Part shown: positions 1 to 64,000 of the stretch, one piece after another
Layout: the number at the start of each line of letters is the position of its first letter
Position numbering within the stretch: position 1 is the first letter of the stretch
Assembly: GCF_022808815.1 (NCBI RefSeq)
Contig: NZ_JAKZLC010000001.1
Location: forward strand, 248,001 to 312,000
DNA from: Geothrix paludis
Lineage (GTDB): Bacteria > Acidobacteriota > Holophagae > Holophagales > Holophagaceae
Direction of reading: 5' to 3'
Length of the DNA stretch: 64,000 bases
The notes under the pieces: model-generated
Seen by the model: only the letters and a program-made list of their open reading frames with translations
Told to the model about the DNA's origin: nothing
Database searches by the model: none
Made by a program: the position numbers and the translations under genes

Positions 1-686
1 ATGCCCTGGAGCTGATCCGGGCCGAAGGGTGCGATCCCGCGGATCCCACCGCCTGGTTCGCCGAGTTCAAGGCGGTCCGGAGCGACTGGTTCTCCCTGCT
101 CAGCCAGCAGACTCCGACGGCCTTCACCAAGGCGCTGGGGCTCTCCGCCTCGAAGTTCAGCTATGACACGCCCGTGGGTCTGGCCCGCACCTACCTGAAG
201 CTCGGTTCCGGAACCTTGACCCAGGACACCCTCGATCCTCTGCTGGCCGCCCTCCGCAGCGGCGCGGCCGTGGCCTCCACCGGGCCCCTGCTCGACGTGG
301 CGGTCAACGGCGTGGGCCCTGGAGGGCTGGTGACCGGACCCGCCACCACCGTATCCATCACCATCTCGCTCTACGCGGCGGACTGGGTGCCAGTTGATGA
401 GGTGCGCGTGGTCGTGAATGGTGTGGCCCAGGTGGTGCCCATGAGCAGCTTCACCGCCTCCTCCACGGACTTCCGCCTCCGCACGGCGACCCTGGATGGC
501 GTGGCCATGCCCACGGGCAAGGACGCCTGGGTGGTGGTCGAAGCGGGTGTGCCTCTGGCTACGACCGGGGCCTATCAGGCCGGAACGCCCTGGAACAAGA
601 TCATGAAGGGCATCTATCCCATCGCCGTCACCAACCCGATCTTTGTGGATGTGGACGGCGGGGGGTACACTCCTCCGGGACTCTAG
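1..686 (+). CDS. C-terminal part of a PHP/CehA-McbA-type metallohydrolase (partial at window edge)
   Basis: The reading frame is open from the first complete codon at base 3, so the gene begins outside the window; the ATG-like starts inside it are not real starts. The visible 227 residues contain a stretch resembling the end of CehA/McbA family PHP-domain hydrolases: GLARTYLKL, then LLAALRSGAAVASTGPLLDV and AVNGVGPGGLVTG, followed by a beta-rich Ig-like tail. In this family such segments follow the metal-binding PHP barrel, which is not visible here. Substrate unknown; family members hydrolyse phosphoesters or carbamates. dnaB starts 17 bases after the stop. Family assignment is by eye and moderate. 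Confidence 0.6.
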   Translation, partial: ALELIRAEGCDPADPTAWFAEFKAVRSDWFSLLSQQTPTAFTKALGLSASKFSYDTPVGLARTYLKLGSGTLTQDTLDPLLAALRSGAAVASTGPLLDVAVNGVGPGGLVTGPATTVSITISLYAADWVPVDEVRVVVNGVAQVVPMSSFTASSTDFRLRTATLDGVAMPTGKDAWVVVEAGVPLATTGAYQAGTPWNKIMKGIYPIAVTNPIFVDVDGGGYTPPGL

Positions 687-703
687 TCGGCAGGGGTGAT
701 GTG

Positions 704-2077
704 ATGGCGGATTGGCTTCCGGAACGCCTTCCGGAGGATATCGATGCGGAACGGTCCTTCCTGGCCACCTGCTGCGCCCCGGGCGCGGGCTTCGTGGCCA
801 GCGAGGCCGTCTTCGCCCTGGCCGAGGAGGACTTCGTCCACCCGGCCCACCGGGCCGTGTTCCGGGCCCTTCGCACCCTCATCGAGGCCCAGGTGGAGGT
901 TAACTCCCTCACCCTGAAGGACGCCCTGGATCAGGACGATAGCCTGAACAAGGTGGGCGGCTACCCCGGCCTGGTGGAACTGCTGGCGGGCGAGGATGTG
1001 GAGCGTCCCCAGGTGCTGGCGGACCTCATCCGGCGGAAGGCCAAGCTGCGCCGCCTCGTGCATCTGGGGGCCCAGTTGGTGCGCCAGGCCGCCGAAGAAG
1101 ACGAGCCTCCCGAAGTGCTGGTGGATCAGACCGCCCAGAGCCTCTTCCACCTGGCGCAGGGCGATGCCAAGGCCCGGGGTCTGCTTTCCATCCAATCGGT
1201 GGCGGACGATGCCATGGAGCGCCTGCACGAGCGGCTGGAGGGCCGGCTGTCCCCCGGCGTGCGGGTCGGGTTCCAGCGGTTCGATGAGCTGACCCAGGGC
1301 TTCCAGCCGGGGAATCTCATCGTGCTGGCGGCCCGGCCTGGCATCGGCAAGACGGCCCTGGCCCTGAACTGGGTCCTGCGCGCGGCCCAGGAGCGGGATG
1401 GCCGCCCGGGCCATTGCGGCGCCTTCTTCAGCCTGGAAATGAGTCACGAAGAGGTCTTCCTGCGCCTGCTCGCTGCGCAGAGCCAGACCAACATGAAGGA
1501 CCTCCAGTCCGGGCGCGCCACCGGACGGCTGGATCATGTGATGCGGTCCCGGGACGAGCTGGTGCAGATGCCGCTGCTCATCTGCGACCAGGCTTCGATC
1601 ACGGTGCCCCAGATCCAGAACATGATCGTGAAGCAGGGCAGCCAGAGCAATCGGCGGGTGGAGTTCGTCCTCATCGACTACCTGCAGTTGCTCAGCAGCC
1701 CCGAGAACAGCCGCGGGGCCAAGCAGAACGAGGCCGTCCGCATCGGCGAGATCAGCCGCGGCCTCAAGCTCATGGCTAAGGATTTCGGTATTCCCGTGGT
1801 GGTGCTCTCCCAGCTGAACCGCGAAGTGGAGCACCGCCAGGGCGGACGCCCGCAGCTCAGCGACCTCCGTGATTCCGGCGCCATTGAGCAGGACGCCGAC
1901 ATGGTGGCCTTCATCCACCGGAAGATGATGCCCAGCGCCAACGAAGAACCCGACAACAGCGCCGAGCTCATCGTGGCCAAGCACCGCAACGGCCCCACCG
2001 CCATCATTCAGCTGCACTTCCAGGGCGAGTACGCGATGTATAGGGAGATGATCAGAGAGACGTCCTCCTACGCATGA
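704..2077 (+). CDS. dnaB: Replicative DNA helicase DnaB
   Basis: 457 aa, the usual DnaB length. It is the hexameric 5'-3' helicase that unwinds DNA ahead of the replisome and binds primase through its N-terminal domain. Residues 10-110 match the all-alpha DnaB N-domain (it starts PEDIDAERSFLATC). The RecA-like core follows: Walker A ARPGIGKTAL near residue 210, the FFSLEMS strand, Walker B FVLIDYLQL near 315, and the arginine-finger/DNA loop region DLRDSGAIEQDAD near 390. ATG at 704 is preferred over GTG at 701 because CAGGGG at 691-696 is then 7 nt away. A strong hairpin terminator follows the stop immediately. Confidence 0.97.
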   Translation: MADWLPERLPEDIDAERSFLATCCAPGAGFVASEAVFALAEEDFVHPAHRAVFRALRTLIEAQVEVNSLTLKDALDQDDSLNKVGGYPGLVELLAGEDVERPQVLADLIRRKAKLRRLVHLGAQLVRQAAEEDEPPEVLVDQTAQSLFHLAQGDAKARGLLSIQSVADDAMERLHERLEGRLSPGVRVGFQRFDELTQGFQPGNLIVLAARPGIGKTALALNWVLRAAQERDGRPGHCGAFFSLEMSHEEVFLRLLAAQSQTNMKDLQSGRATGRLDHVMRSRDELVQMPLLICDQASITVPQIQNMIVKQGSQSNRRVEFVLIDYLQLLSSPENSRGAKQNEAVRIGEISRGLKLMAKDFGIPVVVLSQLNREVEHRQGGRPQLSDLRDSGAIEQDADMVAFIHRKMMPSANEEPDNSAELIVAKHRNGPTAIIQLHFQGEYAMYREMIRETSSYA

Positions 2078-2104
2078 AAAGGGCGGCCAACGGGCCGCCC
2101 TTTT
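2077..2104. terminator. Intrinsic terminator after dnaB
   Basis: GGGCGGCC (2081-2088) and GGCCGCCC (2093-2100) form an 8-bp GC stem with loop AACG. AAAA on the left and TTTT on the right extend it and supply U-tracts on both strands, so it can serve dnaB and possibly leftward transcription. Confidence 0.85.
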
Positions 2105-2121
2105 CATGCGCGGGTGGACCG

Positions 2122-2199
2122 CTACTCCAGTCCGAAGGTGGAGTTCTCCAGCTCCTTTTTGACGAAGGCCATGAACAGGTTTCCCATGACGCCGTCGAA
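2122..2199 (-). pseudogene. Decayed 3' end of a second E2 acyltransferase gene
   Basis: These 78 bp match the last 78 bp of the intact E2 gene (2326-2403) with 8 mismatches and no gaps, including the TAG stop. In the coding direction they read FDGVMGNLFMAFVKKELE followed by NSTFGLE and stop, against IDGAMGDLFMAFVKKELE in the intact copy. Five differences are silent and three change residues, which points to a once-translated paralogue rather than a recent duplication. Upstream (2200-2325) the frame dissolves into GC-rich sequence with a 12-bp GGGGGG/CCCCCC palindrome at 2200-2211 and a 9-bp stem hairpin at 2238-2258. No other E2 piece is visible. Confidence 0.75.
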
Positions 2200-2325
2200 G
2201 GGGGGCCCCCCTCCGTGAGGCCGGAGGCCGAAAGGGAGCGGGCCCCAGCGGGGCCCGCGATCGGGGGCAGCCAACAGCGGCGTGCGCGCCAGCGAAGCGC
2301 GCGCTCAGCCGCGGAGGAGCATCGA

Positions 2326-3675
2326 CTACTCCAACCCGAACGTGGAGTTCTCCAACTCCTTTTTGACGAAGGCCATGAAGAGGTCTCCCATGGCGCCGTC
2401 GATGATCCGGTGGTCGAAACCGAGGCTGCTGAACATCACCTGGCGGATGGCGATGAAGTCGGTGCCGTCGGGGCCGGTGATGACGACGGGGCGCTTCACG
2501 ATGGCGCCCACACCCTGGATGGCCACCTGGGGCTGGTTGATGACGGGCAGGCCGAAGGTGTCGCCGTAGACGCCGGGGTTGGTGATGGTGAAGGTGCCGC
2601 CGCTGATCTCGTCGGGCTTGAGCTGCTTGGAACGGGCGCGCTCGGCCAGGTCGTTCAGGCTGCGGGCGAGGCCACCCAGGTTCATCATGTCGGCGTTCTT
2701 CACCACGGGCACGATGAGGCCCCAGTCCAGGCTCACGGCGATGCCGAGGTTGATGTCCTGCTTGTAGACGATGTTGTCGCCATCCACGGAGGCGTTGACG
2801 ATGGGATAGGCGCGGAGGGCCTTGCAGGCCGCCATCATCACGAAGGGCATGAAGCTCAGCTTGGTGCCGAACTGGGCCTCGAAGGCCTTCTTGTGCTTGT
2901 TGCGCAGCTGGGCCACGTGGGTCATGTCGATCTCGAAGACCGTGTAGACGTGGGCCGAGGTGCGGCGGCTGGCCACCATGTTGTCCGCGATGATCTTCCG
3001 CATGCGGCTCATGGGCTCCACCTTCACCCGCTCGCCCGGGGCGAAGGCGGGCATGGCGGGGGCAGGGGCGATGGACATGCTGGGCGCCAGGCCCATGGTC
3101 GGCGCCGAAGGATCGTGCACCGCGGGCAGGGCCGGCGCGATGGATGGCGCGATGGAGAGGGCAGGGGCGGCGGTGGTGGCTGCCGGGCCCTTGGCCAGGT
3201 AGGCCTCCAGGTCCTCCTTGGTGACGCGGCCGGCCTGGCCGCTTCCGGAGACCTTGGCGAGGTCGATGCCGTGCTGCTTGGCCATCTCGCGGACGAGGGG
3301 GCTGCTCTTGGTGCGCAGGCGTCCTTCCAGGCTGTTGTCATCCTCCTCGGCCAGCGGGGCGGGGGGGGCGGCGACAGGGGTATGAGCCGCGGCGGGGGTG
3401 GCCGCGGCGGGCGCGGTTGCACCCGAGGGCTTCTCCGAGGCATCGCCAATGCGGGCCACCACGGTGCCGACCGGAACGGTGGCGTTGACTTCCACGAGAA
3501 TCTCCAGCAGCGTGCCGGCGGCGGGGGCGGGAATCTCCGCGTCCACTTTGTCGGTGCTGATCTCGTAGAGGGTCTCGTCCTTGGCGATCACGTCGCCGGC
3601 CTTTTTGTGCCACTTCAGCACAGTGGCTTCCGCAATGCTCTCGCCCATCTGGGGCATGACGACATCAAAGGCCAT
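2326..3675 (-). CDS. 2-oxoacid dehydrogenase complex E2 (dihydrolipoyl acyltransferase)
   Basis: 449 aa. Transfers the acyl group from lipoyl-lysine to CoA in a pyruvate, 2-oxoglutarate or branched-chain 2-oxoacid dehydrogenase complex; the exact substrate cannot be fixed here. Domains: one lipoyl domain (1-75, lipoylated Lys43 in STDKVDAE), an Ala/Pro-rich linker, the E1/E3-binding domain (about 128-165, SSPLVREMAKQHGIDL), a second linker, and the catalytic domain ending with the active-site motif DHRIIDG at 421-427 (His422). AGGAG lies 7 nt before the ATG. It follows gatA by 9 nt in the same direction, so the two are probably co-transcribed. No E1 or E3 gene is in the window. Confidence 0.93.
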   Translation of the reverse strand: MAFDVVMPQMGESIAEATVLKWHKKAGDVIAKDETLYEISTDKVDAEIPAPAAGTLLEILVEVNATVPVGTVVARIGDASEKPSGATAPAAATPAAAHTPVAAPPAPLAEEDDNSLEGRLRTKSSPLVREMAKQHGIDLAKVSGSGQAGRVTKEDLEAYLAKGPAATTAAPALSIAPSIAPALPAVHDPSAPTMGLAPSMSIAPAPAMPAFAPGERVKVEPMSRMRKIIADNMVASRRTSAHVYTVFEIDMTHVAQLRNKHKKAFEAQFGTKLSFMPFVMMAACKALRAYPIVNASVDGDNIVYKQDINLGIAVSLDWGLIVPVVKNADMMNLGGLARSLNDLAERARSKQLKPDEISGGTFTITNPGVYGDTFGLPVINQPQVAIQGVGAIVKRPVVITGPDGTDFIAIRQVMFSSLGFDHRIIDGAMGDLFMAFVKKELENSTFGLE

Positions 3676-3684
3676 GGTTCGCTC

Positions 3685-5145
3685 CTATGCGGACAGGGTC
3701 GGGGTTTCGAGGTGGTGGCGGGTCAGGGACTGGAAGGCGTGGGCCGCCTCCAGCAGGCGGACATCCGAAAGGGCCGGCCCAATGAGTTGGATGCCGGCCG
3801 GAAGGCCGCCGGAGAGGCCCGCCGGCATGGACAGGCAGGGGAGTCCCGCCAGGGCGGTGGGTACGGTGAAGACATCGGCCAGATACATGGACATGGGGTC
3901 GTCCGTCTTGGCGCCGAAGGGGAAAGCGGTGCCCGGGCTGACGGGGGAGGCCAGGATATCGGCCTTGGCGAAGGCGGCATGGAAATCGGCGGTAATGAGG
4001 GCCCTCGCCTTGAGGGCCTTCATATAGAAGGCGTCATAATAACCCTTCGATAGGCAGAAGGTCCCCAGGAGGATCCGGCGCTTGACCTCATCGCCCAGGC
4101 CCGCGTCCCGGGTTCGGGCGATCATCCCCGGCAGGCCGCCTTCGGGTGAAGGCTCCCGGAGGCCGTACCGCACGCCATCGAAACGGCTGAGGTTGCTGGA
4201 GACCTCGCTGGTGCAGAGCAGGTAGTACGTATCGATGGCGTAGCGGGTATGGGGGAGGTCCACCTCCACCAGCTTCGCGCCCTGGCTTTCGAAGACCCGG
4301 AGGGCGGCGTCGAGGAGAGCCCGGATGCCGGGTTCCAGGCCGTCGGCGAAGTACTCCTTCGGAAGGCCGATGCAGAGGCCTTTCAGGTCCAGGGGGTGGA
4401 GGCGCGCCAGACGCTCCACGCCCGGCAGGTCCATTGATGTGCTGTCCAGGGGATCGGCGCCGGCCATGACGCTGAAGGCCAACGCCAGGTCCGCGGCGGT
4501 GGCGGCGATGGGTCCCACCTGATCCAGACTGGAAGCCATGGCCGTGAGCCCGTAGCGGCTGAGGGCGCCGTAGGTGGGTCGCAGGGCCGTCGCGTTGCAG
4601 AAGCTGGCGGGCAGGCGCACCGAGCCCCCCGTGTCGCTGCCCAGGGCCAGGGGCGCGTAGCCGGCGGCCACGGCCACGACGGAACCGCTGCTGCTGCCGC
4701 CGGGCACCCGGGAGGTGTCCCAGGGATTCCGGGCGGGGGCGAAGGCGCTGTACTCGCCGCTGGAGCCCATGGCGAACTCATCCAGGTTGGCCTTGGCGAT
4801 GGGAACCGCCCCCGCCTGGATCAATCGGCGAACCACGGTGGCGTCGTAGGGGGCGACGTAGCCTTCGAGCACCCGGGAGCCGCACGTCATGGGAAGCCCG
4901 GACCAGTGGAGGTTGTCCTTGAGGACGACAGGCATGCCGAGCACCGGGGTCCGCTCGCCAGCCCGCAGACGCCGGTCGGCGTCCCGGGCCAGTTCGAGGC
5001 TGCGCGGCTCATCGACGGCCAGGATGGCGTGGAGGGTGCCGTCCAGGTTTCGGATGCGGTCGAAGGCGGCAAGCACCAGGCTCTCGGAGGACAGGTCGCC
5101 GGCATCCAGGCCTCCACGCCAGTCCATTGCCTTGCCCAACGCCAT
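3685..5145 (-). CDS. gatA: Asp-tRNA(Asn)/Glu-tRNA(Gln) amidotransferase subunit A
   Basis: 486 aa amidase-signature protein. GatA releases ammonia from glutamine and channels it to GatB for transamidation of mischarged tRNAs. The Ser-cisSer-Lys triad is visible: Lys76 in PVVLKDN, cis-Ser151 in the GGSSSGS motif and nucleophile Ser175 in SDTGGSVRLPAS, with the same 75/24-residue spacing as in known GatA. The length also fits GatA rather than other amidases. gatB and gatC are not adjacent. ATG at 5145 has a poor ribosome site (GGGAG 3 nt away), so a start at Met7 is possible. Confidence 0.9.
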   Translation of the reverse strand: MALGKAMDWRGGLDAGDLSSESLVLAAFDRIRNLDGTLHAILAVDEPRSLELARDADRRLRAGERTPVLGMPVVLKDNLHWSGLPMTCGSRVLEGYVAPYDATVVRRLIQAGAVPIAKANLDEFAMGSSGEYSAFAPARNPWDTSRVPGGSSSGSVVAVAAGYAPLALGSDTGGSVRLPASFCNATALRPTYGALSRYGLTAMASSLDQVGPIAATAADLALAFSVMAGADPLDSTSMDLPGVERLARLHPLDLKGLCIGLPKEYFADGLEPGIRALLDAALRVFESQGAKLVEVDLPHTRYAIDTYYLLCTSEVSSNLSRFDGVRYGLREPSPEGGLPGMIARTRDAGLGDEVKRRILLGTFCLSKGYYDAFYMKALKARALITADFHAAFAKADILASPVSPGTAFPFGAKTDDPMSMYLADVFTVPTALAGLPCLSMPAGLSGGLPAGIQLIGPALSDVRLLEAAHAFQSLTRHHLETPTLSA

Positions 5146-5357
5146 GCGCGCTCCCGTGGAACCTTCTACTGTGCCATCACGCTGGCGCTTCTTCCAGTCT
5201 GGACGGGCCTGGCCACCACCGCCTCCTGGTGAGATTCCGCCATGTTTCGTGGTCCAAAAGCCTGCACGCGGGATGGAAATAGGCTACCATCCTCTGCTCA
5301 AGCCCTGTTCTTCCATCCCCATGCGATGCGCTGGCGCAGGGTGCCCTGTGGACCCCC
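5146..5357. other. Divergent intergenic region between gatA and the J-domain gene
   Basis: 212 bp separate two divergently transcribed genes and must hold both promoters. TAGGCT (5280-5285) and TACCAT (5285-5290) resemble -10 boxes for the rightward gene, but I see no convincing -35 partner. No repeat or RNA structure stands out. Confidence 0.35.
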
Positions 5358-6095
5358 ATGAATCCTTTCGATGTGCTGGAAATCCCTTCCGATGCCTCTC
5401 CTGAGGACATCAAGGCCGCGTACCACCGGCTGGCCAAGCAGTGGCACCCGGACCGGTACACCGGCGCCGCAAAAGTGGAGGCCGAAGCGAGGTTCCGGGA
5501 CCTGGCGGAGGCCTTCAGCATCCTGAAGGATCCAGGGAAACGCCTCGCCGTGATGCAGCAGCTGCCAAAAACCCCGGTGGCGGCCTCTACGCCGCCCGGA
5601 AAGGAAAAGGATGCCGAGGCCGCGCCGGAGCGCACCGCCGAGGACTGGGCGGCGCTGGCCAAGGAGGCTTTTGATGCGGGCCGGGTGGACCAGGCGCAGG
5701 CCCTCATCCAGTACGCGATCCGGATGGACGGCAAGAAACCGCAGTACCACGCATTGCTGGCCACGATCCTGGAGCAGAGCGGCGGCGATCTCCGCATGGT
5801 GGTGAAGGCGCTGGAGGCAGCGGTCCGGTTGGCCCCGCGGGATGTGGACAGCCACCTACGCCTGGCCACCCACTTCCGGACGCTGGGGATGGTGGCCCGT
5901 GCGCAGCGTCACCTCGAGACCGCCCGCGAGATCGCCCCCAACCATCCGAAACTTCGGCAGACCGCCCCCAGGGGCGGGAAGGGGGCTGCTGGGGCCGCGG
6001 GCCAGAAGGGGAAGGTCCAGACCACCCCGGCCGGCCAGCCGGGTCTCGTGGATCAACTGAAGGACCTCTGGGGCCGATTGACGGGAAAGGGTTGA
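5358..6095 (+). CDS. J-domain protein with C-terminal TPR-like repeats
   Basis: 245 aa. Residues 3-60 form a DnaJ J-domain (NPFDVLEIPSDASPEDIKAA, with the catalytic HPD at 30-32), which stimulates Hsp70/DnaK ATPase. There is no Gly/Phe region, zinc finger or DnaJ C-domain. A low-complexity linker (about 70-95) leads to helical repeats (about 98-200: AKEAFDAGRVDQAQALIQYA, KALEAAVRLAPRDVDSHLRL, HLETAREIAPNHPKL) that look like TPRs. It is therefore a co-chaperone-like adaptor, not DnaJ itself. It overlaps the frame of the following PP2C gene, so the two are translationally linked. No clear ribosome site precedes the ATG. Confidence 0.85.
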   Translation: MNPFDVLEIPSDASPEDIKAAYHRLAKQWHPDRYTGAAKVEAEARFRDLAEAFSILKDPGKRLAVMQQLPKTPVAASTPPGKEKDAEAAPERTAEDWAALAKEAFDAGRVDQAQALIQYAIRMDGKKPQYHALLATILEQSGGDLRMVVKALEAAVRLAPRDVDSHLRLATHFRTLGMVARAQRHLETAREIAPNHPKLRQTAPRGGKGAAGAAGQKGKVQTTPAGQPGLVDQLKDLWGRLTGKG

Positions 6096-6097
6096 CC

Positions 6098-6865
6098 ATG
6101 AGGATCCACGCCGCGGGCAAGACCGATGTCGGTTGTGTCCGGAAGCACAACGAGGACAGCTACCTGGCCGATGCGGACCTGGGGCTTTTCGTCGTGGCGG
6201 ACGGGCTCGGCGGACACGCGGCCGGTGAGGTGGCCAGCCAGATTGTCGTGGACACCGTGGCCAAGTTCGTGGGTGATACCCGGGAGAAGGACCGCACCTG
6301 GCCCATGGAGTACGACCCCAACCTCTCCTACGACGGGAACCGGCTCAGGGCGGCGCTGCTTCTGTCGGATCGCGCGATCGCTGAGGATATCCGCCGCAAT
6401 CCCGAGCGGGAGACCATGGGTTCCACCGTGGTGGCCGGTCTGCTTCACAACTCGCAGGTGACCCTGGCCCATGTGGGGGACAGCCGGGCCTACCTGCTGG
6501 GCCCCGATGGCATCCGGCAGGTGACGCGGGACCACAGCTGGGTGGCCGAGCAGGTGGCGAGCGGCATCCTGACGCCTTCCGAAGCCCGGGTTCACCCCTT
6601 CCGGAACGTCATCACGCAGGCGCTGGGCAATGGGGGGGACCTGGATATTGAAGTCCAGAACCTGGAGCTGGGCAAAACGGAGCGACTTTTGCTTTGCTCT
6701 GATGGCCTGTCAGGAATGATCGGCGATAGACAGATCTGGGACATCGTGACGCAGTCCTCGAACCTTCAAGAGGCTGTGGAATCACTTGTTCTGGCTGCCC
6801 GAGAGCAGGGTGGCGAGGACAATATCACCGCCATCCTGGTCGGTCTTGGCCCTGAATTGACCTGA
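6098..6865 (+). CDS. PP2C-type Ser/Thr protein phosphatase (first of two)
   Basis: 255 aa, a single PPM/PP2C domain and no membrane segment. Metal-binding and core motifs in order: RKHNEDSYL, VVADGLGGHAAGEVAS, ETMGSTVVAGL, LAHVGDSRAYL, NVITQALG, LLCSDGLSGMIGD and GGEDNITAILV. It removes phosphate from Ser/Thr, usually opposing a Hanks-type kinase or acting on FHA-bound partners; no kinase gene is in the window. ATG at 6098 is chosen over an in-frame TTG at 6092 because AAAGGG lies 6 nt upstream. It follows the J-domain/TPR gene by 2 nt and precedes the pil operon. Confidence 0.92.
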   Translation: MRIHAAGKTDVGCVRKHNEDSYLADADLGLFVVADGLGGHAAGEVASQIVVDTVAKFVGDTREKDRTWPMEYDPNLSYDGNRLRAALLLSDRAIAEDIRRNPERETMGSTVVAGLLHNSQVTLAHVGDSRAYLLGPDGIRQVTRDHSWVAEQVASGILTPSEARVHPFRNVITQALGNGGDLDIEVQNLELGKTERLLLCSDGLSGMIGDRQIWDIVTQSSNLQEAVESLVLAAREQGGEDNITAILVGLGPELT

Positions 6866-6882
6866 CGCAAAAATAGTTAACC

Positions 6883-6910
6883 TTGACCTAATCCATTCCA
6901 GCGCTACCAT
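6883..6910 (+). promoter_or_regulatory. Possible sigma70-type promoter for pilM-Q
   Basis: TTGACC (6883-6888), a 16-nt spacer and TACCAT (6905-6910) lie in a relatively AT-rich 79-bp gap between the PP2C stop and pilM. Position and spacing are right; the boxes are imperfect. Confidence 0.4.
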
Positions 6911-6944
6911 CTCCAATACCTTTATTCTCCAAGTGAGGCATCCG

Positions 6945-8027
6945 GTGGGTCTCTTCGGAAGCAAACCCAAAAGTCTTGTTGGCTTGGATATCGGATCCAG
7001 CTCGGTGAAAGTCTGTGAGCTCCAGCAGATTGGAAAGGGTGGCCAGTCGCGCTACCGCCTCCAGAAGCTGGGCCGGGTCGCCCTGCCCCCCGATGCCATC
7101 GTGGACGGCGACATCATGGATAGTAATGCCGTGGCCTCCGCTATCCGTCAGGTCATGGCGGAACAGAAAATCAAAGCCAAGGATGTGGCCATCTCCGTGT
7201 CAGGTCAGCAGGTGATGGTCAAAAAAGTGACATTCCCGCTCATGAGCCAGGCGGAATTGGCGGAATCCGTCCGCTGGGAAGCCGAGAGCTTCTTCCCGGC
7301 TGGACAGGGTTTGGATTCCTACGCCCTGGATTACTACCTCATCGAGGAGCGGGCCGCGGACGGCAACATGGATGTGGTGCTGGTGGCCTGCCGCAAGGAC
7401 AAGCTGGAGGCCTACGTCAGCTGCGTGTCCCAGGCGGGGTACAGCCCCAAAGTGGTGGACGTAGACGTGTTCGCCATCCAGAACGCCTACGAAGCCAACA
7501 CCATGGGAGGCGGGCGCGACGAAGTCGTCGCCCTGGTCAACCTAGGCGCCACCTTCACCAACCTCACCATGATGGTGGGAGGCAAATCGGTGTTCTGGCG
7601 CGACATGGCCTGGGGCAGCAGCCGCTACTCCGAGAAGCTGATGGAGGACTGGGGCGTGACCCGGGAGGGCGCCGAGCAGTTGAAGCGGAACCAGGCCGCC
7701 GAAGGGCACCAACCGGACGAAGTCCAGCCATCGATCAATGCCGTGTCGGACGCCTTCGCGGATGAACTCAGCCGGACCCTCGATTTCTTCAAGAGCAGTT
7801 TCAAGGTGGACCGCCTCGATCGCGTGCTCGTCAGCGGGGGCGGCTCTATGATCCATGGACTGATGGATGTGCTGGGCGATCGGCTGCGGGTTTCCGTGGA
7901 CCGCTTCAATCCCTTCCAGCTCGTTGAGATCGATGGTCGGACCGAGGATCCCATGACGGTTCGCGAGATCGGCGGCGGTGCCACCGTCGTGGTCGGGCTG
8001 GCCTTGCGCCAAGTGGGGGACCGATGA
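6945..8027 (+). CDS. pilM: Type IV pilus assembly protein PilM
   Basis: 360 aa cytoplasmic actin-like ATPase that binds the N-terminal tail of PilN and anchors the pilus alignment complex at the inner membrane. The start GLFGSKPKSLVGLDIGSSSV is typical of PilM, with the phosphate-1 loop DIGSSSVK and the later SGGGSMI loop. GTG at 6945 is preferred over GTG at 6933: GAGG at 6935-6938 is 6 nt upstream and the PilM homology begins there. First gene of pilMNOPQ; it overlaps pilN by 4 bp (ATGA). Confidence 0.95.
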   Translation: MGLFGSKPKSLVGLDIGSSSVKVCELQQIGKGGQSRYRLQKLGRVALPPDAIVDGDIMDSNAVASAIRQVMAEQKIKAKDVAISVSGQQVMVKKVTFPLMSQAELAESVRWEAESFFPAGQGLDSYALDYYLIEERAADGNMDVVLVACRKDKLEAYVSCVSQAGYSPKVVDVDVFAIQNAYEANTMGGGRDEVVALVNLGATFTNLTMMVGGKSVFWRDMAWGSSRYSEKLMEDWGVTREGAEQLKRNQAAEGHQPDEVQPSINAVSDAFADELSRTLDFFKSSFKVDRLDRVLVSGGGSMIHGLMDVLGDRLRVSVDRFNPFQLVEIDGRTEDPMTVREIGGGATVVVGLALRQVGDR

Positions 8028-8623
8028 TCAAGATCAACCTGCTGGGTGACGCTCTGGCTCAGGCCGGGGGAAAGAAGGGGGCCAGCAAGGCGGCCGCCGA
8101 ACCCGTCCAGGTCTATACGGGTGAAGGCGGAAGCCGCTCGAGCCTGCCCATCGCCGGTGTGGTGGTGGGCCTGGCGATCGCGGCCTGCGGCGGCGTCTAC
8201 TACGTCTGGCTGAACAGCCTCCTCACCAAGGCCGAGAAGCAGAAGGCCGACCTGGAGCGCGACAAGAAGCAGTACGAGCCTTACATCGCCCTGGAGAAGA
8301 CCTTCCGCGAGAAGAAGGCTGCCCTCCAGAAGAAGGAAGAGGTGATGACCACCCTCAAGCGGCAGCAGTCGCTCCCGGTGCACCTCATGGAAGAGCTCGC
8401 CAACAGCCTGCCGGACGACGTGTGGTTCAAGAAGATCAGCCAGAAGGGGGCCCTCATCACCATCGAGGGCGAGGGCCGGAATTTCGAGGCCATCAATGCC
8501 TTCTACGGCAACCTCCAGTCCCGCACCCGCTGGTTCAAGAAGATCAACTATCCGAGCGCGAAGCGCGGGACCACCGGCTCCTTCGACTTCACGATCTCCT
8601 TCGAACTCCAGAACGCTGTCTGA
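8024..8623 (+). CDS. pilN: Type IV pilus assembly protein PilN
   Basis: 199 aa bitopic inner-membrane protein. The N-terminal MIKINLLGDAL matches the conserved PilN INLL motif that inserts into PilM. A transmembrane helix spans about 41-63, followed by a charged coiled coil (about 68-115) and a ferredoxin-like periplasmic fold. The cytoplasmic tail before the helix is longer than usual and Ala/Gly/Lys-rich. It pairs with PilO to span the periplasm. Confidence 0.94.
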   Translation: MIKINLLGDALAQAGGKKGASKAAAEPVQVYTGEGGSRSSLPIAGVVVGLAIAACGGVYYVWLNSLLTKAEKQKADLERDKKQYEPYIALEKTFREKKAALQKKEEVMTTLKRQQSLPVHLMEELANSLPDDVWFKKISQKGALITIEGEGRNFEAINAFYGNLQSRTRWFKKINYPSAKRGTTGSFDFTISFELQNAV

Positions 8624-8631
8624 GGTAGGCC

Positions 8632-9243
8632 ATGAATCCCCAGCTTCAGAAACAGATCGGCGTCGGCGCGGTGGCGGGCATCGTCGTGGCCGGCTTGGTC
8701 TACTTCCTGCTCGGCGGGAAGCGGAGCGAGCTGGAAACGGTCCAGACCGAGGTGAAGACCCTCCAGGCAGAGGTGGACAAGGGACGTCTTCTCAAGGCCA
8801 GCTACGAGAAGTTGCGTGACGAGGTCGCCAAGCAGGACAAGCGCATCGAAGAGCTGATCAAGATCATGCCCTCCGAAGCTGACTACGGCGAGATCCCCTA
8901 TCGCATCAAGAAGCTCGCGGATGACGCCGGCATCGACCAGGTCTCCTTCGCCCTCAAGCCCGAACGGAGAGACACCTACTACACGGAAAAGCCCGTGGAG
9001 TTCGAATTCCGGGTGGGATACCACACCTTCGGCCAGTTCACCTCGCTGGTTTCCGGCTACGACAAGATCATCAACGTCTCGAACATCGAGTTCACCCGCA
9101 AGGCTGACAAGGGCAGCGTCTATCCGGCCACGGTGAAGTGCACCGTCAGCGCCTTCATCTACAACCCTGAACCTGCCGCAGCTGCCCCCGCCAAGAAACC
9201 CGCCCCGGCGCCAGCTGCCAAGGGCCGGGCCAAGGAGGATTGA
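8632..9243 (+). CDS. pilO: Type IV pilus assembly protein PilO
   Basis: 203 aa. A short cytoplasmic tail, a transmembrane helix (about 11-28, GAVAGIVVAGLVYFLL), a coiled coil (about 33-78) and a periplasmic domain with IMPSEADYGEIPYRIKKLA and the FTSLVSGYDKIINVSNIEF block, all typical of PilO. The C-terminus is an Ala/Pro/Lys tail. Forms the PilN-PilO heterodimer that links PilM to PilP. Confidence 0.93.
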   Translation: MNPQLQKQIGVGAVAGIVVAGLVYFLLGGKRSELETVQTEVKTLQAEVDKGRLLKASYEKLRDEVAKQDKRIEELIKIMPSEADYGEIPYRIKKLADDAGIDQVSFALKPERRDTYYTEKPVEFEFRVGYHTFGQFTSLVSGYDKIINVSNIEFTRKADKGSVYPATVKCTVSAFIYNPEPAAAAPAKKPAPAPAAKGRAKED

Positions 9244-9253
9244 GGAACTCGCC

Positions 9254-9715
9254 ATGATCCATCGACTCCTGCCTCTCCCCTTGCTTGCCGGCCTCGCGCT
9301 GGCCGCCCAGACCGGTCCGGTGGTCAAACCCGCCGAGGCCCCCGCAGCTGCGACGCCGGCCCCCGAAGCCCCCGCCCAGGACGTGGCCGTCATCAAGATC
9401 ACGCCCTACAAGCCAACCATCCAGCGGGATCCCTTTTCCACTCCCCGGGATGATCGTCCCGTCGATGCGCTCGACCTCATCGACGATATCTCCGTCAAGG
9501 GCATGATCCGAAAAGACGGCAAGAATTTTGCCATCGTCTCCGACAGCCGCGGAACCGTCCGCTGGCTGCCAGTCGGCCACCGGTTCAAGGACGGCGAGAT
9601 CGCCAGCATCACCGACAAGGCCGTGACGTTCCGTCAATGGGACGTGAACACCACAAACCGCTCTGTATTCCGCACCATCACGAAGACGTTCAAGCGTGAG
9701 GAGGGTAAACGATGA
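9254..9715 (+). CDS. pilP: Type IV pilus assembly protein PilP
   Basis: 153 aa periplasmic protein with an N-terminal signal (LLPLPLLAGLALAAQ) and no lipobox cysteine, so unlike classical PilP it is probably not lipidated. After a Pro/Ala linker comes the PilP block QRDPFSTP, then DDISVKGMIRKDGKNFAIV and WLPVGHRFKDGEI, the beta-sandwich that binds the PilQ N0 region. It overlaps pilQ by 4 bp (ATGA at 9712-9715). Confidence 0.9.
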   Translation: MIHRLLPLPLLAGLALAAQTGPVVKPAEAPAAATPAPEAPAQDVAVIKITPYKPTIQRDPFSTPRDDRPVDALDLIDDISVKGMIRKDGKNFAIVSDSRGTVRWLPVGHRFKDGEIASITDKAVTFRQWDVNTTNRSVFRTITKTFKREEGKR

Positions 9716-11730
9716 ATGCTCGCCTGAGTTCCTTGCTGGTCGCAGGGGGCGTGGTCCTGGCGGGGATCCACACGGGGTCCCTCCACGCCTCGCCGACCGT
9801 GGAAACCACTGCCGCGAAGGCCGTCCTGGCCGGCGCAACCCTGGAACCCGCCGGCGCGGGGGCCAAGGTCCTGCTCCGGATCCCGGGCATGGCAGGGCAG
9901 CCCGCCATCCAGGTCCTGTCCAGTCCCCTCCGGGTGGTCCTGGATCTTCCGGGTGTCGAGCGGGGGACCGCCGTCACGAAGAAGGACCTGGCCCTTCTGA
10001 CCCATCCGCTGGTCCAGAAGGCCCGTCTCGGCCAATTCTCGATGGCGCCTAAGCCGGTGACCCGACTGGTGCTCGAAGTGGCACCCGGCACCCAGGTGGT
10101 GGTGGGCAGCAACCCCGAGGGGGTCCAGCTGATGCTGAATCCCGGCGCGGGTCCCGTGCAGGCTCATCTCGAGGGCATCTACCGCCCTGAGGTTCTGCCG
10201 CTTCCGACGGCCATCAAGGCTTCGGCTCCTATGGTTGTCGCCTCCACCCCGGTGAATGCACCCACTCCGACATCCGCTGCCGCGTCCAAGCCCTTGGCCA
10301 GCCTCCCGGCCATGGGTGGTTCCTTCCAGCTTCTGCCCCAGCTGGCCGCTTCCACGGCCCTCCCGGTGGCGAGTCCCGAAGCCGTGCAGCTGCCCGAAGC
10401 CGAGAAGACCCAGGCTCCGGCCCACAACCGCTACGCAGGCCGCACCCTCGGTGAGACCACCACCAGGTACACCGGCGCCAAGATCACCATCGACCTCCAG
10501 AACACGGATATCCGGGACTTCCTCCGCATCCTCGCGGACACCGGCAAGCTGAACCTGGTGATGGACCCGGACGTGCAGGGCAACTACGGATTCAAGTTCA
10601 ACGAGACTCCCTGGGACCAGGTCCTGGATGTGGTGCTCAAGAACGCCAGCCTGGGCAAGGAGATTCAGAACGGTGTCCTGCGCGTAGCCAGGATGGACAA
10701 GCTTCAGAAGGAAGAGGAAGAGCGCAAGCGGCTGGAGGAGACGAAGGCCCTTGCCGGCGAACTCCAAACCATCACCCGCCCTCTCTCCTACGCGAAGGTG
10801 AGCGATGTCCAGAGGATCCTCAAGGAGATGATGACCAAGCGCGGTTCGGCCATCCTGGATGACCGCACCAACACCCTCATCATCACGGACCTGCCTTCCC
10901 GCATTCCCGTCATCTCTGAACTGCTGGACACCCTGGATGTCCAGATCCAGCAGGTGCAGATCGAAGCCCGCGTGGTGGAAGCCAACAAGGATTGGCAGCG
11001 CCAGTTCGGCGTCAAATGGCCCCAAGCCGACAGTGGCAACGCCACCCTCGGGGGACCGTGGGTGGGCAGCCAGGCTCCTTTCTGGAATGGCATCCAGGGC
11101 TACACGCGCACGGCCTCGGGCCAGCACGCCTCCGTGGCGTGGTCTCCGGGCATGCCTGGCGTCACGTCCATCGCCGCTCCCGCGGGTGAGCTGTGGCTTT
11201 CCTTCCTCAGCAACCGTCTGAGCATCAATGCTGTCCTGCAAGGTCTGGAGTCGGACGGCACGGTCAAGATCGTGTCCTCTCCGAAGGTGGTGACCCAGAA
11301 CAACAAGAAGGCCACCATCCTCAGCGGTGAGAAGATCCCCTATCCCACCCAGCAGGGCGGCGCGGCCGGCGGCGCGATCACCGTGGCCTTCGTGGACGCG
11401 AACCTGCAGCTCGATGTCACGCCCCAGATCACCAACGAGGGCACCATCATCATGGACATCAAGCTGGAGAAGGCTGAGGCCGATTTCAGCCGCACCGTGA
11501 ACGGCACTCCCACCATCCTCCGCAAGGCCCTGGAAACCCAGATGCTCGTGCGGGATGGCGGCACCGCGGTGCTGGGTGGCGTCTACATCACGAACCACTC
11601 GACAGGCCGGGCCGGCGTTCCCTTCCTGTCGAAGATCCCGCTCCTGGGCTTCCTCTTCCGTCGGGACACCAAGGCCGAATCGAACAGCGAGCTGCTGATC
11701 TTCATCACGCCGCGGGTGCTGCGCCAGTAG
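9712..11730 (+). CDS. pilQ: Type IV pilus secretin PilQ
   Basis: 672 aa outer-membrane secretin through which the pilus passes. Visible: signal-like N-terminus; one AMIN domain (about 40-150, peptidoglycan binding); a Pro/Ala/Ser-rich linker; the STN/N0 domain (about 250-330, ITIDLQNTDIRDFLRILADT); an N1-type domain (about 355-415, LSYAKVSDVQRIL); and the C-terminal secretin channel with VKIVSSPKVVTQNNKKA, DVTPQITNEG and VPFLSKIPLLGFLFR. Only one AMIN domain is seen, whereas many PilQs have two. A perfect terminator follows at once, closing the operon. Confidence 0.95.
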   Translation: MNARLSSLLVAGGVVLAGIHTGSLHASPTVETTAAKAVLAGATLEPAGAGAKVLLRIPGMAGQPAIQVLSSPLRVVLDLPGVERGTAVTKKDLALLTHPLVQKARLGQFSMAPKPVTRLVLEVAPGTQVVVGSNPEGVQLMLNPGAGPVQAHLEGIYRPEVLPLPTAIKASAPMVVASTPVNAPTPTSAAASKPLASLPAMGGSFQLLPQLAASTALPVASPEAVQLPEAEKTQAPAHNRYAGRTLGETTTRYTGAKITIDLQNTDIRDFLRILADTGKLNLVMDPDVQGNYGFKFNETPWDQVLDVVLKNASLGKEIQNGVLRVARMDKLQKEEEERKRLEETKALAGELQTITRPLSYAKVSDVQRILKEMMTKRGSAILDDRTNTLIITDLPSRIPVISELLDTLDVQIQQVQIEARVVEANKDWQRQFGVKWPQADSGNATLGGPWVGSQAPFWNGIQGYTRTASGQHASVAWSPGMPGVTSIAAPAGELWLSFLSNRLSINAVLQGLESDGTVKIVSSPKVVTQNNKKATILSGEKIPYPTQQGGAAGGAITVAFVDANLQLDVTPQITNEGTIIMDIKLEKAEADFSRTVNGTPTILRKALETQMLVRDGGTAVLGGVYITNHSTGRAGVPFLSKIPLLGFLFRRDTKAESNSELLIFITPRVLRQ

Positions 11731-11740
11731 TCCGGCGCCA

Positions 11741-11782
11741 CCCAAAAGGAAACGGCCCCGAACGGGGCCGTTTCCTTTTGGG
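11741..11782. terminator. Strong bidirectional terminator after pilQ
   Basis: CCCAAAAGGAAACGGCCCCG (11741-11760) is perfectly complementary to 11763-11782 across a 2-nt centre. The GC core is flanked by A-rich and T-rich arms, so it can stop pilQ transcription from the left and the zinc-ribbon gene from the right. Confidence 0.92.
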
Positions 11783-11792
11783 TAAGAAGAAA

Positions 11793-11993
11793 CTACTTGG
11801 TGATGGGGAGGGTGCGGACGAGGCGCTTGCAGCTGTTGCAGAGGATGGTGAAGTTGTCCGCCTGCTCGAAGTGGTACTTGAACCCGGGATCCTCCGAGAC
11901 CTTCTCCAGGCGGCCGAAGTGGTATTCGGCGATGCGCACGCTTTGGGGGGCGGTCAGATCGGCGCCGCAGTGGGTGCAGGAGATGGCGGCCAT
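11793..11993 (-). CDS. Small zinc-ribbon-like protein of unknown function
   Basis: 66 aa. Two CxxC pairs, CTHCGA near residue 6 and CNSCKR near 52, bracket a region rich in charged and aromatic residues; together they could bind one zinc. No membrane segment. I do not recognise the family. It is the last gene of a leftward group ending at the pilQ terminator, 26 bp downstream of a small membrane-protein gene. Confidence 0.6.
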   Translation of the reverse strand: MAAISCTHCGADLTAPQSVRIAEYHFGRLEKVSEDPGFKYHFEQADNFTILCNSCKRLVRTLPITK

Positions 11994-12019
11994 GCTTGCT
12001 CCTCGGGAAGGCTGGAGAT

Positions 12020-12172
12020 TCAGGAATGGAACAGTTTCCAGAGCCCCCAGCTTAGCAGAGCCAGCGCGGCCAGGCCCACGAAGACCCGCAGCAGGACCTT
12101 GCCGATCCGATATGCGACGTAGATCACGAACAGGAGGACCAGGCCTCCGACCACGAGAATGGTGGGGCTCAT
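12020..12172 (-). CDS. Small single-span membrane protein (50 aa)
   Basis: 50 aa, mostly hydrophobic: a first helix from about residue 4 (ILVVGGLVLLFVIYVAYRI), a basic turn, then a second hydrophobic stretch (VFVGLAALALLSWGLWKLF). Its ATG overlaps the stop of the upstream dehydrogenase gene (ATGA, 12169-12172), and GGGAGG lies about 5 nt before it, so translation is well supported despite the size. Function unknown. Confidence 0.6.
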   Translation of the reverse strand: MSPTILVVGGLVLLFVIYVAYRIGKVLLRVFVGLAALALLSWGLWKLFHS

Positions 12173-13038
12173 CGGCGCCTCCCGTCTGGGTCCCAGCTGT
12201 AGAAACCCTTCCCCGCTTTCCGGCCGGTCTCTCCCCGGGCCACCAGCTGCCGAAGCAGGGCTGGCGGTTCGTAACGGGCGTCTCCGGAGCTCTGGAAGAG
12301 CCCCTCCGCGATCCGCAGACGCAGGTCCAGGCCGACGCGGTCCGATAGCTCCAGGGGCCCGGCGGGGTGGCCGTAGCCCAGGGTCATGAGCGCATCCAGG
12401 TCCTCCGCGGTGGCTACCTCGGCCTCCAGCAGCCGCATGGCCTCCAGCCCCTGGGCCAGAGCCATGCGGGCCGCGGCGAATCCGGGCTGGTCCCTCACGA
12501 CCACCACCCGCTTGCGCAGGGCCAGGCCGAGGGTCCGGGCGCGGGCCAGCAGATCCGGCGTGGCCCCGGGAGGCACCGCGACTTCCGCCACCGCCATGCG
12601 GGGCACGGGCACGAAGAGATGGAAGCCCAGGAGGCGCCCGGGGATCCGCGCGGCTTCCGCCAGACCGGAGATGGGCAGAGCCGAGGTGCCGGACAGCAGC
12701 AGCAGGTTTGCGGCGCCCCAGCGGGCGGCTTCGGCCAGGGCCGGGGCTTTCACGGCGGGATCTTCGGGCAGGGCCTCCAGGAAGATGTTCACGTGCTCCA
12801 TGGCCTTCGGTCCAAAAGGGGCCGCATGGATTCTGGTCCGGGCGTGCCCATGGGCCTCGGGCGACAAGGTGCCCTTCTCCAGGGCTGCCTTCCAGCGTCG
12901 TTCCACCTCTTGCAGTCCGTGGTGGGCATGCGCCAGATCCCGGCCCAGAAGCCGCACTTCCAGCCCGCACTCGGCCGCCCACTGGGCCGTGGACAGGCCG
13001 AGGGCGCCCGGCCCGAGGATGGCGAGGCAGTCCGTCAA
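12169..13038 (-). CDS. 3-hydroxyacyl-CoA dehydrogenase family protein
   Basis: 289 aa. An N-terminal Rossmann fold with LGPGALG, then the GFHLFVPVPRM segment holding the likely catalytic His, and a helical C-domain ending GETGRKAGKGFYSW, the signature of 3-hydroxybutyryl-CoA dehydrogenases. Expected reaction: NAD-dependent oxidation of a 3-hydroxyacyl-CoA. The usual nucleotide motif GAGxMG is altered to GPGALG and the family NPxP is VPVP, so the substrate could differ. It overlaps the upstream flavoprotein gene by 4 bp and the downstream small membrane gene by 4 bp, one tight leftward operon. Confidence 0.8.
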   Translation of the reverse strand: MTDCLAILGPGALGLSTAQWAAECGLEVRLLGRDLAHAHHGLQEVERRWKAALEKGTLSPEAHGHARTRIHAAPFGPKAMEHVNIFLEALPEDPAVKAPALAEAARWGAANLLLLSGTSALPISGLAEAARIPGRLLGFHLFVPVPRMAVAEVAVPPGATPDLLARARTLGLALRKRVVVVRDQPGFAAARMALAQGLEAMRLLEAEVATAEDLDALMTLGYGHPAGPLELSDRVGLDLRLRIAEGLFQSSGDARYEPPALLRQLVARGETGRKAGKGFYSWDPDGRRR

Positions 13039-14057
13039 AGCCGGGCCTCAGACCCCGGAATCCGGCATTCCAGGTGCCCCTGGCAGAGTCCCTCCCAGAC
13101 CACGGCCCGACCCGTGTTGAAGGCCTTGACGATGGAACCTCTCCCGCCCGCCACCAGGTCGCCCGCCAGGAAGAGGCCGTGGACGGTGGAGTGGTACCGG
13201 TGGTCCACCTGGGGGTGCCTGCCGTCCAACTCGACTCCGGCCTGGCGCAGGAATCCCTCCGGCGTGGCGCCGCCCAGGGCGTAGACCACCCGGTTGAACC
13301 GGGCCGTCCGGCCGTCCTTGAAGAGGACCTCGACCCGCGAGGCCTCCCCGGTGTCCTTGAGCGAGGCGATGTCCGCGTTCCGCCAGACCGCAGCCTGGCG
13401 CGAGGCCTCCAGTTCCTGGAGGATCCGGCGGTTCACCTCGTTGGCCTTGTTGAACTCCGCCCCGCGGTAGGCCAGGGTCACGGAACGCCCCGCATAGAGG
13501 TATTCCACGTATTCCAGCGCCGTGTTGCCGCCTCCCACCACCAGCACGCGCTCCCCCTCGGGAACCGCCTCCGTGAGGTCGAAGCGGACATGGCCCTTGA
13601 GGCTGGCCGGAATGGGATAGTCCGGCTTGTTGGGCCGGCCGAACACGCCGATGGCGATGACCACGGTCTTTGCCCGGTAGAGGGTCCCTTGCGCATCCGC
13701 GGCCTCGAACCCGCCCCCCTCCAGCGGGGTGATGCGGCTGACTTCCGTGTGGCTGCGGATCTCCAGGCCGTACTGGCGCACGAAGTCGTCCAGGGTCGCC
13801 AGCACGGTCTCCCGGGTGCCGTCGACGATGCAGACCGCGCCCTCGCAATCCACGTCCTGGCCCAGGTAGACCTTGTCCACCCGTTTCCCGGGGGTGTAGA
13901 GCTTCTCGATGGAAAAGCTGTGGCTGGGCCCCTTTTCCAGCAGCAGCAGGCGCTGGATGCCCGCCCGGCGCGCCTCCACGGCGGTGGCGATGCCCGCGGG
14001 GCCCGCCCCGATGATCAACAAGTCCAGAAGATCCGTTCCCGTGGGGCCTTCAGCCAT
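13035..14057 (-). CDS. YpdA-like FAD/NAD(P)-dependent oxidoreductase
   Basis: 340 aa two-dinucleotide-binding flavoprotein of the thioredoxin-reductase superfamily. FAD motif LLIIGAGPAGIATAVEA (about 11-27), NAD(P) motif VLVVGGGNTALEYVEYL (about 170-186), and a C-terminal FAD loop GLFLAGDLVAGG. It has no CxxC redox pair; the nearest cysteines are CEGAVC with four residues between. That fits the YpdA family, proposed bacillithiol-disulfide reductases, better than thioredoxin reductase. It is first in a leftward operon with the acyl-CoA-type dehydrogenase. Confidence 0.8.
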   Translation of the reverse strand: MAEGPTGTDLLDLLIIGAGPAGIATAVEARRAGIQRLLLLEKGPSHSFSIEKLYTPGKRVDKVYLGQDVDCEGAVCIVDGTRETVLATLDDFVRQYGLEIRSHTEVSRITPLEGGGFEAADAQGTLYRAKTVVIAIGVFGRPNKPDYPIPASLKGHVRFDLTEAVPEGERVLVVGGGNTALEYVEYLYAGRSVTLAYRGAEFNKANEVNRRILQELEASRQAAVWRNADIASLKDTGEASRVEVLFKDGRTARFNRVVYALGGATPEGFLRQAGVELDGRHPQVDHRYHSTVHGLFLAGDLVAGGRGSIVKAFNTGRAVVWEGLCQGHLECRIPGSEARL

Positions 14058-14144
14058 TAGATTCGCTCCTCCACCCGCTATGATGAACGGAAAGGGCCCT
14101 CCGTACCTCCCCGAACCCGCCGCTCGCCAGGGTTGTCATTCCTC

Positions 14145-15065
14145 ATGCTCATCGATTTCGCCGCGATCACCCATCCGGGCAAAGTCCGGAGGAACAACGA
14201 AGATGCCTACCTGCTGAGCGCATTGGATGGCGAAGAGCCCATCATCAATGCGCCCGCCAACTCGTTGAAAGTGGGCGAGCCGGGCCTGCTGGTAGCTGTG
14301 GCCGACGGCATGGGCGGAGCCGCCGCCGGCGAGGTGGCCAGCCGCGAGGGGCTGGCGGCGATCTCCCTCTACCTGTTCGGGCATTGGGGGCGCCTTGCGC
14401 CGGGCCAGGGCCGCGAGGCGGACCTGGTCAAGGCCCTGGAGGCCGCGGTGCGGGAGGCCAGCGATGCCGTCCTGCGCTACTCCGATGACGACCGCACGGC
14501 CCGGGGCATGGGCTCCACGCTCACGGCCGCGGTCATCTGGGGCGGTTGCGCCTACGTGGCTCAGATCGGTGACTCCAGAGCCTATCTGCTGCGCCAAGGC
14601 GCCCTCCACCAGATCACGGAGGACCAGACCCTCGTGAACGACATGGTCGCCCAGGGCACCCTCACCCGGGAGCAGGCGCGCACCCATCCCCAGCGCAACA
14701 TGATCACCCAGGCCCTGGGCTCGCCCCAGCCGCTGAAGGTGGCCCTCTCCCGGCTCACCCTGCGGCGGGGGGACCGGCTCCTCTGCTGCTCCGACGGGCT
14801 CCACGGCGAGGTGGGCGACGGCCACATCCGGACGGTGCTGGATCAGAGCCTCAGCCCCCGGCGCAGCCTGGAGCTGCTGGTGGAAGAGGCCATTGCGCGG
14901 GGTGGGCGGGACAACGTCACCGGCGTGGTCCTGGTCCTCAACGACCCCTCCCTTCCCCTGCCCGCGAGGGGAGAGCCCCTGGACCTGCTGCGCCCGGATG
15001 CCCGGGATCATGCCAGCGGTATCTGGGGCCGCCTGCGGGGACTTTTCGGAGGCGGCGCCTCATGA
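14145..15065 (+). CDS. PP2C-type Ser/Thr protein phosphatase (second of two)
   Basis: 306 aa PPM phosphatase: HPGKVRRNNEDAYLL, VADGMGGAAAGEVAS, ARGMGSTLTAAVI, AQIGDSRAYLL, NMITQALGS, LLCCSDGLHGEVGD and GGRDNVTGVVL. It differs clearly from the phosphatase at 6.1 kb (longer loop after the first strand, Pro-rich C-tail), so it is not a recent duplicate. ATG at 14145 is preferred over an in-frame TTG at 14133, whose ribosome site would be too close. It overlaps the downstream RdgC-like gene by 4 bp, suggesting co-expression. Confidence 0.91.
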   Translation: MLIDFAAITHPGKVRRNNEDAYLLSALDGEEPIINAPANSLKVGEPGLLVAVADGMGGAAAGEVASREGLAAISLYLFGHWGRLAPGQGREADLVKALEAAVREASDAVLRYSDDDRTARGMGSTLTAAVIWGGCAYVAQIGDSRAYLLRQGALHQITEDQTLVNDMVAQGTLTREQARTHPQRNMITQALGSPQPLKVALSRLTLRRGDRLLCCSDGLHGEVGDGHIRTVLDQSLSPRRSLELLVEEAIARGGRDNVTGVVLVLNDPSLPLPARGEPLDLLRPDARDHASGIWGRLRGLFGGGAS

Positions 15066-15673
15066 GCATGCTTCAAGGGACCGTGTCTCTCAAACGCTTC
15101 TTGGTGCTGGGTCCCGTGCCCGATCCCAAGGATCTCCAGGCGGGCCTGGAACAGGATCAATTCCGTCCCTTCCAGGATGGTTCTGAAGAGGAGCGCATCG
15201 GCTGGTGCGACTGGCGCAACCCGCTCATCACCCCGCCTGACGAGAACTGGGTCAGCCAGGAGCGCTTCGCGGTCTTCGGCCTCCGCATCGACACGCGCCG
15301 GGTCCCGGCCACGCTGCTGAAGGCCCATGTGGAGCTCCGCCTGCAGACCATCCAGAAGGAGAAGGACCTGGCCTTCATCGGCAAGGAGGCCCGCATCTCC
15401 CTGCAGGACGAGGTGAAGGCCGAGCTGCTGCGCAAGGTGCTGCCCACGCCCAAGGTGGTGGAGGTGGCCTGGGACCTGAAGGGCGGCATCCTCTGGACCA
15501 CGGCCTCCTCCAGCAAGGCCCAGGGCGCGCTCACGAGCCTCTTCATCAAGTCCTTTGGGTGCGAGGTCCATCCCCTGGCGCCCCTGGTGCTGGCCGGACG
15601 GCTGTGCCCCGAACTGCCCGTGGAGGGCCTGATGGCCCTGGATCCGCTGGATCTCGAAGTCGAGGAGGCCTAG
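15062..15673 (+). CDS. rdgC: RdgC-like protein, N-terminal half (split gene)
   Basis: 203 aa. The sequence resembles the N-terminal half of RdgC, a ring-shaped double-strand DNA-binding protein that limits RecA-mediated recombination: IGWCDWRNPLI, then RRVPATLLKAHVELRLQTIQ, LRKVLPTPKVVEVAWDLKGG and ILWTTASSSKAQG match the family order. The frame ends at a single TAG (15671-15673) and continues in the same frame as the next gene, which carries the remaining RdgC-like region. The start overlaps the PP2C stop by 4 bp. Assignment from remembered Geobacter-type RdgC sequences, not a search. Confidence 0.7.
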   Translation: MSMLQGTVSLKRFLVLGPVPDPKDLQAGLEQDQFRPFQDGSEEERIGWCDWRNPLITPPDENWVSQERFAVFGLRIDTRRVPATLLKAHVELRLQTIQKEKDLAFIGKEARISLQDEVKAELLRKVLPTPKVVEVAWDLKGGILWTTASSSKAQGALTSLFIKSFGCEVHPLAPLVLAGRLCPELPVEGLMALDPLDLEVEEA

Positions 15674-16222
15674 GTGAAGCCGCTTGAACTGATGGAGCAG
15701 GGCCGCTTTCTCGGCGAAGAGTTCCTGCTCTGGTTGTGGATGAAGAGCATGACCGAGGGCGGCGCCAGCGGCGAAGACGGCGACGGCTCCGGCTGCTTCG
15801 TGGACGACGCCATCCAGCTGGCCTCCGAGCGTGGCGAGGTGAAAGAGATCAGCCTCCGCAAGGGTAACCCCTCGGAAAGTCGCGAAGCCTTCGAAGCCCT
15901 GGGCCGGGGCATGCGCCCCGCGAAGATGAAGCTGCGCATCCTCTCCGGCGACCTGGAGTGGGTGTTCACACTCAACGCCGCCACGCTGGACATGGGCACG
16001 CTCAAGCTGCCGCCCAGCACCGGCAAGGCCCCCCACGAGCGGCTCCACGACCGGCTCTTCCTGCTGGAGGAAGGTGCTGGCCACCTGGAGCGCCGCCTGG
16101 CGATCTTCCTCCGCGCCCGCTCGGAGGATCCCGAGGGCCTCCAGGAATCCTTCCGCGCCTGGGTGCGGGCCGGACGCTCCGGCGAGGCGCTGCCCACGGG
16201 CGAGGCCCCGTGGGAGGCGTGA
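15674..16222 (+). CDS. RdgC-like protein, C-terminal half (split gene)
   Basis: 182 aa, starting with GTG directly after the TAG of the preceding gene and in the same frame. GAGGAGG (15662-15668) sits 5 nt before the GTG, an excellent ribosome site inside the last codons of the first half. It begins LELMEQGRFLGEEFLLWLW, which in single-chain Geobacter-type RdgC-like proteins lies mid-protein, and it ends with LHDRLFLLEEGAGHLERRLA, the usual C-terminal helix. The two halves probably act as one protein made from two chains. The stop overlaps the amidase start (GTGA). Confidence 0.65.
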   Translation: MKPLELMEQGRFLGEEFLLWLWMKSMTEGGASGEDGDGSGCFVDDAIQLASERGEVKEISLRKGNPSESREAFEALGRGMRPAKMKLRILSGDLEWVFTLNAATLDMGTLKLPPSTGKAPHERLHDRLFLLEEGAGHLERRLAIFLRARSEDPEGLQESFRAWVRAGRSGEALPTGEAPWEA

Positions 16223-16263
16223 GCCTCCGCATACCGGCAGGCGTGAGCCTCCGCATGCCGGCA
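16216..16263 (+). repeat. 24-bp tandem duplication at the amidase start
   Basis: Two copies (16216-16239 and 16240-16263) with a single A/G difference encode GVSLRIPA and GVSLRMPA. They lie across the possible start codons, so each copy adds another in-frame GTG. Confidence 0.9.
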
Positions 16264-17925
16264 GGCCTGGGGGGCGCGGCGCTCCTGCTCCTGCCCGCGG
16301 TGATCGCCGTGGCGCAGGAGCCCGCGCCGGTGCTGGCGCAGGCCCGCACCCCCGAAGGGCGGGCCATCCTCCTCCGTCTTCAGTTCCGCAAGGGGCTGAG
16401 CGTCGAAGGGAAGGCCCTGCCGAAGGCCTTTCTGGCCAAGGGCGCGGACCCCACGGGCTGGGTGGCCTTCGAGGGGCTCAGCCCCCAGGGCAAGCGCTGG
16501 GCCCTGTCGGCGCTGTTCCCGGACGACCAGTGGCGGCAGGAGGAGGTGCGGCACACCGTCCGCCACCCCGAGGTGGAATCGGTCTGGACCCTGGCGGCCC
16601 TCTTCACCGGTCACGGCCAGAACTACGACCGGCTCATGGCCGAGAATCCCGACCTGCCGGAGAAGCTGCGGGAGGGCGACACTTGGCGCATCCCCCGCAA
16701 CCTGTTGTCGGCGGACCTCGGCGGCGCGGGCCGGGGCCCCGACCGGTCCCAGCCCGAGGACGAACTGGACGACGAGGCCCGCGTGGCGGCCTATCGCGCG
16801 CTGCTCTCCTTCGGCGAGGACGCCCAGGGCAAGTACGCCGCCTACCGCATGCGCAAGGGCGAGGCGCTGTATTCGAGTGTGGTCATCCGCTACACGGACC
16901 GCGTGGATCCCAAGGGCGTGAACGAACTGGCGGACCTCATCGCCAAACGCAGCGGCATCGCCGACGTGCGCGGCATCCAGCCCGGCCAGCTCGTCAAGAT
17001 TCCCGTGGCCTACCTGGCGGATCCCTTCCAGTCCGAAGGCAGCTCGGGTCTGGCGGAAGAACGCGAGGTCCGCGCCGAGGTGCGCCGCACGGCCCGCGTG
17101 GAGGCTGGTCCCAAGCTCAAGGGCGTGCGGATCATCCTGGACGCCGGCCACGGCGGCGTAGACCCCGGCGCCCGGGCAAACGGTCTGTGGGAATCGGACT
17201 TCGTCTACGACATCACCATGCGAGTGCGCCGGCTCCTGGAGCAGGAGACCGAGGCCCAGGTGAGCAGCACCATCCGCTACCCCGGCCTGGGTTTCAGGAG
17301 CCGCGAAACGATCCGCACGCCCAGCCGCGCCGCGGAGATCCTCACCAGCCCGCCCTTCGCCGTGGATGGCGAAAGCCCGTCTGCGGTGAGCGTCCACCTG
17401 CGCTGGGTGCTGGCCAACGACCTCTTCGCGGACTTCCGGAGGACCCGGGGCGATGCCCAGAAGACGCTCTTCCTCAGCTTCCACGCGGACAGCCTGCACC
17501 CTTCGGCGCGGGGATCGATGATCTACGTGCCCGGGGCCGCCCTGGTGCCTTCGACCTTCGCCCTGGGCGGCGCCAAGACCGGCCGCGTGGCCGAGGCGAG
17601 GCGTTCCAGCCACGTGGCCTTCACGGGCCGGGAGAAGCTTCAGGGCGAGGCCCGGTCCCGCCAGTTCTCGGAGGCCCTCCTGACGGCCCTCCAGAAGGAC
17701 AGCATCCCCGTCCACGCCAACCGCCCCATCCGCAACGTTATCCACCGCGGCGGCGGCAAGTGGATCCCCGCCGTCATCCGCTACAGCACCGGCGCCACCA
17801 AGGCCCTCATCGAAGTGGCCAACCTCACCAACGAGGACGATGCCACCAACCTGCGCGACCCCGGCTTCCGCGAGCGCTACGCCGTGGCCGTAGTCAACGC
17901 GATCCGGGCGTACTACCGGAAGTAG
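16219..17925 (+). CDS. N-acetylmuramoyl-L-alanine amidase (Amidase_3) with LysM-like region
   Basis: About 568 aa if GTG 16219, overlapping the upstream stop, is the start; GTG 16243 and ATG 16255 are alternatives. A hydrophobic signal (LGGAALLLLPAVIAVAQ) precedes a periplasmic region with a LysM-like segment (about 210-265, GEALYSSVVIRYTD to IQPGQLVKIP), then the catalytic amidase_3 domain from about 300: VRIILDAGHGGVDPGARAN, the WESD Glu, LSFHADSL, and the C-terminal IEVANLTNEDD. These supply the zinc ligands and catalytic Glu. It cleaves the amide bond between MurNAc and the stem peptide in peptidoglycan. A 24-bp tandem repeat lies in the first codons. Confidence 0.88.
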   Translation: MSLRIPAGVSLRMPAGLGGAALLLLPAVIAVAQEPAPVLAQARTPEGRAILLRLQFRKGLSVEGKALPKAFLAKGADPTGWVAFEGLSPQGKRWALSALFPDDQWRQEEVRHTVRHPEVESVWTLAALFTGHGQNYDRLMAENPDLPEKLREGDTWRIPRNLLSADLGGAGRGPDRSQPEDELDDEARVAAYRALLSFGEDAQGKYAAYRMRKGEALYSSVVIRYTDRVDPKGVNELADLIAKRSGIADVRGIQPGQLVKIPVAYLADPFQSEGSSGLAEEREVRAEVRRTARVEAGPKLKGVRIILDAGHGGVDPGARANGLWESDFVYDITMRVRRLLEQETEAQVSSTIRYPGLGFRSRETIRTPSRAAEILTSPPFAVDGESPSAVSVHLRWVLANDLFADFRRTRGDAQKTLFLSFHADSLHPSARGSMIYVPGAALVPSTFALGGAKTGRVAEARRSSHVAFTGREKLQGEARSRQFSEALLTALQKDSIPVHANRPIRNVIHRGGGKWIPAVIRYSTGATKALIEVANLTNEDDATNLRDPGFRERYAVAVVNAIRAYYRK

Positions 17926-17936
17926 GGAGCCGGTGG

Positions 17937-17961
17937 CTGCGCAAAGGTGCCCTTTGCGCAG
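17937..17961 (+). other. Perfect 11-bp hairpin downstream of the amidase
   Basis: CTGCGCAAAGG (17937-17947), loop TGC, CCTTTGCGCAG (17951-17961), starting 12 nt after the amidase stop. There is no following T-run, so it is not a standard terminator; it may protect the upstream mRNA end or separate expression of the next gene. Confidence 0.7.
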
Positions 17962-17998
17962 GAGGGAAAAGACTCAGAATGGGGGCCGGAGGGATCGG

Positions 17999-18424
17999 AT
18001 GCGGTGGCTGATGGTGGCATTCCTCCTGCTGGCCGGTCTTGGTTGTCGGAAGCCGGAGGCCGTGGCGGCGCCGCAGGCGCGGCTCATCGTGCGGTTCCTG
18101 GACCGCGACGCGGTGCTGGACCTCGCCGCGGTGCCGGCCGAAGGCTCCTGGCGCGTGATGAACGCCGGGCAGTGGGAGCCCCTGGAAGTGCGCTGGAAGC
18201 CCGGCGCCCAGGGCGCCGCCCCGCGCATCGGCGCTGCCGTGGTGGGCCGCACGGCCCCCGACTGGGTGCTGCTGGAGGATCCCGCCCAGGACACCCACCG
18301 TGTCGTCATGCGCGGCCCCGGCCCCGAGGAGCTCCGCGAGCGGAACCAGCGCATGGATGACGACGACCGCGAAGCCCTGGCCTTCCTGGGCATCCTCTGG
18401 GCGCTGGGGTGGTCGAGGTGGTAG
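17999..18424 (+). CDS. Small secreted, possibly lipidated protein of unknown function
   Basis: 141 aa. MRWLMVAFLLLAGLGCRK is a signal peptide ending in a cysteine at residue 16; the residues before it (AGLG) are a weak lipobox, so lipidation is uncertain. The rest is predicted periplasmic with beta-strand-like stretches and an acidic C-terminal part (ERNQRMDDDDREALAF), ending in a hydrophobic LGILWALGWSRW. ATG 17999 is chosen because GGAGGG lies 5 nt upstream, even though the frame is open further back. Function not recognised. Confidence 0.65.
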   Translation: MRWLMVAFLLLAGLGCRKPEAVAAPQARLIVRFLDRDAVLDLAAVPAEGSWRVMNAGQWEPLEVRWKPGAQGAAPRIGAAVVGRTAPDWVLLEDPAQDTHRVVMRGPGPEELRERNQRMDDDDREALAFLGILWALGWSRW

Positions 18425-18499
18425 GAGGCGCCCTCGGGCTCCGCTAGAATGGCCCTTCCCAAGGCGGCCCTCCTGGCCCCTGGTGATTGAGAGGCGACC

Positions 18500-18997
18500 A
18501 TGACGACGACTCCCCTGGTGGGCATCCTGATGGGATCCAAGAACGACTGGGAGACCATGCAGCACACGGCGCTGACGCTCAAGGCGCTGGGGATCCCCTT
18601 CGAGGCCCATGTGGCCAGCGCGCACCGCACGCCGGAGAAGGTGGTCGAGTTCTGCAAGGGCGCCGAAGGCCGCGGCATGAAGGTGATCATCGCGGCGGCG
18701 GGCGGGGCAGCGCACCTGGCGGGCGTCTGCGCGAGCAAGACGCACCTGCCGGTGCTGGGCGTGCCCATGAAGGGCTGGGCCACGGAGGGCATGGACGCCT
18801 TGCTGTCCACGGCGCAGATGCCCGCGGGCATTCCGGTAGGTACTCTGGCCATCGGCAAGGCCGGCGCCATCAACGCCGCCCTGCTGGCCACCTCGATCCT
18901 GTCGCTTACGGATGCCGGCATCCGCGACCGCTACCTGGCCTATCGGAAGGCCCAGACCGAGAAGGCCTTGGCCGACGACGATCTCGTGATGCCCTGA
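18500..18997 (+). CDS. purE: N5-carboxyaminoimidazole ribonucleotide mutase PurE
   Basis: 165 aa, standard class I PurE length. It converts N5-CAIR to CAIR in purine synthesis. [14 protein letters not shown] (about 8-21) forms the phosphate loop, VASAHRTPE (about 38-46) carries the catalytic His, and [11 protein letters not shown] and LPVLGVPM complete the active site. purK is not adjacent. TAGAAT about 50 nt upstream could be a -10 box. Confidence 0.95.
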
Positions 18998-18998
18998 C

Positions 18999-19484
18999 AT
19001 GGACCGCGTCCACCTCATCACCCTGTCGGACCGCGCTTCGCGCGGAGAGTACCAGGATCAGTCGACACCGATGTTGACTTCCTGGCTCCAGGGACAAGGG
19101 GTGAAGGCGGTGACATCCTCGCTGATGCCCGACGATCCTGCGGCCTTGGAGGCGGACCTCCGGGCCGCGGTCGCCGCGGGTGCGCCCCTGGTGCTGACCT
19201 GCGGGGGCACGGGCTTCGGGCCCCGGGACACCACGCCCGAGGCCACGCGCCGGGTGATGGAGCGCGAGGCACCGGGCATCTGCGAGCTGATCCGCGCCAA
19301 AGGCGGCCACCCCCTGGCCTTCGCCAGCCGCGCGGTCTGCGGCATCGCGGGGCGGACGGTGATCCTCAATCTCTCCGGCCGTCCCGCGGCGGCCCTGGAG
19401 CAGATCCAGCTGGCCTGGCCCCTGCTCCTGCACGCGGTGTCCGTGCTGCGGAAGGAAGGCCCGGCCGGAGGGCCCTGCACGTGA
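18999..19484 (+). CDS. mog: Molybdopterin adenylyltransferase (MogA/MoaB family)
   Basis: 161 aa single MoCF-type domain. It adenylylates molybdopterin before molybdenum insertion. Key motifs: LITLSDRASRGEYQDQS near the N-terminus, the signature LTCGGTGFGPRDTTPEA (about 67-83) and NLSGRPAA near the C-terminus. It starts one base after purE ends and overlaps the next small gene by 4 bp. Other molybdenum cofactor genes are not in the window. Confidence 0.9.
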   Translation: MDRVHLITLSDRASRGEYQDQSTPMLTSWLQGQGVKAVTSSLMPDDPAALEADLRAAVAAGAPLVLTCGGTGFGPRDTTPEATRRVMEREAPGICELIRAKGGHPLAFASRAVCGIAGRTVILNLSGRPAAALEQIQLAWPLLLHAVSVLRKEGPAGGPCT

Positions 19485-19696
19485 AGGTCTGGGCCCGCAT
19501 CAACCACGTGGGCTGGGTGCACCTCTGGCGCACCCGCGAGGCTTTCGAGGAAGCCGAGCCCTCGGCCCACTTCCTCCACGGCAAGACGGACCCGCGCTGG
19601 GCGGAAGCCTCTCTCACCTCCGCGCAGCGACGGTCCCTGGAGGCCGGAGACCTGGTCGAGATCGAGGATCCGGGCTTCTTCAGCGACGAGGATTGA
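19481..19696 (+). CDS. Small conserved-looking protein coupled to mog
   Basis: 71 aa from GTG 19481, overlapping the mog stop by 4 bp. Soluble, acidic (VEIEDPGFFSDED C-terminus), rich in Trp, His and Arg at the start (WARINHVGWVHLWRTREAFE). I do not recognise a family. The overlap with mog is the only functional hint. Its stop abuts the stop of the leftward gene at 19697 with no gap. Confidence 0.6.
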   Translation: MKVWARINHVGWVHLWRTREAFEEAEPSAHFLHGKTDPRWAEASLTSAQRRSLEAGDLVEIEDPGFFSDED

Positions 19697-20437
19697 TCAG
19701 GGCGCAGGCGTGGCCACCACGGCTTCCAGCCGGTGGTACAGCGCCAGCAGGGAGCAGCTGAGCCAGAGGTTCATGGCGCCGCCCAGCAGGTTGAAGACCC
19801 AGAAGGCCGGATGCTTCAGGCGGAGCAGGGCCCCGGGGCCCAGGTCGGGGTCCGTGGGCGGCAGCAGGCGATCCAGAGCCCAGCCCGCGACGATCTGGTA
19901 GAGCAGGGCCACCAGCAGCAGGGCGAGCACCGCCTGGACGACCCGGGGCCAATGCCGCGCCATGGCGGCTTGGCTCCAGCGCAGGGCGGCCGGCACGGAA
20001 TCCCCGCGGAGCAGCATCCGCAGGGGCGCCCAGCCGAAGAGGGTGAGGATGAGGATGCCGGGCAGCAGGAAGCACAGCAGGCCCAGGCCGATGGCCACGC
20101 TCAGGCCGAGGCGGAGCAGGAAGGTGCGCAGCCAGCGGCCTTCGAAGGCGTCGTGCCAGCCGGCGCCGGGGTTGGCCGGATGGTCGCAGCGCTCCGCATC
20201 CAGTCGCGCGGTCAGCCTGGGGATGAAGTACATCTCCAACGGCAGCAGGCCGGCGAGGCCGAAGAGGGCCTGGACCGGCAGGCTGGGACCGGCGCCGGCC
20301 GCCAGTTCCAGGGCCGGCCCCAGCTGGGAGAGGCCCATGGCCAGCAGCGCCAGTCCCAGGCAGAGCAGGGGGTGGCGGCGGAGCAGGGCGAGGCCTTCGC
20401 CCAGGGCGCCGAGGTGGGATGGTGCAGGCGTGCGCAT
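19697..20437 (-). CDS. Integral membrane protein of unknown function
   Basis: 246 aa with five or six hydrophobic spans: about 24-44, 57-77, 109-136, 166-190 and 215-238. The hydrophilic parts are short, with a basic N-terminus. The overall plan resembles poorly characterised YciC/GlpQ-membrane-like domain proteins, but no diagnostic motif is visible. Divergent from yqgE with about 48 bp between starts. Confidence 0.6.
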   Translation of the reverse strand: MRTPAPSHLGALGEGLALLRRHPLLCLGLALLAMGLSQLGPALELAAGAGPSLPVQALFGLAGLLPLEMYFIPRLTARLDAERCDHPANPGAGWHDAFEGRWLRTFLLRLGLSVAIGLGLLCFLLPGILILTLFGWAPLRMLLRGDSVPAALRWSQAAMARHWPRVVQAVLALLLVALLYQIVAGWALDRLLPPTDPDLGPGALLRLKHPAFWVFNLLGGAMNLWLSCSLLALYHRLEAVVATPAP

Positions 20438-20485
20438 CCCTCCAGGCTATCCGGGCGCGCCCCGTGGGCTATCATTCTCGGCATC

Positions 20486-20998
20486 ATGACGCCTGAAGCC
20501 CCCTGCCTCCTGGTGGCCAGTCCTTCTCTCCTGGACCCCAACTTCCTGCACACGGTGGTGCTGGTGGTGGAACACGACGAGGAGGGCGCGCTGGGGATCA
20601 TCCTCAACCGGCCCCTGCCCCTCGCGCTGGCCCAGGTCGGCGAGGAGGACGGCCTGGCCTATGAAGGCTCCGAGGACGCCACCGCCTGGCGGGGCGGACC
20701 CGTGGATCCGCAGCGGGGCATCCTCCTGGTGCAGGGCGGCCTGCCGGCGGAGGAGGACACGGTGGTGGACCTCACCCATTTCGTGAGCCACCGCAAGGAC
20801 CTGCTGGAGTCTCTGCTGGCGGATCCATCGGCGCGCTACCGCCTCTTCCTGGGCTACTCCGGGTGGAGCCCGGGGCAGCTCGATCACGAATTGGAGGTGG
20901 GCGCATGGACGCGGCGTCCGGTGGTCTCCGAATGGCTCATGCATCCGGATCCCACGGGGCTCTGGCAGGTGGCCCTGGCCAGCGGCGCCAACGGCTGA
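20486..20998 (+). CDS. yqgE: YqgE/AlgH family protein (DUF179)
   Basis: 170 aa. The family pattern is clear: LLVASPSLLDPNFLHTVVLV (about 7-26), GALGIILNRPLPL (about 34-46), WRGGPVDPQRGILLV and YRLFLGYSGWSPGQLDHELE. The molecular function of the family is unsettled; AlgH influences alginate gene expression in Pseudomonas. TATCAT at 20470-20475 sits only 10 nt before the ATG and no ribosome site is visible, suggesting a very short leader. Confidence 0.9.
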   Translation: MTPEAPCLLVASPSLLDPNFLHTVVLVVEHDEEGALGIILNRPLPLALAQVGEEDGLAYEGSEDATAWRGGPVDPQRGILLVQGGLPAEEDTVVDLTHFVSHRKDLLESLLADPSARYRLFLGYSGWSPGQLDHELEVGAWTRRPVVSEWLMHPDPTGLWQVALASGANG

Positions 20999-21047
20999 GC
21001 GGGGCGCTTCTCGCCGTGGTCCCCGGAGGGCCGGGTTATACGTGTAT

Positions 21048-21089
21048 CAATTATTTTAATGATTGGCGCTCAATCCATTAAATGGATTG
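21048..21089. promoter_or_regulatory. Two related dyads upstream of amt-glnK
   Basis: CAATTAT-TTTA-ATGATTG (21048-21065, one mismatch) and CAATCCAT-TAA-ATGGATTG (21071-21089, perfect 8-bp arms) have centres about 24 bp apart, close to two helical turns. They lie in the most AT-rich stretch of the 157-bp gap, upstream of TAGACT (21099-21104), a plausible -10 box lacking a good -35. The second dyad would cover the -35 position. A regulator binding site is the likely reading. Confidence 0.5.
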
Positions 21090-21155
21090 ATTCAAAGGTA
21101 GACTTTCCATCTTCAATTTCACCGGCAGGCCCACCCCGCTTCCCCGGAGGAACCG

Positions 21156-22478
21156 ATGACCTGGATGCGATCCCTTTGTTTCGCCGCCATCCTGGGCGCG
21201 GGGCTCCCCCTGGCTGCCACGGGGACCGCCCCGGTGAACGACACGGGAACCACAGCGTGGATGCTGACCTCCACCACCCTGGTGCTGCTGATGGTGCCCG
21301 GGCTGGCCATGTTCTACGGCGGGCTGGTCCGCACCAAGAACGTGCTGGGGACGATGATGCATTCGTTCTCGGCCATGGCCGTGGTGGGCGTGCTCTGGAC
21401 GGTGGTGGGCTACGCGCTGAGCTTCGGCCCCAACGCCCTCGGCGGCCTGGTGGGCTGGAGCCGGGACCTGGTGCTCCTGCGCGGCATCGATCACACCATC
21501 CTGCCGGCCGGCGTTCCCGAGTACGCCTTCGCCATGTTCCAGGGCAAGTTCGCCATCATCACGCCGGCCCTGATCGCCGGAGCCGTGGCCGAGCGCATCT
21601 CCTTCCGGGGCTGGGTCTCCTTCATCACGCTCTGGGTGCTGTTCGTCTATTGCCCGCTCTGCCACTGGGTGTGGGCCTCGGACGGCTACTTCTTCAACCT
21701 CGGCGCCAAGGGGGCCATCGACTTCGCCGGCGGCACCGTGGTGCACATCTCCTCGGGCGTGGCCGGACTGGCCCTGGCCCTCTTCCTGGGGGCCCGCCAC
21801 GGCTATCCCAAGACCGCCATGGCCCCGAACAACCTGACCTTCACCCTCATCGGCGCGGGGCTGCTGTGGGTGGGCTGGTTCGGCTTCAACGCGGGCTCGT
21901 CCATCGCTTCGAACCTGGAGACCGCCCGGGCGCTCACGGTCACCCAGGTGGCCGCGGCCGCGGGCGCCCTCACCTGGGTGCTCATCGAGATCATCCGCGA
22001 GGACAAGCCCACCAGCCTGGGCATGGCCTCGGGCATCCTGGCGGGTCTGGTGGTCATCACGCCGGCCGCGGGGGTGGTCCAGGTGGGCGGGGCCCTCGCC
22101 ATGGGCGCCATCGCCTCCTGCACCTGCTACGGCATGATCATGCTGAAGAACCGCCTGGGCTACGACGACTCCCTGGACGCCTTCGGCATCCACGGCACCG
22201 GCGGCATCGTCGGGGCCCTGGGCCTCACTTTCTTCATCCGCGGCTCCTGGTGGGCCGAGGCTGCGGCCAGGCACCCCGGCTGGGGCCTGCTCTCCCAGTT
22301 GAAGGTCCAGGCCTTCGCGGTGGCTACCACCATTGTCTTCTCCGTGGCCATGACGCTGCTCATCGCCTGGCTGGTGGAGAAGGTGGTCGGTTTCCGCGTG
22401 GCCGAGGGCGTGGAGAAGACCGGCCTCGACCATGAGATCCACGGCGAGCGCGCCTACGGCTTGAACAACCTGAATTAG
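21156..22478 (+). CDS. amtB: Ammonium transporter Amt
   Basis: 440 aa, 11-span inner-membrane Amt/MEP/Rh channel. An N-terminal signal-like segment ends near ATGTAP, as in AmtB. Motifs: TTLVLLMVPGLAMFYGGLVR, GAVAERISFRGWV, the first pore His in CPLCHWVW, the second in DAFGIHGTGGIVG, and FNAGSSIASN. It takes up ammonium and is plugged by a P-II trimer, whose gene follows after 9 nt, the standard amt-glnK pair. Confidence 0.96.
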   Translation: MTWMRSLCFAAILGAGLPLAATGTAPVNDTGTTAWMLTSTTLVLLMVPGLAMFYGGLVRTKNVLGTMMHSFSAMAVVGVLWTVVGYALSFGPNALGGLVGWSRDLVLLRGIDHTILPAGVPEYAFAMFQGKFAIITPALIAGAVAERISFRGWVSFITLWVLFVYCPLCHWVWASDGYFFNLGAKGAIDFAGGTVVHISSGVAGLALALFLGARHGYPKTAMAPNNLTFTLIGAGLLWVGWFGFNAGSSIASNLETARALTVTQVAAAAGALTWVLIEIIREDKPTSLGMASGILAGLVVITPAAGVVQVGGALAMGAIASCTCYGMIMLKNRLGYDDSLDAFGIHGTGGIVGALGLTFFIRGSWWAEAAARHPGWGLLSQLKVQAFAVATTIVFSVAMTLLIAWLVEKVVGFRVAEGVEKTGLDHEIHGERAYGLNNLN

Positions 22479-22487
22479 GAGGCTCTG

Positions 22488-22829
22488 ATGAAGCTCATCA
22501 CCGCCATCATCCCCGAGGAGAAGCTCGACGAGGTCCGCGAGGCCCTCATCGAGGCCGAGATCGAACGCATCACCGTCTCCCGCGTCAGCGGCCACGGCCG
22601 GCAGCAGGAGATCATGGTCCAGCGCGGCAAGAAGATCGTGCCCAACCTGATCCCCAAGGTCCAGATCACCATCGCCTGCAACGACGAGTTCGAGGACATC
22701 ACCGTGGACACCATCATCCGCACGGCCCGCCATGGGGCGGGCGCGGTGGGCGACGGCAAGATCTTCGTCCAGGACCTGAAGGAGTGCATCCGCATCCGCA
22801 CCGGCGAGCGGGGCGGCCAGGCCATCTGA
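22488..22829 (+). CDS. glnK: P-II family nitrogen regulator (GlnK-like, atypical T-loop)
   Basis: 113 aa P-II protein. MKLITAIIPEEKLDEVREAL and the nucleotide-site signature TARHGAGAVGDGKIFV are classical, and ECIRIRTGERG closes the C-terminus. The T-loop GHGRQQEIMVQRGKKIVPNL is one residue shorter than in GlnB/GlnK. At the position of the uridylylated Tyr51, six before the conserved Pro57, it has Ile, and no Tyr is nearby. It therefore probably responds only to ATP/ADP/2-oxoglutarate. It should regulate the adjacent Amt channel. Confidence 0.9.
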   Translation: MKLITAIIPEEKLDEVREALIEAEIERITVSRVSGHGRQQEIMVQRGKKIVPNLIPKVQITIACNDEFEDITVDTIIRTARHGAGAVGDGKIFVQDLKECIRIRTGERGGQAI

Positions 22830-22858
22830 ATCCCTGGCTTCCGGGCTAGGCTTTCTGC

Positions 22859-24268
22859 ATGCGCAGCATCGTCTGGTTCCGGGGCAAGGACCTCCGCGTG
22901 GCGGACCACGGGCCGCTCGCGTCGGCCGCCGCCGTAGGCGAGGTGATCCCGCTCTTCGTGCTGGATCCCTTCTTCTTCGCGCCGGAGCGGGCCCAGGGCC
23001 TGCCCCATCGCATGCAGTTCCTGCTGGCGTCGCTGGTGTCCCTGGAGGCCAACCTGGCGCACCTGGGATCGCGCCTGCTGGTGGTGCCGGGCCGCAGCGT
23101 GGAGGTGCTGCCCCGCCTGGCTGCGGCCTGGAAAGCGGACCAGGTGCTGGCCCACCGCTGGGTGGAGCCCTTCGCGCGGGAGCGCGACCGCCGGGTGGAT
23201 GAGGCCCTGGCCCGCGCGGGCATCGCCTTCCGCCTGTTCGAAGGCGAAACGCTGCTGCCGCCAGGCTCGGTGCGGAACGGGCAGGGCGGCATGTTCCGAG
23301 TGTTCACGCCCTTCGCCCGGGCCTGCGGCGCGAAGCTGGACCTGGAACCGGCGCTGCCGGCCCCGCGGTCGCTCCCGCCGGTTCCCGGGGACATCCGGGC
23401 TGACACGGTGCCGATCCCTTCGCCGCAGGCCCTGGGGCTCGCACCCAATCCCCGCCTCCAGGCCGGCGGGGAGCGGGCGGCCCACCAGCGCCTGAAAGCC
23501 TTCCTGGAAGCGGCTCTGGCGGACTACGGGGTGGGCCGGGACCGCATGGACCTGCCCGGCACCTCTCGGCTCAGCGCCGATCTGAAGTTCGGCACCCTGT
23601 CCGTGCGTGCGCTCTGGCAGGCCGTGGCGGCAGCCGGAGCAGGGGAGTCCGGGCGCCGCTACCTCAACGAGCTGCTCTGGCGCGAGTTCAGCCACCACCT
23701 TCTGTGGGAGTGGCCGGAGGTGCTGGAGCGCCCTTTCCGTCCCGCGTTCGAGGGCTTTCCCTGGCGCGAGGACGAGGCCGCCTGGGAGGCCTGGACGGAG
23801 GGCCGCACGGGCTATCCGGTGGTGGACGCGGCGGCCCGGCAACTGAAGTCCGAAGGCTTCGTCCACAACCGTGCGCGAATGGTGGCCGCGAGCTTCCTCA
23901 CGAAGCACCTGCTCCTCGACTACCGGCCCGGCGAGGCCCACTACCTTCGCTGGCTCACGGATGGCGACTGGGCCGCGAACAACGCGGGCTGGCAGTGGTG
24001 CGCCGGCTGCGGCTGCGACGCCCAGCCCTGGTTCCGCATCTTCAACCCCACCTCGCAGGGACTGAAGTTCGATCCGGAGGGCGCCTACGTCAGACGCTGG
24101 GTTCCGGAGCTGGCCGACTGCCCCACCGCCTTCATACATGAGCCCTGGAAGGCGCCGCAGGCAGTCCGCCAGCGCCTCGACTACCCCGAACCCATCGTGG
24201 ACCACGCCTTCGCCCGGGAGCGGTTCCTGGCCACCGCGAAAGGGCATCTGGGGCCTGGGGCGCCCTGA
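22859..24268 (+). CDS. phrB: Deoxyribodipyrimidine photo-lyase (cryptochrome/photolyase family)
   Basis: 469 aa. It uses blue light and FAD to split cyclobutane pyrimidine dimers. The N-terminal antenna domain starts SIVWFRGKDLRVADHGPL. The FAD-binding C-domain has RYLNELLWREFSHHLLWEWP, then TGYPVVDAAARQLKSEGFVH, NRARMVAASFLTKHLLLDYR and DWAANNAGWQWCAGCG, with the Trp chain positions kept. The family usually has NNGGWQW; here it is NNAGWQW followed by a Cys pair. TAGGCT (22847-22852) ends 6 nt before the ATG, with no ribosome site. Confidence 0.92.
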   Translation: MRSIVWFRGKDLRVADHGPLASAAAVGEVIPLFVLDPFFFAPERAQGLPHRMQFLLASLVSLEANLAHLGSRLLVVPGRSVEVLPRLAAAWKADQVLAHRWVEPFARERDRRVDEALARAGIAFRLFEGETLLPPGSVRNGQGGMFRVFTPFARACGAKLDLEPALPAPRSLPPVPGDIRADTVPIPSPQALGLAPNPRLQAGGERAAHQRLKAFLEAALADYGVGRDRMDLPGTSRLSADLKFGTLSVRALWQAVAAAGAGESGRRYLNELLWREFSHHLLWEWPEVLERPFRPAFEGFPWREDEAAWEAWTEGRTGYPVVDAAARQLKSEGFVHNRARMVAASFLTKHLLLDYRPGEAHYLRWLTDGDWAANNAGWQWCAGCGCDAQPWFRIFNPTSQGLKFDPEGAYVRRWVPELADCPTAFIHEPWKAPQAVRQRLDYPEPIVDHAFARERFLATAKGHLGPGAP

Positions 24269-24327
24269 TAGAGTGGAGGCAGCGGTCCACCGCTATCCCT
24301 TCTGCTTTATTGACTTATGGGTATCCG

Positions 24328-24609
24328 ATGCACACCATCCGATTCGACGGCAAGAAACCCGGCAGCGCCGAGTGCGAGCAGGAGACCGCCCTGCTGGCGG
24401 CCAGCACCCGGGCCGGCGTGCCCCTGAACCACCGCTGCGGCGGCCACGCTCGCTGCGGCACCTGCCTCGTCACCGTCGTCGAGGGTGCGGAGCACCTGAG
24501 CGAGAAGGGCACCGCCGAGACCCGCGTGCTCGAAGTCCTCAAGGCCGGCCCCGACCAGCGCCTCGCCTGCCAGGCCTGGGCCCGGGGCGATGTCTCCGTG
24601 AAGTACTGA
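24328..24609 (+). CDS. 2Fe-2S ferredoxin
   Basis: 93 aa plant/adrenodoxin-type fold: beta-start HTIRFDG, then the cluster ligands in CGGHARCGTC (C-x5-C-x2-C) and a fourth Cys in QRLACQAWARGD near the end. It carries one [2Fe-2S] cluster and transfers electrons to an unidentified partner. ATG 24328 is preferred over an upstream TTG at 24310, as it begins the fold directly. Single-gene unit after the photolyase. Confidence 0.85.
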   Translation: MHTIRFDGKKPGSAECEQETALLAASTRAGVPLNHRCGGHARCGTCLVTVVEGAEHLSEKGTAETRVLEVLKAGPDQRLACQAWARGDVSVKY

Positions 24610-24632
24610 CCCGGATCGTTTTCGAAAAGCAG

Positions 24633-24879
24633 AACGCGAAGCGCGCCAAGACGCCCTCTGGGCGCGCGAAGAGCGCGAATGGGGCCTCGACCCATCCCGG
24701 ACATCCCTTCGAGGGTGGCGGATTTGGGCGGCTTCGAGGGCCGCCTCGATCCGCCACCCTCGAATCAGGTCGCGCCGCACGCAACCTGAGGCCGAAGGCC
24801 TGGATGTCCTCCGCCGAGGCGATGGGCTATCTTCGCGCCCTTCGCCAGGATCGAAGCTCCTCTTGGCGCTCTTCGCGTT
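24633..24879. repeat. Nested inverted-repeat element A between ferredoxin and recR
   Basis: This fills most of the 310-bp gene-free stretch 24610-24919. Outer arms AACGCGAAGCGCGCCAAGA (24633-24651) and 24861-24879 are complementary at 18 of 19 positions. An inner perfect 16-bp pair, TTCGAGGGTGGCGGAT (24708-24723) with 24749-24764, lies within. No coding frame in it looks real. It is structurally like the other elements listed at 28.3, 44.6, 46.6 and 55.7 kb. Confidence 0.8.
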
Positions 24880-24919
24880 ATTCCTTCGAAGGTTCTTTCT
24901 GTTCGTCAGGAAGGGAAGG

Positions 24920-25519
24920 CTACCCGACGGGTCGGCGACCCTCCATGGCGCGGTCCAGGGTGAGCTCGTCGGCGTATTCGAGGTCGCTGCCGATGGGCAG
25001 GCCCAGCCCGATGCGGGTGGTGCGCACGCCGATGGGCTCGAGGATGCGGGCCAGCCAGCTGGCGGTGGCCTCGCCGTCCACAGTGGGGTTGGTGGCCAGG
25101 ATGATCTCCTGGATGGCGCCGTCCTCCAGGCGCTTGAGCAGCTCGCGCACGCGCAGCTGGTCGGGGCCCACGCCGCGCAGGGGCGAGATGAGGCCGCCCA
25201 GCACGTGGTAGCGGCCGCGGAAGTGGCCGCTGCGCTCGAAGCTCAACACGTTGGAGGCCTCAGCCACGATGACGAGGCTGGAGGGGTCCCGCCGCGGATC
25301 CAGGCAGATGGGGCAGGTGGGCTGGTCCGTGAAGGCGCCGCAGACCTGGCAGAAGCCCACCTTGTCAGCGGCCTGCTGGAGCTGATGGGCCAGGTGGGCC
25401 ATGGCCTCGGGCCCCTCCTTCAGCAGGTGCAGGGCCATGCGCTGGGCGGACTTGGCGCCCACGCCCGGCAGCTTCTGGAGGCTCTCCACCACGGCCTCGA
25501 GGGGCGGCGGCAGCTTCAC
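24920..25519 (-). CDS. recR: Recombination mediator protein RecR
   Basis: 199 aa. Part of RecFOR, which loads RecA at gaps. Helix-hairpin-helix region VVESLQKLPGVGAKSAQRMA (about 9-28), the zinc motif CQVCGAFTDQPTCPIC (about 57-72), then the Toprim domain with VIVAEASNVLSFE, GGLISPLRGVGPDQLRV and the EIILATNPTVDGEATA block. The Toprim acidic residue is usually in VVEDP/VVE; here it is VAEAS. Last gene of thiL-DUF2062-ybaB-recR. Confidence 0.95.
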   Translation of the reverse strand: MKLPPPLEAVVESLQKLPGVGAKSAQRMALHLLKEGPEAMAHLAHQLQQAADKVGFCQVCGAFTDQPTCPICLDPRRDPSSLVIVAEASNVLSFERSGHFRGRYHVLGGLISPLRGVGPDQLRVRELLKRLEDGAIQEIILATNPTVDGEATASWLARILEPIGVRTTRIGLGLPIGSDLEYADELTLDRAMEGRRPVG

Positions 25520-25536
25520 CGCGAACCCTCACAGTT

Positions 25537-25567
25537 CCGGCTGACAGCTGACAGCTGACAGCTGATG
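25537..25567. repeat. CTGACAG heptamer repeat between ybaB and recR
   Basis: Three consecutive CTGACAG units (25538-25558) and a degenerate fourth, flanked by GGC/GGCC, fill the 52-bp gap. The same motif forms the right arm of the element at 34.1 kb. Confidence 0.85.
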
Positions 25568-25571
25568 GCCA

Positions 25572-25874
25572 TCAGAGCCCCAGCCCGGGGATGCCCAGAC
25601 CCGCGCCCATGCCGCCCATCTGCTTCTTCATGGCCTCGTCCACCTTGGCGGTGGCGTCGCGGAAGGCGGCCATGAGCAGGTCTTCCAGCATGGAGGGATC
25701 CTCAGGATCCATGGCGTCCTTGGCGATGGAGAGGCCCATCAGTTCCTTGGAGCCGTTCAGGGTGACCTTCACCAGCTCGCCGCCGGCGGTGCCCTCGATG
25801 CGCAGGTTGGCCTGGGCCTCGGCGAGCTTCGCCTGCATCTGCTGAGCCTGTTTCATCAGGAAGCGCATGTCCAT
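25572..25874 (-). CDS. ybaB: YbaB/EbfC nucleoid-associated protein
   Basis: 100 aa, the usual length. Dimeric DNA-binding protein; the core MKQAQQMQAKLAEAQANL, VKVTLNGSKELMGLSI, DPEDPSMLEDLLMAAFRDA and the C-terminal Gly/Met/Leu-rich tail are all typical. Placed just before recR, as in many bacteria. One base separates it from the upstream DUF2062 gene. Confidence 0.94.
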   Translation of the reverse strand: MDMRFLMKQAQQMQAKLAEAQANLRIEGTAGGELVKVTLNGSKELMGLSIAKDAMDPEDPSMLEDLLMAAFRDATAKVDEAMKKQMGGMGAGLGIPGLGL

Positions 25875-25875
25875 G

Positions 25876-26394
25876 TCAGTCTCCGGAAAGAGGGGTGGGA
25901 ACCGGTTTCGGGCCGCGCAAGCGGTGCGCCAGCCGCAGCATCAGAAAATATCCCACGGGGATGGCCAGCGCGCTCAACACGAAACCGCCCAGCAGATAGG
26001 GCACCAGGATGGGCTTGAGCATGGCGGCCGCAGCCTCGAAGCCCTCGCGGGTGGTGAAGCTCTGCCAGCCGAAGCTCTTCCAGTCCACGCCGCTGAGATC
26101 GAGGTGCAGGCCGCGCCCCAGCAGCACGTTGCCGAACAGGGCCGAGCCGGTGGCCATGGGCACCATGGTCCAGGGGTTGTTGGTGAAGGCGCCCATGAAG
26201 GCGAGGGGCCGGTGCAGCTTCTTCGCCAGGGCACAGAACAGGACGACCAGACCGGTGTGTGTGCCCAGCAGCGGGTTCCAGGCGATGGCGAATCCCAGGG
26301 CGAAGCTCCAGGCCAGGTGGTGCGGCTCCAGGTCGGGGTCTGCCAGGAACCGCTTGGTTCGGGCCCAGATGTGCGTCTTGTCGTGGTGCGTCAT
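25876..26394 (-). CDS. DUF2062 domain membrane protein
   Basis: 172 aa. The block LAWSFALGFAIAWNPLLGTH (about 28-47), then AFMGAFTNNPWTMVPM and a C-terminal hydrophobic span (about 127-152) match DUF2062, a membrane domain of unknown function. Its ATG overlaps the thiL stop (ATGA), making it part of the thiL-recR operon. Two or three membrane segments are likely. Confidence 0.82.
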   Translation of the reverse strand: MTHHDKTHIWARTKRFLADPDLEPHHLAWSFALGFAIAWNPLLGTHTGLVVLFCALAKKLHRPLAFMGAFTNNPWTMVPMATGSALFGNVLLGRGLHLDLSGVDWKSFGWQSFTTREGFEAAAAMLKPILVPYLLGGFVLSALAIPVGYFLMLRLAHRLRGPKPVPTPLSGD

Positions 26395-27308
26395 GAAGGT
26401 CCGAAGTGGTCGAAGCTGAGGTCGGGCAGGGGGCGGAGCGATCCTCCATCATAGGCCAGGAGGGGTGATTCCCCGCGGGGCAGGACCGCGCCCACGGGAA
26501 TCAGCGGCAGGCCGAGGCGCTTCTCCAATTCCGCCGGAGGCAGGGCGGCGCCGAAGCAGCGAGCGTAGTCCTCGCCGCCGCGTAGCGCATCCTCGTCCAG
26601 GCCGGGTTCCACGGCGATGCTGAGTCCCGAGGCCTCCGCCAGGTTGCGAAGGTCCCGACTGAGGCCATCCGACAGGTCGAGACAGGCATGGACCTCGGGG
26701 ATCTCCGCCAGGCGTGGGCCCAGGCCCAGACGCGGGTGGGGCGCCAGATGGGCCTCCAGATCCGCGTCGGGCTTCGCCGGGTTCCAGCGCTGACCCGACT
26801 GGAGCTTCCGCAGGCCCCGCAGGCTGGCACCGGGGCGCTGGTCGACGAAGATCCGGTCACCGGGCCGCAGGCCGTCCCGCCGCAGCCAGCGGGCGGCGAA
26901 GCCGAAGGCCGTGAGACCCAGGCCCAGCCCCGCGGGCCGGCCCACGGTGTCGCCGCCCAGCACCTGGACACCGGCTTCGCGGGAGACCCCGGCCAGGCCC
27001 GCCAGGAAGGTCTCCAGCCAGTCCCCGTCGATTTCCGGGCCCAGGGCCAGCGTGAGGGTGTAGCCGAAGGGCCGGGCCCCGGAGGCATCCAGGTCGGAGA
27101 GATTGACCATCAACAGCTTCCGGGCCAGAAGGTCTGGGGGGTGCCAATCCAGCCGGAAGTGCTGGCCGGATTCCATAAGGTCCGTGGTGACCAGCAGGGT
27201 CTGGCCCGGCGGGGTCGCGGGCAGGGCGCCGCAATCGTCCATGAGCGTGCCGCCGCCGGGCAGCAGCTCCCGGATACGGGCAAGAATTCCCGTTTCCTTC
27301 AGGCGCAT
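26391..27308 (-). CDS. thiL: Thiamine-monophosphate kinase ThiL
   Basis: 305 aa AIR-synthase-fold kinase making thiamine diphosphate. Motifs: GGGTLMDDCGAL, LLVTTDLMESGQHFRLDWHP (the Mg/substrate DDA-equivalent strand), LLMVNLSDLDASGARP, VLGGDTVGRP, CLDLSDGLSRDLRNLAEAS and GGEDYARC. The family DDAAV motif reads DDCGAL. ATG 27308 is chosen because GGAGGT is 6 nt upstream, although the frame extends to 27422. First gene of the leftward operon. Confidence 0.92.
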   Translation of the reverse strand: MRLKETGILARIRELLPGGGTLMDDCGALPATPPGQTLLVTTDLMESGQHFRLDWHPPDLLARKLLMVNLSDLDASGARPFGYTLTLALGPEIDGDWLETFLAGLAGVSREAGVQVLGGDTVGRPAGLGLGLTAFGFAARWLRRDGLRPGDRIFVDQRPGASLRGLRKLQSGQRWNPAKPDADLEAHLAPHPRLGLGPRLAEIPEVHACLDLSDGLSRDLRNLAEASGLSIAVEPGLDEDALRGGEDYARCFGAALPPAELEKRLGLPLIPVGAVLPRGESPLLAYDGGSLRPLPDLSFDHFGPS

Positions 27309-27442
27309 GGGCGGACCTCCGTCACAACTCCAGTCTCCCACGCCCCTGGAGGCCAGGCGACGCTTGGTCCGAGGCCCGCGCGATGCTAGGTTGATTGGGT
27401 TCGCCCCTGCCAGGGCCCCCATTGAATCTCGAGGAGACGACC

Positions 27443-27697
27443 ATGGCCATCACCAAAGTCTGGATCGACGAAGGCTGCATCGTGTGCAATGCCTGCGAGG
27501 CCGAGTGCCCCGACGTGTTCCACGTCACCGACACCAGCTGCAACATCAACGGCTCCGTGCGCGAAGACGGCGTCGATTCCGAGAACCGGGACGAGCAGAG
27601 CCCCCTCTCCGGCAGCTTCGGCACTGATCTGGAGGCCAGCATCGAGGCCGCCGCGGCCGGCTGCCCCGTGGAAGTCATCAAGTTCGAGAAGGCCTAG
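27443..27697 (+). CDS. Ferredoxin with one 4Fe-4S cluster
   Basis: 84 aa acidic ferredoxin. Cluster ligands CIVCNACEAECP (CxxCxxCxxxCP, about 12-23) and a distant CP in AAAGCPVEVIKF; a second full motif is absent, so a single [4Fe-4S] cluster is expected. The middle has an acidic loop (REDGVDSENRDEQS). GAGGAG lies 6 nt before the ATG. Electron partner unknown. Followed by two hairpins. Confidence 0.88.
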   Translation: MAITKVWIDEGCIVCNACEAECPDVFHVTDTSCNINGSVREDGVDSENRDEQSPLSGSFGTDLEASIEAAAAGCPVEVIKFEKA

Positions 27698-27699
27698 GG

Positions 27700-27757
27700 C
27701 TGAAACGGCTTCGCCGTTTCAGATGAGAACGGGCGCCAATCGGCGCCCGTTCTGTAC
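27700..27757 (+). terminator. Double hairpin terminator after the ferredoxin
   Basis: First hairpin CTGAAACGGC/GCCGTTTCAG (27700-27722, loop TTC); second AGAACGGGCGCC/GGCGCCCGTTCT (27726-27753, loop AATC). The second is the more terminator-like although its T-run is short. Confidence 0.75.
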
Positions 27758-27801
27758 TTCGAGATGCAACTGCGTCACCATGGAAGTCCCCGGAGGTTCC
27801 C

Positions 27802-28251
27802 ATGCTCAACCGTCTGCAGGCCGATCTTAAAACCGCCATGCTGGCCAGGGATGCCGCCCGGACCCAGGTACTCCGCATGGCGCTCGCCGCCTACAAGAAC
27901 GAGGCGGTGGCCAAGGGGCTGGGCCCGCAGGGGACGCTGGCGGAGGCCGACGCCCTGGCCGTCCTCAAGCGGCTGGTGAAGTCCCGGGAGGACAGCATCG
28001 CCCAGTTCGAGAAGGTGGGCCAGGCGGAGCGGGCCGCCCAGGAGCGGGCGGAGATCGAGCTGCTGAATCCCTACCTGCCCGCCATGCTGGAGGGTCCGGC
28101 CCTAGAGGCGGCGGTGAAGGCCGCCATCGCCGAGACGGGGGCCGCCACGAAGAAGGACATGGGCCTGGTCATGAAGGCCATGCAGGCCGCCCACGGCGGC
28201 GCCTTCGACGGCAAGGCCGCCAGCGCCCTGGTGCAGAGCCTTTTGAATTGA
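27802..28251 (+). CDS. yqeY: GatB/YqeY domain protein
   Basis: 149 aa, standard YqeY length. LQADLKTAMLARDAARTQVL (about 5-24), LVKSREDSIAQFEKVGQAE, ELLNPYLPAML and KKDMGLVMKAMQAAHGGAFD fit the family, which shares the tRNA-binding tail domain of GatB. Function not settled. Its TGA is the first three bases of repeat element B. Confidence 0.92.
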   Translation: MLNRLQADLKTAMLARDAARTQVLRMALAAYKNEAVAKGLGPQGTLAEADALAVLKRLVKSREDSIAQFEKVGQAERAAQERAEIELLNPYLPAMLEGPALEAAVKAAIAETGAATKKDMGLVMKAMQAAHGGAFDGKAASALVQSLLN

Positions 28252-28395
28252 AACCGCGAAACACGCGAAAAGGCGCGAAAGAATGCCGGGCTCTTGGCCC
28301 GGGCTTCCATCTCTGACCTCCGGAGGCGATCCGATTCCTTCTCGCTCAGGTGCTTCCGCGTAGGCCCGCAGGGCCTTTCGCGCCTTTCGAGGTTC
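28249..28395. repeat. Inverted-repeat element B starting at the yqeY stop codon
   Basis: TGAAACCGCGAAA (28249-28261) opens the element and includes the yqeY stop. AAAGGCGCGAAAG (28269-28281) pairs perfectly with 28375-28387, and flanking bases extend the match imperfectly to about 28395. Element D at 44.6 kb begins with the same 13 bases, also at a stop codon. Confidence 0.78.
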
Positions 28396-28455
28396 GGCAT
28401 TCCTGGCCCGGATGTGGCCGCTGCCTGGGTTAGACTTGGAGATTCGAGGCCCCTG

Positions 28456-30297
28456 ATGAAGCAGTCGAAGCTCCTGATCCAGACCCTGCGCGAGACGCCG
28501 CGCGATGCCGACGTCGTGAGCCAGCAGCTCATGATGCGGGCCGGCATGATCCAGAAAGTGGCCGCCGGCATCTACAGCTACCTGCCGCTGGCCTTCCGGA
28601 GCATTCGCAAGTTCGAGGAGATCGTCCGCGAAGAGCTGGCCAAGGACGGCTGCCAGGAGCTGCTCATGCCTGCGGTGCTGCCCGCGGAGCTATGGCAGGA
28701 GAGCGGTCGCTGGAAGTTCTACGGCGACGAGCTCCTGCGCTTCTGCGACCGCAAGGCCAAGGCCGAGATGGCCGAGCGCCGAGCCCGGGGCGAGAAGCCC
28801 GACGAGCGCGAGTTCTACAACTTCTGCCTCGGCCCGACGCACGAAGAGGTGATCACCGACATCGTCCGGAAGAATGTGCGCAGCTACAAGCAGCTGCCCA
28901 TGAACCTCTTCCAGATCCAGACCAAGTTCCGCGACGAGCGCCGACCCCGCTTCGGCCTGATGCGGGGCCGCGAGTTCACCATGAAGGACGGCTACTCCTT
29001 CCACGTGGACGATGCCTGCGCCGACCGCGAGTACTGGGCCATGTTCAATGCCTACAAGCGGATCTTCGGCCGCCTGGGTGTGAAGTTCCGCCCGGTGGAG
29101 GCCGACAGCGGCGCCATCGGCGGCAGCTTCACCCACGAATTCCATGTGCTGGCGGGCAGTGGCGAGGATGCCATCCTCAGCTGCGACGCCTGCGACTACA
29201 CCTCCAATATCGAGAAGACGGAGGCTCCGGCGCTGTCTGTCGGCGATCACGGGAAGGCCTCCGAGCTGAAGAAGGACCACTTCCGCACGCCGGGCGTGGT
29301 GGGGCAGGTGGAGCAGGCGGCGGGGATGATCGATGCGGACCATCCGGACGGCATGCCCATCACCCAGACCAGCAAGTTCTTCCTCTACCGGGCCACCTTC
29401 GCGGACGGAACCACGAAGCTGGTGGGCGCGGTGCTGCGGGGTGACCACGAGGTCAATCCCGTCAAGGTGAAGAACGCCATCGGGGCAGCCGAGATGGAGA
29501 TGATGCCCCTGGAGGAGGCCGAGGCCTTCACCGGCGCCAAGAGCGGCTTTATGGGGCCGGTGGGCCTGAAGGATGTCCAGTTCCTGATCGACCGCAGCCT
29601 GGAAGGCGCGGTGAACCTTACCTGCGGCGCGAACCACACGGACTACCACCACTTCGGGCTGGACCCCGTGCGCGACCTGCCGGGCTGCACCTACACGGAC
29701 CTGCGCATGGCCGCCGAGGGCGACACCTGCACCCGCTGCGGGAAGGGGACGTACCAGGCCTTCCGCGGCATCGAGGTGGGCCAGGTCTTCAAGCTGGGGC
29801 TGAAGTATTCCAAGAGCATGGGCTGCACCTTCCTGGACGAGCAGGGCAAGGAGAACCCCATGGTGATGGGCTGCTACGGCATCGGCATCACCCGCACGGT
29901 GGCCGCCGCCGTCGAGCAGAACTACGACGCCGACGGCATCATCTGGCCCTGGCCCATCGCGCCCTACCAGGTGCACATCGTGTGCCTGGACCCGGCCAAT
30001 CCCGAGGTGTCCGGCGTGGCCTCCCAGGTCGAGCAGGATCTGGAGAAGGCCGGCTTCGAGGTGCTGCACGACGATCGCGAAGGCATGAGCCCCGGCGCCA
30101 AGTTCAAGGACGCGGACCTGCTGGGCTTCCCCCTGCGCCTTACAGTGGGCGCCAAGGGCCTGAAGGACGGCATCGTGGAGCTCCGCGACCGCCGGACCAA
30201 GGAAGTCGTCAAGCTCAAGCCCGAGGCCGCTACCGCGGAGGTGGCCGCCGCCCGCGACCGCATCATGCAGGAACTGGAAACCGCAGGGGGCCGCTGA
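28456..30297 (+). CDS. proS: Prolyl-tRNA synthetase (bacterial type, with editing domain)
   Basis: 613 aa class II synthetase. Motif 1 region GAGMIQKVAAGIYSYLPL variant (AGMIQKVAAGIYSYLPLAFR), motif 2 TKFRDERRPRFGLMRGREF, motif 3 GCYGIGITRTVAAAVEQN. A YbaK-like editing insert (about 255-390) removes Ala-tRNA(Pro): TSKFFLYRATFADGTTKLVG and LRGDHEVNPVKVKNAIGA. The C-terminal anticodon-binding domain includes VLHDDREGMSPGAKFKDADL. The frame is open upstream, but ATG 28456 begins the homology. It overlaps the next gene by one base. Confidence 0.96.
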   Translation: MKQSKLLIQTLRETPRDADVVSQQLMMRAGMIQKVAAGIYSYLPLAFRSIRKFEEIVREELAKDGCQELLMPAVLPAELWQESGRWKFYGDELLRFCDRKAKAEMAERRARGEKPDEREFYNFCLGPTHEEVITDIVRKNVRSYKQLPMNLFQIQTKFRDERRPRFGLMRGREFTMKDGYSFHVDDACADREYWAMFNAYKRIFGRLGVKFRPVEADSGAIGGSFTHEFHVLAGSGEDAILSCDACDYTSNIEKTEAPALSVGDHGKASELKKDHFRTPGVVGQVEQAAGMIDADHPDGMPITQTSKFFLYRATFADGTTKLVGAVLRGDHEVNPVKVKNAIGAAEMEMMPLEEAEAFTGAKSGFMGPVGLKDVQFLIDRSLEGAVNLTCGANHTDYHHFGLDPVRDLPGCTYTDLRMAAEGDTCTRCGKGTYQAFRGIEVGQVFKLGLKYSKSMGCTFLDEQGKENPMVMGCYGIGITRTVAAAVEQNYDADGIIWPWPIAPYQVHIVCLDPANPEVSGVASQVEQDLEKAGFEVLHDDREGMSPGAKFKDADLLGFPLRLTVGAKGLKDGIVELRDRRTKEVVKLKPEAATAEVAAARDRIMQELETAGGR

Positions 30298-30770
30298 TGG
30301 CCGAGGGCCGGGTCCACCTCACCACCTTCATCGAGGGGGTGCTGGTCCACGGCCGACAGACGCCCTACGTGCTGCTCGTGCCCTCGCCCCACGCGCCGAA
30401 CCGGGGCCTGCTCATGCCGGTCCAGATCCCATGGTCGCCGGGCTTCCTGCCCACAGCCCTGTTGAGCGCGCAGATCGAGGCCGGCTGGGGCATGCCCTAT
30501 CGGTTCGTGGACAGCTCCAAGCTCCCTGTGGTGTTCGACGAGCGCACCAGCCGCCTGCCGACGCCCTGGCTGCTCCGCCTGGAAGGTCTCGAAGGCCAGC
30601 AGCGCCTCTACCTCAGTCACCTGCTCCGCACCAAGGCGCCCGAGGACCTGGTGCCCCCGCCCCCCACCGGTGGCCAGTGGTTCAGCGAGAAGACCCTCCA
30701 GAGCGCGGACCTGCAGATGGGCGTGCGGCGCCTCTGCCAGGCCGCCCTGCAGGCGGTGATGGAGGGGTGA
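30297..30770 (+). CDS. Protein of unknown function coupled to proS
   Basis: 157 aa, soluble. MAEGRVHLTTFIEGVLVHGR, then PYVLLVPSPHAPNRGLLMPV and an Arg/Gln-rich C-terminus. Its ATG uses the last base of the proS stop, and AGGGGG lies about 8 nt upstream, so it is co-translated with proS. I recognise no domain. A terminator follows at 30795. Confidence 0.65.
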   Translation: MAEGRVHLTTFIEGVLVHGRQTPYVLLVPSPHAPNRGLLMPVQIPWSPGFLPTALLSAQIEAGWGMPYRFVDSSKLPVVFDERTSRLPTPWLLRLEGLEGQQRLYLSHLLRTKAPEDLVPPPPTGGQWFSEKTLQSADLQMGVRRLCQAALQAVMEG

Positions 30771-30794
30771 GGCTCCGTCCATTTTCCGTTCATA

Positions 30795-30826
30795 CGAAAA
30801 TCGGCGCCGTTCGGCGCCGATTTTCG
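30795..30826. terminator. Bidirectional terminator between proS unit and ndk
   Basis: CGAAAATCGGCGCCG (30795-30809) pairs perfectly with 30812-30826 around a TT centre. A- and T-rich outer parts serve both converging transcripts. Confidence 0.88.
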
Positions 30827-30846
30827 TTGGGGCTTCGCCCTGGGGA

Positions 30847-31266
30847 TCAGAACTGTTCGAAGGCGTTGAAGAAGTAGCTCACCTCGAACTTGGCGCTCTC
30901 GGGCTTGTCGCTGCCGTGGGTGGCGTTGCGGCCGATGCTGGCGCCGAAGCGCTTGCGGAGGGTGCCCTCGGCGGCGTTGGCCGGGTTGGTGGCGCCCATG
31001 AGGTCGCGCCAGCGGAGGATGGCGTTCTCGCCTTCGAGCACCATGATCGCCACGGGACCCTCGGTCATGAAGGCCTCCAGCTCCGCGTAGAAGCCCTTGC
31101 CCACGTGCTCGTGGTAGAAGCCCTGGCAGATGGCGGGCGTGAGGCGGGTCAGCTTCAGGCCCACGATCTTCAGGCCGCTCTGCTCGATGGCGGTGAGGAT
31201 CTCGCCCATGTGGCCGTCCTTCACGGCGTCGGGCTTGACGATGGCAAAGGTGCGTTCGAGGGCCAT
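30847..31266 (-). CDS. ndk: Nucleoside diphosphate kinase
   Basis: 139 aa. It equilibrates NTPs and NDPs through a phospho-His. [20 protein letters not shown] (about 4-23), the [17 protein letters not shown] block and the active-site [14 protein letters not shown] near residue 115 (His in NATHGSD) are all present. ATG 31266 is the homologous start. Divergent from secA with about 139 bp between. Confidence 0.97.
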
Positions 31267-31405
31267 GCTTTCTCCATTTTCCAAACGATCAGTTTGCCTG
31301 GGCAGGGTAACTTCGGCAACCAAGGAGGCTTGGGATGCCGCACCTCCGCTGGGAATCAGGGACCCGTCAGGCTACAATCAATGGTTTACGCGACTGGACG
31401 GGTCC

Positions 31406-34024
<2,619 letters not shown>

Positions 34025-34034
34025 ATTCCTGGCC

Positions 34035-34128
34035 GTCAGCTATCAGCTCTCAGTTGCGCATTGCGGCGGGCCCCGGCCGGGGCCCGCTGTTTTTACTGAT
34101 GGCTGACAGCTGACAGCTGATAGCTTCT
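34035..34128. repeat. Inverted-repeat element C surrounding the secA terminator
   Basis: AGCTATCAGCTCTCAG (34038-34053) pairs with 34110-34125 with one mismatch; the right arm continues as CTGACAG-type heptamers like those at 25.54 kb. The terminator hairpin of secA sits in the centre. The right end lies about 6 bp before the rapZ start. Confidence 0.8.
34066..34095 (+). terminator. Intrinsic terminator of secA
   Basis: GCGGGCCCCGG and CCGGGGCCCGC are directly adjacent, giving a perfect 11-bp GC palindrome (34066-34087) followed by TGTTTTT. Confidence 0.88.
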
Positions 34129-34133
34129 AGTCC

Positions 34134-34985
34134 ATGGAACTCATCGTCGTCACGGGACTCTCCGGCGCCGGCCGCCACTCGGTGCTGGGCGCGCTGGAGG
34201 ACAGCGGCTGCACGGCCCTGGACAACGTCCCGCCCCGGCTCCTGGAGCCCCTGATCGAGCTGGAGTCGAAGCTCCGGCCGGGCCGGGAGCGCCTGGTGGT
34301 GGGGATGGACAGCCGCCAGGCGGACTTCGCGCAGGCGTTCGGCCCGCTGCTGGAGCGGCTGGGCGCCAGCCAGGTTCCGGTGCAGGTGGTCTTCGTGGAG
34401 GCGGACGACAGCGTGCTGCTGCGCCGGTATTCCGAAACCCGGCGCCCCCACCACCTGGCCCTGCTGGGCTCCGCGGGCGAAGGCATCCAGCGGGAGCGGG
34501 AACTGCTCGCCCCGATCCGCGCCCTGGCCACCACCATCCTCGACACCACGGGCCTGAGCCTGGCGGACCTGCGCCAGCGCATCGCGACCCTGGTGCCGCA
34601 GCTGCCGACTCGGGGCACGGCGGTCCGCCTCCTCAGCTTCGGGTTCAAGAAGGGCGTGCCGGCGGATGCGGACGTGGTGCTGGATGCCCGCTTCCTGCCC
34701 AATCCCTACTACGTCGAAGCCCTCAAGCCGCTCACGGGGTGTGATTCCCCGGTGCAGGAGTACCTGCTGGAATCACCAGACTTCCGGGAGTTTCTGGAGC
34801 GGGCGGAGTCTTGGCTGCGCTGGTCCCTGCCCCTGGTGCGCCAGGAGGGCCGCGCCTACCACACCCTTGCCATCGGCTGCACCGGCGGCCAGCACCGCTC
34901 CGTGGCCCTGGTGGAGCTGCTCGCCCACCGGCTCCGGAACGACGTGGCCGCCCTCACGGTGCGCCACCGGGAGCTGAACGGCTGA
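34134..34985 (+). CDS. rapZ: RapZ/YvcJ family nucleotide-binding protein
   Basis: 283 aa. N-terminal P-loop domain ELIVVTGLSGAGRHSVLGAL, then VVFVEADDSVLLRRYSETRR, and the C-terminal RapZ domain SFGFKKGVPADADVVLDARF, PNPYYVEALKPLTGCD, AIGCTGGQHRSVALVELLAH. RapZ senses GlcN-6-P and guides sRNA decay in E. coli; YvcJ binds nucleotides. The Walker A Lys-Ser/Thr is replaced by Arg-His. No obvious ribosome site precedes the ATG. Confidence 0.92.
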   Translation: MELIVVTGLSGAGRHSVLGALEDSGCTALDNVPPRLLEPLIELESKLRPGRERLVVGMDSRQADFAQAFGPLLERLGASQVPVQVVFVEADDSVLLRRYSETRRPHHLALLGSAGEGIQRERELLAPIRALATTILDTTGLSLADLRQRIATLVPQLPTRGTAVRLLSFGFKKGVPADADVVLDARFLPNPYYVEALKPLTGCDSPVQEYLLESPDFREFLERAESWLRWSLPLVRQEGRAYHTLAIGCTGGQHRSVALVELLAHRLRNDVAALTVRHRELNG

Positions 34986-36119
34986 TCAGGATTCGGTGAA
35001 CACCACGCCGCGCTTGGCGAGCTCCCCCCGGATGAAGTCCCAGGCGCCGGGCTCCTGGCCCAGGAATTCCGGCGGGTTGACGCCCTGGTGTGAATAGCCG
35101 CCCCGGGCGAGGAGCCGCACCGCGGCCGTGCAGGTGTAGCCGGTGGTCCGGGCCATGGAGGTGGTCTTCGTGGCGGGATCGTAGCGGTCGAGCAGGTTCA
35201 GCTCCCGGCGCATGCGCTGGCCGTCCTTGAGGCCGGATACGGTGACCCGCATGACCGTGAAGTCCTCGTCGCCCTCCTCCATGAACCACATGGGGAAGAG
35301 CAGGGCGGTGGTGAGGTCCAGCGGGCTGATCTCCACGCCGGCCAACTGCAGCTTCTCCTTCCGGAAGAAGCCGGATTCCCGCAGCATGCGCATCTTTTCG
35401 ATGTGGCCGGGGTAACGGAGCGTCTTCTCCTTCATGTCCGGCACCTGGGGGAAGCTCCGGATGAGGCTGCGGAGCCCGTCGGTGTTGAAGGACTCCAGGG
35501 TGCCCAGGCCCTCGAAATCCAGCAGCTCAGGCTCCGAAAGTGCGGGCAGTGTCACCATGCGGCCGTCCTTCACGTAGCGGGCGGGCCGGGTGTACTCCTC
35601 GATGACGTCGATGGGGCTGAAGCCGGCTTTGTATTCGTAGGGCCAGGTCCGCACCGCGGGCAGGCCGCCCACCAGGCACTCGAAGGTGTCCACGTGGTCC
35701 CACTGCCGCGCGGTGTCGCCCAGGATGATGTTGCCGCAGCCGGGCGCCACGCCGCAGTCCACGATGGCGGTGAGGCCCTGGGCCTTGGCCAGGGCGTCCA
35801 GCTCGAAGCAGTCCTCGTCGAAGAAGGAGATGTCCACCAGCGGCTTGCCGGCCTCCAGGACGGCCCTGGCCGTGGCGAAGCCCATGAAGCCGGGCACGGC
35901 CCCCACCACCAGGTCCGCGTCCGCCACGGCGGCCTTTACGCCATCCGGCGTGGCCAGGTCCGCGGGGCGCGTGGCCAGTCCCGCCCCGCGCATGCGGGCC
36001 AGGGCGGCTTCGGAGCGGTCGGCGACGGTGACTTTGAAATCCGGAGCGAGATCCTTGGCCATGGCGCCGCCGACGCGGCCCGCTCCGAGAACGACGACAT
36101 GGGTCACCGGGTGGGTCAC
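34986..36119 (-). CDS. Saccharopine dehydrogenase family oxidoreductase
   Basis: 377 aa. N-terminal Rossmann motif VVVLGAGRVGGAMAKDLA, then AVADADLVVGAVPGFMGFAT, IVDCGVAPGCGNIILGD and a C-terminal saccharopine-dehydrogenase-like catalytic domain (LRYPGHIEKMRMLRESGFF). Close relatives include L-lysine 6-dehydrogenase and carboxynorspermidine or saccharopine reductases. The neighbouring amino-acid permease, overlapping by 4 bp, suggests amino-acid catabolism, perhaps lysine. Its stop directly abuts the rapZ stop. Confidence 0.8.
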   Translation of the reverse strand: MTHPVTHVVVLGAGRVGGAMAKDLAPDFKVTVADRSEAALARMRGAGLATRPADLATPDGVKAAVADADLVVGAVPGFMGFATARAVLEAGKPLVDISFFDEDCFELDALAKAQGLTAIVDCGVAPGCGNIILGDTARQWDHVDTFECLVGGLPAVRTWPYEYKAGFSPIDVIEEYTRPARYVKDGRMVTLPALSEPELLDFEGLGTLESFNTDGLRSLIRSFPQVPDMKEKTLRYPGHIEKMRMLRESGFFRKEKLQLAGVEISPLDLTTALLFPMWFMEEGDEDFTVMRVTVSGLKDGQRMRRELNLLDRYDPATKTTSMARTTGYTCTAAVRLLARGGYSHQGVNPPEFLGQEPGAWDFIRGELAKRGVVFTES

Positions 36120-37546
36120 GGGAGACTCCCTTCAGGGGCCGCGGCGCGGGGCTTCACGGCGAGGTAGACCGGCCAGCCCAGGGCCACCAGGGCCAGGCCC
36201 GGCCAGGAATAGCTGGGACGGTGGATGAACAGGGCGCCGATGATGGCGAGGGCGCCGAAGAGGTACAGCCCCGGGACGAAGGGGTAGCCCCAGACCTTCA
36301 CCGGGCGCTCGAGGTCGGGCCGCCGCCAGCGCAGGAGGAAGATCCCCCCCACGGCCAGGACGTAGAAGAGGATCGTGGGCAGCATCACGAAGTCCAGCAG
36401 CTGACCGTAGGTGCCCGTGAGGGTGAGCGCGCAGGTCCAGAGCGCCTGGATCCAGAGGCCGAAGCCGGGAACCCCGTGCTCGTTGAGGGTGGCCGCCTTC
36501 GGATAGAACAGGCCGTCCTCCGCCATGCGCTGGTAGACGCGGGCGCCGGAGAGGATGAGCCCATTGAGGCAGCCGAACATCGAGATGAGGATGCTGCCGG
36601 CCATGATGAGGCCGCCGCCGCTGCCCAGCAGGGCCTGGAGGGCCGCGCTGCCCACCCGGTCCTGGGGGGCGTGGGCGATGCCGGACGGGCCGAGCACCCG
36701 CAGGTAGGCCGCGTTGGCCAGGATGTAGAGGCCGCAGACCAGCGTGGTGCCCACGAGCAGGGCGTAGGGGATGGTTCGCCTCGGCTCCTTCACCTCCCCG
36801 GCGATGAAGGTGATGGCGTTCCAGGCGTCGGCGGAGAAGAGGCTTCCGGTCTGCACCACCAGCAGGGCTGTAAGGAAGGGCAGGGCGGCGCTGTCTCCAG
36901 CGACGAAGGCGGCCTGGGAAGGGGCCACGGCGGGCTTCAGCAGCAGGCCCAGCAGCACCAGGGCCGCGAGGCCGCCGATCTTGGCCACGGTGAAGAGGTC
37001 CTGGATGCGGGAGCCCAGCTTCACGCCGTAGAGGTTCACGGCGCTCAGCAGCAGCACGACCGCGATGCCGGACAGGCGGGAGGGCGTGAGGCCCAGGTGG
37101 TAGGGCCCCACGGCGATGGCATGGGTGACCTTCATCAGGGGCACGTCCAGGTGGGGGCCCATCCAGGCCGAATCGGTGACCGCCGGCAGGAAGCTGCCGA
37201 GGTACTTCCCGAAGCCCACGGCCACGGCGGCGATGGTGCCGCACTCGATGACGACGAAGAAGGTCCAGCCGTAGAGGAAGCCCACGGCCGGGCCGTAGGT
37301 CTCCCGCAGGTAGGTGTACTGGCCTCCGGCCTGGGGGAACATCCCCGCCAGCTCCCCGTAGCTGAGGGCCGCGAAGAGCGTGAGCACCGCCGTGAGGCCC
37401 CAGGCAGCCAGCAGGAAGCCTCCTGAGCCCCCCGTCCGCACCATGTCGGCCGCGACGATAAACACGCCCGAGCCGATCATCGAGCCAGCGATGAGCATGG
37501 TGGCCGAGAACAATCCGACGTGGCGGCGGTAGCCGGGGGCGCTCAT
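36116..37546 (-). CDS. APC-family amino acid permease
   Basis: 476 aa with about 12-14 membrane spans. The APC start GLFSATMLIAGSMIGSGVFI carries the substrate-binding GSMIGSG motif; LSYGELAGMFPQAGGQYTYL and ITFIAGEVKEPRRTIPYALL (the E-KNP-like loop) are diagnostic. It probably imports or exchanges an amino acid for the dehydrogenase encoded downstream in the same operon. Divergent from mltG. Confidence 0.9.
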   Translation of the reverse strand: MSAPGYRRHVGLFSATMLIAGSMIGSGVFIVAADMVRTGGSGGFLLAAWGLTAVLTLFAALSYGELAGMFPQAGGQYTYLRETYGPAVGFLYGWTFFVVIECGTIAAVAVGFGKYLGSFLPAVTDSAWMGPHLDVPLMKVTHAIAVGPYHLGLTPSRLSGIAVVLLLSAVNLYGVKLGSRIQDLFTVAKIGGLAALVLLGLLLKPAVAPSQAAFVAGDSAALPFLTALLVVQTGSLFSADAWNAITFIAGEVKEPRRTIPYALLVGTTLVCGLYILANAAYLRVLGPSGIAHAPQDRVGSAALQALLGSGGGLIMAGSILISMFGCLNGLILSGARVYQRMAEDGLFYPKAATLNEHGVPGFGLWIQALWTCALTLTGTYGQLLDFVMLPTILFYVLAVGGIFLLRWRRPDLERPVKVWGYPFVPGLYLFGALAIIGALFIHRPSYSWPGLALVALGWPVYLAVKPRAAAPEGSLP

Positions 37547-37594
37547 TGGGTTCCTTGGGTGGATGGATCCACGCTATCACGGCATTCTGGAGGC

Positions 37595-38611
37595 ATGGCG
37601 CGTTCTTCCATGTCCCTCAGGCTCTTCCTGGCCATCCTCATCCTGGCCGCGGCTCCGGCGGCGGGCGGCTGGTGGGCCTGGAAGGGACGCGGACCCCTGC
37701 GCCAGGAGGCCACCGTCCTGGTGAGGAAGGGCGCCAACATCAACCAGATCGCCGACCAGCTGGAGCGGGATGGGGTGATCCGGTCCGCCTCGCTCTTCAA
37801 GCTCTGGGCCCGGGCCCGGAAGCTTCAGCTCATCCGCGGTGAGTACACGTTCGAGCCCCGGGCCAGCCTGTCGGACGTCACGGGGAAGCTGCGCCGGGCG
37901 GAGATCCACTTCACTTCGGTGTCCATCCCCGAAGGGGCCCACGCCTGGGCCGTGCAGAAGCGCCTCAAGGACTTCGTGCCCGAGGATGTCTTCTGGACCC
38001 TGTGGAAGAGCCCCCGACTGGCCCGCACCGCCGGGTTCGAGGATGCGGAAAGCCTGGAAGGCCTCGTGGCGCCGGCCACCTACAAGCTGCACCACGCCAT
38101 GGAACCCGAGGAGATCATGCTCATGCTCGTGGAGGCTTTCCGGAACCAGGTCCGGCCGAAGCTCGAGGGCGGCCCGCTGCCACCCTACGAGACCCTGATC
38201 CTGGCGAGCCTGGTGGAGAAGGAGACGAAGCTGCCGGAGGAGCAGCCCAAGGTAGCGGGCGTCTACCTGAAGCGGCTGAAGATCGGCATGCGCCTCCAGT
38301 GCGATCCCACCAGCCTCTATGCCCGGTGGATCACCGGCGACCTGCGCTTCACGGCGCCCACGCCGGAGGACATCCGGCGGCCCAGCCGCTTCAACACCTA
38401 CACCGTGAAGGGCCTGCCGCCCACGCCCATCGCCGTTCCCAGCCCCTCGGCCATCGCGGCGGCGAAGGAGCCGCTCTCCGGCAAGGACCTCTACTTCGTG
38501 GCCACGGGCAGGGGCGGCCACAGCTTCGCGGCGAACCTGCGCGACCACAACCGGAACGTGGGGACCTACCGCAAGGAACTGGCCCGGCAGAAGAAGGCGA
38601 TTCGTGGCTAA
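37595..38611 (+). CDS. mltG: Endolytic murein transglycosylase MltG
   Basis: 338 aa. N-terminal transmembrane anchor (about 6-26), LysM-like subdomain (VRKGANINQIADQLERDGVI), then the YceG catalytic domain with LILASLVEKETKLPEEQPKV (catalytic Glu in VEKET), QCDPTSLYA, SRFNTYTVKGLPPTPIAVPS and YFVATGRGGHSFA. It cuts nascent glycan strands. GGAGG sits only 1 nt before ATG 37595, so the in-frame ATG at 37610 may be used instead. Overlaps tlyA by 8 bp. Confidence 0.93.
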   Translation: MARSSMSLRLFLAILILAAAPAAGGWWAWKGRGPLRQEATVLVRKGANINQIADQLERDGVIRSASLFKLWARARKLQLIRGEYTFEPRASLSDVTGKLRRAEIHFTSVSIPEGAHAWAVQKRLKDFVPEDVFWTLWKSPRLARTAGFEDAESLEGLVAPATYKLHHAMEPEEIMLMLVEAFRNQVRPKLEGGPLPPYETLILASLVEKETKLPEEQPKVAGVYLKRLKIGMRLQCDPTSLYARWITGDLRFTAPTPEDIRRPSRFNTYTVKGLPPTPIAVPSPSAIAAAKEPLSGKDLYFVATGRGGHSFAANLRDHNRNVGTYRKELARQKKAIRG

Positions 38612-39383
38612 GGTCCGGCTGGACCAGCTCCTCGTGCAGCGCGGCCTGTGCGAGACCCGCGCCAAGGCCCAGGCGCGCATCCTGGCGGGCGACGTGCTGG
38701 TGGGCGACCGGCCCATCACCAAGGCGGGCACCGCCGTGGACGAGGCCGCGCCCATCCGGCTGCGGGGCGATGCGCTCCCCTTCGTGAGCCGTGGCGGGCT
38801 CAAGCTGGCCGGGGCCCTGGACCGCTGGGGCATCGATCCCATGGGCCGGATCTGCTTCGATGCCGGCGCCAGCACCGGCGGTTTCACCGACTGCCTCCTC
38901 CAGCGCGGCGCGGCCAAGGTCTATGCCGTGGACGTGGGCACCAACCAGCTCCACTGGAAGCTGCGGAGCGATCCGCGAGTGGTGTCCATGGAGCAGGTGA
39001 ACCTCCGCACCTGGGACCCGGCCGCCATCCCCGAGCGATGCAGCCTCCTTGTGGCGGACTTGAGCTTCATCTCCCTGCGGCTGGCCATTCCGCCGGTGCT
39101 TCCGAGCCTCGAGCCCGGCGCGGAGGCGGTCCTCCTGGTGAAGCCCCAGTTCGAGGCCGGGCGCGAGGACGTGGGCGCGGGCGGCATCGTCCGCGATCCC
39201 GCCGTCCACCGACGCGTGCTGGTGGAAACCTGGACCTTCTTCGAGGGCACGGACCTGCGGCCGCTGGATCTGGCCGAAAGCCCCATCAAGGGGGGGGAGG
39301 GCAACACGGAGTTCCTCCTGCGGCTGGGCCTGGGCGCCACCGCCGGGGACCTCGGTCGCGCCCTGGCCGCTTTGGGGCTCTGA
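38604..39383 (+). CDS. tlyA: TlyA-family RNA methyltransferase
   Basis: 259 aa. An N-terminal S4 RNA-binding domain (VRLDQLLVQRGLCETRAKAQ) joins a FtsJ-like SAM methyltransferase: CFDAGASTGGFTDCLLQRGA, AVDVGTNQLHW, VADLSFISLRLAIP and LLVKPQFEAGREDVGAGGIV. TlyA 2'-O-methylates rRNA cytidines in mycobacteria and confers capreomycin sensitivity. Start GTG 38604 overlaps mltG. Confidence 0.92.
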   Translation: MAKVRLDQLLVQRGLCETRAKAQARILAGDVLVGDRPITKAGTAVDEAAPIRLRGDALPFVSRGGLKLAGALDRWGIDPMGRICFDAGASTGGFTDCLLQRGAAKVYAVDVGTNQLHWKLRSDPRVVSMEQVNLRTWDPAAIPERCSLLVADLSFISLRLAIPPVLPSLEPGAEAVLLVKPQFEAGREDVGAGGIVRDPAVHRRVLVETWTFFEGTDLRPLDLAESPIKGGEGNTEFLLRLGLGATAGDLGRALAALGL

Positions 39384-39420
39384 GCCGCAGCTTGTACACT
39401 GGGGGATTGCCGGAGCCCAG

Positions 39421-40170
39421 GTGTTCGACAGCCTTTCCATCCCCACCATCCTCGTCAGCTACGTGGCCCTCCTCTTCAGCCTGAGCGTGCACGAGGCCAG
39501 CCACGCCACGGCGGCCTACCTGCTGGAGGACGACACGGCGGCGCGGCTGGGCCGGATGACCCTGAACCCCCTTGCCCACATGGACCTGCTGGGCACCTTC
39601 GTGTTCCCCCTGCTGGGTATGGCCACCGGCTTCCCCTTTATCGGCTGGGCCAAGCCCGTGCCCGTGGATCCCCGCAAGCTGACCCGCCGCTTCACCCAGC
39701 GCGTGGGCTACGCCTTCGTGGCCAGTGCCGGGCCGGCCTCCAACCTGGTCCAGGCCGTGGTCTTCCTGGGGATCATGTTCCTGGTGGTGAAGGCGGTGGC
39801 GCCCGTGCCTGAGATGGAGTTCCGGGTCTTCGCCCGGTCGCTCCTGGCCAGCAAGGTGGAGAGCCTCCAGGTGCTTCAGCTGGGCACGACCACCACGCTC
39901 TTCCTGGCTCTTCTGGGCCGCCTGGTGCTCATCAACATCGGCCTGGCCCTCTTCAACCTGCTGCCCATGGGACCGCTGGATGGCGCCGGCATCCTGCGGG
40001 GCTTCCTGCCCTGGCGATGGCTGCCGAAGTTCGACCGGGTCCAGCCCTGGATGGGCGGCATCCTCATCGTGTTGGCCCTCACGGGCCTCCTGGGCTACGT
40101 CCTGGGCCCCGTGTTCGGGCTGGTGTTCTACGGCATTGAGCTCGTCGCCCGCCTCGTTCTCCATTTCTGA
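39421..40170 (+). CDS. M50 site-2-type metalloprotease (membrane)
   Basis: 249 aa, about six spans. Zinc motif HEASH in SLSVHEASHATAAYLLED (about 20-40) and the third ligand in NLLPMGPLDGAGILRGF (about 180-196). FVASAGPASNLVQAVV is the typical second GxxxN-like motif. No PDZ or CBS domain, so it is the minimal YwhC-like type. Substrate unknown. Start GTG 39421 with GGAG 6 nt upstream. Confidence 0.9.
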   Translation: MFDSLSIPTILVSYVALLFSLSVHEASHATAAYLLEDDTAARLGRMTLNPLAHMDLLGTFVFPLLGMATGFPFIGWAKPVPVDPRKLTRRFTQRVGYAFVASAGPASNLVQAVVFLGIMFLVVKAVAPVPEMEFRVFARSLLASKVESLQVLQLGTTTTLFLALLGRLVLINIGLALFNLLPMGPLDGAGILRGFLPWRWLPKFDRVQPWMGGILIVLALTGLLGYVLGPVFGLVFYGIELVARLVLHF

Positions 40171-40194
40171 TCCACGCGCACCCTCGGAGCTTTC

Positions 40195-41184
40195 ATGCAA
40201 CGCATCCTTTCCGGCATCCAGCCCTCGGGCTCCCAGCACATCGGCCACCTGGTGGGAGCCCTGGACAACTTCACGCGGCTCCAGGGCCAGGGCGAGGCCT
40301 TCTACATGATCGCGGACTGGCATGCGCTGACGTCGAAGTACGAGGCCGTCGAGGAGATCTGGCCCGCCACGCTGGAGCTGACGGCCACCTACCTGGCGGC
40401 GGGCCTCGATCCGCAGAAGGCCACGATCTTCGTGCAGAGCCTGGTGAAGGAGCACGCCGAGTTGCACCTGCTGCTGTCCATGGTGACGCCCCTTTCCTGG
40501 TTGGAGCGGGTGCCCACCTACAAGGAGAAGCTGCAGAACGCCGTGGCGGACCTCGGCAGTTACGGCTTCCTGGGCTACCCCCTGCTGATGACCGCGGACA
40601 TCATCCTCTACAAGGCCCGCAAGGTACCCGTGGGTGAGGACCAGCTCTTCCACATCGAGCTGGCCCGCGAGGTGCTCCGCCGCTTCAACTTTCTCTACAA
40701 GGAGGAGGTCTTCCCGGAGCCCGAGGCCGTGCTCACCCCGACGCCCAAGGTGCCCGGCCTCGATGGGCGGAAGATGTCCAAGAGCTACGGGAACTGCATC
40801 TACCTGCGGGACACCAACGCCACCATCCTCGAGAAGTGCACCCGCCAGATGGCTTCGGATCCCGCCCGCGTTCGCAAGACCGATCCGGGCAACCCGGACA
40901 TCTGCCCCGTCTTCGAGTTCCACAAGCTCTTCAGTGATGACGCCACGGTGCAGATGGTGAACACCGAGTGCCGCCGCGCGGGCATCGGCTGCTTCGACTG
41001 CAAGAAGCGGGTGGCCGAGGCGATGATCCAGCGCATCGAGCCCCTGCGGGAGAAGATCGAGGCCTCCCTGGCCCGCCCGGCGGACCTGGAAGCCGTGCTG
41101 CAGGACGGCAGCGCCCGGGCCCGTGCCGTGGCCGCCGAGACCATGGTGGAAGTCCGCCAGGCCATGAAGATGCCCAGCCTCTAG
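40195..41184 (+). CDS. trpS: Tryptophanyl-tRNA synthetase
   Basis: 329 aa class I synthetase. HIGH-type motif in GIQPSGSQHIGHLVGALDNF (about 7-26), AVPVGEDQ-equivalent KVPVGEDQLFHIELAREVLRR, and KMSKS in GLDGRKMSKSYGNCIYLRD (about 185). Cys pair CFDCKKRVAEAM near the C-terminus. Followed by tRNA-Lys. Confidence 0.95.
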   Translation: MQRILSGIQPSGSQHIGHLVGALDNFTRLQGQGEAFYMIADWHALTSKYEAVEEIWPATLELTATYLAAGLDPQKATIFVQSLVKEHAELHLLLSMVTPLSWLERVPTYKEKLQNAVADLGSYGFLGYPLLMTADIILYKARKVPVGEDQLFHIELAREVLRRFNFLYKEEVFPEPEAVLTPTPKVPGLDGRKMSKSYGNCIYLRDTNATILEKCTRQMASDPARVRKTDPGNPDICPVFEFHKLFSDDATVQMVNTECRRAGIGCFDCKKRVAEAMIQRIEPLREKIEASLARPADLEAVLQDGSARARAVAAETMVEVRQAMKMPSL

Positions 41185-41206
41185 GAATGGGGCGGGGAAC
41201 GAGCGC

Positions 41207-41234
41207 TTGCGTTCCGTTTCCATCCTGGTAGACT
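41207..41234 (+). promoter_or_regulatory. Probable tRNA-Lys promoter
   Basis: TTGCGT (41207-41212), a 16-nt spacer and TAGACT (41229-41234), 13 nt before the mature tRNA. TAGACT recurs as a likely -10 box before other genes in this window. Confidence 0.5.
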
Positions 41235-41247
41235 TTCTTTTGCTCGT

Positions 41248-41324
41248 GGTCCCTTAGCTCAGTTGGTTAGAGCATCTGACTCTTAATCAGAGGGTCCCCG
41301 GTTCGAGTCCGGGAGGGACCACCA
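41248..41324 (+). tRNA. tRNA-Lys(CTT)
   Basis: 77 nt with encoded CCA. Acceptor GGTCCCT/AGGGACC, D-stem GCTC/GAGC, anticodon stem TCTGA/TCAGA with loop CTCTTAA (anticodon CTT), T-stem CCCGG/CCGGG with TTCGAGT loop. Confidence 0.97.
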
Positions 41325-41330
41325 GACCAG

Positions 41331-41363
41331 AAGCCCGCGGATCCAAAGTCCGCGGGCTTTTTC
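41331..41363 (+). terminator. Terminator after tRNA-Lys
   Basis: AAGCCCGCGGA (41331-41341) pairs with TCCGCGGGCTT (41349-41359), followed by T residues. Confidence 0.9.
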
Positions 41364-41488
41364 GTGCTGTCTCCCCGGTCACATGTCGCGGCGCGGGGCG
41401 CCCTGCGGTGGACGGAGGCCGGTATATTTGTAGGGCTGTCCGGTCGTGTCGAAGGACCGGGAAACGCAGGAATGACGGGAGGAACACC

Positions 41489-42385
41489 GTGGATCTGAAA
41501 CGCATCGTTCTGGACCTCATGCCGGGTGGCCTGGTTCGCACCTTCGCCGCGCCGTACTGCGCGGGCAAAGGCATCGCCAGTGGCATCGCCAAGGTCGACG
41601 AGATCCACACCAAGGCCGGACTCTACTCGACCCTGGACCTGCTGGGCGAGGAGGTCTTCAAGCGCGAGGACGTGGAAGCCACGGTCCAGGTGTACTTCCG
41701 GATGATCGAGGCGGTGAAGGACCGCCGCAACGCCAGCATCAGCCTCAAGCCCACGCAGCTCGGCATCAACGAGAGCGAGGCCTACTGCCAGGAGAACCTT
41801 CGCCGCATCGTGGCCGCCGCGGCCGTGCATGGCGTCCACATCACACTGGATATGGAGGACCGGCACTTCACGGACGTCACCCTGCGGATGTTCAAGGCCA
41901 TCCGGAACGAGTTCGACAACTTCGGGATCGTGCTGCAGAGCCGCCTCTTCCGCACGGGTGAAGACATCAAGGCCCTCCACCTCAAGCCCTGCAAGGTGCG
42001 CATCTGCATCGGCATCTACCGGGAGCCCGCCGAGGTGGCGCTCCAGGACAAGCGCGACATGAAGGAGAAGCTCTTCGAGTACGTGCAGCTGCTGCTGGAC
42101 CACGGCCACTATCCCGAGATCGCCACCCATGACGAGCCCCTGATCCGGCGCTGCATCGACCATCTGGACAAGAAGGGCGTGGCGAAGGACGCCTACGAGT
42201 TCCAGATGCTGATGGGCGTCCCCCGCTCGGAGATCCAGCAGGAGATCGTGAAGCGCGGGCAGATTATGCGTCTGTACGTGCCCTTCGCCGAGGACTGGAA
42301 GTTCGCCATCGCCTACATGAAGCGCCGGCTGGGTGCCAACCCCGCCATGGCCGCCATGGTGCTGAAGAACCTGTTCGGCCACTGA
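41489..42385 (+). CDS. Proline dehydrogenase (monofunctional)
   Basis: 298 aa FAD-dependent TIM-barrel enzyme oxidising proline to P5C. Motifs: ASISLKPTQLGINESEAYCQ, GVHITLDMEDRHFTDVTLRM, VRICIGIYREPAEVALQDKR, PEIATHDEPLIRRCIDHL and the C-terminal MRLYVPFAEDWKFAIAYMKR with RRLG. Start GTG 41489 has GGGAGG 6 nt upstream. P5C dehydrogenase is not adjacent. The 5' region holds a CCGGTC/GACCGG hairpin (41440-41460). Confidence 0.9.
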   Translation: MDLKRIVLDLMPGGLVRTFAAPYCAGKGIASGIAKVDEIHTKAGLYSTLDLLGEEVFKREDVEATVQVYFRMIEAVKDRRNASISLKPTQLGINESEAYCQENLRRIVAAAAVHGVHITLDMEDRHFTDVTLRMFKAIRNEFDNFGIVLQSRLFRTGEDIKALHLKPCKVRICIGIYREPAEVALQDKRDMKEKLFEYVQLLLDHGHYPEIATHDEPLIRRCIDHLDKKGVAKDAYEFQMLMGVPRSEIQQEIVKRGQIMRLYVPFAEDWKFAIAYMKRRLGANPAMAAMVLKNLFGH

Positions 42386-42464
42386 TCCCAATTCATTTGG
42401 ACAAAGCCCCGGGTGCGGCTATGGTGCTCCGATGGGGCTGTGTCCCACGACCACGGAGAATTCC

Positions 42465-42650
42465 ATGAAGAAGATGCTGGCGCTGGTCCTGATGAGCTCC
42501 TTCGCCCTGGCGGGCTTCGCCGCCGAGGAGAAGAAGCCCGAGCCCAAGAAGGGCTGCGGGATGGCCTGCTGCGAAAAGAACAAGGCTGCCTCTTGCAAGG
42601 ATTGCACTGGGTGCTGCAAGAAGAAGGAAGCCGCTCCCAAGAAGGGCTGA
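42465..42650 (+). CDS. Small secreted Cys/Lys-rich peptide
   Basis: 61 aa: a signal peptide (MKKMLALVLMSSFALAGFAA) and a 41-residue mature part with eight cysteines in KGCGMACCEKNKAASCKDC and TGCCKKKEA and about a third lysine. This pattern suggests metal binding in the periplasm. I do not recognise the family. Own terminator at 42688. Confidence 0.75.
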   Translation: MKKMLALVLMSSFALAGFAAEEKKPEPKKGCGMACCEKNKAASCKDCTGCCKKKEAAPKKG

Positions 42651-42687
42651 TGGTCCCTTTTCCGGCGCCTCACAGCCCCGGAACGTG

Positions 42688-42717
42688 AAAACCCCGGAGA
42701 TCGCCTCCGGGGTTTTT
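42688..42717. terminator. Terminator after the Cys-rich peptide gene
   Basis: AAAACCCCGGAG (42688-42699), 5-nt loop, CTCCGGGGTTTT (42705-42716) then T. Confidence 0.9.
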
Positions 42718-42751
42718 GCGTTCCGGCCCGGTTCGTGATTGTCTGGATGGG

Positions 42752-44593
42752 ATGAAGATCCGCACCCTGCTCCCTGGCGCCATCCTGTTGGCTTTGACGG
42801 CCGGTACCGTGGCCGGCTGGATGTGGACCCGGGACGTGCCGCAACCCCAGGGCCAGGAGGCGCCGGTCCAGCCGCAGAAGCGGGGCCGTCGAGGCGCGCC
42901 CGTGCAACAGCGCCTGGTGGACCAGTCGCCGCTGCTCACCGCCCGGAGCCTGGTGCCCCTGGCCTCGACCTTCGAGGAAAAGCAGTTGGCCGTCCAGGCC
43001 GAGCGCCTGGGCAACCACTCGGTGGACCTCGCCTTCTCATATGCGCTCCGGACGGCGGCCACCGCTTCCGTGCCGAACACCCCGGAGATCAAGGAACTAT
43101 CGGAAGCCAAGGCCAGGGCCCAGACGGCTGTGGAGGCCGGGGAGCAGCAACTGGCCCGCCTGGGCCGGATGCTCGCCGCAGCCCCGGAGTCCAAGAAGGA
43201 TGCGCTGGAAGACCAGATCGACCTCACCAAGGCCCAGCTGGAGCTGGACAAGGATGAGCTCGAGACGGCCTCGAACGACCTGGCACAGGCCGGCGGGGAT
43301 CCCCAGGCCAAGATTCGGCGGCTAAAGGAGGCCCACGAGGCCGCCGACCGGGAGTCCTCCCAGATCATGGCGGCGGCCAAGCCTCCCAGCGCCTTCCAGT
43401 CCGGCAGCCTGGTCGGACGGGTGCTGGAATGGCGCACCCAGCGGGACAAGTGCGCCCGGCTGGAGAAGGCCCGTGCGGAGGCCCAGGTCAAGGAGCAGGC
43501 CATGGCCAAGCGCCGGGCCGAAGTTGAGGCCCAGGCGAAGAAGGAGCAGGAGGACCGCGAGGCGGCCCGCAGTGCGGCCTCGACCCTCATGAAGGGCGCC
43601 TCGAGCCACGGACTGGGCCGGGAGGAAGCCAAGGCCGCCGTGTCCTCCCTGAAGCAGTTCGGGGACGTGCAGCGCAGGTTGGCCACCATGGCCAAGCGGA
43701 TCCAGGATCAGCAAGGCCTGGCGGATACCTACGGAACGTGGCTGGGGCTGGCCGATGGCTACCGCAATGTCGCCCTGCACAAGCTGCTGTCCCAGGGCCT
43801 GGCCATCCTCGGTGTGGTGGTCGCCGCCTACCTGCTCGGCCTGCTCATCGACTGGCTGCATCGGCGTCCCGCGGCTGCGGAACGAGCCTCCGTGGGCGCC
43901 TCGAAGTCCGTGCTGAAGGTGATCATCCGAGTGGTGGCCGTGCTCACCATCGGGTTCATGGTCGTGGGCATGCCGGCCCAGGCCACCACGGTCTTCGGCC
44001 TCGCCGGCGCCGGCCTCACCGTGGCCCTCAAGGACTTCATCGTGGCCTTCTTCGGCTGGTTCATCCTCATGGGGAAGAACGGGATCCGTGTGGGCGACTG
44101 GGTGGAGATCCGCGGCGTGGGCGGCGAGGTGGTCGAGATCGGCATGCTCCGCACGGTGATCCTGGAGACCGGCAGCTGGAGCGACGCGGGCCATCCCACG
44201 GGCCGCCGGGTGGCCTTCGTGAACAACTTCGCCATCGAGGGGCACTTCTTCAATTTCTCCACCTCGGGCAAGTGGATGTGGGACGAGCTCAACATCGTCG
44301 TTCCGGCGGGACAGGATCCCTACCTGGTCATCGATGGCGTGCAGAAGCTGGTGGAGCAGCAGACTTCAGCCAACGCCAAGATCGCCGAGGCGGAATGGCA
44401 GCAGACCGCCTCCAAATACCGCGTGAAGGCCTTCTCGGCCGTGCCCGGCGTCCAGGTGGTGCCCGGCCCCAACGGCATGGAAGTCCGGGCCCGCTACCTC
44501 ACCCGCGCCTTCGAGCGCCACGAGACGCGGCTCCGGCTGAACCAGGCCGTGGTCGAGCTGATGCACGGCCCGCGGGCGGGCGCTTCGGCCTGA
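42752..44593 (+). CDS. MscS-family mechanosensitive channel with long periplasmic coiled coil
   Basis: 613 aa. N-terminal signal/anchor (about 6-24), a long charged helical region (about 75-320, KELSEAKARAQTAVEAGEQQ and AEAQVKEQAMAKRRAEVEAQ), then membrane spans (about 350-445) and the MscS core TTVFGLAGAGLTVALKDFIV, GIRVGDWVEIRGVGGEVVEI, RRVAFVNNFAIEGHFFNFS, and a cytoplasmic beta/alpha vestibule. Larger than E. coli MscS, like MscK-type relatives. Opens under membrane tension. Its stop is the first three bases of element D. Confidence 0.87.
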   Translation: MKIRTLLPGAILLALTAGTVAGWMWTRDVPQPQGQEAPVQPQKRGRRGAPVQQRLVDQSPLLTARSLVPLASTFEEKQLAVQAERLGNHSVDLAFSYALRTAATASVPNTPEIKELSEAKARAQTAVEAGEQQLARLGRMLAAAPESKKDALEDQIDLTKAQLELDKDELETASNDLAQAGGDPQAKIRRLKEAHEAADRESSQIMAAAKPPSAFQSGSLVGRVLEWRTQRDKCARLEKARAEAQVKEQAMAKRRAEVEAQAKKEQEDREAARSAASTLMKGASSHGLGREEAKAAVSSLKQFGDVQRRLATMAKRIQDQQGLADTYGTWLGLADGYRNVALHKLLSQGLAILGVVVAAYLLGLLIDWLHRRPAAAERASVGASKSVLKVIIRVVAVLTIGFMVVGMPAQATTVFGLAGAGLTVALKDFIVAFFGWFILMGKNGIRVGDWVEIRGVGGEVVEIGMLRTVILETGSWSDAGHPTGRRVAFVNNFAIEGHFFNFSTSGKWMWDELNIVVPAGQDPYLVIDGVQKLVEQQTSANAKIAEAEWQQTASKYRVKAFSAVPGVQVVPGPNGMEVRARYLTRAFERHETRLRLNQAVVELMHGPRAGASA

Positions 44594-44729
44594 AACCGCG
44601 AAAAGCGCGAAAGGCCGTGAAAAGGGCTCGGGCGCCCAGAGCCCCAACCGTGAGGCAAACGACAGCAGTGGAAAAGTTGCCCTTTCTCTTTTCGCGCGCC
44701 TGAAGGGCGATTCGCGCGATTTCGCGGTT
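44591..44729. repeat. Inverted-repeat element D starting at the mscS-like stop codon
   Basis: Occupies half of the 287-bp gap before the ABC-F gene. AACCGCGAAAAGCGCGAA (44594-44611) pairs with 44711-44729 with one bulge and one mismatch. It begins TGAAACCGCGAAA, as element B does. The remaining 44730-44880 shows no clear gene or motif apart from the ABC-F upstream region. Confidence 0.82.
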
Positions 44730-44880
44730 GACCTTCCTCACGGAAGTCCCTGGTGGCCCCTGTGGTACCCTGAAGGCACCGTAGGCTTGAGGATCCTGCT
44801 TTCCGCGACCTCGATCCCCTGTCTCTGGATCTTCCGCCGCCCAGGCCTGCCGGGCGACCCATTCTGCGCATCGGATTCCC

Positions 44881-46512
44881 ATGATCTCGTTCTCCAGCGT
44901 CAGCAAGCAGTACGGCAAGCAGGTCCTGTTCATCGAGGCGGATTTCCAGCTGAACCCCGGCGAGAAGGTGGGCCTGGTGGGGCCGAACGGGGCGGGCAAG
45001 TCCACGCTCTTCCGCATGATCATGGGCGAGGAGGCGCCGGACGACGGCACGGTGACGCTCCCCAAGAAGCTCACCCTGGGCTACTTCCGCCAGGAGGTGG
45101 ACGAAATGGCGGGCCGCCCCGTGCTGGACGAGGCCATCGCTGGCAGCGGGCGGTTGGGCGACCTGCACCACGAGCTCATGGATCTCGAACACGCCATGTC
45201 CGATCCGGAAAAGGCGGATGAGCTGGAGGCCATTCTGGAGCGCTTCGGCCATGTCCAGGAGGAGTACCAGCACCTGGGCGGCTACGAGCTGGAAGCCCGG
45301 GCCCGGGCCTGCCTGCACGGCCTGGGCTTCGAGGACGCGCAGATCGACGGCGACGTGGGCGCGCTCTCCGGCGGTTGGAAGATGCGTGTGTCCATGGCCA
45401 AGGTACTGCTGGGGAACTTCGATGTCCTGCTCATGGACGAGCCCACCAACCACCTGGACATCGAATCCATCCTCTGGCTGGAGGATTTCCTCAAGTCCGT
45501 GCCGGCCACGCTCCTGATGACCAGCCACGACCGCGACTTCATGAACCGGGTGGTCACCAAGGTGCTGGAGATCGACGGCGGCGACATCGTCACCTACTCG
45601 GGCAACTACGATTTCTACGCGAAGGAGCGGGAAGCCCGCGAGGCCAATCAGGAGGCCGCCTACGCCCGACAGCAGGCCAAGCTGGCCAAGGAGCAGCGCT
45701 TCATCGAGCGGTTCAGCGCCCATGCCGCCAAGGCGGCCCAGGTGCAGAGCCGCATCAAGGCCCTAGACAAGATCGAGCGCGTGGAGCCGCCCAAGCGGCG
45801 CCGCATCGTGAAGTGGGACTTCCGCATTCCCGGCCGCTCTGGCGACGACGTGGCCATGCTGGAGGGCGTCTGCAAGGCCTACGGCCCGAAGAAGCTCTAC
45901 AACCAGTTCGCCCTCCACATCCGCCGCGGCGAGCGCTGGTGCGTCATGGGCCGGAACGGTGCCGGCAAGTCCACCTTGCTGAAGATGGTGGCGGGGGCCC
46001 TCCAGCCGGATGCGGGCGCCGTGAAGCTGGGGGCCAGTCTCAGCCTGGGCTACTTCTCCCAGCAGGCCCTGGACCTGCTGGATCCCGAGCTCACCGTGCT
46101 CGAGCAGATGCAGAAGGACTTCCCCATGGAGGGCCTGGGCGTGTTGCGCAACCTGCTGGGCGCCTTCCAGTTCTCCGGCGACGACGTGGACAAGAAGGTC
46201 CGCGCGCTCTCCGGCGGCGAGAAGTCCCGCCTGGTCATGGCCCGCATGCTCTTCAACCCGCCCAACTTCCTGGTGCTGGACGAGCCCACCAACCACCTGG
46301 ACCTGGCCACCAAGGAGATGCTCGTCGAGGCCCTGAAGGACTTCGAGGGCACCATGCTCTTCGTGTCCCACGACCGCACCTTCCTGCGCGGGCTCGCCAA
46401 CCGCGTGCTGGAGCTGGCGGGCGAGGAGCACGAGGGCCCCATGCTCTTCCCGGGCACCTACGCCGAGTACGTGGAGCGCACCGGCCGCGAGGCGCCGGGC
46501 GTGCACAACTGA
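44881..46512 (+). CDS. ABC-F family ATPase (YbiT/Uup-like translation factor)
   Basis: 543 aa, two ABC domains in one chain and no membrane part. First Walker A GLVGPNGAGKSTLFRM (about 32-47), signature ALSGGWKMRVSMAKVLL, Walker B LLMDEPTNHLDIES; interdomain linker rich in Arg/Lys/Ala (about 245-320); second Walker A CVMGRNGAGKSTLLKM, signature ALSGGEKSRLVMARML and LVLDEPTNHLDLAT. ABC-F proteins act at the ribosomal E site. The subtype looks nearest YbiT, by eye only. Confidence 0.9.
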   Translation: MISFSSVSKQYGKQVLFIEADFQLNPGEKVGLVGPNGAGKSTLFRMIMGEEAPDDGTVTLPKKLTLGYFRQEVDEMAGRPVLDEAIAGSGRLGDLHHELMDLEHAMSDPEKADELEAILERFGHVQEEYQHLGGYELEARARACLHGLGFEDAQIDGDVGALSGGWKMRVSMAKVLLGNFDVLLMDEPTNHLDIESILWLEDFLKSVPATLLMTSHDRDFMNRVVTKVLEIDGGDIVTYSGNYDFYAKEREAREANQEAAYARQQAKLAKEQRFIERFSAHAAKAAQVQSRIKALDKIERVEPPKRRRIVKWDFRIPGRSGDDVAMLEGVCKAYGPKKLYNQFALHIRRGERWCVMGRNGAGKSTLLKMVAGALQPDAGAVKLGASLSLGYFSQQALDLLDPELTVLEQMQKDFPMEGLGVLRNLLGAFQFSGDDVDKKVRALSGGEKSRLVMARMLFNPPNFLVLDEPTNHLDLATKEMLVEALKDFEGTMLFVSHDRTFLRGLANRVLELAGEEHEGPMLFPGTYAEYVERTGREAPGVHN

Positions 46513-46555
46513 GGCTTCCTGATCCTTCACGCCGAGCCTGTGAGGGATAAGGAAT

Positions 46556-46663
46556 TCTGAAAGCGGAGGAGAGCTGAAATGCGGAGGAGAACGGAGGGAC
46601 TGCGGTTCACTTCCCTTCTTTTTTCCGCTTTCCTCAGCTCCTCCGTTCTCCTCCGCTTCCAGA
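46556..46663. repeat. Inverted-repeat element E between ABC-F and the RluA-like gene
   Basis: GCGGAGGAGAACGGAGG (46581-46597) is perfectly complementary to 46640-46656, and TCTGAAAGCGGAGGAGA (46556-46572) matches 46647-46663 with one mismatch, so two overlapping pairings are possible. The right arm includes the last codons of the leftward gene. Confidence 0.82.
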
Positions 46664-47578
46664 TTTCTTTTCGCTGAAATCAAGCACCCGCAGCTCTGGC
46701 GGCGGCTGGCACTCGAGGGTGAGCCGGGCGCCGGTGCGGGGGTGGCTCAGCTCCAGCCGGTGGGCATGGAGCAGGTAGCCCGGGTCACCAGGCAGGGCCT
46801 CGGTGCCCGGGAGCGGGCCTCCGCCGGGGCCGTAGAGCGGGTCTCCCACCAAAGGATGGCCGACGGAGGCCAGGTGGATGCGGATCTGGTGGGGGCGGCC
46901 CGTGAGGATCTCCACGTCCAGCAGGGAGGCGTCCGCCCGCCGCTCCAGGACGGTGACCCGGCTCAGAGAGGGTCGCCCGTCCGGGGTGGCGGCGTGGAGG
47001 GTGCCCAGGGGGCCGTAGGGCACTTCCCCTATGGGCGTGGCGATCTCGAAGGCTTCTTGGGCGGGACGGCCCTGGCAGAGGGCCCGGTAGACCTTGCGGG
47101 TCTGTCCATCCTGGAAGACTGCCTGGAGCGGGCCACGGGCCGCCGCGGTGCGAGCGAACAGCACCAGCCCCGAGGTGCCCCGGCCCAGCCGGTGCATGGG
47201 GCTGGCCTCCGGGGCCCGGCGGCGCACCAGGGCCAGGAGGGTGTGCTCCAGGAATTCGCCTCCCCCGGGCAGGGTGGGCAGGCCGCTGGGTTTGGCCACG
47301 GCGAGCAGGTCTTCATCCTCGTAGAGCACCGCCGTGGCGAGGGGAACCTCGGGCTCCACCCAGGGGGGGCGGGCCCAGGTGATCCATTGGCCGGCCCGGA
47401 GGATCGCATCGGGAAGGGCCGGGGCCCCATCGAGGCGCACCTGGCCTTCCAGGATCCGAGTCCGCCACAGGTCCGGGCCCGCCAGAGGGTGCCGGGCGGC
47501 CAGGTGGGCCAGCAAGGTCTGTCCGGCTGCCGCGGCACCCAATTGCTCCCGGTGGATGTAGCCCTGGTTGAGCCCCAT
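46634..47578 (-). CDS. RluA-family pseudouridine synthase-like protein lacking the HRLD aspartate
   Basis: 314 aa from ATG 47578 (GGAGGGG about 11 nt upstream; the frame extends to GTG 47698). S4-like start (WRTRILEGQVRLDGAPALPD), then ATAVLYEDEDLLAVAKPSGL, PMHRLGRGTSGLVLFARTAA, KVYRALCQGRP, LLDVEILTGRPHQIRIHLAS and GHPLVGDPLYGPGG. All RluA landmarks are there except the catalytic Asp of HRLDxxTSG, replaced by Gly. It may be inactive or belong to a clade with a different mechanism. Confidence 0.82.
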   Translation of the reverse strand: MGLNQGYIHREQLGAAAAGQTLLAHLAARHPLAGPDLWRTRILEGQVRLDGAPALPDAILRAGQWITWARPPWVEPEVPLATAVLYEDEDLLAVAKPSGLPTLPGGGEFLEHTLLALVRRRAPEASPMHRLGRGTSGLVLFARTAAARGPLQAVFQDGQTRKVYRALCQGRPAQEAFEIATPIGEVPYGPLGTLHAATPDGRPSLSRVTVLERRADASLLDVEILTGRPHQIRIHLASVGHPLVGDPLYGPGGGPLPGTEALPGDPGYLLHAHRLELSHPRTGARLTLECQPPPELRVLDFSEKKSGSGGERRS

Positions 47579-47732
47579 GCGGTGGTCCGCCCCTCCGGAC
47601 TCGCCGGATTTCCATGATGCCTTGGTATCGCTAAGCCCGGAAAAGGTGTTGGGATAGGGATTAAATATTGCAAATAGCAACACGTTTTTTTCTGACACCT
47701 TTACTCAAGTTGCGCCACTCTATAGCCGTAGG

Positions 47733-47824
47733 ATAGGAAGCGCCGCACGCAGGGGTTGGCCGCACGGGTTCCTAGAAACTCTCCCCGGGGGGGGGGAGTG
47801 GGGGGGTGAAAGCCCCCCTTTTTT
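47733..47824 (+). ncRNA. Candidate small RNA or structured leader with its own terminator
   Basis: Within the 291-bp gap between divergent genes. TAGGAA (47734-47739) can close with TTCCTA (47769-47774); ACTC-CCCC (from 47778) can pair with the following G-run and GAGT; a last hairpin G(800-806)/C(813-818) is followed by six T. TATAGC at 47721 could be a -10 box. It would give an RNA of about 92 nt. It matches no RNA family I can recall. Alternatively it is an attenuator leader of the 47870 gene. Confidence 0.4.
47800..47824 (+). terminator. Intrinsic terminator upstream of the 47870 gene
   Basis: GGGGGGG, loop TGAAAG, CCCCCC then TTTTTT. No rightward gene lies upstream, so it terminates either a small RNA or a leader transcript. 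Confidence 0.75.
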
Positions 47825-47869
47825 CGTGGCCAGGGTAGGCTGTGGGTTTTCCGCACTGGAGCGAGATTC

Positions 47870-48544
47870 ATGACCATGCCCCCGCCGGCCCCGCCGCGGC
47901 TTCCCTACCGCAAGCCCAGCGAAGGGCGGGACTACTGGATCGTGGACGGCATCCTACCGGATCCCATGGCCCTGGTGGCGCGCTTCCGGGCCCTGGAAGC
48001 CTGGGAGATGGGCTTCCCGTACACCCAGGAAACCTGGCCGGGCATGCGCTCGCGGGACGCCCTGGCTCCGGAGGAACTGGCCCGGGTCGAAGCCAAGGTC
48101 CGCGAGCTGACCGGCGCCCGGCGCCTGTGGTCGGAGACCGCGCCGGACGGAGCCTTCCTCAACCACAACGTGGTGCAGGTGGTGGGCGCCCGGGAATCGG
48201 GGCCGCGGCCCCATACGGACTCCCGGCGGCTCTGCCGCTACGCCGCCGTGATCTACCTGACACCGAAGGCGCCGGCGGCCGCAGGCACGACCTTCTTCCG
48301 CCTGCGCTATCCCAACGGCGCCCTGGGTGGGAACCTCTGCCCGCCGCCGCATGCCAACCTGCGAGAGGCCCTGGGCGTGACCGGCCTGCCGCTGCAGGCC
48401 TGGCATCCGGATGTCTCCGTGCCGAACGCCTTCAACCGCCTGCTGCTCTACCGGGCCGACCTGGTGCACTCCGCCAGCGGCTACTTCGGCCATGACCTCG
48501 CCACCAAGCGGATGACGGCGCTGTTCTTCTGGATGGCGGAGTAG
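47870..48544 (+). CDS. Putative 2OG-Fe(II) oxygenase-like protein (DUF6445-like)
   Basis: 224 aa. The order RPHTDSRRLCRYAAVIYLTP (HxD, about 112-114), GTTFFRLRYPNG and NRLLLYRADLVHSASGYFG (second His about 203) resembles the HxD...H iron facial triad of 2OG-dependent dioxygenases and the DUF6445 family. Expected role: hydroxylation of an unknown substrate. ATG 47870 or 47876. No functional neighbour; it sits 45 nt after the terminator described above. Confidence 0.65.
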   Translation: MTMPPPAPPRLPYRKPSEGRDYWIVDGILPDPMALVARFRALEAWEMGFPYTQETWPGMRSRDALAPEELARVEAKVRELTGARRLWSETAPDGAFLNHNVVQVVGARESGPRPHTDSRRLCRYAAVIYLTPKAPAAAGTTFFRLRYPNGALGGNLCPPPHANLREALGVTGLPLQAWHPDVSVPNAFNRLLLYRADLVHSASGYFGHDLATKRMTALFFWMAE

Positions 48545-48569
48545 CGGAGGCGGACCCTCGCTCCCGGGC

Positions 48570-49355
48570 TTAGGCCTCCGCTTCGCCCTCCAGGTAGAAG
48601 ACGCAGGCGCCTTCCAGTTCCACGCGGTCGCCGACCAGGCGGCAAAGGAGCTCCCCACCGCGCCGCGAGGCCTGGTGGGCCCGGAGCTCCGTCTTGCGGA
48701 GCCGGGCCGCCCAGTAGGGTGTCAGCGCGCAATGCGCGCCTCCGGTCACCGGGTCCTCCGGAATGCCCTTGGCAGGGGCGAAGTAGCGACTCACGAAGTC
48801 GTGGGAATCGTCCCCCGGGGCGGTCACGATCACGCCGCTGCGATCCATCCGGGCGATGGCCGCGAGATCGGGGGCCAGCCTGCGCACGGCCTGGGCGCTT
48901 TCCAGCAGCGCCAGGTAGTTGAAGGCATCCGCGAGGACCTCCACAGGAACGATTCCCAGCGCCTCGGCCAACCCCGGCGGCGGCGGAACTGGCCTGGTCG
49001 GCCGGACCGGAAGGTTCATGCGGTAGCCGGAGGCCGTCCGGTCCACCCCGAGGGGGCCGCTGGCCGTCTGGAAGACCACCCGCCTGCGGCCCGGCTCCAG
49101 CCGCTCCATGACCACCGCCGCGCTGGCCAGGGTGGCGTGTCCGCACAGCGGCACTTCCGTGGTGGGCGTGAACCAGCGCAATCGGTAGTCGCCGCCATCC
49201 GGAACCAGGAAGGCCGTCTCGGCCAGGTTGTTCTCGGCCGCCAGGGCCTGCATCAACCCATCCGACGGGAAGGCCTCCATCGGCATCACCGCGGCGGGGT
49301 TCCCCTCGAACCGGCGGGTGGCGAAGGCGTCGACCTGGTATATCCGCATGCGCAT
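48570..49355 (-). CDS. PhzF family isomerase/epimerase-like protein
   Basis: 261 aa diaminopimelate-epimerase fold. IYQVDAFATRRFEGNPAAVM (about 5-24), LAAENNLAETAFLV with the catalytic Glu near 46, LRWFTPTTEVPLCGHATLAS, and DFVSRYFAPAKGIPEDPVTG, GGAHCALTPYW. PhzF itself acts in phenazine synthesis; most homologues, including this isolated one, have unknown substrates. Confidence 0.9.
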   Translation of the reverse strand: MRMRIYQVDAFATRRFEGNPAAVMPMEAFPSDGLMQALAAENNLAETAFLVPDGGDYRLRWFTPTTEVPLCGHATLASAAVVMERLEPGRRRVVFQTASGPLGVDRTASGYRMNLPVRPTRPVPPPPGLAEALGIVPVEVLADAFNYLALLESAQAVRRLAPDLAAIARMDRSGVIVTAPGDDSHDFVSRYFAPAKGIPEDPVTGGAHCALTPYWAARLRKTELRAHQASRRGGELLCRLVGDRVELEGACVFYLEGEAEA

Positions 49356-49403
49356 GGGGAAGGCCTCCGGGCTCGGGCTTGCCCTTGGGCAGCCCGAACA
49401 GAC

Positions 49404-51251
49404 CTACTTCCTGGCCTTCATCAACCGGTCGACCAGCTTCTGGTCCACGTAGGCGGTGACTTCGGCCAGCTTCTCCGTGGACCGTGCGAGCAGATCCGCG
49501 CACTGGGCCTGCATGTCGGACACATAGCCCGCGTCGGTGATGTCCTTGAGGTTGATGACCACGTTCCAGATGCCGCCGCGCACGCCGGCGTGGGCCATCT
49601 GCGCGCCCACGGCCGCGTCCGTGATGGAGGCCACCTTGCCCAGGCGGGCGGCCTCGCCGGCCAGTTCCAGGGCCTCGAGGCTGGTCTTCGCGGTGTCCAG
49701 GGGCACGTCGATGGCCACCTTCAGTCCGGCCTGCATGGCCTCATGCCGTGCGGCCTTCTGCTCGGGCGTGGCGTCGGGCAGGCGGCGGGCGTCCATGAAG
49801 GCGTTGAAGGCGTTGGTGTCGGCATCCACGGCCACCATGAGGCGGTCCTTCAGCACCTGGGCCTTCTCGCCCAGGGCGATGAGCTTGGCGTCCTTCCCGG
49901 CGTCCGGGCCACCCTGAGCCAGGTTGGCCACCATGCTGGCCAGGGCCGCGCCCAGGCTGCCCGCCAAGGCGGCGATAGAGCCGCCGCCGGGGGCCGGGGT
50001 GTCGCGGCTGACCTCGTCCGTGAAGGCGTGGACGGGCATGGAGACGAGGGCCTTCGCATCGTAGGTGGGCAGACCCAGCACCTTCTTCTCGATCTCGAAG
50101 GGCGCCACGTCGCCGAGGCCCATGGAGAACACGGCGGTCTGGAGGATGTCCTGCACGGGCACGCCCGTGGACTTGCCCATGGCCTTCAGGTAGTGGCGGC
50201 CCGAGGCCAGCAGGCACTGGAAGGGCACCAGGCCCACGATCTCGCTGCCGGTGACCACGAGCCCGCGCTCGGCGGCGAGGCTGCGCGCCTCCTCCAGCAC
50301 GGTGTGGGGCGCGGTCTCCTTGTAGTTCGTGAGGTTGATGCTGATCTGGGCGCGGCGGTAGGTGTCCACGTACCAGCCGATGGCCTTGCAGTGGTCGTAG
50401 AGGCCCCGGCGGCGGACCTTCTGGCCCACGGGGTTCGCCGGGTCCACGTCATTGAGCCGCATGAGGGCCGGCAGGTCGTAGCCGTGGTCGGAGGCGCAGT
50501 GGTCCACCGTCTCCTGCCAGGTGGCGCCGGTGAAGTCGCAGTTGCCGCAGGGGAAGCTTCCTTCGGTGTAGTAGATCAGCTCGCCGGCCTGGTAGTACGG
50601 TCTCACGCGGCCGCGGCGGGCCACGCGGCCCTTCTCGCGCAGCTCGAAGGCGATGTCCGTGGCGTGGGCCTTGTCGTTGGAGTTCAAGGTGACGTTGTAG
50701 GCCACCAGGAACTCCCGGGCGCCGATGATGCAGGCCCCGGCCCCCGCGTTGTAGGGGGCAGCGAAATCGGGCCGCCAGGCGGGGTCCTGGAGCTTCTTCT
50801 CCAGGCCTTCGTACTCGCCCCGGCGCACCTCGGCCAGGTTTCGGCGCTCGGGCCGGGACGCGGCGGATTCGTAGAGGTAGACGGGGATGGCCAGCTCGGC
50901 GGCCACGCGCTTCCCGAGCCGCCGCGCCAGCTCCACGCAGTCCTCCATGGTCACGCCCTCCACGGGCACGAAGGGGGTCACGTCCGTGGCGCCCATGCGG
51001 GGATGGGCCCCGTGGTGCTGGCGCATGTCGATGATCTTGGCGGCCTCGGCGATGCACGCGAAGGCTCCCGCCAGCACGGCCTCAGGCTCGCCCACGAAGG
51101 TGATGACCGTGCGGTTGGTGTCCGCCCCGGGGTCCACGTCGAGGATCCGCACGCCCGGCACGGCCGCGATGGCGTCCGTCACCTGCTTGATCTTCGCGGC
51201 ATCCCGACCTTCCGAGATGTTCGGCACGCACTCCACCAGCTTGCGGGACAT
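49404..51251 (-). CDS. Bifunctional glutamate formiminotransferase / formimidoyl-THF cyclodeaminase with zinc-finger-like insert
   Basis: 615 aa, longer than the roughly 540 aa of animal FTCD. Formiminotransferase: VECVPNISEGRDAAKIKQV, HHGAHPRMGATDVTPFVPVE, FLVAYNVTLNS (1-230 and about 280-380). Cyclodeaminase: RDTPAPGGGSIAALAGSLGA onward (about 425-600). It moves the formimino group of formiminoglutamate to tetrahydrofolate and then makes methenyl-THF, as in histidine degradation. Between about 232 and 280 is an extra segment with C235-x2-C238-x12-H251-x4-H256. ATG 51251 has GGAGG 5 nt upstream. Confidence 0.92.
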   Translation of the reverse strand: MSRKLVECVPNISEGRDAAKIKQVTDAIAAVPGVRILDVDPGADTNRTVITFVGEPEAVLAGAFACIAEAAKIIDMRQHHGAHPRMGATDVTPFVPVEGVTMEDCVELARRLGKRVAAELAIPVYLYESAASRPERRNLAEVRRGEYEGLEKKLQDPAWRPDFAAPYNAGAGACIIGAREFLVAYNVTLNSNDKAHATDIAFELREKGRVARRGRVRPYYQAGELIYYTEGSFPCGNCDFTGATWQETVDHCASDHGYDLPALMRLNDVDPANPVGQKVRRRGLYDHCKAIGWYVDTYRRAQISINLTNYKETAPHTVLEEARSLAAERGLVVTGSEIVGLVPFQCLLASGRHYLKAMGKSTGVPVQDILQTAVFSMGLGDVAPFEIEKKVLGLPTYDAKALVSMPVHAFTDEVSRDTPAPGGGSIAALAGSLGAALASMVANLAQGGPDAGKDAKLIALGEKAQVLKDRLMVAVDADTNAFNAFMDARRLPDATPEQKAARHEAMQAGLKVAIDVPLDTAKTSLEALELAGEAARLGKVASITDAAVGAQMAHAGVRGGIWNVVINLKDITDAGYVSDMQAQCADLLARSTEKLAEVTAYVDQKLVDRLMKARK

Positions 51252-51362
51252 GGATCCTCCGGATGCTCCGAGTCTAGCAGTGGCGCGGGTTTGAATCGCG
51301 TCGAAGCCGGCGTATTTGACGACAAGGTGTAAAATGAAGTCAGTTTTATACCAGGAGGAGCC

Positions 51363-51971
51363 ATGGACGCATGCATGTTCCTCAGAAGCACTGGCGCGGG
51401 GATCTGCCTGGCGATGGGCCTGGGCTGCGCCTTCACCACGGAGACCATCCACATCGCCTACCCGGGACCCGTCTCGGTCGAGAAGGTGAAGGGCGCCGAG
51501 TCCATCAAGGTCAAGGTGGAGGTCAAGGATCTGCGGCCCAACCCGACGCGGGAGGTGGCCAAGAAGATCAACGCCTTCGGCGCCGAGACCGCCCCCATCT
51601 TCAACGACGAGGACGTGCTCCCGCTGCTGAAGCGCGCGGTCGAGATGGAGCTGCGGGCCCGGGGATACGATCTTGAAGGCGGGAAGGTGCCCCTTCAGAT
51701 TGAATTGCTGACCTTCATCCACCGCTACAACTCAGGGTTCTTCTCCGGCGACAGCTTGGCCGAGGTGAGCTTCCTGGTGCGCATCCGGGACGCTCAGGGG
51801 CGGGAGGTGTACACCGACACGGTCATGGACTCCTTCAAGCACGCTGCCGGTGTGTTCGGGGGAGGCAACGTGAAGCAGGCCTACGAGCAGGCCCTGCCGG
51901 GCGCTGTCCGGAAGCTCATGGGCAAGGCGGAGTTCCACGCGGCCCTGGCCAAGGCGGCGGAAGGTGTCTGA
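51363..51971 (+). CDS. YajG-like lipoprotein
   Basis: 202 aa. N-terminal signal MDACMFLRSTGAGICLAMGL followed by GCAF, where Cys22 is a plausible lipidation site. KVKVEVKDLRPNPTREVAKK, then VLPLLKRAVEMELRARGYDL and the C-terminal helix resemble YajG-type outer-membrane-facing lipoproteins of unknown function. AGGAGGAG just before the ATG is a strong ribosome site. The upstream sequence is AT-rich. Confidence 0.7.
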   Translation: MDACMFLRSTGAGICLAMGLGCAFTTETIHIAYPGPVSVEKVKGAESIKVKVEVKDLRPNPTREVAKKINAFGAETAPIFNDEDVLPLLKRAVEMELRARGYDLEGGKVPLQIELLTFIHRYNSGFFSGDSLAEVSFLVRIRDAQGREVYTDTVMDSFKHAAGVFGGGNVKQAYEQALPGAVRKLMGKAEFHAALAKAAEGV

Positions 51972-51977
51972 GGCGTC

Positions 51978-52889
51978 TCAGCCTTTTCCGGTCTCGTTCT
52001 TCACGCCGCTCACCACATGCCCTGTGGGCCCCACCTTGGCGGCGGTGTCGCAGTAGCCCGTCTGGTCGTCGAAGAAGAAGTCGGGCTCGAACTCCCGCAG
52101 GAAGTCCGCCTTCTCCAGGCCGCCGAGAAACATGGCCTCGTCCACCTGGATGTTCCAGGCCATGAGGGTGCGGATGGCGCGCTCGTGGGCGGGGGCGCTG
52201 CGGGCGGTGACGAGGGCGGTGCGAACGCGCATGGGCGCGTCCGGAGCCGCCTCCTGGAGGGGCTGCAGGGCTTCCAGGAGGGGCTTGAATGGACCCGGGG
52301 GCAGGGGGGTGGCCGCGTGCTTGATCTCATGGGCCTGGAAGGCTGCCAGGCCACTCTCGGCGTAGACGCGCTCCGCCTCGTCGCTGAAGAGCACGGCGTC
52401 GCCGTCGAAGGCGATGCGGATCTCGTCTGGGTGTCTGTCTGCGGCCATGGCGCTGTCCGGGTAGACCCGCGCCGCCGCGAAGCCGGCGTTGAGGGCCGCC
52501 CGCACATCCTCCTCCTTAGCTGAGAGGAACAATGTCGCGCACAGGGGCTTTAAGTAGCGATAGGGAGGCCTGCCGCGAGTGAACACGCCCTGCTCCAGCC
52601 TGAGGTCAGCTTCTTGGGCACTTCGGAATACGCGAAGGCCGCTGACAGGGTCGTTCCGTGACAACGCCACGATGGCCACTTGCTGATCTTTTGTGGTGTT
52701 GAAGGCCAACAGCTTCTTTACCAATGGGAAGGCCACGCCTGGTTTGGCCGGCATGTCCAGCCGCGACAACTGGAAGTCCATGTACGCGCGATCATTTGAA
52801 GATTCGAAGAATCGGTTCTCCTCCTCGAAATCAAAGAGGGCCCGGGAGGAGATGGCGACGACGAACTTGCCTTCCAGGGATTTGGGCAT
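51978..52889 (-). CDS. Cytosolic 5'-nucleotidase family protein
   Basis: 303 aa from ATG 52889 (ATG 52913 is in frame but would overlap the start of the divergent gene). VVAISSRALFDFEEENRFFE near the start, FPLVKKLLAFNT, VAIVALSRNDPVSGLRVFRS, IRIAFDGDAVLFSDEAERVY and FLGGLEKADFLREFEPDFFF match the NT5C1-like family (PF06189), which dephosphorylates nucleoside monophosphates. The first half of the gene (about 52500-52880) is visibly less GC-rich than the second half and than its neighbours. Confidence 0.82.
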   Translation of the reverse strand: MPKSLEGKFVVAISSRALFDFEEENRFFESSNDRAYMDFQLSRLDMPAKPGVAFPLVKKLLAFNTTKDQQVAIVALSRNDPVSGLRVFRSAQEADLRLEQGVFTRGRPPYRYLKPLCATLFLSAKEEDVRAALNAGFAAARVYPDSAMAADRHPDEIRIAFDGDAVLFSDEAERVYAESGLAAFQAHEIKHAATPLPPGPFKPLLEALQPLQEAAPDAPMRVRTALVTARSAPAHERAIRTLMAWNIQVDEAMFLGGLEKADFLREFEPDFFFDDQTGYCDTAAKVGPTGHVVSGVKNETGKG

Positions 52890-52911
52890 GGGCCCAGGGT
52901 ACATTGATGTC

Positions 52912-53946
52912 ATGCCCAGGCTCTACTTCGACGCCAACGCCACGACACCGCCCCATCCCGACGCGGTGGAGGCGGTGCGGCGGGCCATGGTGGAGGACTG
53001 GGCCAACCCCACCAGCACGCACCGGGAGGGCCAGCGGGCGCGGTTCCGGCTCGAGGAGGTCCGTCGGGAGCTCGCGGCAACCCTGAAGGTGGCGCCAGGG
53101 GAGCTGGTGTTCTGTGCCAGCGCCACGGAGGCCCTGCACCTGCTCATCCGGGGGCTCCACGGCGCCCTGGGCGACCGTCCGGCAGCGGTCTTTCCCGGCG
53201 AGCACAGCGCCTGCCTGAACCCCCTGCAGGACTGGTCACGGGTGGCCTGGCTGCCGGAGGTGCCGGCGGATTGCGCCACGGTGGTGCAGATGGCCGCCAG
53301 CAACGAGACGGGGGTCCTCTACGGGATGCCTTCGGTGCTGGATGCCGTCCGCATCAAGGATTGCTGCCAGGCCTGGGGCAAGGTGCCCGTGGACCTGTCG
53401 GATTGCGATGCCGCCGTGTTCAGCGGTCACAAGATGGGTGGGCCCCGGGGCGCGGCCCTGCTGTGGATGCGCCCGGGCCTGCCCTGGGAGGCCGTGATGG
53501 AAGGGCCCCAGGAGCGCCGCCGGCGCGGCGGCACCGAGGACCTGCCGGCCATTCTGGGCCTGGCGGCCGCCGCCCGGCACTTGACGGAGCGTCAAGCCAT
53601 GAATGCCGCCCTCGCGCCGATCCGGGATGCTTTCGAGGCCGAAACCACCTCCTGGAACCGGGACATCGAAGTCATCGGCCAGGGCTCCCCACGCCTGCCC
53701 AATACCAGCTGCCTCCTGTTCCGGGGCCGCAACGGCGAGGCCCTGCACGCCTCCCTGGACTTGGCCGGTTTCGCCGTCAGCACGGGCAGCGCCTGCCACA
53801 GCGGGGCCGTGAAGCCCAGCCACGCAATCATGACCTTGGGGTATAGTTCGGACGACGCGCGCTCGGTGCTTCGGTTCTCGATGCTCCCGGATGCGCGGCC
53901 CGACGAGGTGGAGGCCCTGGCGGCGGCCATCCGGCGGTTGACATGA
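52912..53946 (+). CDS. Cysteine desulfurase (NifS/IscS-type, class V aminotransferase)
   Basis: 344 aa PLP enzyme that takes sulfur from cysteine. YFDANATTPPHPDAVEAVRR (about 5-24), WANPTSTHREGQRARFRLEE, GEHSACLNP, AASNETGVLYG, the PLP lysine in FSGHKMGGPRGAALLW (about 165-180), RGGTEDLPAILGLA and the catalytic Cys in VSTGSACHSGAVKPSHAI (about 288). About 40-60 residues shorter than IscS. TACATT (52900-52905) ends 6 nt before the ATG with no ribosome site. No iscU is adjacent. Confidence 0.9.
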   Translation: MPRLYFDANATTPPHPDAVEAVRRAMVEDWANPTSTHREGQRARFRLEEVRRELAATLKVAPGELVFCASATEALHLLIRGLHGALGDRPAAVFPGEHSACLNPLQDWSRVAWLPEVPADCATVVQMAASNETGVLYGMPSVLDAVRIKDCCQAWGKVPVDLSDCDAAVFSGHKMGGPRGAALLWMRPGLPWEAVMEGPQERRRRGGTEDLPAILGLAAAARHLTERQAMNAALAPIRDAFEAETTSWNRDIEVIGQGSPRLPNTSCLLFRGRNGEALHASLDLAGFAVSTGSACHSGAVKPSHAIMTLGYSSDDARSVLRFSMLPDARPDEVEALAAAIRRLT

Positions 53947-53974
53947 TCCCCAGGTGATCCTGAGCGGGGCGGGC

Positions 53975-55657
53975 ATGATCGAGCAGACCCTCTTCTTCTT
54001 CGCGCACAACCCGCTCCTGATGCTGTTCGCGGTGGTGGCGCTGGGCTACCCCATCAGCAAGCTCCGGATCGCCGGCGCCTCCTTCGGCATCGCCAGCATC
54101 CTCTTCGCGGGCATCGCGCTGGGCGCGCTCGTGATGGCGCCGGGCCTGGATCCGGGCCTCAAGAAGGACATCTCCCGGGAGATGAAGCTGGTCTACGAGC
54201 TGGGGCTGGCCGTCTTCGTCTACGCCATGGGACTCTCCATCTCCCACAGTTTCTGGGCCGCCTTCAGCCGCGAGGGCATGAAGAAGAACGCCGTGGTCGT
54301 CCTGGTGATGGTGGCCTCCATGGCCTTCGTGGTGCTGCTGGCCCGCCTGATGGGCTTCAACGCCCGCTACGCGGCGGGCCTGCTCACGGGCAGCTTCACG
54401 AACATGCCGGCCCTGGCGGGCGTCATCGAGCGTGTGAAGTCCATGGGCGCGGGGCCCCTGGAGCTGGCCCAGCCCACGGTGGCCTCGGCCATCGCGTACC
54501 CCATCGGCGTGCTGGTGCCCATGCTGGTCATCCTCGTGAGCCCGAGGCTCTTCGGGGTGAACCTGCGGGAGGAGGCGGACGGCCTCAAGGACTACCAGAC
54601 GGGCCACCACAAGCTGGAGGTCTGGACCCTGAGGGTGACGCGGCCCGAGGCGGAGTCCCTGACGAAGCGGGAGATCCGTGCCGCCGGCCGCTTCCAGGTG
54701 GTTTTCGGGCGAGTGCTGCGCAACGCGGAGCTGCTCCTGCCGGGGCCGGACTTCCGGCTGAAGCTGGACGACCTCGTGACCGTGGTGGGTTCACCGGACG
54801 ATCTCGTCCAGGTGGCGTTGCTCATCGGCGAGCGCAGCCATGTGGAACTGGACCGGGACCAGAGCGCGCTGGATGCCACCCGCGTCTTCGTCTCCAACTG
54901 GGAGGTGGTGGGCGTGCCCCTCGGCAAGCTGGATCTGGTGAACAAGCGCCAGGCCATCATCACCCGCGTGCGGCGCGGGGATCTCTGGTTCGTGCCGGCC
55001 GGCGACACGGTGCTGGAGCTGGGCGACCGGGTGCGCGTCACCACGCGCCGGGACAACATCGAGGCCATCGAAACTTTCTTCGGAGACAGCTATCGCGCCC
55101 TCAGCGAGGTGAGCTTCCTCACCTTCGCCATGGGCCTGGCGGCGGGCCTGGCCCTGGGCCAGCTTCCCATCCCCCTGGGCCACGGCATCGTCTTCAAGCT
55201 GGGCTTCGCGGGCGGGCCCCTGGCCGTGGCGCTGGTCCTCGGCCGCTTCCACCGCATCGGGCCCCTGGTCTGGAACTTCCCCTACAGCGCCAACCACACC
55301 ATCCGCCAGTTCGGGCTGGTGCTGTTCGCGGCGGGCATCGGCGTGATCTCCGGCGAGGGCTTCCGGGCCATCGTGGCCGGCAACGCCGGCGTGCTGCCTC
55401 TCTTCCTGGGCGCCGCCTTCCTGGTCTGCCTGATGGCCGATTCGCTCACCATGCTGATCGGGCACAAGGGCTTCGGCATCCCCCTCAATGTGATGTTCGG
55501 CATCGTGGCGGGCACGCACACCCAGCCCGTGGTGCTGGGCTACGCGAACCACCAGACGGGCAACGAGATGCCCAACGTGGGCTTCGCCACGGTCTACCCG
55601 CTGGCCACCATCCTCAAGATCGTCCTGGCCCAGGTGCTGTTGGCGCTCATCCGCTGA
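53975..55657 (+). CDS. AspT/YidE/YbjL-type antiporter
   Basis: 560 aa. Two five- to six-span membrane halves (about 5-175 and 370-555) flank a cytoplasmic double TrkA-C domain (about 205-365, LLPGPDFRLKLDDLVTVVGS and DTVLELGDRVRVTT). Each half ends with the AspT-Asp-Al-Ex-like motif: LLTGSFTNMPALAGVIERVK and GIVAGTHTQPVVLGYANHQT. Family members exchange dicarboxylates or amino acids. ATG 53975 is preferred over GTG 53954, which has no ribosome site. Confidence 0.88.
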   Translation: MIEQTLFFFAHNPLLMLFAVVALGYPISKLRIAGASFGIASILFAGIALGALVMAPGLDPGLKKDISREMKLVYELGLAVFVYAMGLSISHSFWAAFSREGMKKNAVVVLVMVASMAFVVLLARLMGFNARYAAGLLTGSFTNMPALAGVIERVKSMGAGPLELAQPTVASAIAYPIGVLVPMLVILVSPRLFGVNLREEADGLKDYQTGHHKLEVWTLRVTRPEAESLTKREIRAAGRFQVVFGRVLRNAELLLPGPDFRLKLDDLVTVVGSPDDLVQVALLIGERSHVELDRDQSALDATRVFVSNWEVVGVPLGKLDLVNKRQAIITRVRRGDLWFVPAGDTVLELGDRVRVTTRRDNIEAIETFFGDSYRALSEVSFLTFAMGLAAGLALGQLPIPLGHGIVFKLGFAGGPLAVALVLGRFHRIGPLVWNFPYSANHTIRQFGLVLFAAGIGVISGEGFRAIVAGNAGVLPLFLGAAFLVCLMADSLTMLIGHKGFGIPLNVMFGIVAGTHTQPVVLGYANHQTGNEMPNVGFATVYPLATILKIVLAQVLLALIR

Positions 55658-55682
55658 CTCAGCTGTCCTCGGCAAGAAAAGA

Positions 55683-55834
55683 AGAACGCAGAGGACGCAG
55701 AAACGCCCTTCGGGCGCGCAGAGGGAGTTCGACCTACCGCGAACAGGACCCTTGCCGCGGGGCCTGGGACCGAAGGCCCGGCTGTCCTGGCCTGGTCGCC
55801 AGCCGGAAAATTATTTCTCTGCGTTCTCTGCGGT
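55683..55834. repeat. Inverted-repeat element F between the antiporter and the NPP gene
   Basis: AGAACGCAGAGGACGCAG followed by AAA (55683-55703) pairs with 55814-55834 with one gap and few mismatches. Tandem purine-rich units (ACGCAGAG, ACGCAGAA) are like those of elements A, B, D and E. Confidence 0.75.
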
Positions 55835-55871
55835 GAATAAACAGTTGGCCGTTCTTGACGGCACCTTGGTA

Positions 55872-57041
55872 TCAGCGGGTGATCAGCGCCGCCACGGGCT
55901 TGCCGTCCGGGGCTTGCGCCCACCTCACGCCCAGCCAGGCGGCCGCGGTGGGGGCCATGTCCCAGGCGGGCACGTCCGCCAGGGGGCCCTGGCCCGCGCC
56001 CAGCACCACCAGCCAGGAGCGCATGGGCGCGGACTCGGGGCCATAGGCGTGGGCACCGGCGCGGCCGTGGCGCTCGGATTCATCCTCGCGGCTGCTGCGA
56101 GCCTGAGAGAGCCAGGTGCCCAGGGGCGCCAGGACGACCACATCGCCCACCCGAGGGCTCCCACCCAGGTGGTAGCGCGCGGGCACCGCTTCGCGGGGCC
56201 AGGCCTTCAGGCCGGCTTTGCGGAGGCGGGCCAGGGCGCGGGCTCGGTCCCCGGGTCGCTTCAGGTAGACGTAGGCGCTGCCGCCGTGGGTGATGAGGTC
56301 CACGGGGATGCCGTCGAGGACGGTGGGCAGGTGCACGCGGCGCCTCATGGGGACCATGCCGTGGTCCGCCGTGAGGATCACCCGCAGGTCCGGATGGGCG
56401 GCCCGCATGCGCGCCAGCCAGGGGGCCAATTCGGCGTCCAGGGCCCGCAGCTTGGCGACGGCCTCGGGGCTGTGGGGACCCTTCAGGTGGCCCTCTTCGT
56501 CGCTGCCGGAAAGGTAGGCCATCACCAGCCGGGCGCCGTCCGCCAGGGCCGCTTCGCAGAAGGCCAGGCCCTCCGCGTCCGGCACGCCGAGCTTGAAGGG
56601 CTGCATGCGCCAGGGGGTCACGCCCTCCCAGGGGCCCGAGGCGCCCACCCAGTGGAAGACAGCGGTACGGATGCCGCTGCGCGTGGCCGCCACCCACAGC
56701 GGTTCCCGCAGGATGTCCTCCACCCGGTTGGCGGCGGGGACGCGCTGCCGGTCCTCCGGCCGCAGGTAGCCGTTGGCCACCACGCCGTGGTGCTCGGGCC
56801 AGCAGCCTGTGGCCAGGGTGACGTGCCCATTGAAGGTGGTGGCGGGGAAGGGCGGGAGCACCGCTCCGCGTCGGCCACCCTGTGCGAGAGCCCAGAGCTG
56901 CGGCATGGTGTCGGGGCGGAACTGGTCGGCGCCCAGGCCGTCTTCGCTGATGAGCAGAACGGGGCCCGCCTCGGGCTTCGGGGCATCGGCCCTCAGGGGC
57001 AGGAGGGCGAGGAGGAGGGCGAGCAGGGCGAAGCGGCGCAT
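55872..57041 (-). CDS. NPP-type phosphodiesterase / alkaline phosphatase family protein
   Basis: 389 aa secreted enzyme: signal peptide MRRFALLALLLALLPLRADA, first metal-site strand VLLISEDGLGADQFRPDTM (the family DGLR is DGLG), nucleophile Thr in PFPATTFNGHVTLATG, VMAYLSGSDEEGHLKGPHS (GSDEEGH, metal ligands), and ILTADHGMVPM (DHG). Domain of the ectonucleotide pyrophosphatase/phosphodiesterase type; acts on phosphodiesters in the periplasm. Convergent region upstream holds element F. Confidence 0.88.
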   Translation of the reverse strand: MRRFALLALLLALLPLRADAPKPEAGPVLLISEDGLGADQFRPDTMPQLWALAQGGRRGAVLPPFPATTFNGHVTLATGCWPEHHGVVANGYLRPEDRQRVPAANRVEDILREPLWVAATRSGIRTAVFHWVGASGPWEGVTPWRMQPFKLGVPDAEGLAFCEAALADGARLVMAYLSGSDEEGHLKGPHSPEAVAKLRALDAELAPWLARMRAAHPDLRVILTADHGMVPMRRRVHLPTVLDGIPVDLITHGGSAYVYLKRPGDRARALARLRKAGLKAWPREAVPARYHLGGSPRVGDVVVLAPLGTWLSQARSSREDESERHGRAGAHAYGPESAPMRSWLVVLGAGQGPLADVPAWDMAPTAAAWLGVRWAQAPDGKPVAALITR

Positions 57042-57070
57042 CCCTCAAGACTATCAAGTACCCTAGAGCC

Positions 57071-58261
57071 ATGAACGCGCCCCGCTGGCCCTACCCGCTG
57101 CTCCGCCTCAAGCCCGGCAAGGAGGGGCTGATCTCCAAGCGCCATCCCTGGGTGTTCTCCGGCGCCCTGGCGCGGCCTTCGGAATCGACTCTGGTGCGCC
57201 TCGCCGATGACTCCGGGCAGGTGCTGGGCGTGGGCACGGCGAGCCCTGCGAATCCGCTGGCGGCGAGGATCTTCCGCTTCGAGGATGCCCCCCTGGACGA
57301 GGCCTTCTTCCGGTCGAGGTTCGAATCCGCCCTGCGGCTGCGCAGGGATCTGGGCCTATGGAGCCCTGAAGGCGGCTGCCGCTGGGTGTTCGGCGAGGGC
57401 GACGGCCTGCCGGGCCTAGTGGTGGATCGCTACGCCCAGGCGCTGGTGCTCCAGGTGGGTACGGCGGGGCTGGAGGGCCTGCGCGACACGTGGTGGCCCA
57501 TCCTCTTCGAGCTCGGAAAGCGCGAGGGCATCACCGCCTTCGTGGAACGCAGCCAGTCCGGCCGGAAGGAGGAGGGGCTGGAGCCCGTGAATCGCCTGCT
57601 CAAAGGCAGCCTGGGCGGGCCCGTGACGGTGCATGAAGGCCCCGCGAAACTGAGCGTCGACCTGCTGCGGGGCCAGAAGACGGGCTTCTTCCTGGACCAG
57701 CGGGCGCACCGGCTACAGGTGGGCGCCCACGCCGAGGGCTGCCGCGTGCTCAACACCTTCGGCTACACCGGCGGCTTCAGCATCCATGCGGGCCTGGGCG
57801 GCGCCTCCCAGGTGGCCACCCTGGACATCAGCGCCCCGGCCCTGGACCAGGCGGAGCGGGACTGGGTGGCGAATGGCCTGGATCCGGCGGTCCATGTCCG
57901 CATGGAAGGCGACGCCTTTGAGCTCATGCGCCAGCTGGAGCCAGGCGGCTGGGACCGCGTCATCGTGGATCCGCCCGCCTTCGCCAAGCAGCGCAAGGAC
58001 GTGGACAAGGCCTTCAAGGCCTACAAGGACGTCTTCCGCCTGGGCGCCCGCGCCACGGCCCCCGGGGGCTTCCTGTGGGTCTTTTCCTGCAGCCAGCACC
58101 TGGACCGCATGCGCTTCCAGGAGGCCGTGTGGACGGCCCTGCTGGAGACCGGCCGCGAGGCCCGCGTCCTGGCCCACCTGGGGCAGCCCGCGGACCACCC
58201 CTACGCCCTGAACCACCCGGAGGGGTTTTATCTCAAGGGGCTGTGGCTTAGGGTGGAGTGA
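57071..58261 (+). CDS. RlmI/RlmK-type rRNA cytosine methyltransferase with PUA domain
   Basis: 396 aa. PUA N-domain (LKPGKEGLISKRHPWVFSGA), linker EGDGLPGLVVDRYAQALVLQ, then SAM fold LLRGQKTGFFLDQRAHRLQV, VLNTFGYTGGFSIHAGLGGA, RVIVDPPAFAKQRKDVDKAF (catalytic-region DPP) and VFSCSQHLD with the likely catalytic Cys. Expected to make 5-methylcytosine in 23S rRNA. TACCCT (57059-57064) ends 6 nt before the ATG. Confidence 0.92.
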   Translation: MNAPRWPYPLLRLKPGKEGLISKRHPWVFSGALARPSESTLVRLADDSGQVLGVGTASPANPLAARIFRFEDAPLDEAFFRSRFESALRLRRDLGLWSPEGGCRWVFGEGDGLPGLVVDRYAQALVLQVGTAGLEGLRDTWWPILFELGKREGITAFVERSQSGRKEEGLEPVNRLLKGSLGGPVTVHEGPAKLSVDLLRGQKTGFFLDQRAHRLQVGAHAEGCRVLNTFGYTGGFSIHAGLGGASQVATLDISAPALDQAERDWVANGLDPAVHVRMEGDAFELMRQLEPGGWDRVIVDPPAFAKQRKDVDKAFKAYKDVFRLGARATAPGGFLWVFSCSQHLDRMRFQEAVWTALLETGREARVLAHLGQPADHPYALNHPEGFYLKGLWLRVE

Positions 58262-58279
58262 CACCCCCCCGAGGCCTCC

Positions 58280-59068
58280 ATGGACCACGATCACTACGCA
58301 CCCCCCCAGGCGTTCCTGGAGGATGTCCCTTCCCCATCCGCGGGTCCCCTCGTGCCCTTCGAAGACAAGGCCACCTACCCGGACCTGGGGACCCGGATCC
58401 TGGAGACCTTCCGCTGGATCCTCCGCGACCGGGAGCGGGCCGGCGAGGCGTTCCGGGGGACGGATGGCCTCGGATCGCCCCTCTGGTTCATGTGCCTCCT
58501 GGGATATCTGCCGGCCGTGATCCCGGGCCTTCTGGCCGTGTTCCTGCCCCGGACGCCGTTCTGGATGGCCTGGCTCAACCTGCCGACCGGCCGCCCGGCC
58601 CAGGGATTCCTGCTGGTGATGGCCGTCGTGTCCGTCCTGGTGTTCGCGCCCGTGGGCCTGCTGATCGGCGGCCTGGTCGGGGGCCTGCTCAACCACGCGG
58701 GGCTGTGGATGGCGCGGGGCACGATGCATGGCCACGGGCTGAGCTCGTCCCTCCGGTCCACCCTGTATACCGCCGGCGTGCTCGCTTGGATTCTCTTCCC
58801 CTTCAACCTCGGGAAATCGCTTCCGGGCCTCGCGGGGCAGGTCTTCCAGGCGCTGGCGGGACTGCTGCTGTTCCTTTTGCCCACGACCTACCAGGGGATC
58901 ATGCTGGCGCGGACCCACCGGGTGGAGACCTGGCGCGGGGTGGCCGGCGCCTGGATCCCCGGCCTCATCTTCCTGTTCTGCCTCGGCTCCTGCCTCGGCC
59001 TGGCCTTCTGGTTCGCCGGGGACACCATCATGCAGGCCATCCGGCAGGCCCGGCCCGGCATGTTCTGA
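58280..59068 (+). CDS. Membrane protein of unknown function (Yip1-like layout)
   Basis: 262 aa with an acidic cytoplasmic N-terminus (about 1-70) and five hydrophobic spans: about 73-95, 113-142, 163-178, 190-210 and 223-248. The arrangement resembles Yip1-type five-span proteins, but no signature is decisive. It follows the methyltransferase by 18 nt. Confidence 0.65.
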   Translation: MDHDHYAPPQAFLEDVPSPSAGPLVPFEDKATYPDLGTRILETFRWILRDRERAGEAFRGTDGLGSPLWFMCLLGYLPAVIPGLLAVFLPRTPFWMAWLNLPTGRPAQGFLLVMAVVSVLVFAPVGLLIGGLVGGLLNHAGLWMARGTMHGHGLSSSLRSTLYTAGVLAWILFPFNLGKSLPGLAGQVFQALAGLLLFLLPTTYQGIMLARTHRVETWRGVAGAWIPGLIFLFCLGSCLGLAFWFAGDTIMQAIRQARPGMF

Positions 59069-59083
59069 TCCGGTTCCAGGCGT

Positions 59084-59935
59084 CTACCCCAGCCGCTCCA
59101 CGGCCTCGTCCACACCTTTCGCGCTCAGCGCCCCCTGGCTCAGATCCAGCAGGTGGCTCAGTTTCACGTTGCCCATGGCGCCGAGCATGGAGGCTTTGAG
59201 ACGCGGGATGTTGCCCTCCATGGACGCGATGAGCTCCTTCACCTGCTTGCGGCGGCTCTCCAGGCTGGAGCAGCCGCAGAGGGGGCAGCCGCATGGCACG
59301 ATGGGGAAGCCCCGCAGCCATGCGTAGCGCTGCAGGTCCTTCTCCTCACAGGTTCCCAGGGGGCGGATGACCGTGTTGGCTCCGTCGTCGCTCTCCAGCC
59401 GCAGGGGCATGGTGCTGAGGCGGCCCTCGAAGAAGAGGTTGATGAGCAGGGTCTCCAGCAGGTCGTCCAGGTGGTGGCCCAGGGCGATCTTCGAGAAGCC
59501 GCGCTGCTTGGCGAAGGAGTAGAGCACGCCGCGCCGCAGCCGGGAGCAGATGATGCAGGGCAGCTCCTCGGGCTTGCTGCGCACCATCTTGTCGATGGGG
59601 GCCGGAATGATGTGGTGGGGCACGCCGAGACGCTCGCACACCTCGGCGATGGGGTCGGGGTTGAACTGTGGGAAGCCCGGATCCACCGTGACGGCCTCCA
59701 CCTGGAAGGTGACGGGCGCCCGCTTCCGCAGCCGCTCCAGCACGTCGAGCAGGGCCCAGGAATCCTTGCCGCCGCTCACGGCCACCAGGATGCGGTCGCC
59801 GTCCTCGATGAGGCGGTAGGCGGCGTTGGTCTCGCCCAGGCGGCGGGCGATCTTCTTCTCGAGCCGAGGCAGGGTCTTCAGCTCAGCCTCGGTGGGCGGC
59901 AGGGCCAGGCTGGGGAGGGCGCAGGGGTTGCTCAT
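59084..59935 (-). CDS. ttcA: tRNA 2-thiocytidine synthetase TtcA
   Basis: 283 aa. The PP-loop ATPase motif ILVAVSGGKDSWALLDVL (about 53-70) activates C32 of tRNA for thiolation. CIICSRLRRGVLYSFAKQRG gives the CxxC that binds the Fe-S cluster, with ALGHHLDDLLETLLINLFFE after it; a further CGCPLCGCSS supplies extra cysteines. ATG 59935 preferred over TTG 59971. Divergent from the TPR gene. Confidence 0.92.
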   Translation of the reverse strand: MSNPCALPSLALPPTEAELKTLPRLEKKIARRLGETNAAYRLIEDGDRILVAVSGGKDSWALLDVLERLRKRAPVTFQVEAVTVDPGFPQFNPDPIAEVCERLGVPHHIIPAPIDKMVRSKPEELPCIICSRLRRGVLYSFAKQRGFSKIALGHHLDDLLETLLINLFFEGRLSTMPLRLESDDGANTVIRPLGTCEEKDLQRYAWLRGFPIVPCGCPLCGCSSLESRRKQVKELIASMEGNIPRLKASMLGAMGNVKLSHLLDLSQGALSAKGVDEAVERLG

Positions 59936-60063
59936 GCGGGGTACATCCAAATGAAAACGATACCATTGCAACGAGGCACCTTTATTGATTTCAAAAATGA
60001 CAATATTGCCTTATTCCTCCTATCAAACTATGGTTGGCACCGATCTATTTCGAGAGGTCAACC

Positions 60064-61713
60064 ATGGGCTTCGTCCTCCGTGCGCTCCTCCTTGCCTGCA
60101 CTCTGGGCACCGCCGCCCCTCCCGAACCCAGGACGGCCCCGGCCCCCTGGCGACCCTATGATCTGGGCCGGCACCACCGGCGCATCGCCACTTCGATCCC
60201 GGGCACCCAGGCGGCCTTCGATCAGGGGTTGGTCTGGGCCTATGCCTTCAACCACGAGGCCGCGGCCCGGGCCTTCCAGGAGGCGCTGCGGCTGGATCCC
60301 GGTTGCGCCATGGCCTGGTGGGGGCTGGCCCTGGTGAACGGACCCCACATCAACAACCCCGCCATGGACGAGGCCCAGGCCAAGGCCGCCTGGGAGGCCC
60401 TGGGGGAGGCCCGGAAGCGTGCGGCCGGGGCGCCGCCGGTGGAGCGGGCCCTCATCGAAGCCCTGGGATCCCGCTACGCCATGCCCAACCCCGCGGACCG
60501 CAGCGCCCTGGATGCGGCCTACGCCCAGGCCATGGGCCGGGTGGCCGCCCGCTTCCCGAAGGACGCCGACGTGGCGGCCCTCTACGCGGAGGCCCTCATG
60601 GACGTGCGGCCCTGGGACCAGTGGACCCGGGCCGGCGAGCCCCAGCCCGGCACCACCGAGATCCTGGCCGCCCTCCGCCGGGCCCTGGCCCTGGCCCCGA
60701 ACCATCCCCTGGCCCTGCACCTCACCATCCATGCCTACGAGGGCTCGCCCCATCCCGAGCGGGCCAAGGCCGCGGCCGACCGCCTGCGCCGGCTGGTGCC
60801 CGACGCCGGGCACCTGGTCCACATGCCCGGCCACATCTACGCGCGGATCGGCGACTGGGGCGGGGCTGCCGAGGCCAACGAGCGCGCCATGGAGGCCGAC
60901 GGCCGCTACCGGGCCCGCCAGCCGGAGATCGGCTTCTACGGGATCTACATGGTGCACAACGCGGACTTCCTGGCCTACACGGCCCTCATGGAAGGCCGCA
61001 AGGAGGTGGCCCTGGCCCAGACCAAGGCCGTGGTGACGGCCTTCCCCCTGGACTGGGTGGTGGCCAACGCCACCTTCGCCGAGGCTTTCGCCACCCGGCA
61101 CTGGGAGGCTCTGAAGCGGTTCGGCCTCTGGGACGAGCTGCTGGCGGAGCCCGCACCGGACGCCCGGCTGCCCCTGGCCACGGCCAGCTGGCACGCCCTG
61201 CGGGGCACGGCCTTCGCCGCCACGGGACGCCGTGAGGAGGCCCTGAAGGCGCAGGCGGCCTTCGAGGCGGCCCTACCGCTCATTCCGGAGAGCCACCTCT
61301 GGGGTTCCAACAACGCACGCCAGGTGATGCAGGTGTCCCGCGCCTTCCTGGCGGGCGAGATCGCCTTCGGCCAGGGCCGGGTGGAGGAGGCCGTCCAGCG
61401 CCTCCAGGAGGCCGTGCGTCTGGAGGACGCCCTCAAGTACGACGAGCCGCCGGCTTGCGTCGTTCCTGCCCGTCACGCCCTGGGGGCCGTGCTCCTGTCC
61501 GCGGGGCGGGCCAAGGAGGCCGAGGCCGTCTACCGCGCGGACCTCCGGGCCTACCCGGCCAACTACTGGTCCCTTCTGGGCCTCCAGAAGTCGCTGGCGG
61601 CCCAGGGCCGCGAGGCCGAAGCCTCCGCAGCGGGGGAAGACCTCCGGCGCGCCCAGACCCGGGCCCAGGTGCGGGCTGAGACCTCGTGCCTGTGCGTGAA
61701 GGAGAAGGGGTGA
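60064..61713 (+). CDS. Secreted tetratricopeptide-repeat protein
   Basis: 549 aa with signal peptide MGFVLRALLLACTLGTAAPP. TPR-like helices recur (AFNHEAAARAFQEALRLDPG near 60, PGTTEILAALRRALALAPNH near 205, GRAKEAEAVYRADLRAYPAN near 490). HxxxH/HMPGHIYARIGDW and IHAYEGSPHPERAKAAADRL stand out as conserved-looking. Binding partner and function unknown. GAGAGGT precedes the ATG. Confidence 0.78.
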   Translation: MGFVLRALLLACTLGTAAPPEPRTAPAPWRPYDLGRHHRRIATSIPGTQAAFDQGLVWAYAFNHEAAARAFQEALRLDPGCAMAWWGLALVNGPHINNPAMDEAQAKAAWEALGEARKRAAGAPPVERALIEALGSRYAMPNPADRSALDAAYAQAMGRVAARFPKDADVAALYAEALMDVRPWDQWTRAGEPQPGTTEILAALRRALALAPNHPLALHLTIHAYEGSPHPERAKAAADRLRRLVPDAGHLVHMPGHIYARIGDWGGAAEANERAMEADGRYRARQPEIGFYGIYMVHNADFLAYTALMEGRKEVALAQTKAVVTAFPLDWVVANATFAEAFATRHWEALKRFGLWDELLAEPAPDARLPLATASWHALRGTAFAATGRREEALKAQAAFEAALPLIPESHLWGSNNARQVMQVSRAFLAGEIAFGQGRVEEAVQRLQEAVRLEDALKYDEPPACVVPARHALGAVLLSAGRAKEAEAVYRADLRAYPANYWSLLGLQKSLAAQGREAEASAAGEDLRRAQTRAQVRAETSCLCVKEKG

Positions 61714-61735
61714 AGGAACCGTCCCGAGGGAAGGC

Positions 61736-62242
61736 TCACATCACGCCGCAGGCCTTGCGTTCGCCGCGGACAATCTGGCCCTGGACGTCCTTCACGTATT
61801 CCGGACAGGTGCAGTCGGGGCAGGTGTTGCTGGAGGTCTCGGAGCAGAGGTCCGCGAAGGTCACCTTCTCCATGAAGGCGGAGATGTGGTCGGAGAGGCG
61901 GTTCCAGAGCATGAGGCTCATGCGCTCGTCGGCCATGAGCACCTGGTTGGCGGAGCGCGGATCCTCCTTGGCCACGGCATAGAAGCTACTGTCCGTGAGG
62001 CGCAGGATCTCGCCCACGCTCACCTGGTTGCAGGGCCGCGTGAGGATGTAGCCGCCCTTGGGGCCGCGCACGCTGGCCACGACGCCGGCCTTCTTGAGCT
62101 TGTTGAAGATCTGCTCCAGGAAGGGCAGGGATAGCTTCTGGCGTTCGGCGATCACATGCAGGGGCACCGGCTGGCCATGGCTATGGTGGGCCAGGTCGAA
62201 CAGGGCCTGCATGCTGTACCTGCCTCGGGCCGAGATCTTCAC
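61736..62242 (-). CDS. Rrf2/IscR-family transcription regulator
   Basis: 168 aa. Winged helix KISARGRYSMQALFDLAHHS (from GTG 62242), LSLPFLEQIFNKLKKAGVVA, SVRGPKGGYILTRP, then a dimer helix and a cysteine cluster LCSETSSNTCPDCTCPE (about 137-153) capable of binding an Fe-S cluster, but with spacing different from IscR. GGAG about 9 nt upstream. A dyad lies just upstream (62273-62291), fitting autoregulation. Confidence 0.85.
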   Translation of the reverse strand: MKISARGRYSMQALFDLAHHSHGQPVPLHVIAERQKLSLPFLEQIFNKLKKAGVVASVRGPKGGYILTRPCNQVSVGEILRLTDSSFYAVAKEDPRSANQVLMADERMSLMLWNRLSDHISAFMEKVTFADLCSETSSNTCPDCTCPEYVKDVQGQIVRGERKACGVM

Positions 62243-62272
62243 GAAACTTTCTCCAGGTTCCAGGCTAGTATT

Positions 62273-62310
62273 CTTGAGTGATTGAGTCAAGTTTATCGCA
62301 AGGCTAGACT
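62273..62310. promoter_or_regulatory. Operator dyad and divergent promoters between the Rrf2 gene and its neighbour
   Basis: CTTGAGTGATTGAGTCAAG (62273-62291) has imperfect two-fold symmetry. Rightward promoter: TTGAGT (62282-62287), 17-nt spacer, TAGACT (62305-62310). Leftward: TTGACT (62290-62285 on the minus strand), 17-nt spacer, TAGCCT. The dyad overlaps both -35 boxes, so one bound Rrf2 dimer could control both genes. Confidence 0.5.
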
Positions 62311-62327
62311 GGCATCCGGAGATTCCC

Positions 62328-62897
62328 ATGAAAGCTGTCTTCCTGGTCCTAGGAACCCTGGGGTTGCAAGCGGAGCCGCCCGCGGTGCCGCCGCCGATTC
62401 CGGCCACAACGCCGGGAGGCCTGCCCTGTGATGCCAAGGACCACCAGCCCCTGTTGCTGGGACCCACGACCGCGAAGGAGATCCTGGCCCACCGGGCCGT
62501 CTTCCGGGACACGGTCGCGGGCATCCAGCTGCCGGCGGAGCTGACGGCCCGATGGAAGGCCGTGCGCCGCCCTCTCACGCTGGTCGCCGTCTTCGGATCC
62601 TGGTGCGGCGACAGCCAGTACCAGCTGCCGGACCTGCTGGCCCTGGAAGCAGAGCCCAGTTCCTTCATCGAGGTCCACTACCTGGGCGTCTATCGGGACA
62701 AGCTGCTCACGGAGGCCCAGTGGCCCAAGGGCTGCGCCCCCCAGCCGGTGGTCCGCGTGCCGACCTTCTACCTGTTCGCCACCCAGCCCGGGGGAGGGCA
62801 GAAGCTGATGGGGACCGTGGTGGAGAATCCGCCCCGAGCCGGCGAGCGCATGGCGGAGGCCCTGGTGGAGTTGGTGGAAACCGCCGCCAAGGAATAG
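62328..62897 (+). CDS. Secreted thioredoxin-like protein with single-Cys active site
   Basis: 189 aa with a short signal (MKAVFLVLGTLGLQAEPPAV) and a thioredoxin fold: LTLVAVFGSWCGDSQYQLPD (about 82-101) has WCGDS in place of the CxxC pair, keeping only the first Cys, and RVPTFYLFATQ supplies the cis-Pro. A one-Cys thioredoxin could be a peroxiredoxin-like or bacilliredoxin-type protein. Divergent from, and possibly controlled by, the Rrf2 regulator. Confidence 0.75.
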   Translation: MKAVFLVLGTLGLQAEPPAVPPPIPATTPGGLPCDAKDHQPLLLGPTTAKEILAHRAVFRDTVAGIQLPAELTARWKAVRRPLTLVAVFGSWCGDSQYQLPDLLALEAEPSSFIEVHYLGVYRDKLLTEAQWPKGCAPQPVVRVPTFYLFATQPGGGQKLMGTVVENPPRAGERMAEALVELVETAAKE

Positions 62898-62937
62898 ATT
62901 TCAGTCCCACCGCGATCCGGCCGATGGAAGGGACACG

Positions 62938-64000
62938 ATGCCATGGCGTTCCCTTCTCCTGATCGTCTGCCTCTCCTGGGGCCTGGGCGCCGTTGAGCCC
63001 ATCCGGGTGGCGGTGGATGGCTGGACCACGCTGAACCCCCTCCTCATGACCCGGGACACGGATGGCGAGGCGGTGGACCTCGTCTTCGACCGCCTGGTGA
63101 CCATGAACGCCGAGGGGACCTTCATTCCTGGGCTGCTGCAGAGTTGGACCGTCCTCAAGGGGGGGCGGGAAGTCGTCCTCGACCTGCGCCCGGGCATGAC
63201 CTGGCAGGATGGCACCCCCATCGAGGCGGAGGATCTCGTCTTCACCTGGAAGGCGCTTCGGATGCCCCAGGTGCGGGCCATCGCCGATACGGCCGGCGGG
63301 GTGGCCTCCCTGGACCGCCTGGAAGCCGAGGGGCCCCTGCGAGTGCGCATCCACCTGGCCCGGCCCCGCGGCACGCTCCTCTCCGATCTCTACAACTTCA
63401 TTCCCGTGCCTCGGCGCCACTACCAGGTCGGCCCGAAGCCCCAGTCCGAACCCGTGAACTTCCAGCCGGTGGGTTCGGGCCCCTATCGGCTCGTCGGCAA
63501 AGCCACCACCACGCACCTGAGGCTGGAGCTCTGGCCGGCCTATCGCGGGGCCCACCCTGGTGTCTGGCCCGCCTTCGAGTTCATCGATTCGTCGGAGGAG
63601 ACGAACCTCGTCCAGGCCCTTCTGGAGCGACGGTACCACTACGCCCTGGTGAGGGCCCTGCCGCACTACCTGGTCCGGAAGGGCGCCCAGGGCGGGGGAC
63701 GCCTCCAGGCCTTCTCGGTGCCCCAGGCGGCCTTCGGGGCCTTCTTCCTCAACTGTGATCCCAAGCTGAGCCTGCTGGGCGATGTCGCGTTGCGCCAGGC
63801 CCTGGCGGAGCTGGTGCCCTGGCAGGAGCTGGCGCGCGCCCGGCGCTTCTTCCCGGCCCGGCTCGCCTCCGCCTTCTGGCCCCCCGAGAACTGGGCCCAC
63901 GACGACACCCCGCGACCGCTACCCCAGATCGGACGGGCCGAGGCGATCCTGGAGGCCGCCGGGTGGCGGATGGGCGCGGATGGAATCCGGCATGACGCGC
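62938..64000 (+). CDS. ABC transporter solute-binding protein, family 5 (partial at window edge)
   Basis: The frame is open from ATG 62938 to the window end (354 residues). Signal peptide MPWRSLLLIVCLSWGLGAVE, then the SBP_bac_5 pattern LNPLLMTRDTDGEAVDLVFD, WTVLKGGREVVLDLRPGMTW, QDGTPIEAEDLVFTWKAL and FQPVGSGPYRL. It captures oligopeptides or similar solutes for an ABC importer whose other genes would lie outside. GGAAGGG precedes the ATG. Confidence 0.88.
   Translation, partial: MPWRSLLLIVCLSWGLGAVEPIRVAVDGWTTLNPLLMTRDTDGEAVDLVFDRLVTMNAEGTFIPGLLQSWTVLKGGREVVLDLRPGMTWQDGTPIEAEDLVFTWKALRMPQVRAIADTAGGVASLDRLEAEGPLRVRIHLARPRGTLLSDLYNFIPVPRRHYQVGPKPQSEPVNFQPVGSGPYRLVGKATTTHLRLELWPAYRGAHPGVWPAFEFIDSSEETNLVQALLERRYHYALVRALPHYLVRKGAQGGGRLQAFSVPQAAFGAFFLNCDPKLSLLGDVALRQALAELVPWQELARARRFFPARLASAFWPPENWAHDDTPRPLPQIGRAEAILEAAGWRMGADGIRHDA

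Follow-up and report, generated by a model that had tools for sequence, protein, structure and literature searches.

Inverted CGCGAAA-unit elements next to stop codons in Geothrix paludis: probable miniature relatives of elements that carry a GxxExxY nuclease gene

REPs are palindromes of 20–40 nt with GTAG or CGTC tags. Two described systems come closest to the elements reported here. According to PMC3116915, REPINs are inverted pairs of short extragenic repeats that are non-autonomous and have a cognate single-gene partner, the RAYT, whose lineage matches the type of repeat. According to PMC10969869, bacterial MITEs derived from insertion sequences are small, gene-free sequences with inverted ends that are presumably moved in trans. 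The libraries list GxxExxY proteins simply as a protein family, and open-access papers name them in passing; a search of the open-access literature yielded no description of inverted-repeat elements linked to GxxExxY. The two elements described below, B and D, are gene-free inverted repeats that each adjoin a stop codon, and they probably belong, as non-autonomous (miniature) members, to a class of mobile inverted-repeat elements served by GxxExxY nucleases.

Elements B and D and their dispersal

The window is the whole 64,000-nucleotide stretch of Geothrix paludis DNA that was analysed. TGAAACCGCGAAA matches it exactly twice, at 28249 and 44591, in agreement with the original prediction that B and D share 13 bases beginning at the TGA stops of two unrelated genes. 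When up to two mismatches were allowed, three matches were obtained, against 0.56 expected from shuffles. Element B spans 28252–28394, its right arm ending one base short of the predicted 28395, and element D spans 44594–44729; the first base of each follows directly after the TGA stop of the upstream gene. The features concerned are listed here.

27802–28251, + strand: yqeY (Pfam PF09424, 2.9e-39), whose TGA at 28249–28251 adjoins B
28252–28281, + strand: left end of B, AACCGCGAAA plus two more CGCGAAA units
28282–28374, no strand: interior of B, nuclease ORF absent
28375–28394, − strand: right end of B, inverted CGCGAAA units with slight decay (CGAGGTT)
28456–30297, + strand: open frame, the next gene after B, whose product we take from its sequence to be prolyl-tRNA synthetase
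42716–44593, + strand: gene with a mechanosensitive-channel domain (PF00924, 2.2e-7), whose TGA at 44591–44593 adjoins D
44594–44729, no strand: element D, with ends AACCGCGAAA...TTTCGCGGTT, as in B
44881–46512, + strand: ABC-transporter-type ATPase gene, 3′ of D

CGCGAAA units with a spacing of about 9–10 bp make up both ends of B and of D. The 19-nt arms of B (28252–28270 and 28376–28394) are 84% complementary and a second, 13-nt pair (28269–28281 and 28375–28387) is 100% complementary; the outer arms of D (10 nt, 44594–44603 and 44720–44729) are 100% complementary and its other arms 72–83%. Among the BLASTN matches listed, long matches to the interior of B were confined to the same site in relatives (L082, L083/L284).

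Other inverted repeats were also recorded in the window. One of like design and with another unit (GCGGAGGA...TCCTCCGC) lies at 46560–46662, 3′ of the ABC-ATPase gene, and is resembled by the end units of three GxxExxY loci (L400, L403 and L427). Another, made of CGCAGAG units (AACGCAGAGGACGCAG...CTGCGTTCTCTGCGGTGAATAA), lies at 55686–55836, 3′ of an ORF ending at 55657, and resembles the ends of L075, L077 and L394. At 30799–30830 there is a terminator-like palindrome, AAAATCGGCGCCGTTCGGCGCCGATTTT.

Dispersal was followed with sequence patterns of increasing reach. AACCGCGAAA gave 17 matches in the own genome, judged by eye to represent nine elements after exclusion of L004 and L005, matches inside coding sequence that look like chance; in five of the nine, AACC on one side comes directly after TGA. 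AACCGCGAAN2-4CGCGAA was present in 27 of 47 genomes of the genus, with 12 forward and 13 reverse matches in the own genome, 25 and 34 in G060, and between 0 and 59 ends per genome overall. Across the phylum, a strict three-unit pattern occurred in 22 of 297 genomes, belonging to 9 of 167 genera, and a first, tighter pattern (GCGCGAAA N0-3 GCGCGAAA) gave no matches. A chance origin was ruled out: the reversed-pattern control gave 0 matches in the genus genomes, and the 13-mer occurs exactly twice in the window. In some ends (L008, L017, L313–L327) a small inner hairpin (GCCCTGCGGGC) lies between two CGCGAA units.

Within single genomes, a 206-bp core with CGCGAA-type ends is repeated (four copies compared in G000, six in G006), the copies being 83–92% identical; it was found in G008 and G025 too. 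The left flanks of the copies are dissimilar (35–58% in alignment, a figure owed partly to an outer segment of ~30 nt common to the copies). By eye, no target-site duplication was seen at B, at D, at folK or in the 206-bp group, and neither an excision product nor a fresh transposition was seen. The elements match MITEs in having inverted ends, no transposase gene and several dispersed copies.

Stop codons and the same sites in relatives

To describe boundaries, 179 distinct ends were reduced to 107 clusters by grouping ends whose 30-nt flanks were at least 60% identical and keeping one end per cluster. A stop lies at distance 0 at 6 of the 107 CGCGAA-type ends; at a further seven, four at +1 and three at +2, the codon is finished by an A or AA that the element supplies, and 25 more lie at −1 to −9, so that 38 of the 107 fall within 9 nt. 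The 94 of 107 that neither adjoin nor complete a stop are the larger share: exact stop contact is one mode, that of a minority, and not the rule. A looser association is much more common, since 66 of the 107 ends face the 3′ end of a gene, with its stop no more than 60 nt away or reaching at most 2 nt into the element, compared with 21 facing a gene start (p 1.4e-6) and 20 facing neither. The stops at the 66 ends are TGA (40), TAA (17) and TAG (9). The edge of the element sometimes touches a stop because the element tends to settle just 3′ of genes.

Base composition at the boundary is also distinctive. TGA stands directly 5′ of AACC at 18 of 107 ends, against a background of 0.0125 (binomial p 2e-15), and TGG at 15; over the same set, an A-rich stretch runs from −9 to −5, T occupies −3 in 48 ends and G occupies −2 in 66. 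By a heuristic ORF test (at least 70 codons, GC3), 12 of the 18 TGA-flanked ends lie away from a gene's own stop. TGR seems to belong to the end consensus, or to reflect an insertion preference, and can coincide with a stop.

The bias towards gene 3′ ends is what would be expected if the inverted repeats acted as RNA, as 3′-end hairpins, bidirectional terminators or stabilizers of mRNA after stops, with the nuclease gene described below incidental. The A-rich outer flank points the same way, because it makes the other side T-rich, as in bidirectional terminators. However, when folded as single-stranded RNA, B gained nothing over shuffles (z −0.59) and D only slightly (z −1.56), the right flanks of both are devoid of a T run, and neither resembles an intrinsic terminator, in which a T run comes after a stable hairpin. 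The sole Rfam match at the gathering threshold was tRNA. A role as RNA would also leave unexplained both the tandem units and the GxxExxY genes found between such ends at 139 of 170 loci, and we consider it distinctly unlikely, preferring to read B and D as miniature mobile elements.

Comparison of the same sites in relatives yielded the element-free loci that had been proposed as a check, at yqeY–proS, at site D and at folK. For yqeY–proS, 26 of 30 loci could be parsed (four could not). An element follows directly after TGA in five (L079, L080, L082, L083 and L102), lies 12 nt after TAA in L090, and is of another unit and in mid-gap in L101; the other 19 hold none of these, with TGA (14), TAA (2) or TAG (3) as the stop. 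Several of the 19 contain a different palindrome; one that is dispersed, GGGGGGAC.TCGCGAGCGAAGCGAGCAGGCGGTCCCCCC, occurs in either orientation in the yqeY–proS gap of L081, L084, L085, L087, L088, L089 and L091–L093. Site D is filled in the own genome only: eight comparable loci, which share the upstream gene and have a gap after it, are empty (TGA in seven, TAG in one) and a ninth, L208, holds a possible relic of the element. The uninformative loci among the 30 comprise 18 in which the upstream gene lies directly against the ATPase gene and two with another upstream gene. Because element-free relatives keep a stop, the TGA at B and at D belongs to the genes and predates the element.

At folK, 30 loci comprise seven with a CGCGAA-type element, three of CGCAGATG type, two of CACGGAT type, nine that are empty with gaps of 2–9 nt, and nine that were unparsed or have another gene there. 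All 10 CGCGAA- and CGCAGATG-type elements start directly after TGA, and the CACGGAT type begins at TAG. A single gap at this junction (L223–L252) therefore holds three unit types, which come from separate species within one genus and all begin at the stop. The turnover of units reflects either repeated insertion or a change of unit in an old insertion; the two are indistinguishable here because an empty gap of 2–9 nt fixes the position. For purH–alaS, also with 30 loci, a nuclease-bearing element was found in three, a miniature with CACCAAG units in five and neither type in 21. Elements thus persist at the same site across species, and recurrent sites of the nuclease include junctions that we take to be ftsA–ftsZ, rpoB–rpoC, purH–alaS and carA–carB.

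These data bear on the stronger form of the original prediction, namely that the element targets TGA stops or exists to supply stop codons. The excess of TGA before AACC, the seven ends that complete a stop with their own bases, and the folK elements of CGCGAA and CGCAGATG type, all of which start at TGA or complete it, speak for such a link. Against it, a stop is already there in the element-free relatives, most ends neither adjoin nor complete one, two-thirds of the TGA-flanked ends lie away from a gene's own stop, and at folK the narrow empty gap leaves the position nearly forced. The strong form is accordingly very unlikely in our judgement. What holds of the prediction is that the element is dispersed and that its edges are associated with TGA and with the 3′ ends of genes; a rule of insertion into TGA stops does not hold. 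Supply of stops fails at B and D and applies to the seven completing ends. Most copies do lie away from stops when exact contact is meant, yet most face a gene 3′ end within 60 nt.

GxxExxY nuclease genes between inverted ends

In L022 the ends bracket an ORF that matches TIGR04256 (GxxExxY; 131.5 bits, 1.8e-38) and PF13366 (132.7 bits, 1e-38), for which the curated cut-offs are 35 and 22 bits, respectively. A stop-free GxxExxY domain lies between AACCGCG...CGCGGTT ends at seven loci (L022, L023, L074, L262, L357, L388 and L436), the last of which comes from another family of the phylum; at an eighth, L387, the ends have decayed. GxxExxY genes were present in 64 of 100 relatives. A scan of named genomes provided 80 further loci, the best 80 of at least 582 confirmed, which by record title come from Verrucomicrobia, Chloroflexi, Cyanobacteria, Planctomycetes, Proteobacteria, Bacteroidetes, Acidobacteria, Parachlamydiales and others, and, in archaea, from Methanothrix and Methanosarcinales.

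Inverted ends were scored by comparing the 250 bp before each gene with the inverted 250 bp after it, with a threshold of at least 14. With gene edges set by profile, 139 of 170 GxxExxY loci reached the threshold (80 of 95 in relatives, 59 of 75 in named genomes) and 31 did not; in a first run, from which 6 of the 80 named loci were dropped for too short a flank, 53 of 74 named loci had done so. The 170 were reached after removal of duplicates (L109, L112 and L401), with L135, L149, L152, L165 and L174 unscored, and include five with a stop inside the domain (L054, L128, L143, L157 and L181). Controls reached 14 at 0 of 59 loci 900 bp out and at 1 of 94 loci 700 bp out, and at 0 of 55 loci of other genes (0 of 27 for yqeY, 0 of 28 for the ABC-ATPase). 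When the two flanks were taken from different organisms, 117 of 740 such mismatched pairs also reached 14 (first run), because many ends share an outer ACCACAGAG-like unit across phyla; that this unit is so common is a caveat on the raw score and also a finding. Some loci (L110, L412, L414 and L421) owe their passing score to long GC-rich palindromes and not to arrays of units. Of the 119 arms with a length of 26 nt or more, 107 have an internal period of 8–10, with a mean best self-match of 0.57 against 0.43 when shuffled.

The own genome (96.65% complete) holds four GxxExxY genes, all above the TIGR04256 cut-off. CGCGAA ends flank none of the four, whose ends are of other kinds or none that was recognized; B and D are thus without a present partner nuclease, and their partner has to be supposed lost or foreign. 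In G073, a relative of the same family, GxxExxY is far more numerous than elsewhere (40 scored matches from 56 candidates), and the copy examined (L112/L431) has no inverted ends.

The inverted ends of GxxExxY genes are mostly of the same tandem-unit design; the units differ between loci (CGCGAAA, CGCAGATG, ACACGGAG, CACCAAG, ACAGGATT and others), and the type of end follows the lineage of the nuclease. Among 78 relatives with an arm score of at least 16, similarity of ends was correlated with protein identity (Mantel r 0.58, a value that none of 2000 permutations reached; r 0.35 when the pairs taken are those below 70% identity), rising from 0.17 below 45% protein identity to 0.78 above 80%; pairs from the same clade are not independent, and common descent alone may account for the signal.

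Sequence alignments of GxxExxY proteins contain the active-site residues of the PD-(D/E)XK superfamily, with E22, D62, E72-x-K74 and Q86-x3-Y90 invariant in 21 sequences and E25, D65, E75 and K77 in 14. Five AlphaFold2 models were obtained, the best with a mean pLDDT of 94.8 and a pTM of 0.85; by mean pLDDT, two were above 90 and three at 58.7–71.1. Foldseek against the PDB gave no match at E ≤ 0.001, its best being 4ic1 (SSO0001; E 0.012), which we take to be a Cas4, and lambda exonuclease. VIA-align also placed 4ic1 first (Z 9.7, 99 residues, rmsd 3.6), followed at Z 6–7 by many nucleases, including Cas4, Hjc and AddAB, and a sequence search of solved structures returned no match at E ≤ 1. 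The identification of GxxExxY as a PD-(D/E)XK nuclease is well supported, and support ends at that level of assignment.

The bracketed gene also bears on whether a Y1 (HUH) RAYT transposase has spread the repeats as a family of REP/REPIN type. The general appearance is similar, with extragenic, inverted pairs that include non-autonomous copies and a single-gene form. However, the ends bracket a PD-(D/E)XK gene, the units are unlike REPs, and the flanks of the genome's sole Y1 transposase gene contain two isolated matches and no CGCGAA array. A cognate Y1 transposase bracketed by the repeats was not found in the genome, REP/RAYT identity is disfavoured, and we regard this origin as highly improbable.

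A further possibility is that GxxExxY is a nuclease kept by the host, or one for defence, with the inverted ends as binding or regulatory sites and little or no mobility. The nuclease is under strong purifying selection, with a median dN/dS of 0.075 (59 pairs with finite dS of 68; these are simple pairwise counts, in which many dS values are saturated and pairs share branches). With one query, GxxExxY was found in 8 of 72,556 plasmid records and in 0 of 50,697 phage records. Both results are as expected of a host gene, as is the persistence of elements at the same site across species. Host retention does not account for the near-copies of the 206-bp core at unrelated places or for a copy number that runs from none to dozens of ends per genome within one genus, and PADLOC defence models gave no match at E ≤ 0.001 with two proteins. 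We consider it unlikely. The same-site persistence, the scarcity on plasmids and the lack of a phage match are unlike an active transposon, and the plasmid and phage counts speak more for slow inheritance, mostly vertical, than for an aggressive transposon.

Proposed mode of action and comparison with known systems

Based on these results, B and D are best read as gene-free members of a mobile class in which each end comprises 2–4 near-identical units of ~9–10 bp (here CGCGAAA), inverted at the opposite end, and in which the putative autonomous form has one gene, for a GxxExxY nuclease of ~120–130 amino acids, inside such ends. This reading draws on the ends and their dispersal, the GxxExxY genes bracketed by them, the match of end type to nuclease lineage, the purifying selection on the nuclease and the element-free sites. 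The nuclease would recognize the end units as DNA and, together with host repair, would copy or move any segment between two matching ends, so that B and D would have been mobilized in trans. Insertions would survive where genes and promoters are spared, chiefly just after stops, and an end consensus that is A-rich, then TGR, then AACC would now and then bring the edge into coincidence with TGA.

It is about an even call whether GxxExxY nucleases define an undescribed and very widespread class of minimal mobile elements, found in bacteria and archaea, with a ~120-amino acid protein, inverted arrays of ~10-bp units, co-diversifying enzyme and unit, gene-free derivatives after stops, and no DDE, HUH, serine or tyrosine recombinase. 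Such a class would bring many intergenic inverted repeats under a single explanation, and the end units that flank GxxExxY genes give this common and unexplained family a definite setting and a substrate that can be tested. If the nuclease mobilizes these units, a route of transposition would exist that relies on a lone PD-(D/E)XK enzyme of ~120 amino acids, and the naturally matched pairs of enzyme and unit would be a resource for studying how nucleases choose DNA.

Like REPINs and their RAYTs, the elements are dispersed, inverted extragenic pairs with a single-gene partner matched to the type of repeat; unlike them, the partner is a PD-(D/E)XK nuclease rather than an HUH/Y1 enzyme, and the ends are tandem units of ~9–10 bp. 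B and D share with MITEs their small size, inverted ends and freedom from genes, whereas such ends were not found around any insertion-sequence transposase and the parent form, which exists with the same ends, carries GxxExxY, a nuclease that we infer to act in transposition. The gene inside full elements belongs to the GxxExxY family (TIGR04256/PF13366 PDDEXK_3). Its predicted fold, with 4ic1 as the best VIA-align match, resembles Cas4 and lambda-exonuclease-like PD-(D/E)XK nucleases, but GxxExxY proteins are ~120 amino acids long and are without a helicase or Cas partner. Homing endonuclease genes are similar in that a tiny, selfish-looking nuclease gene occupies the same conserved junctions; the elements described here differ from them in being intergenic, in having inverted ends and in giving rise to gene-free derivatives.
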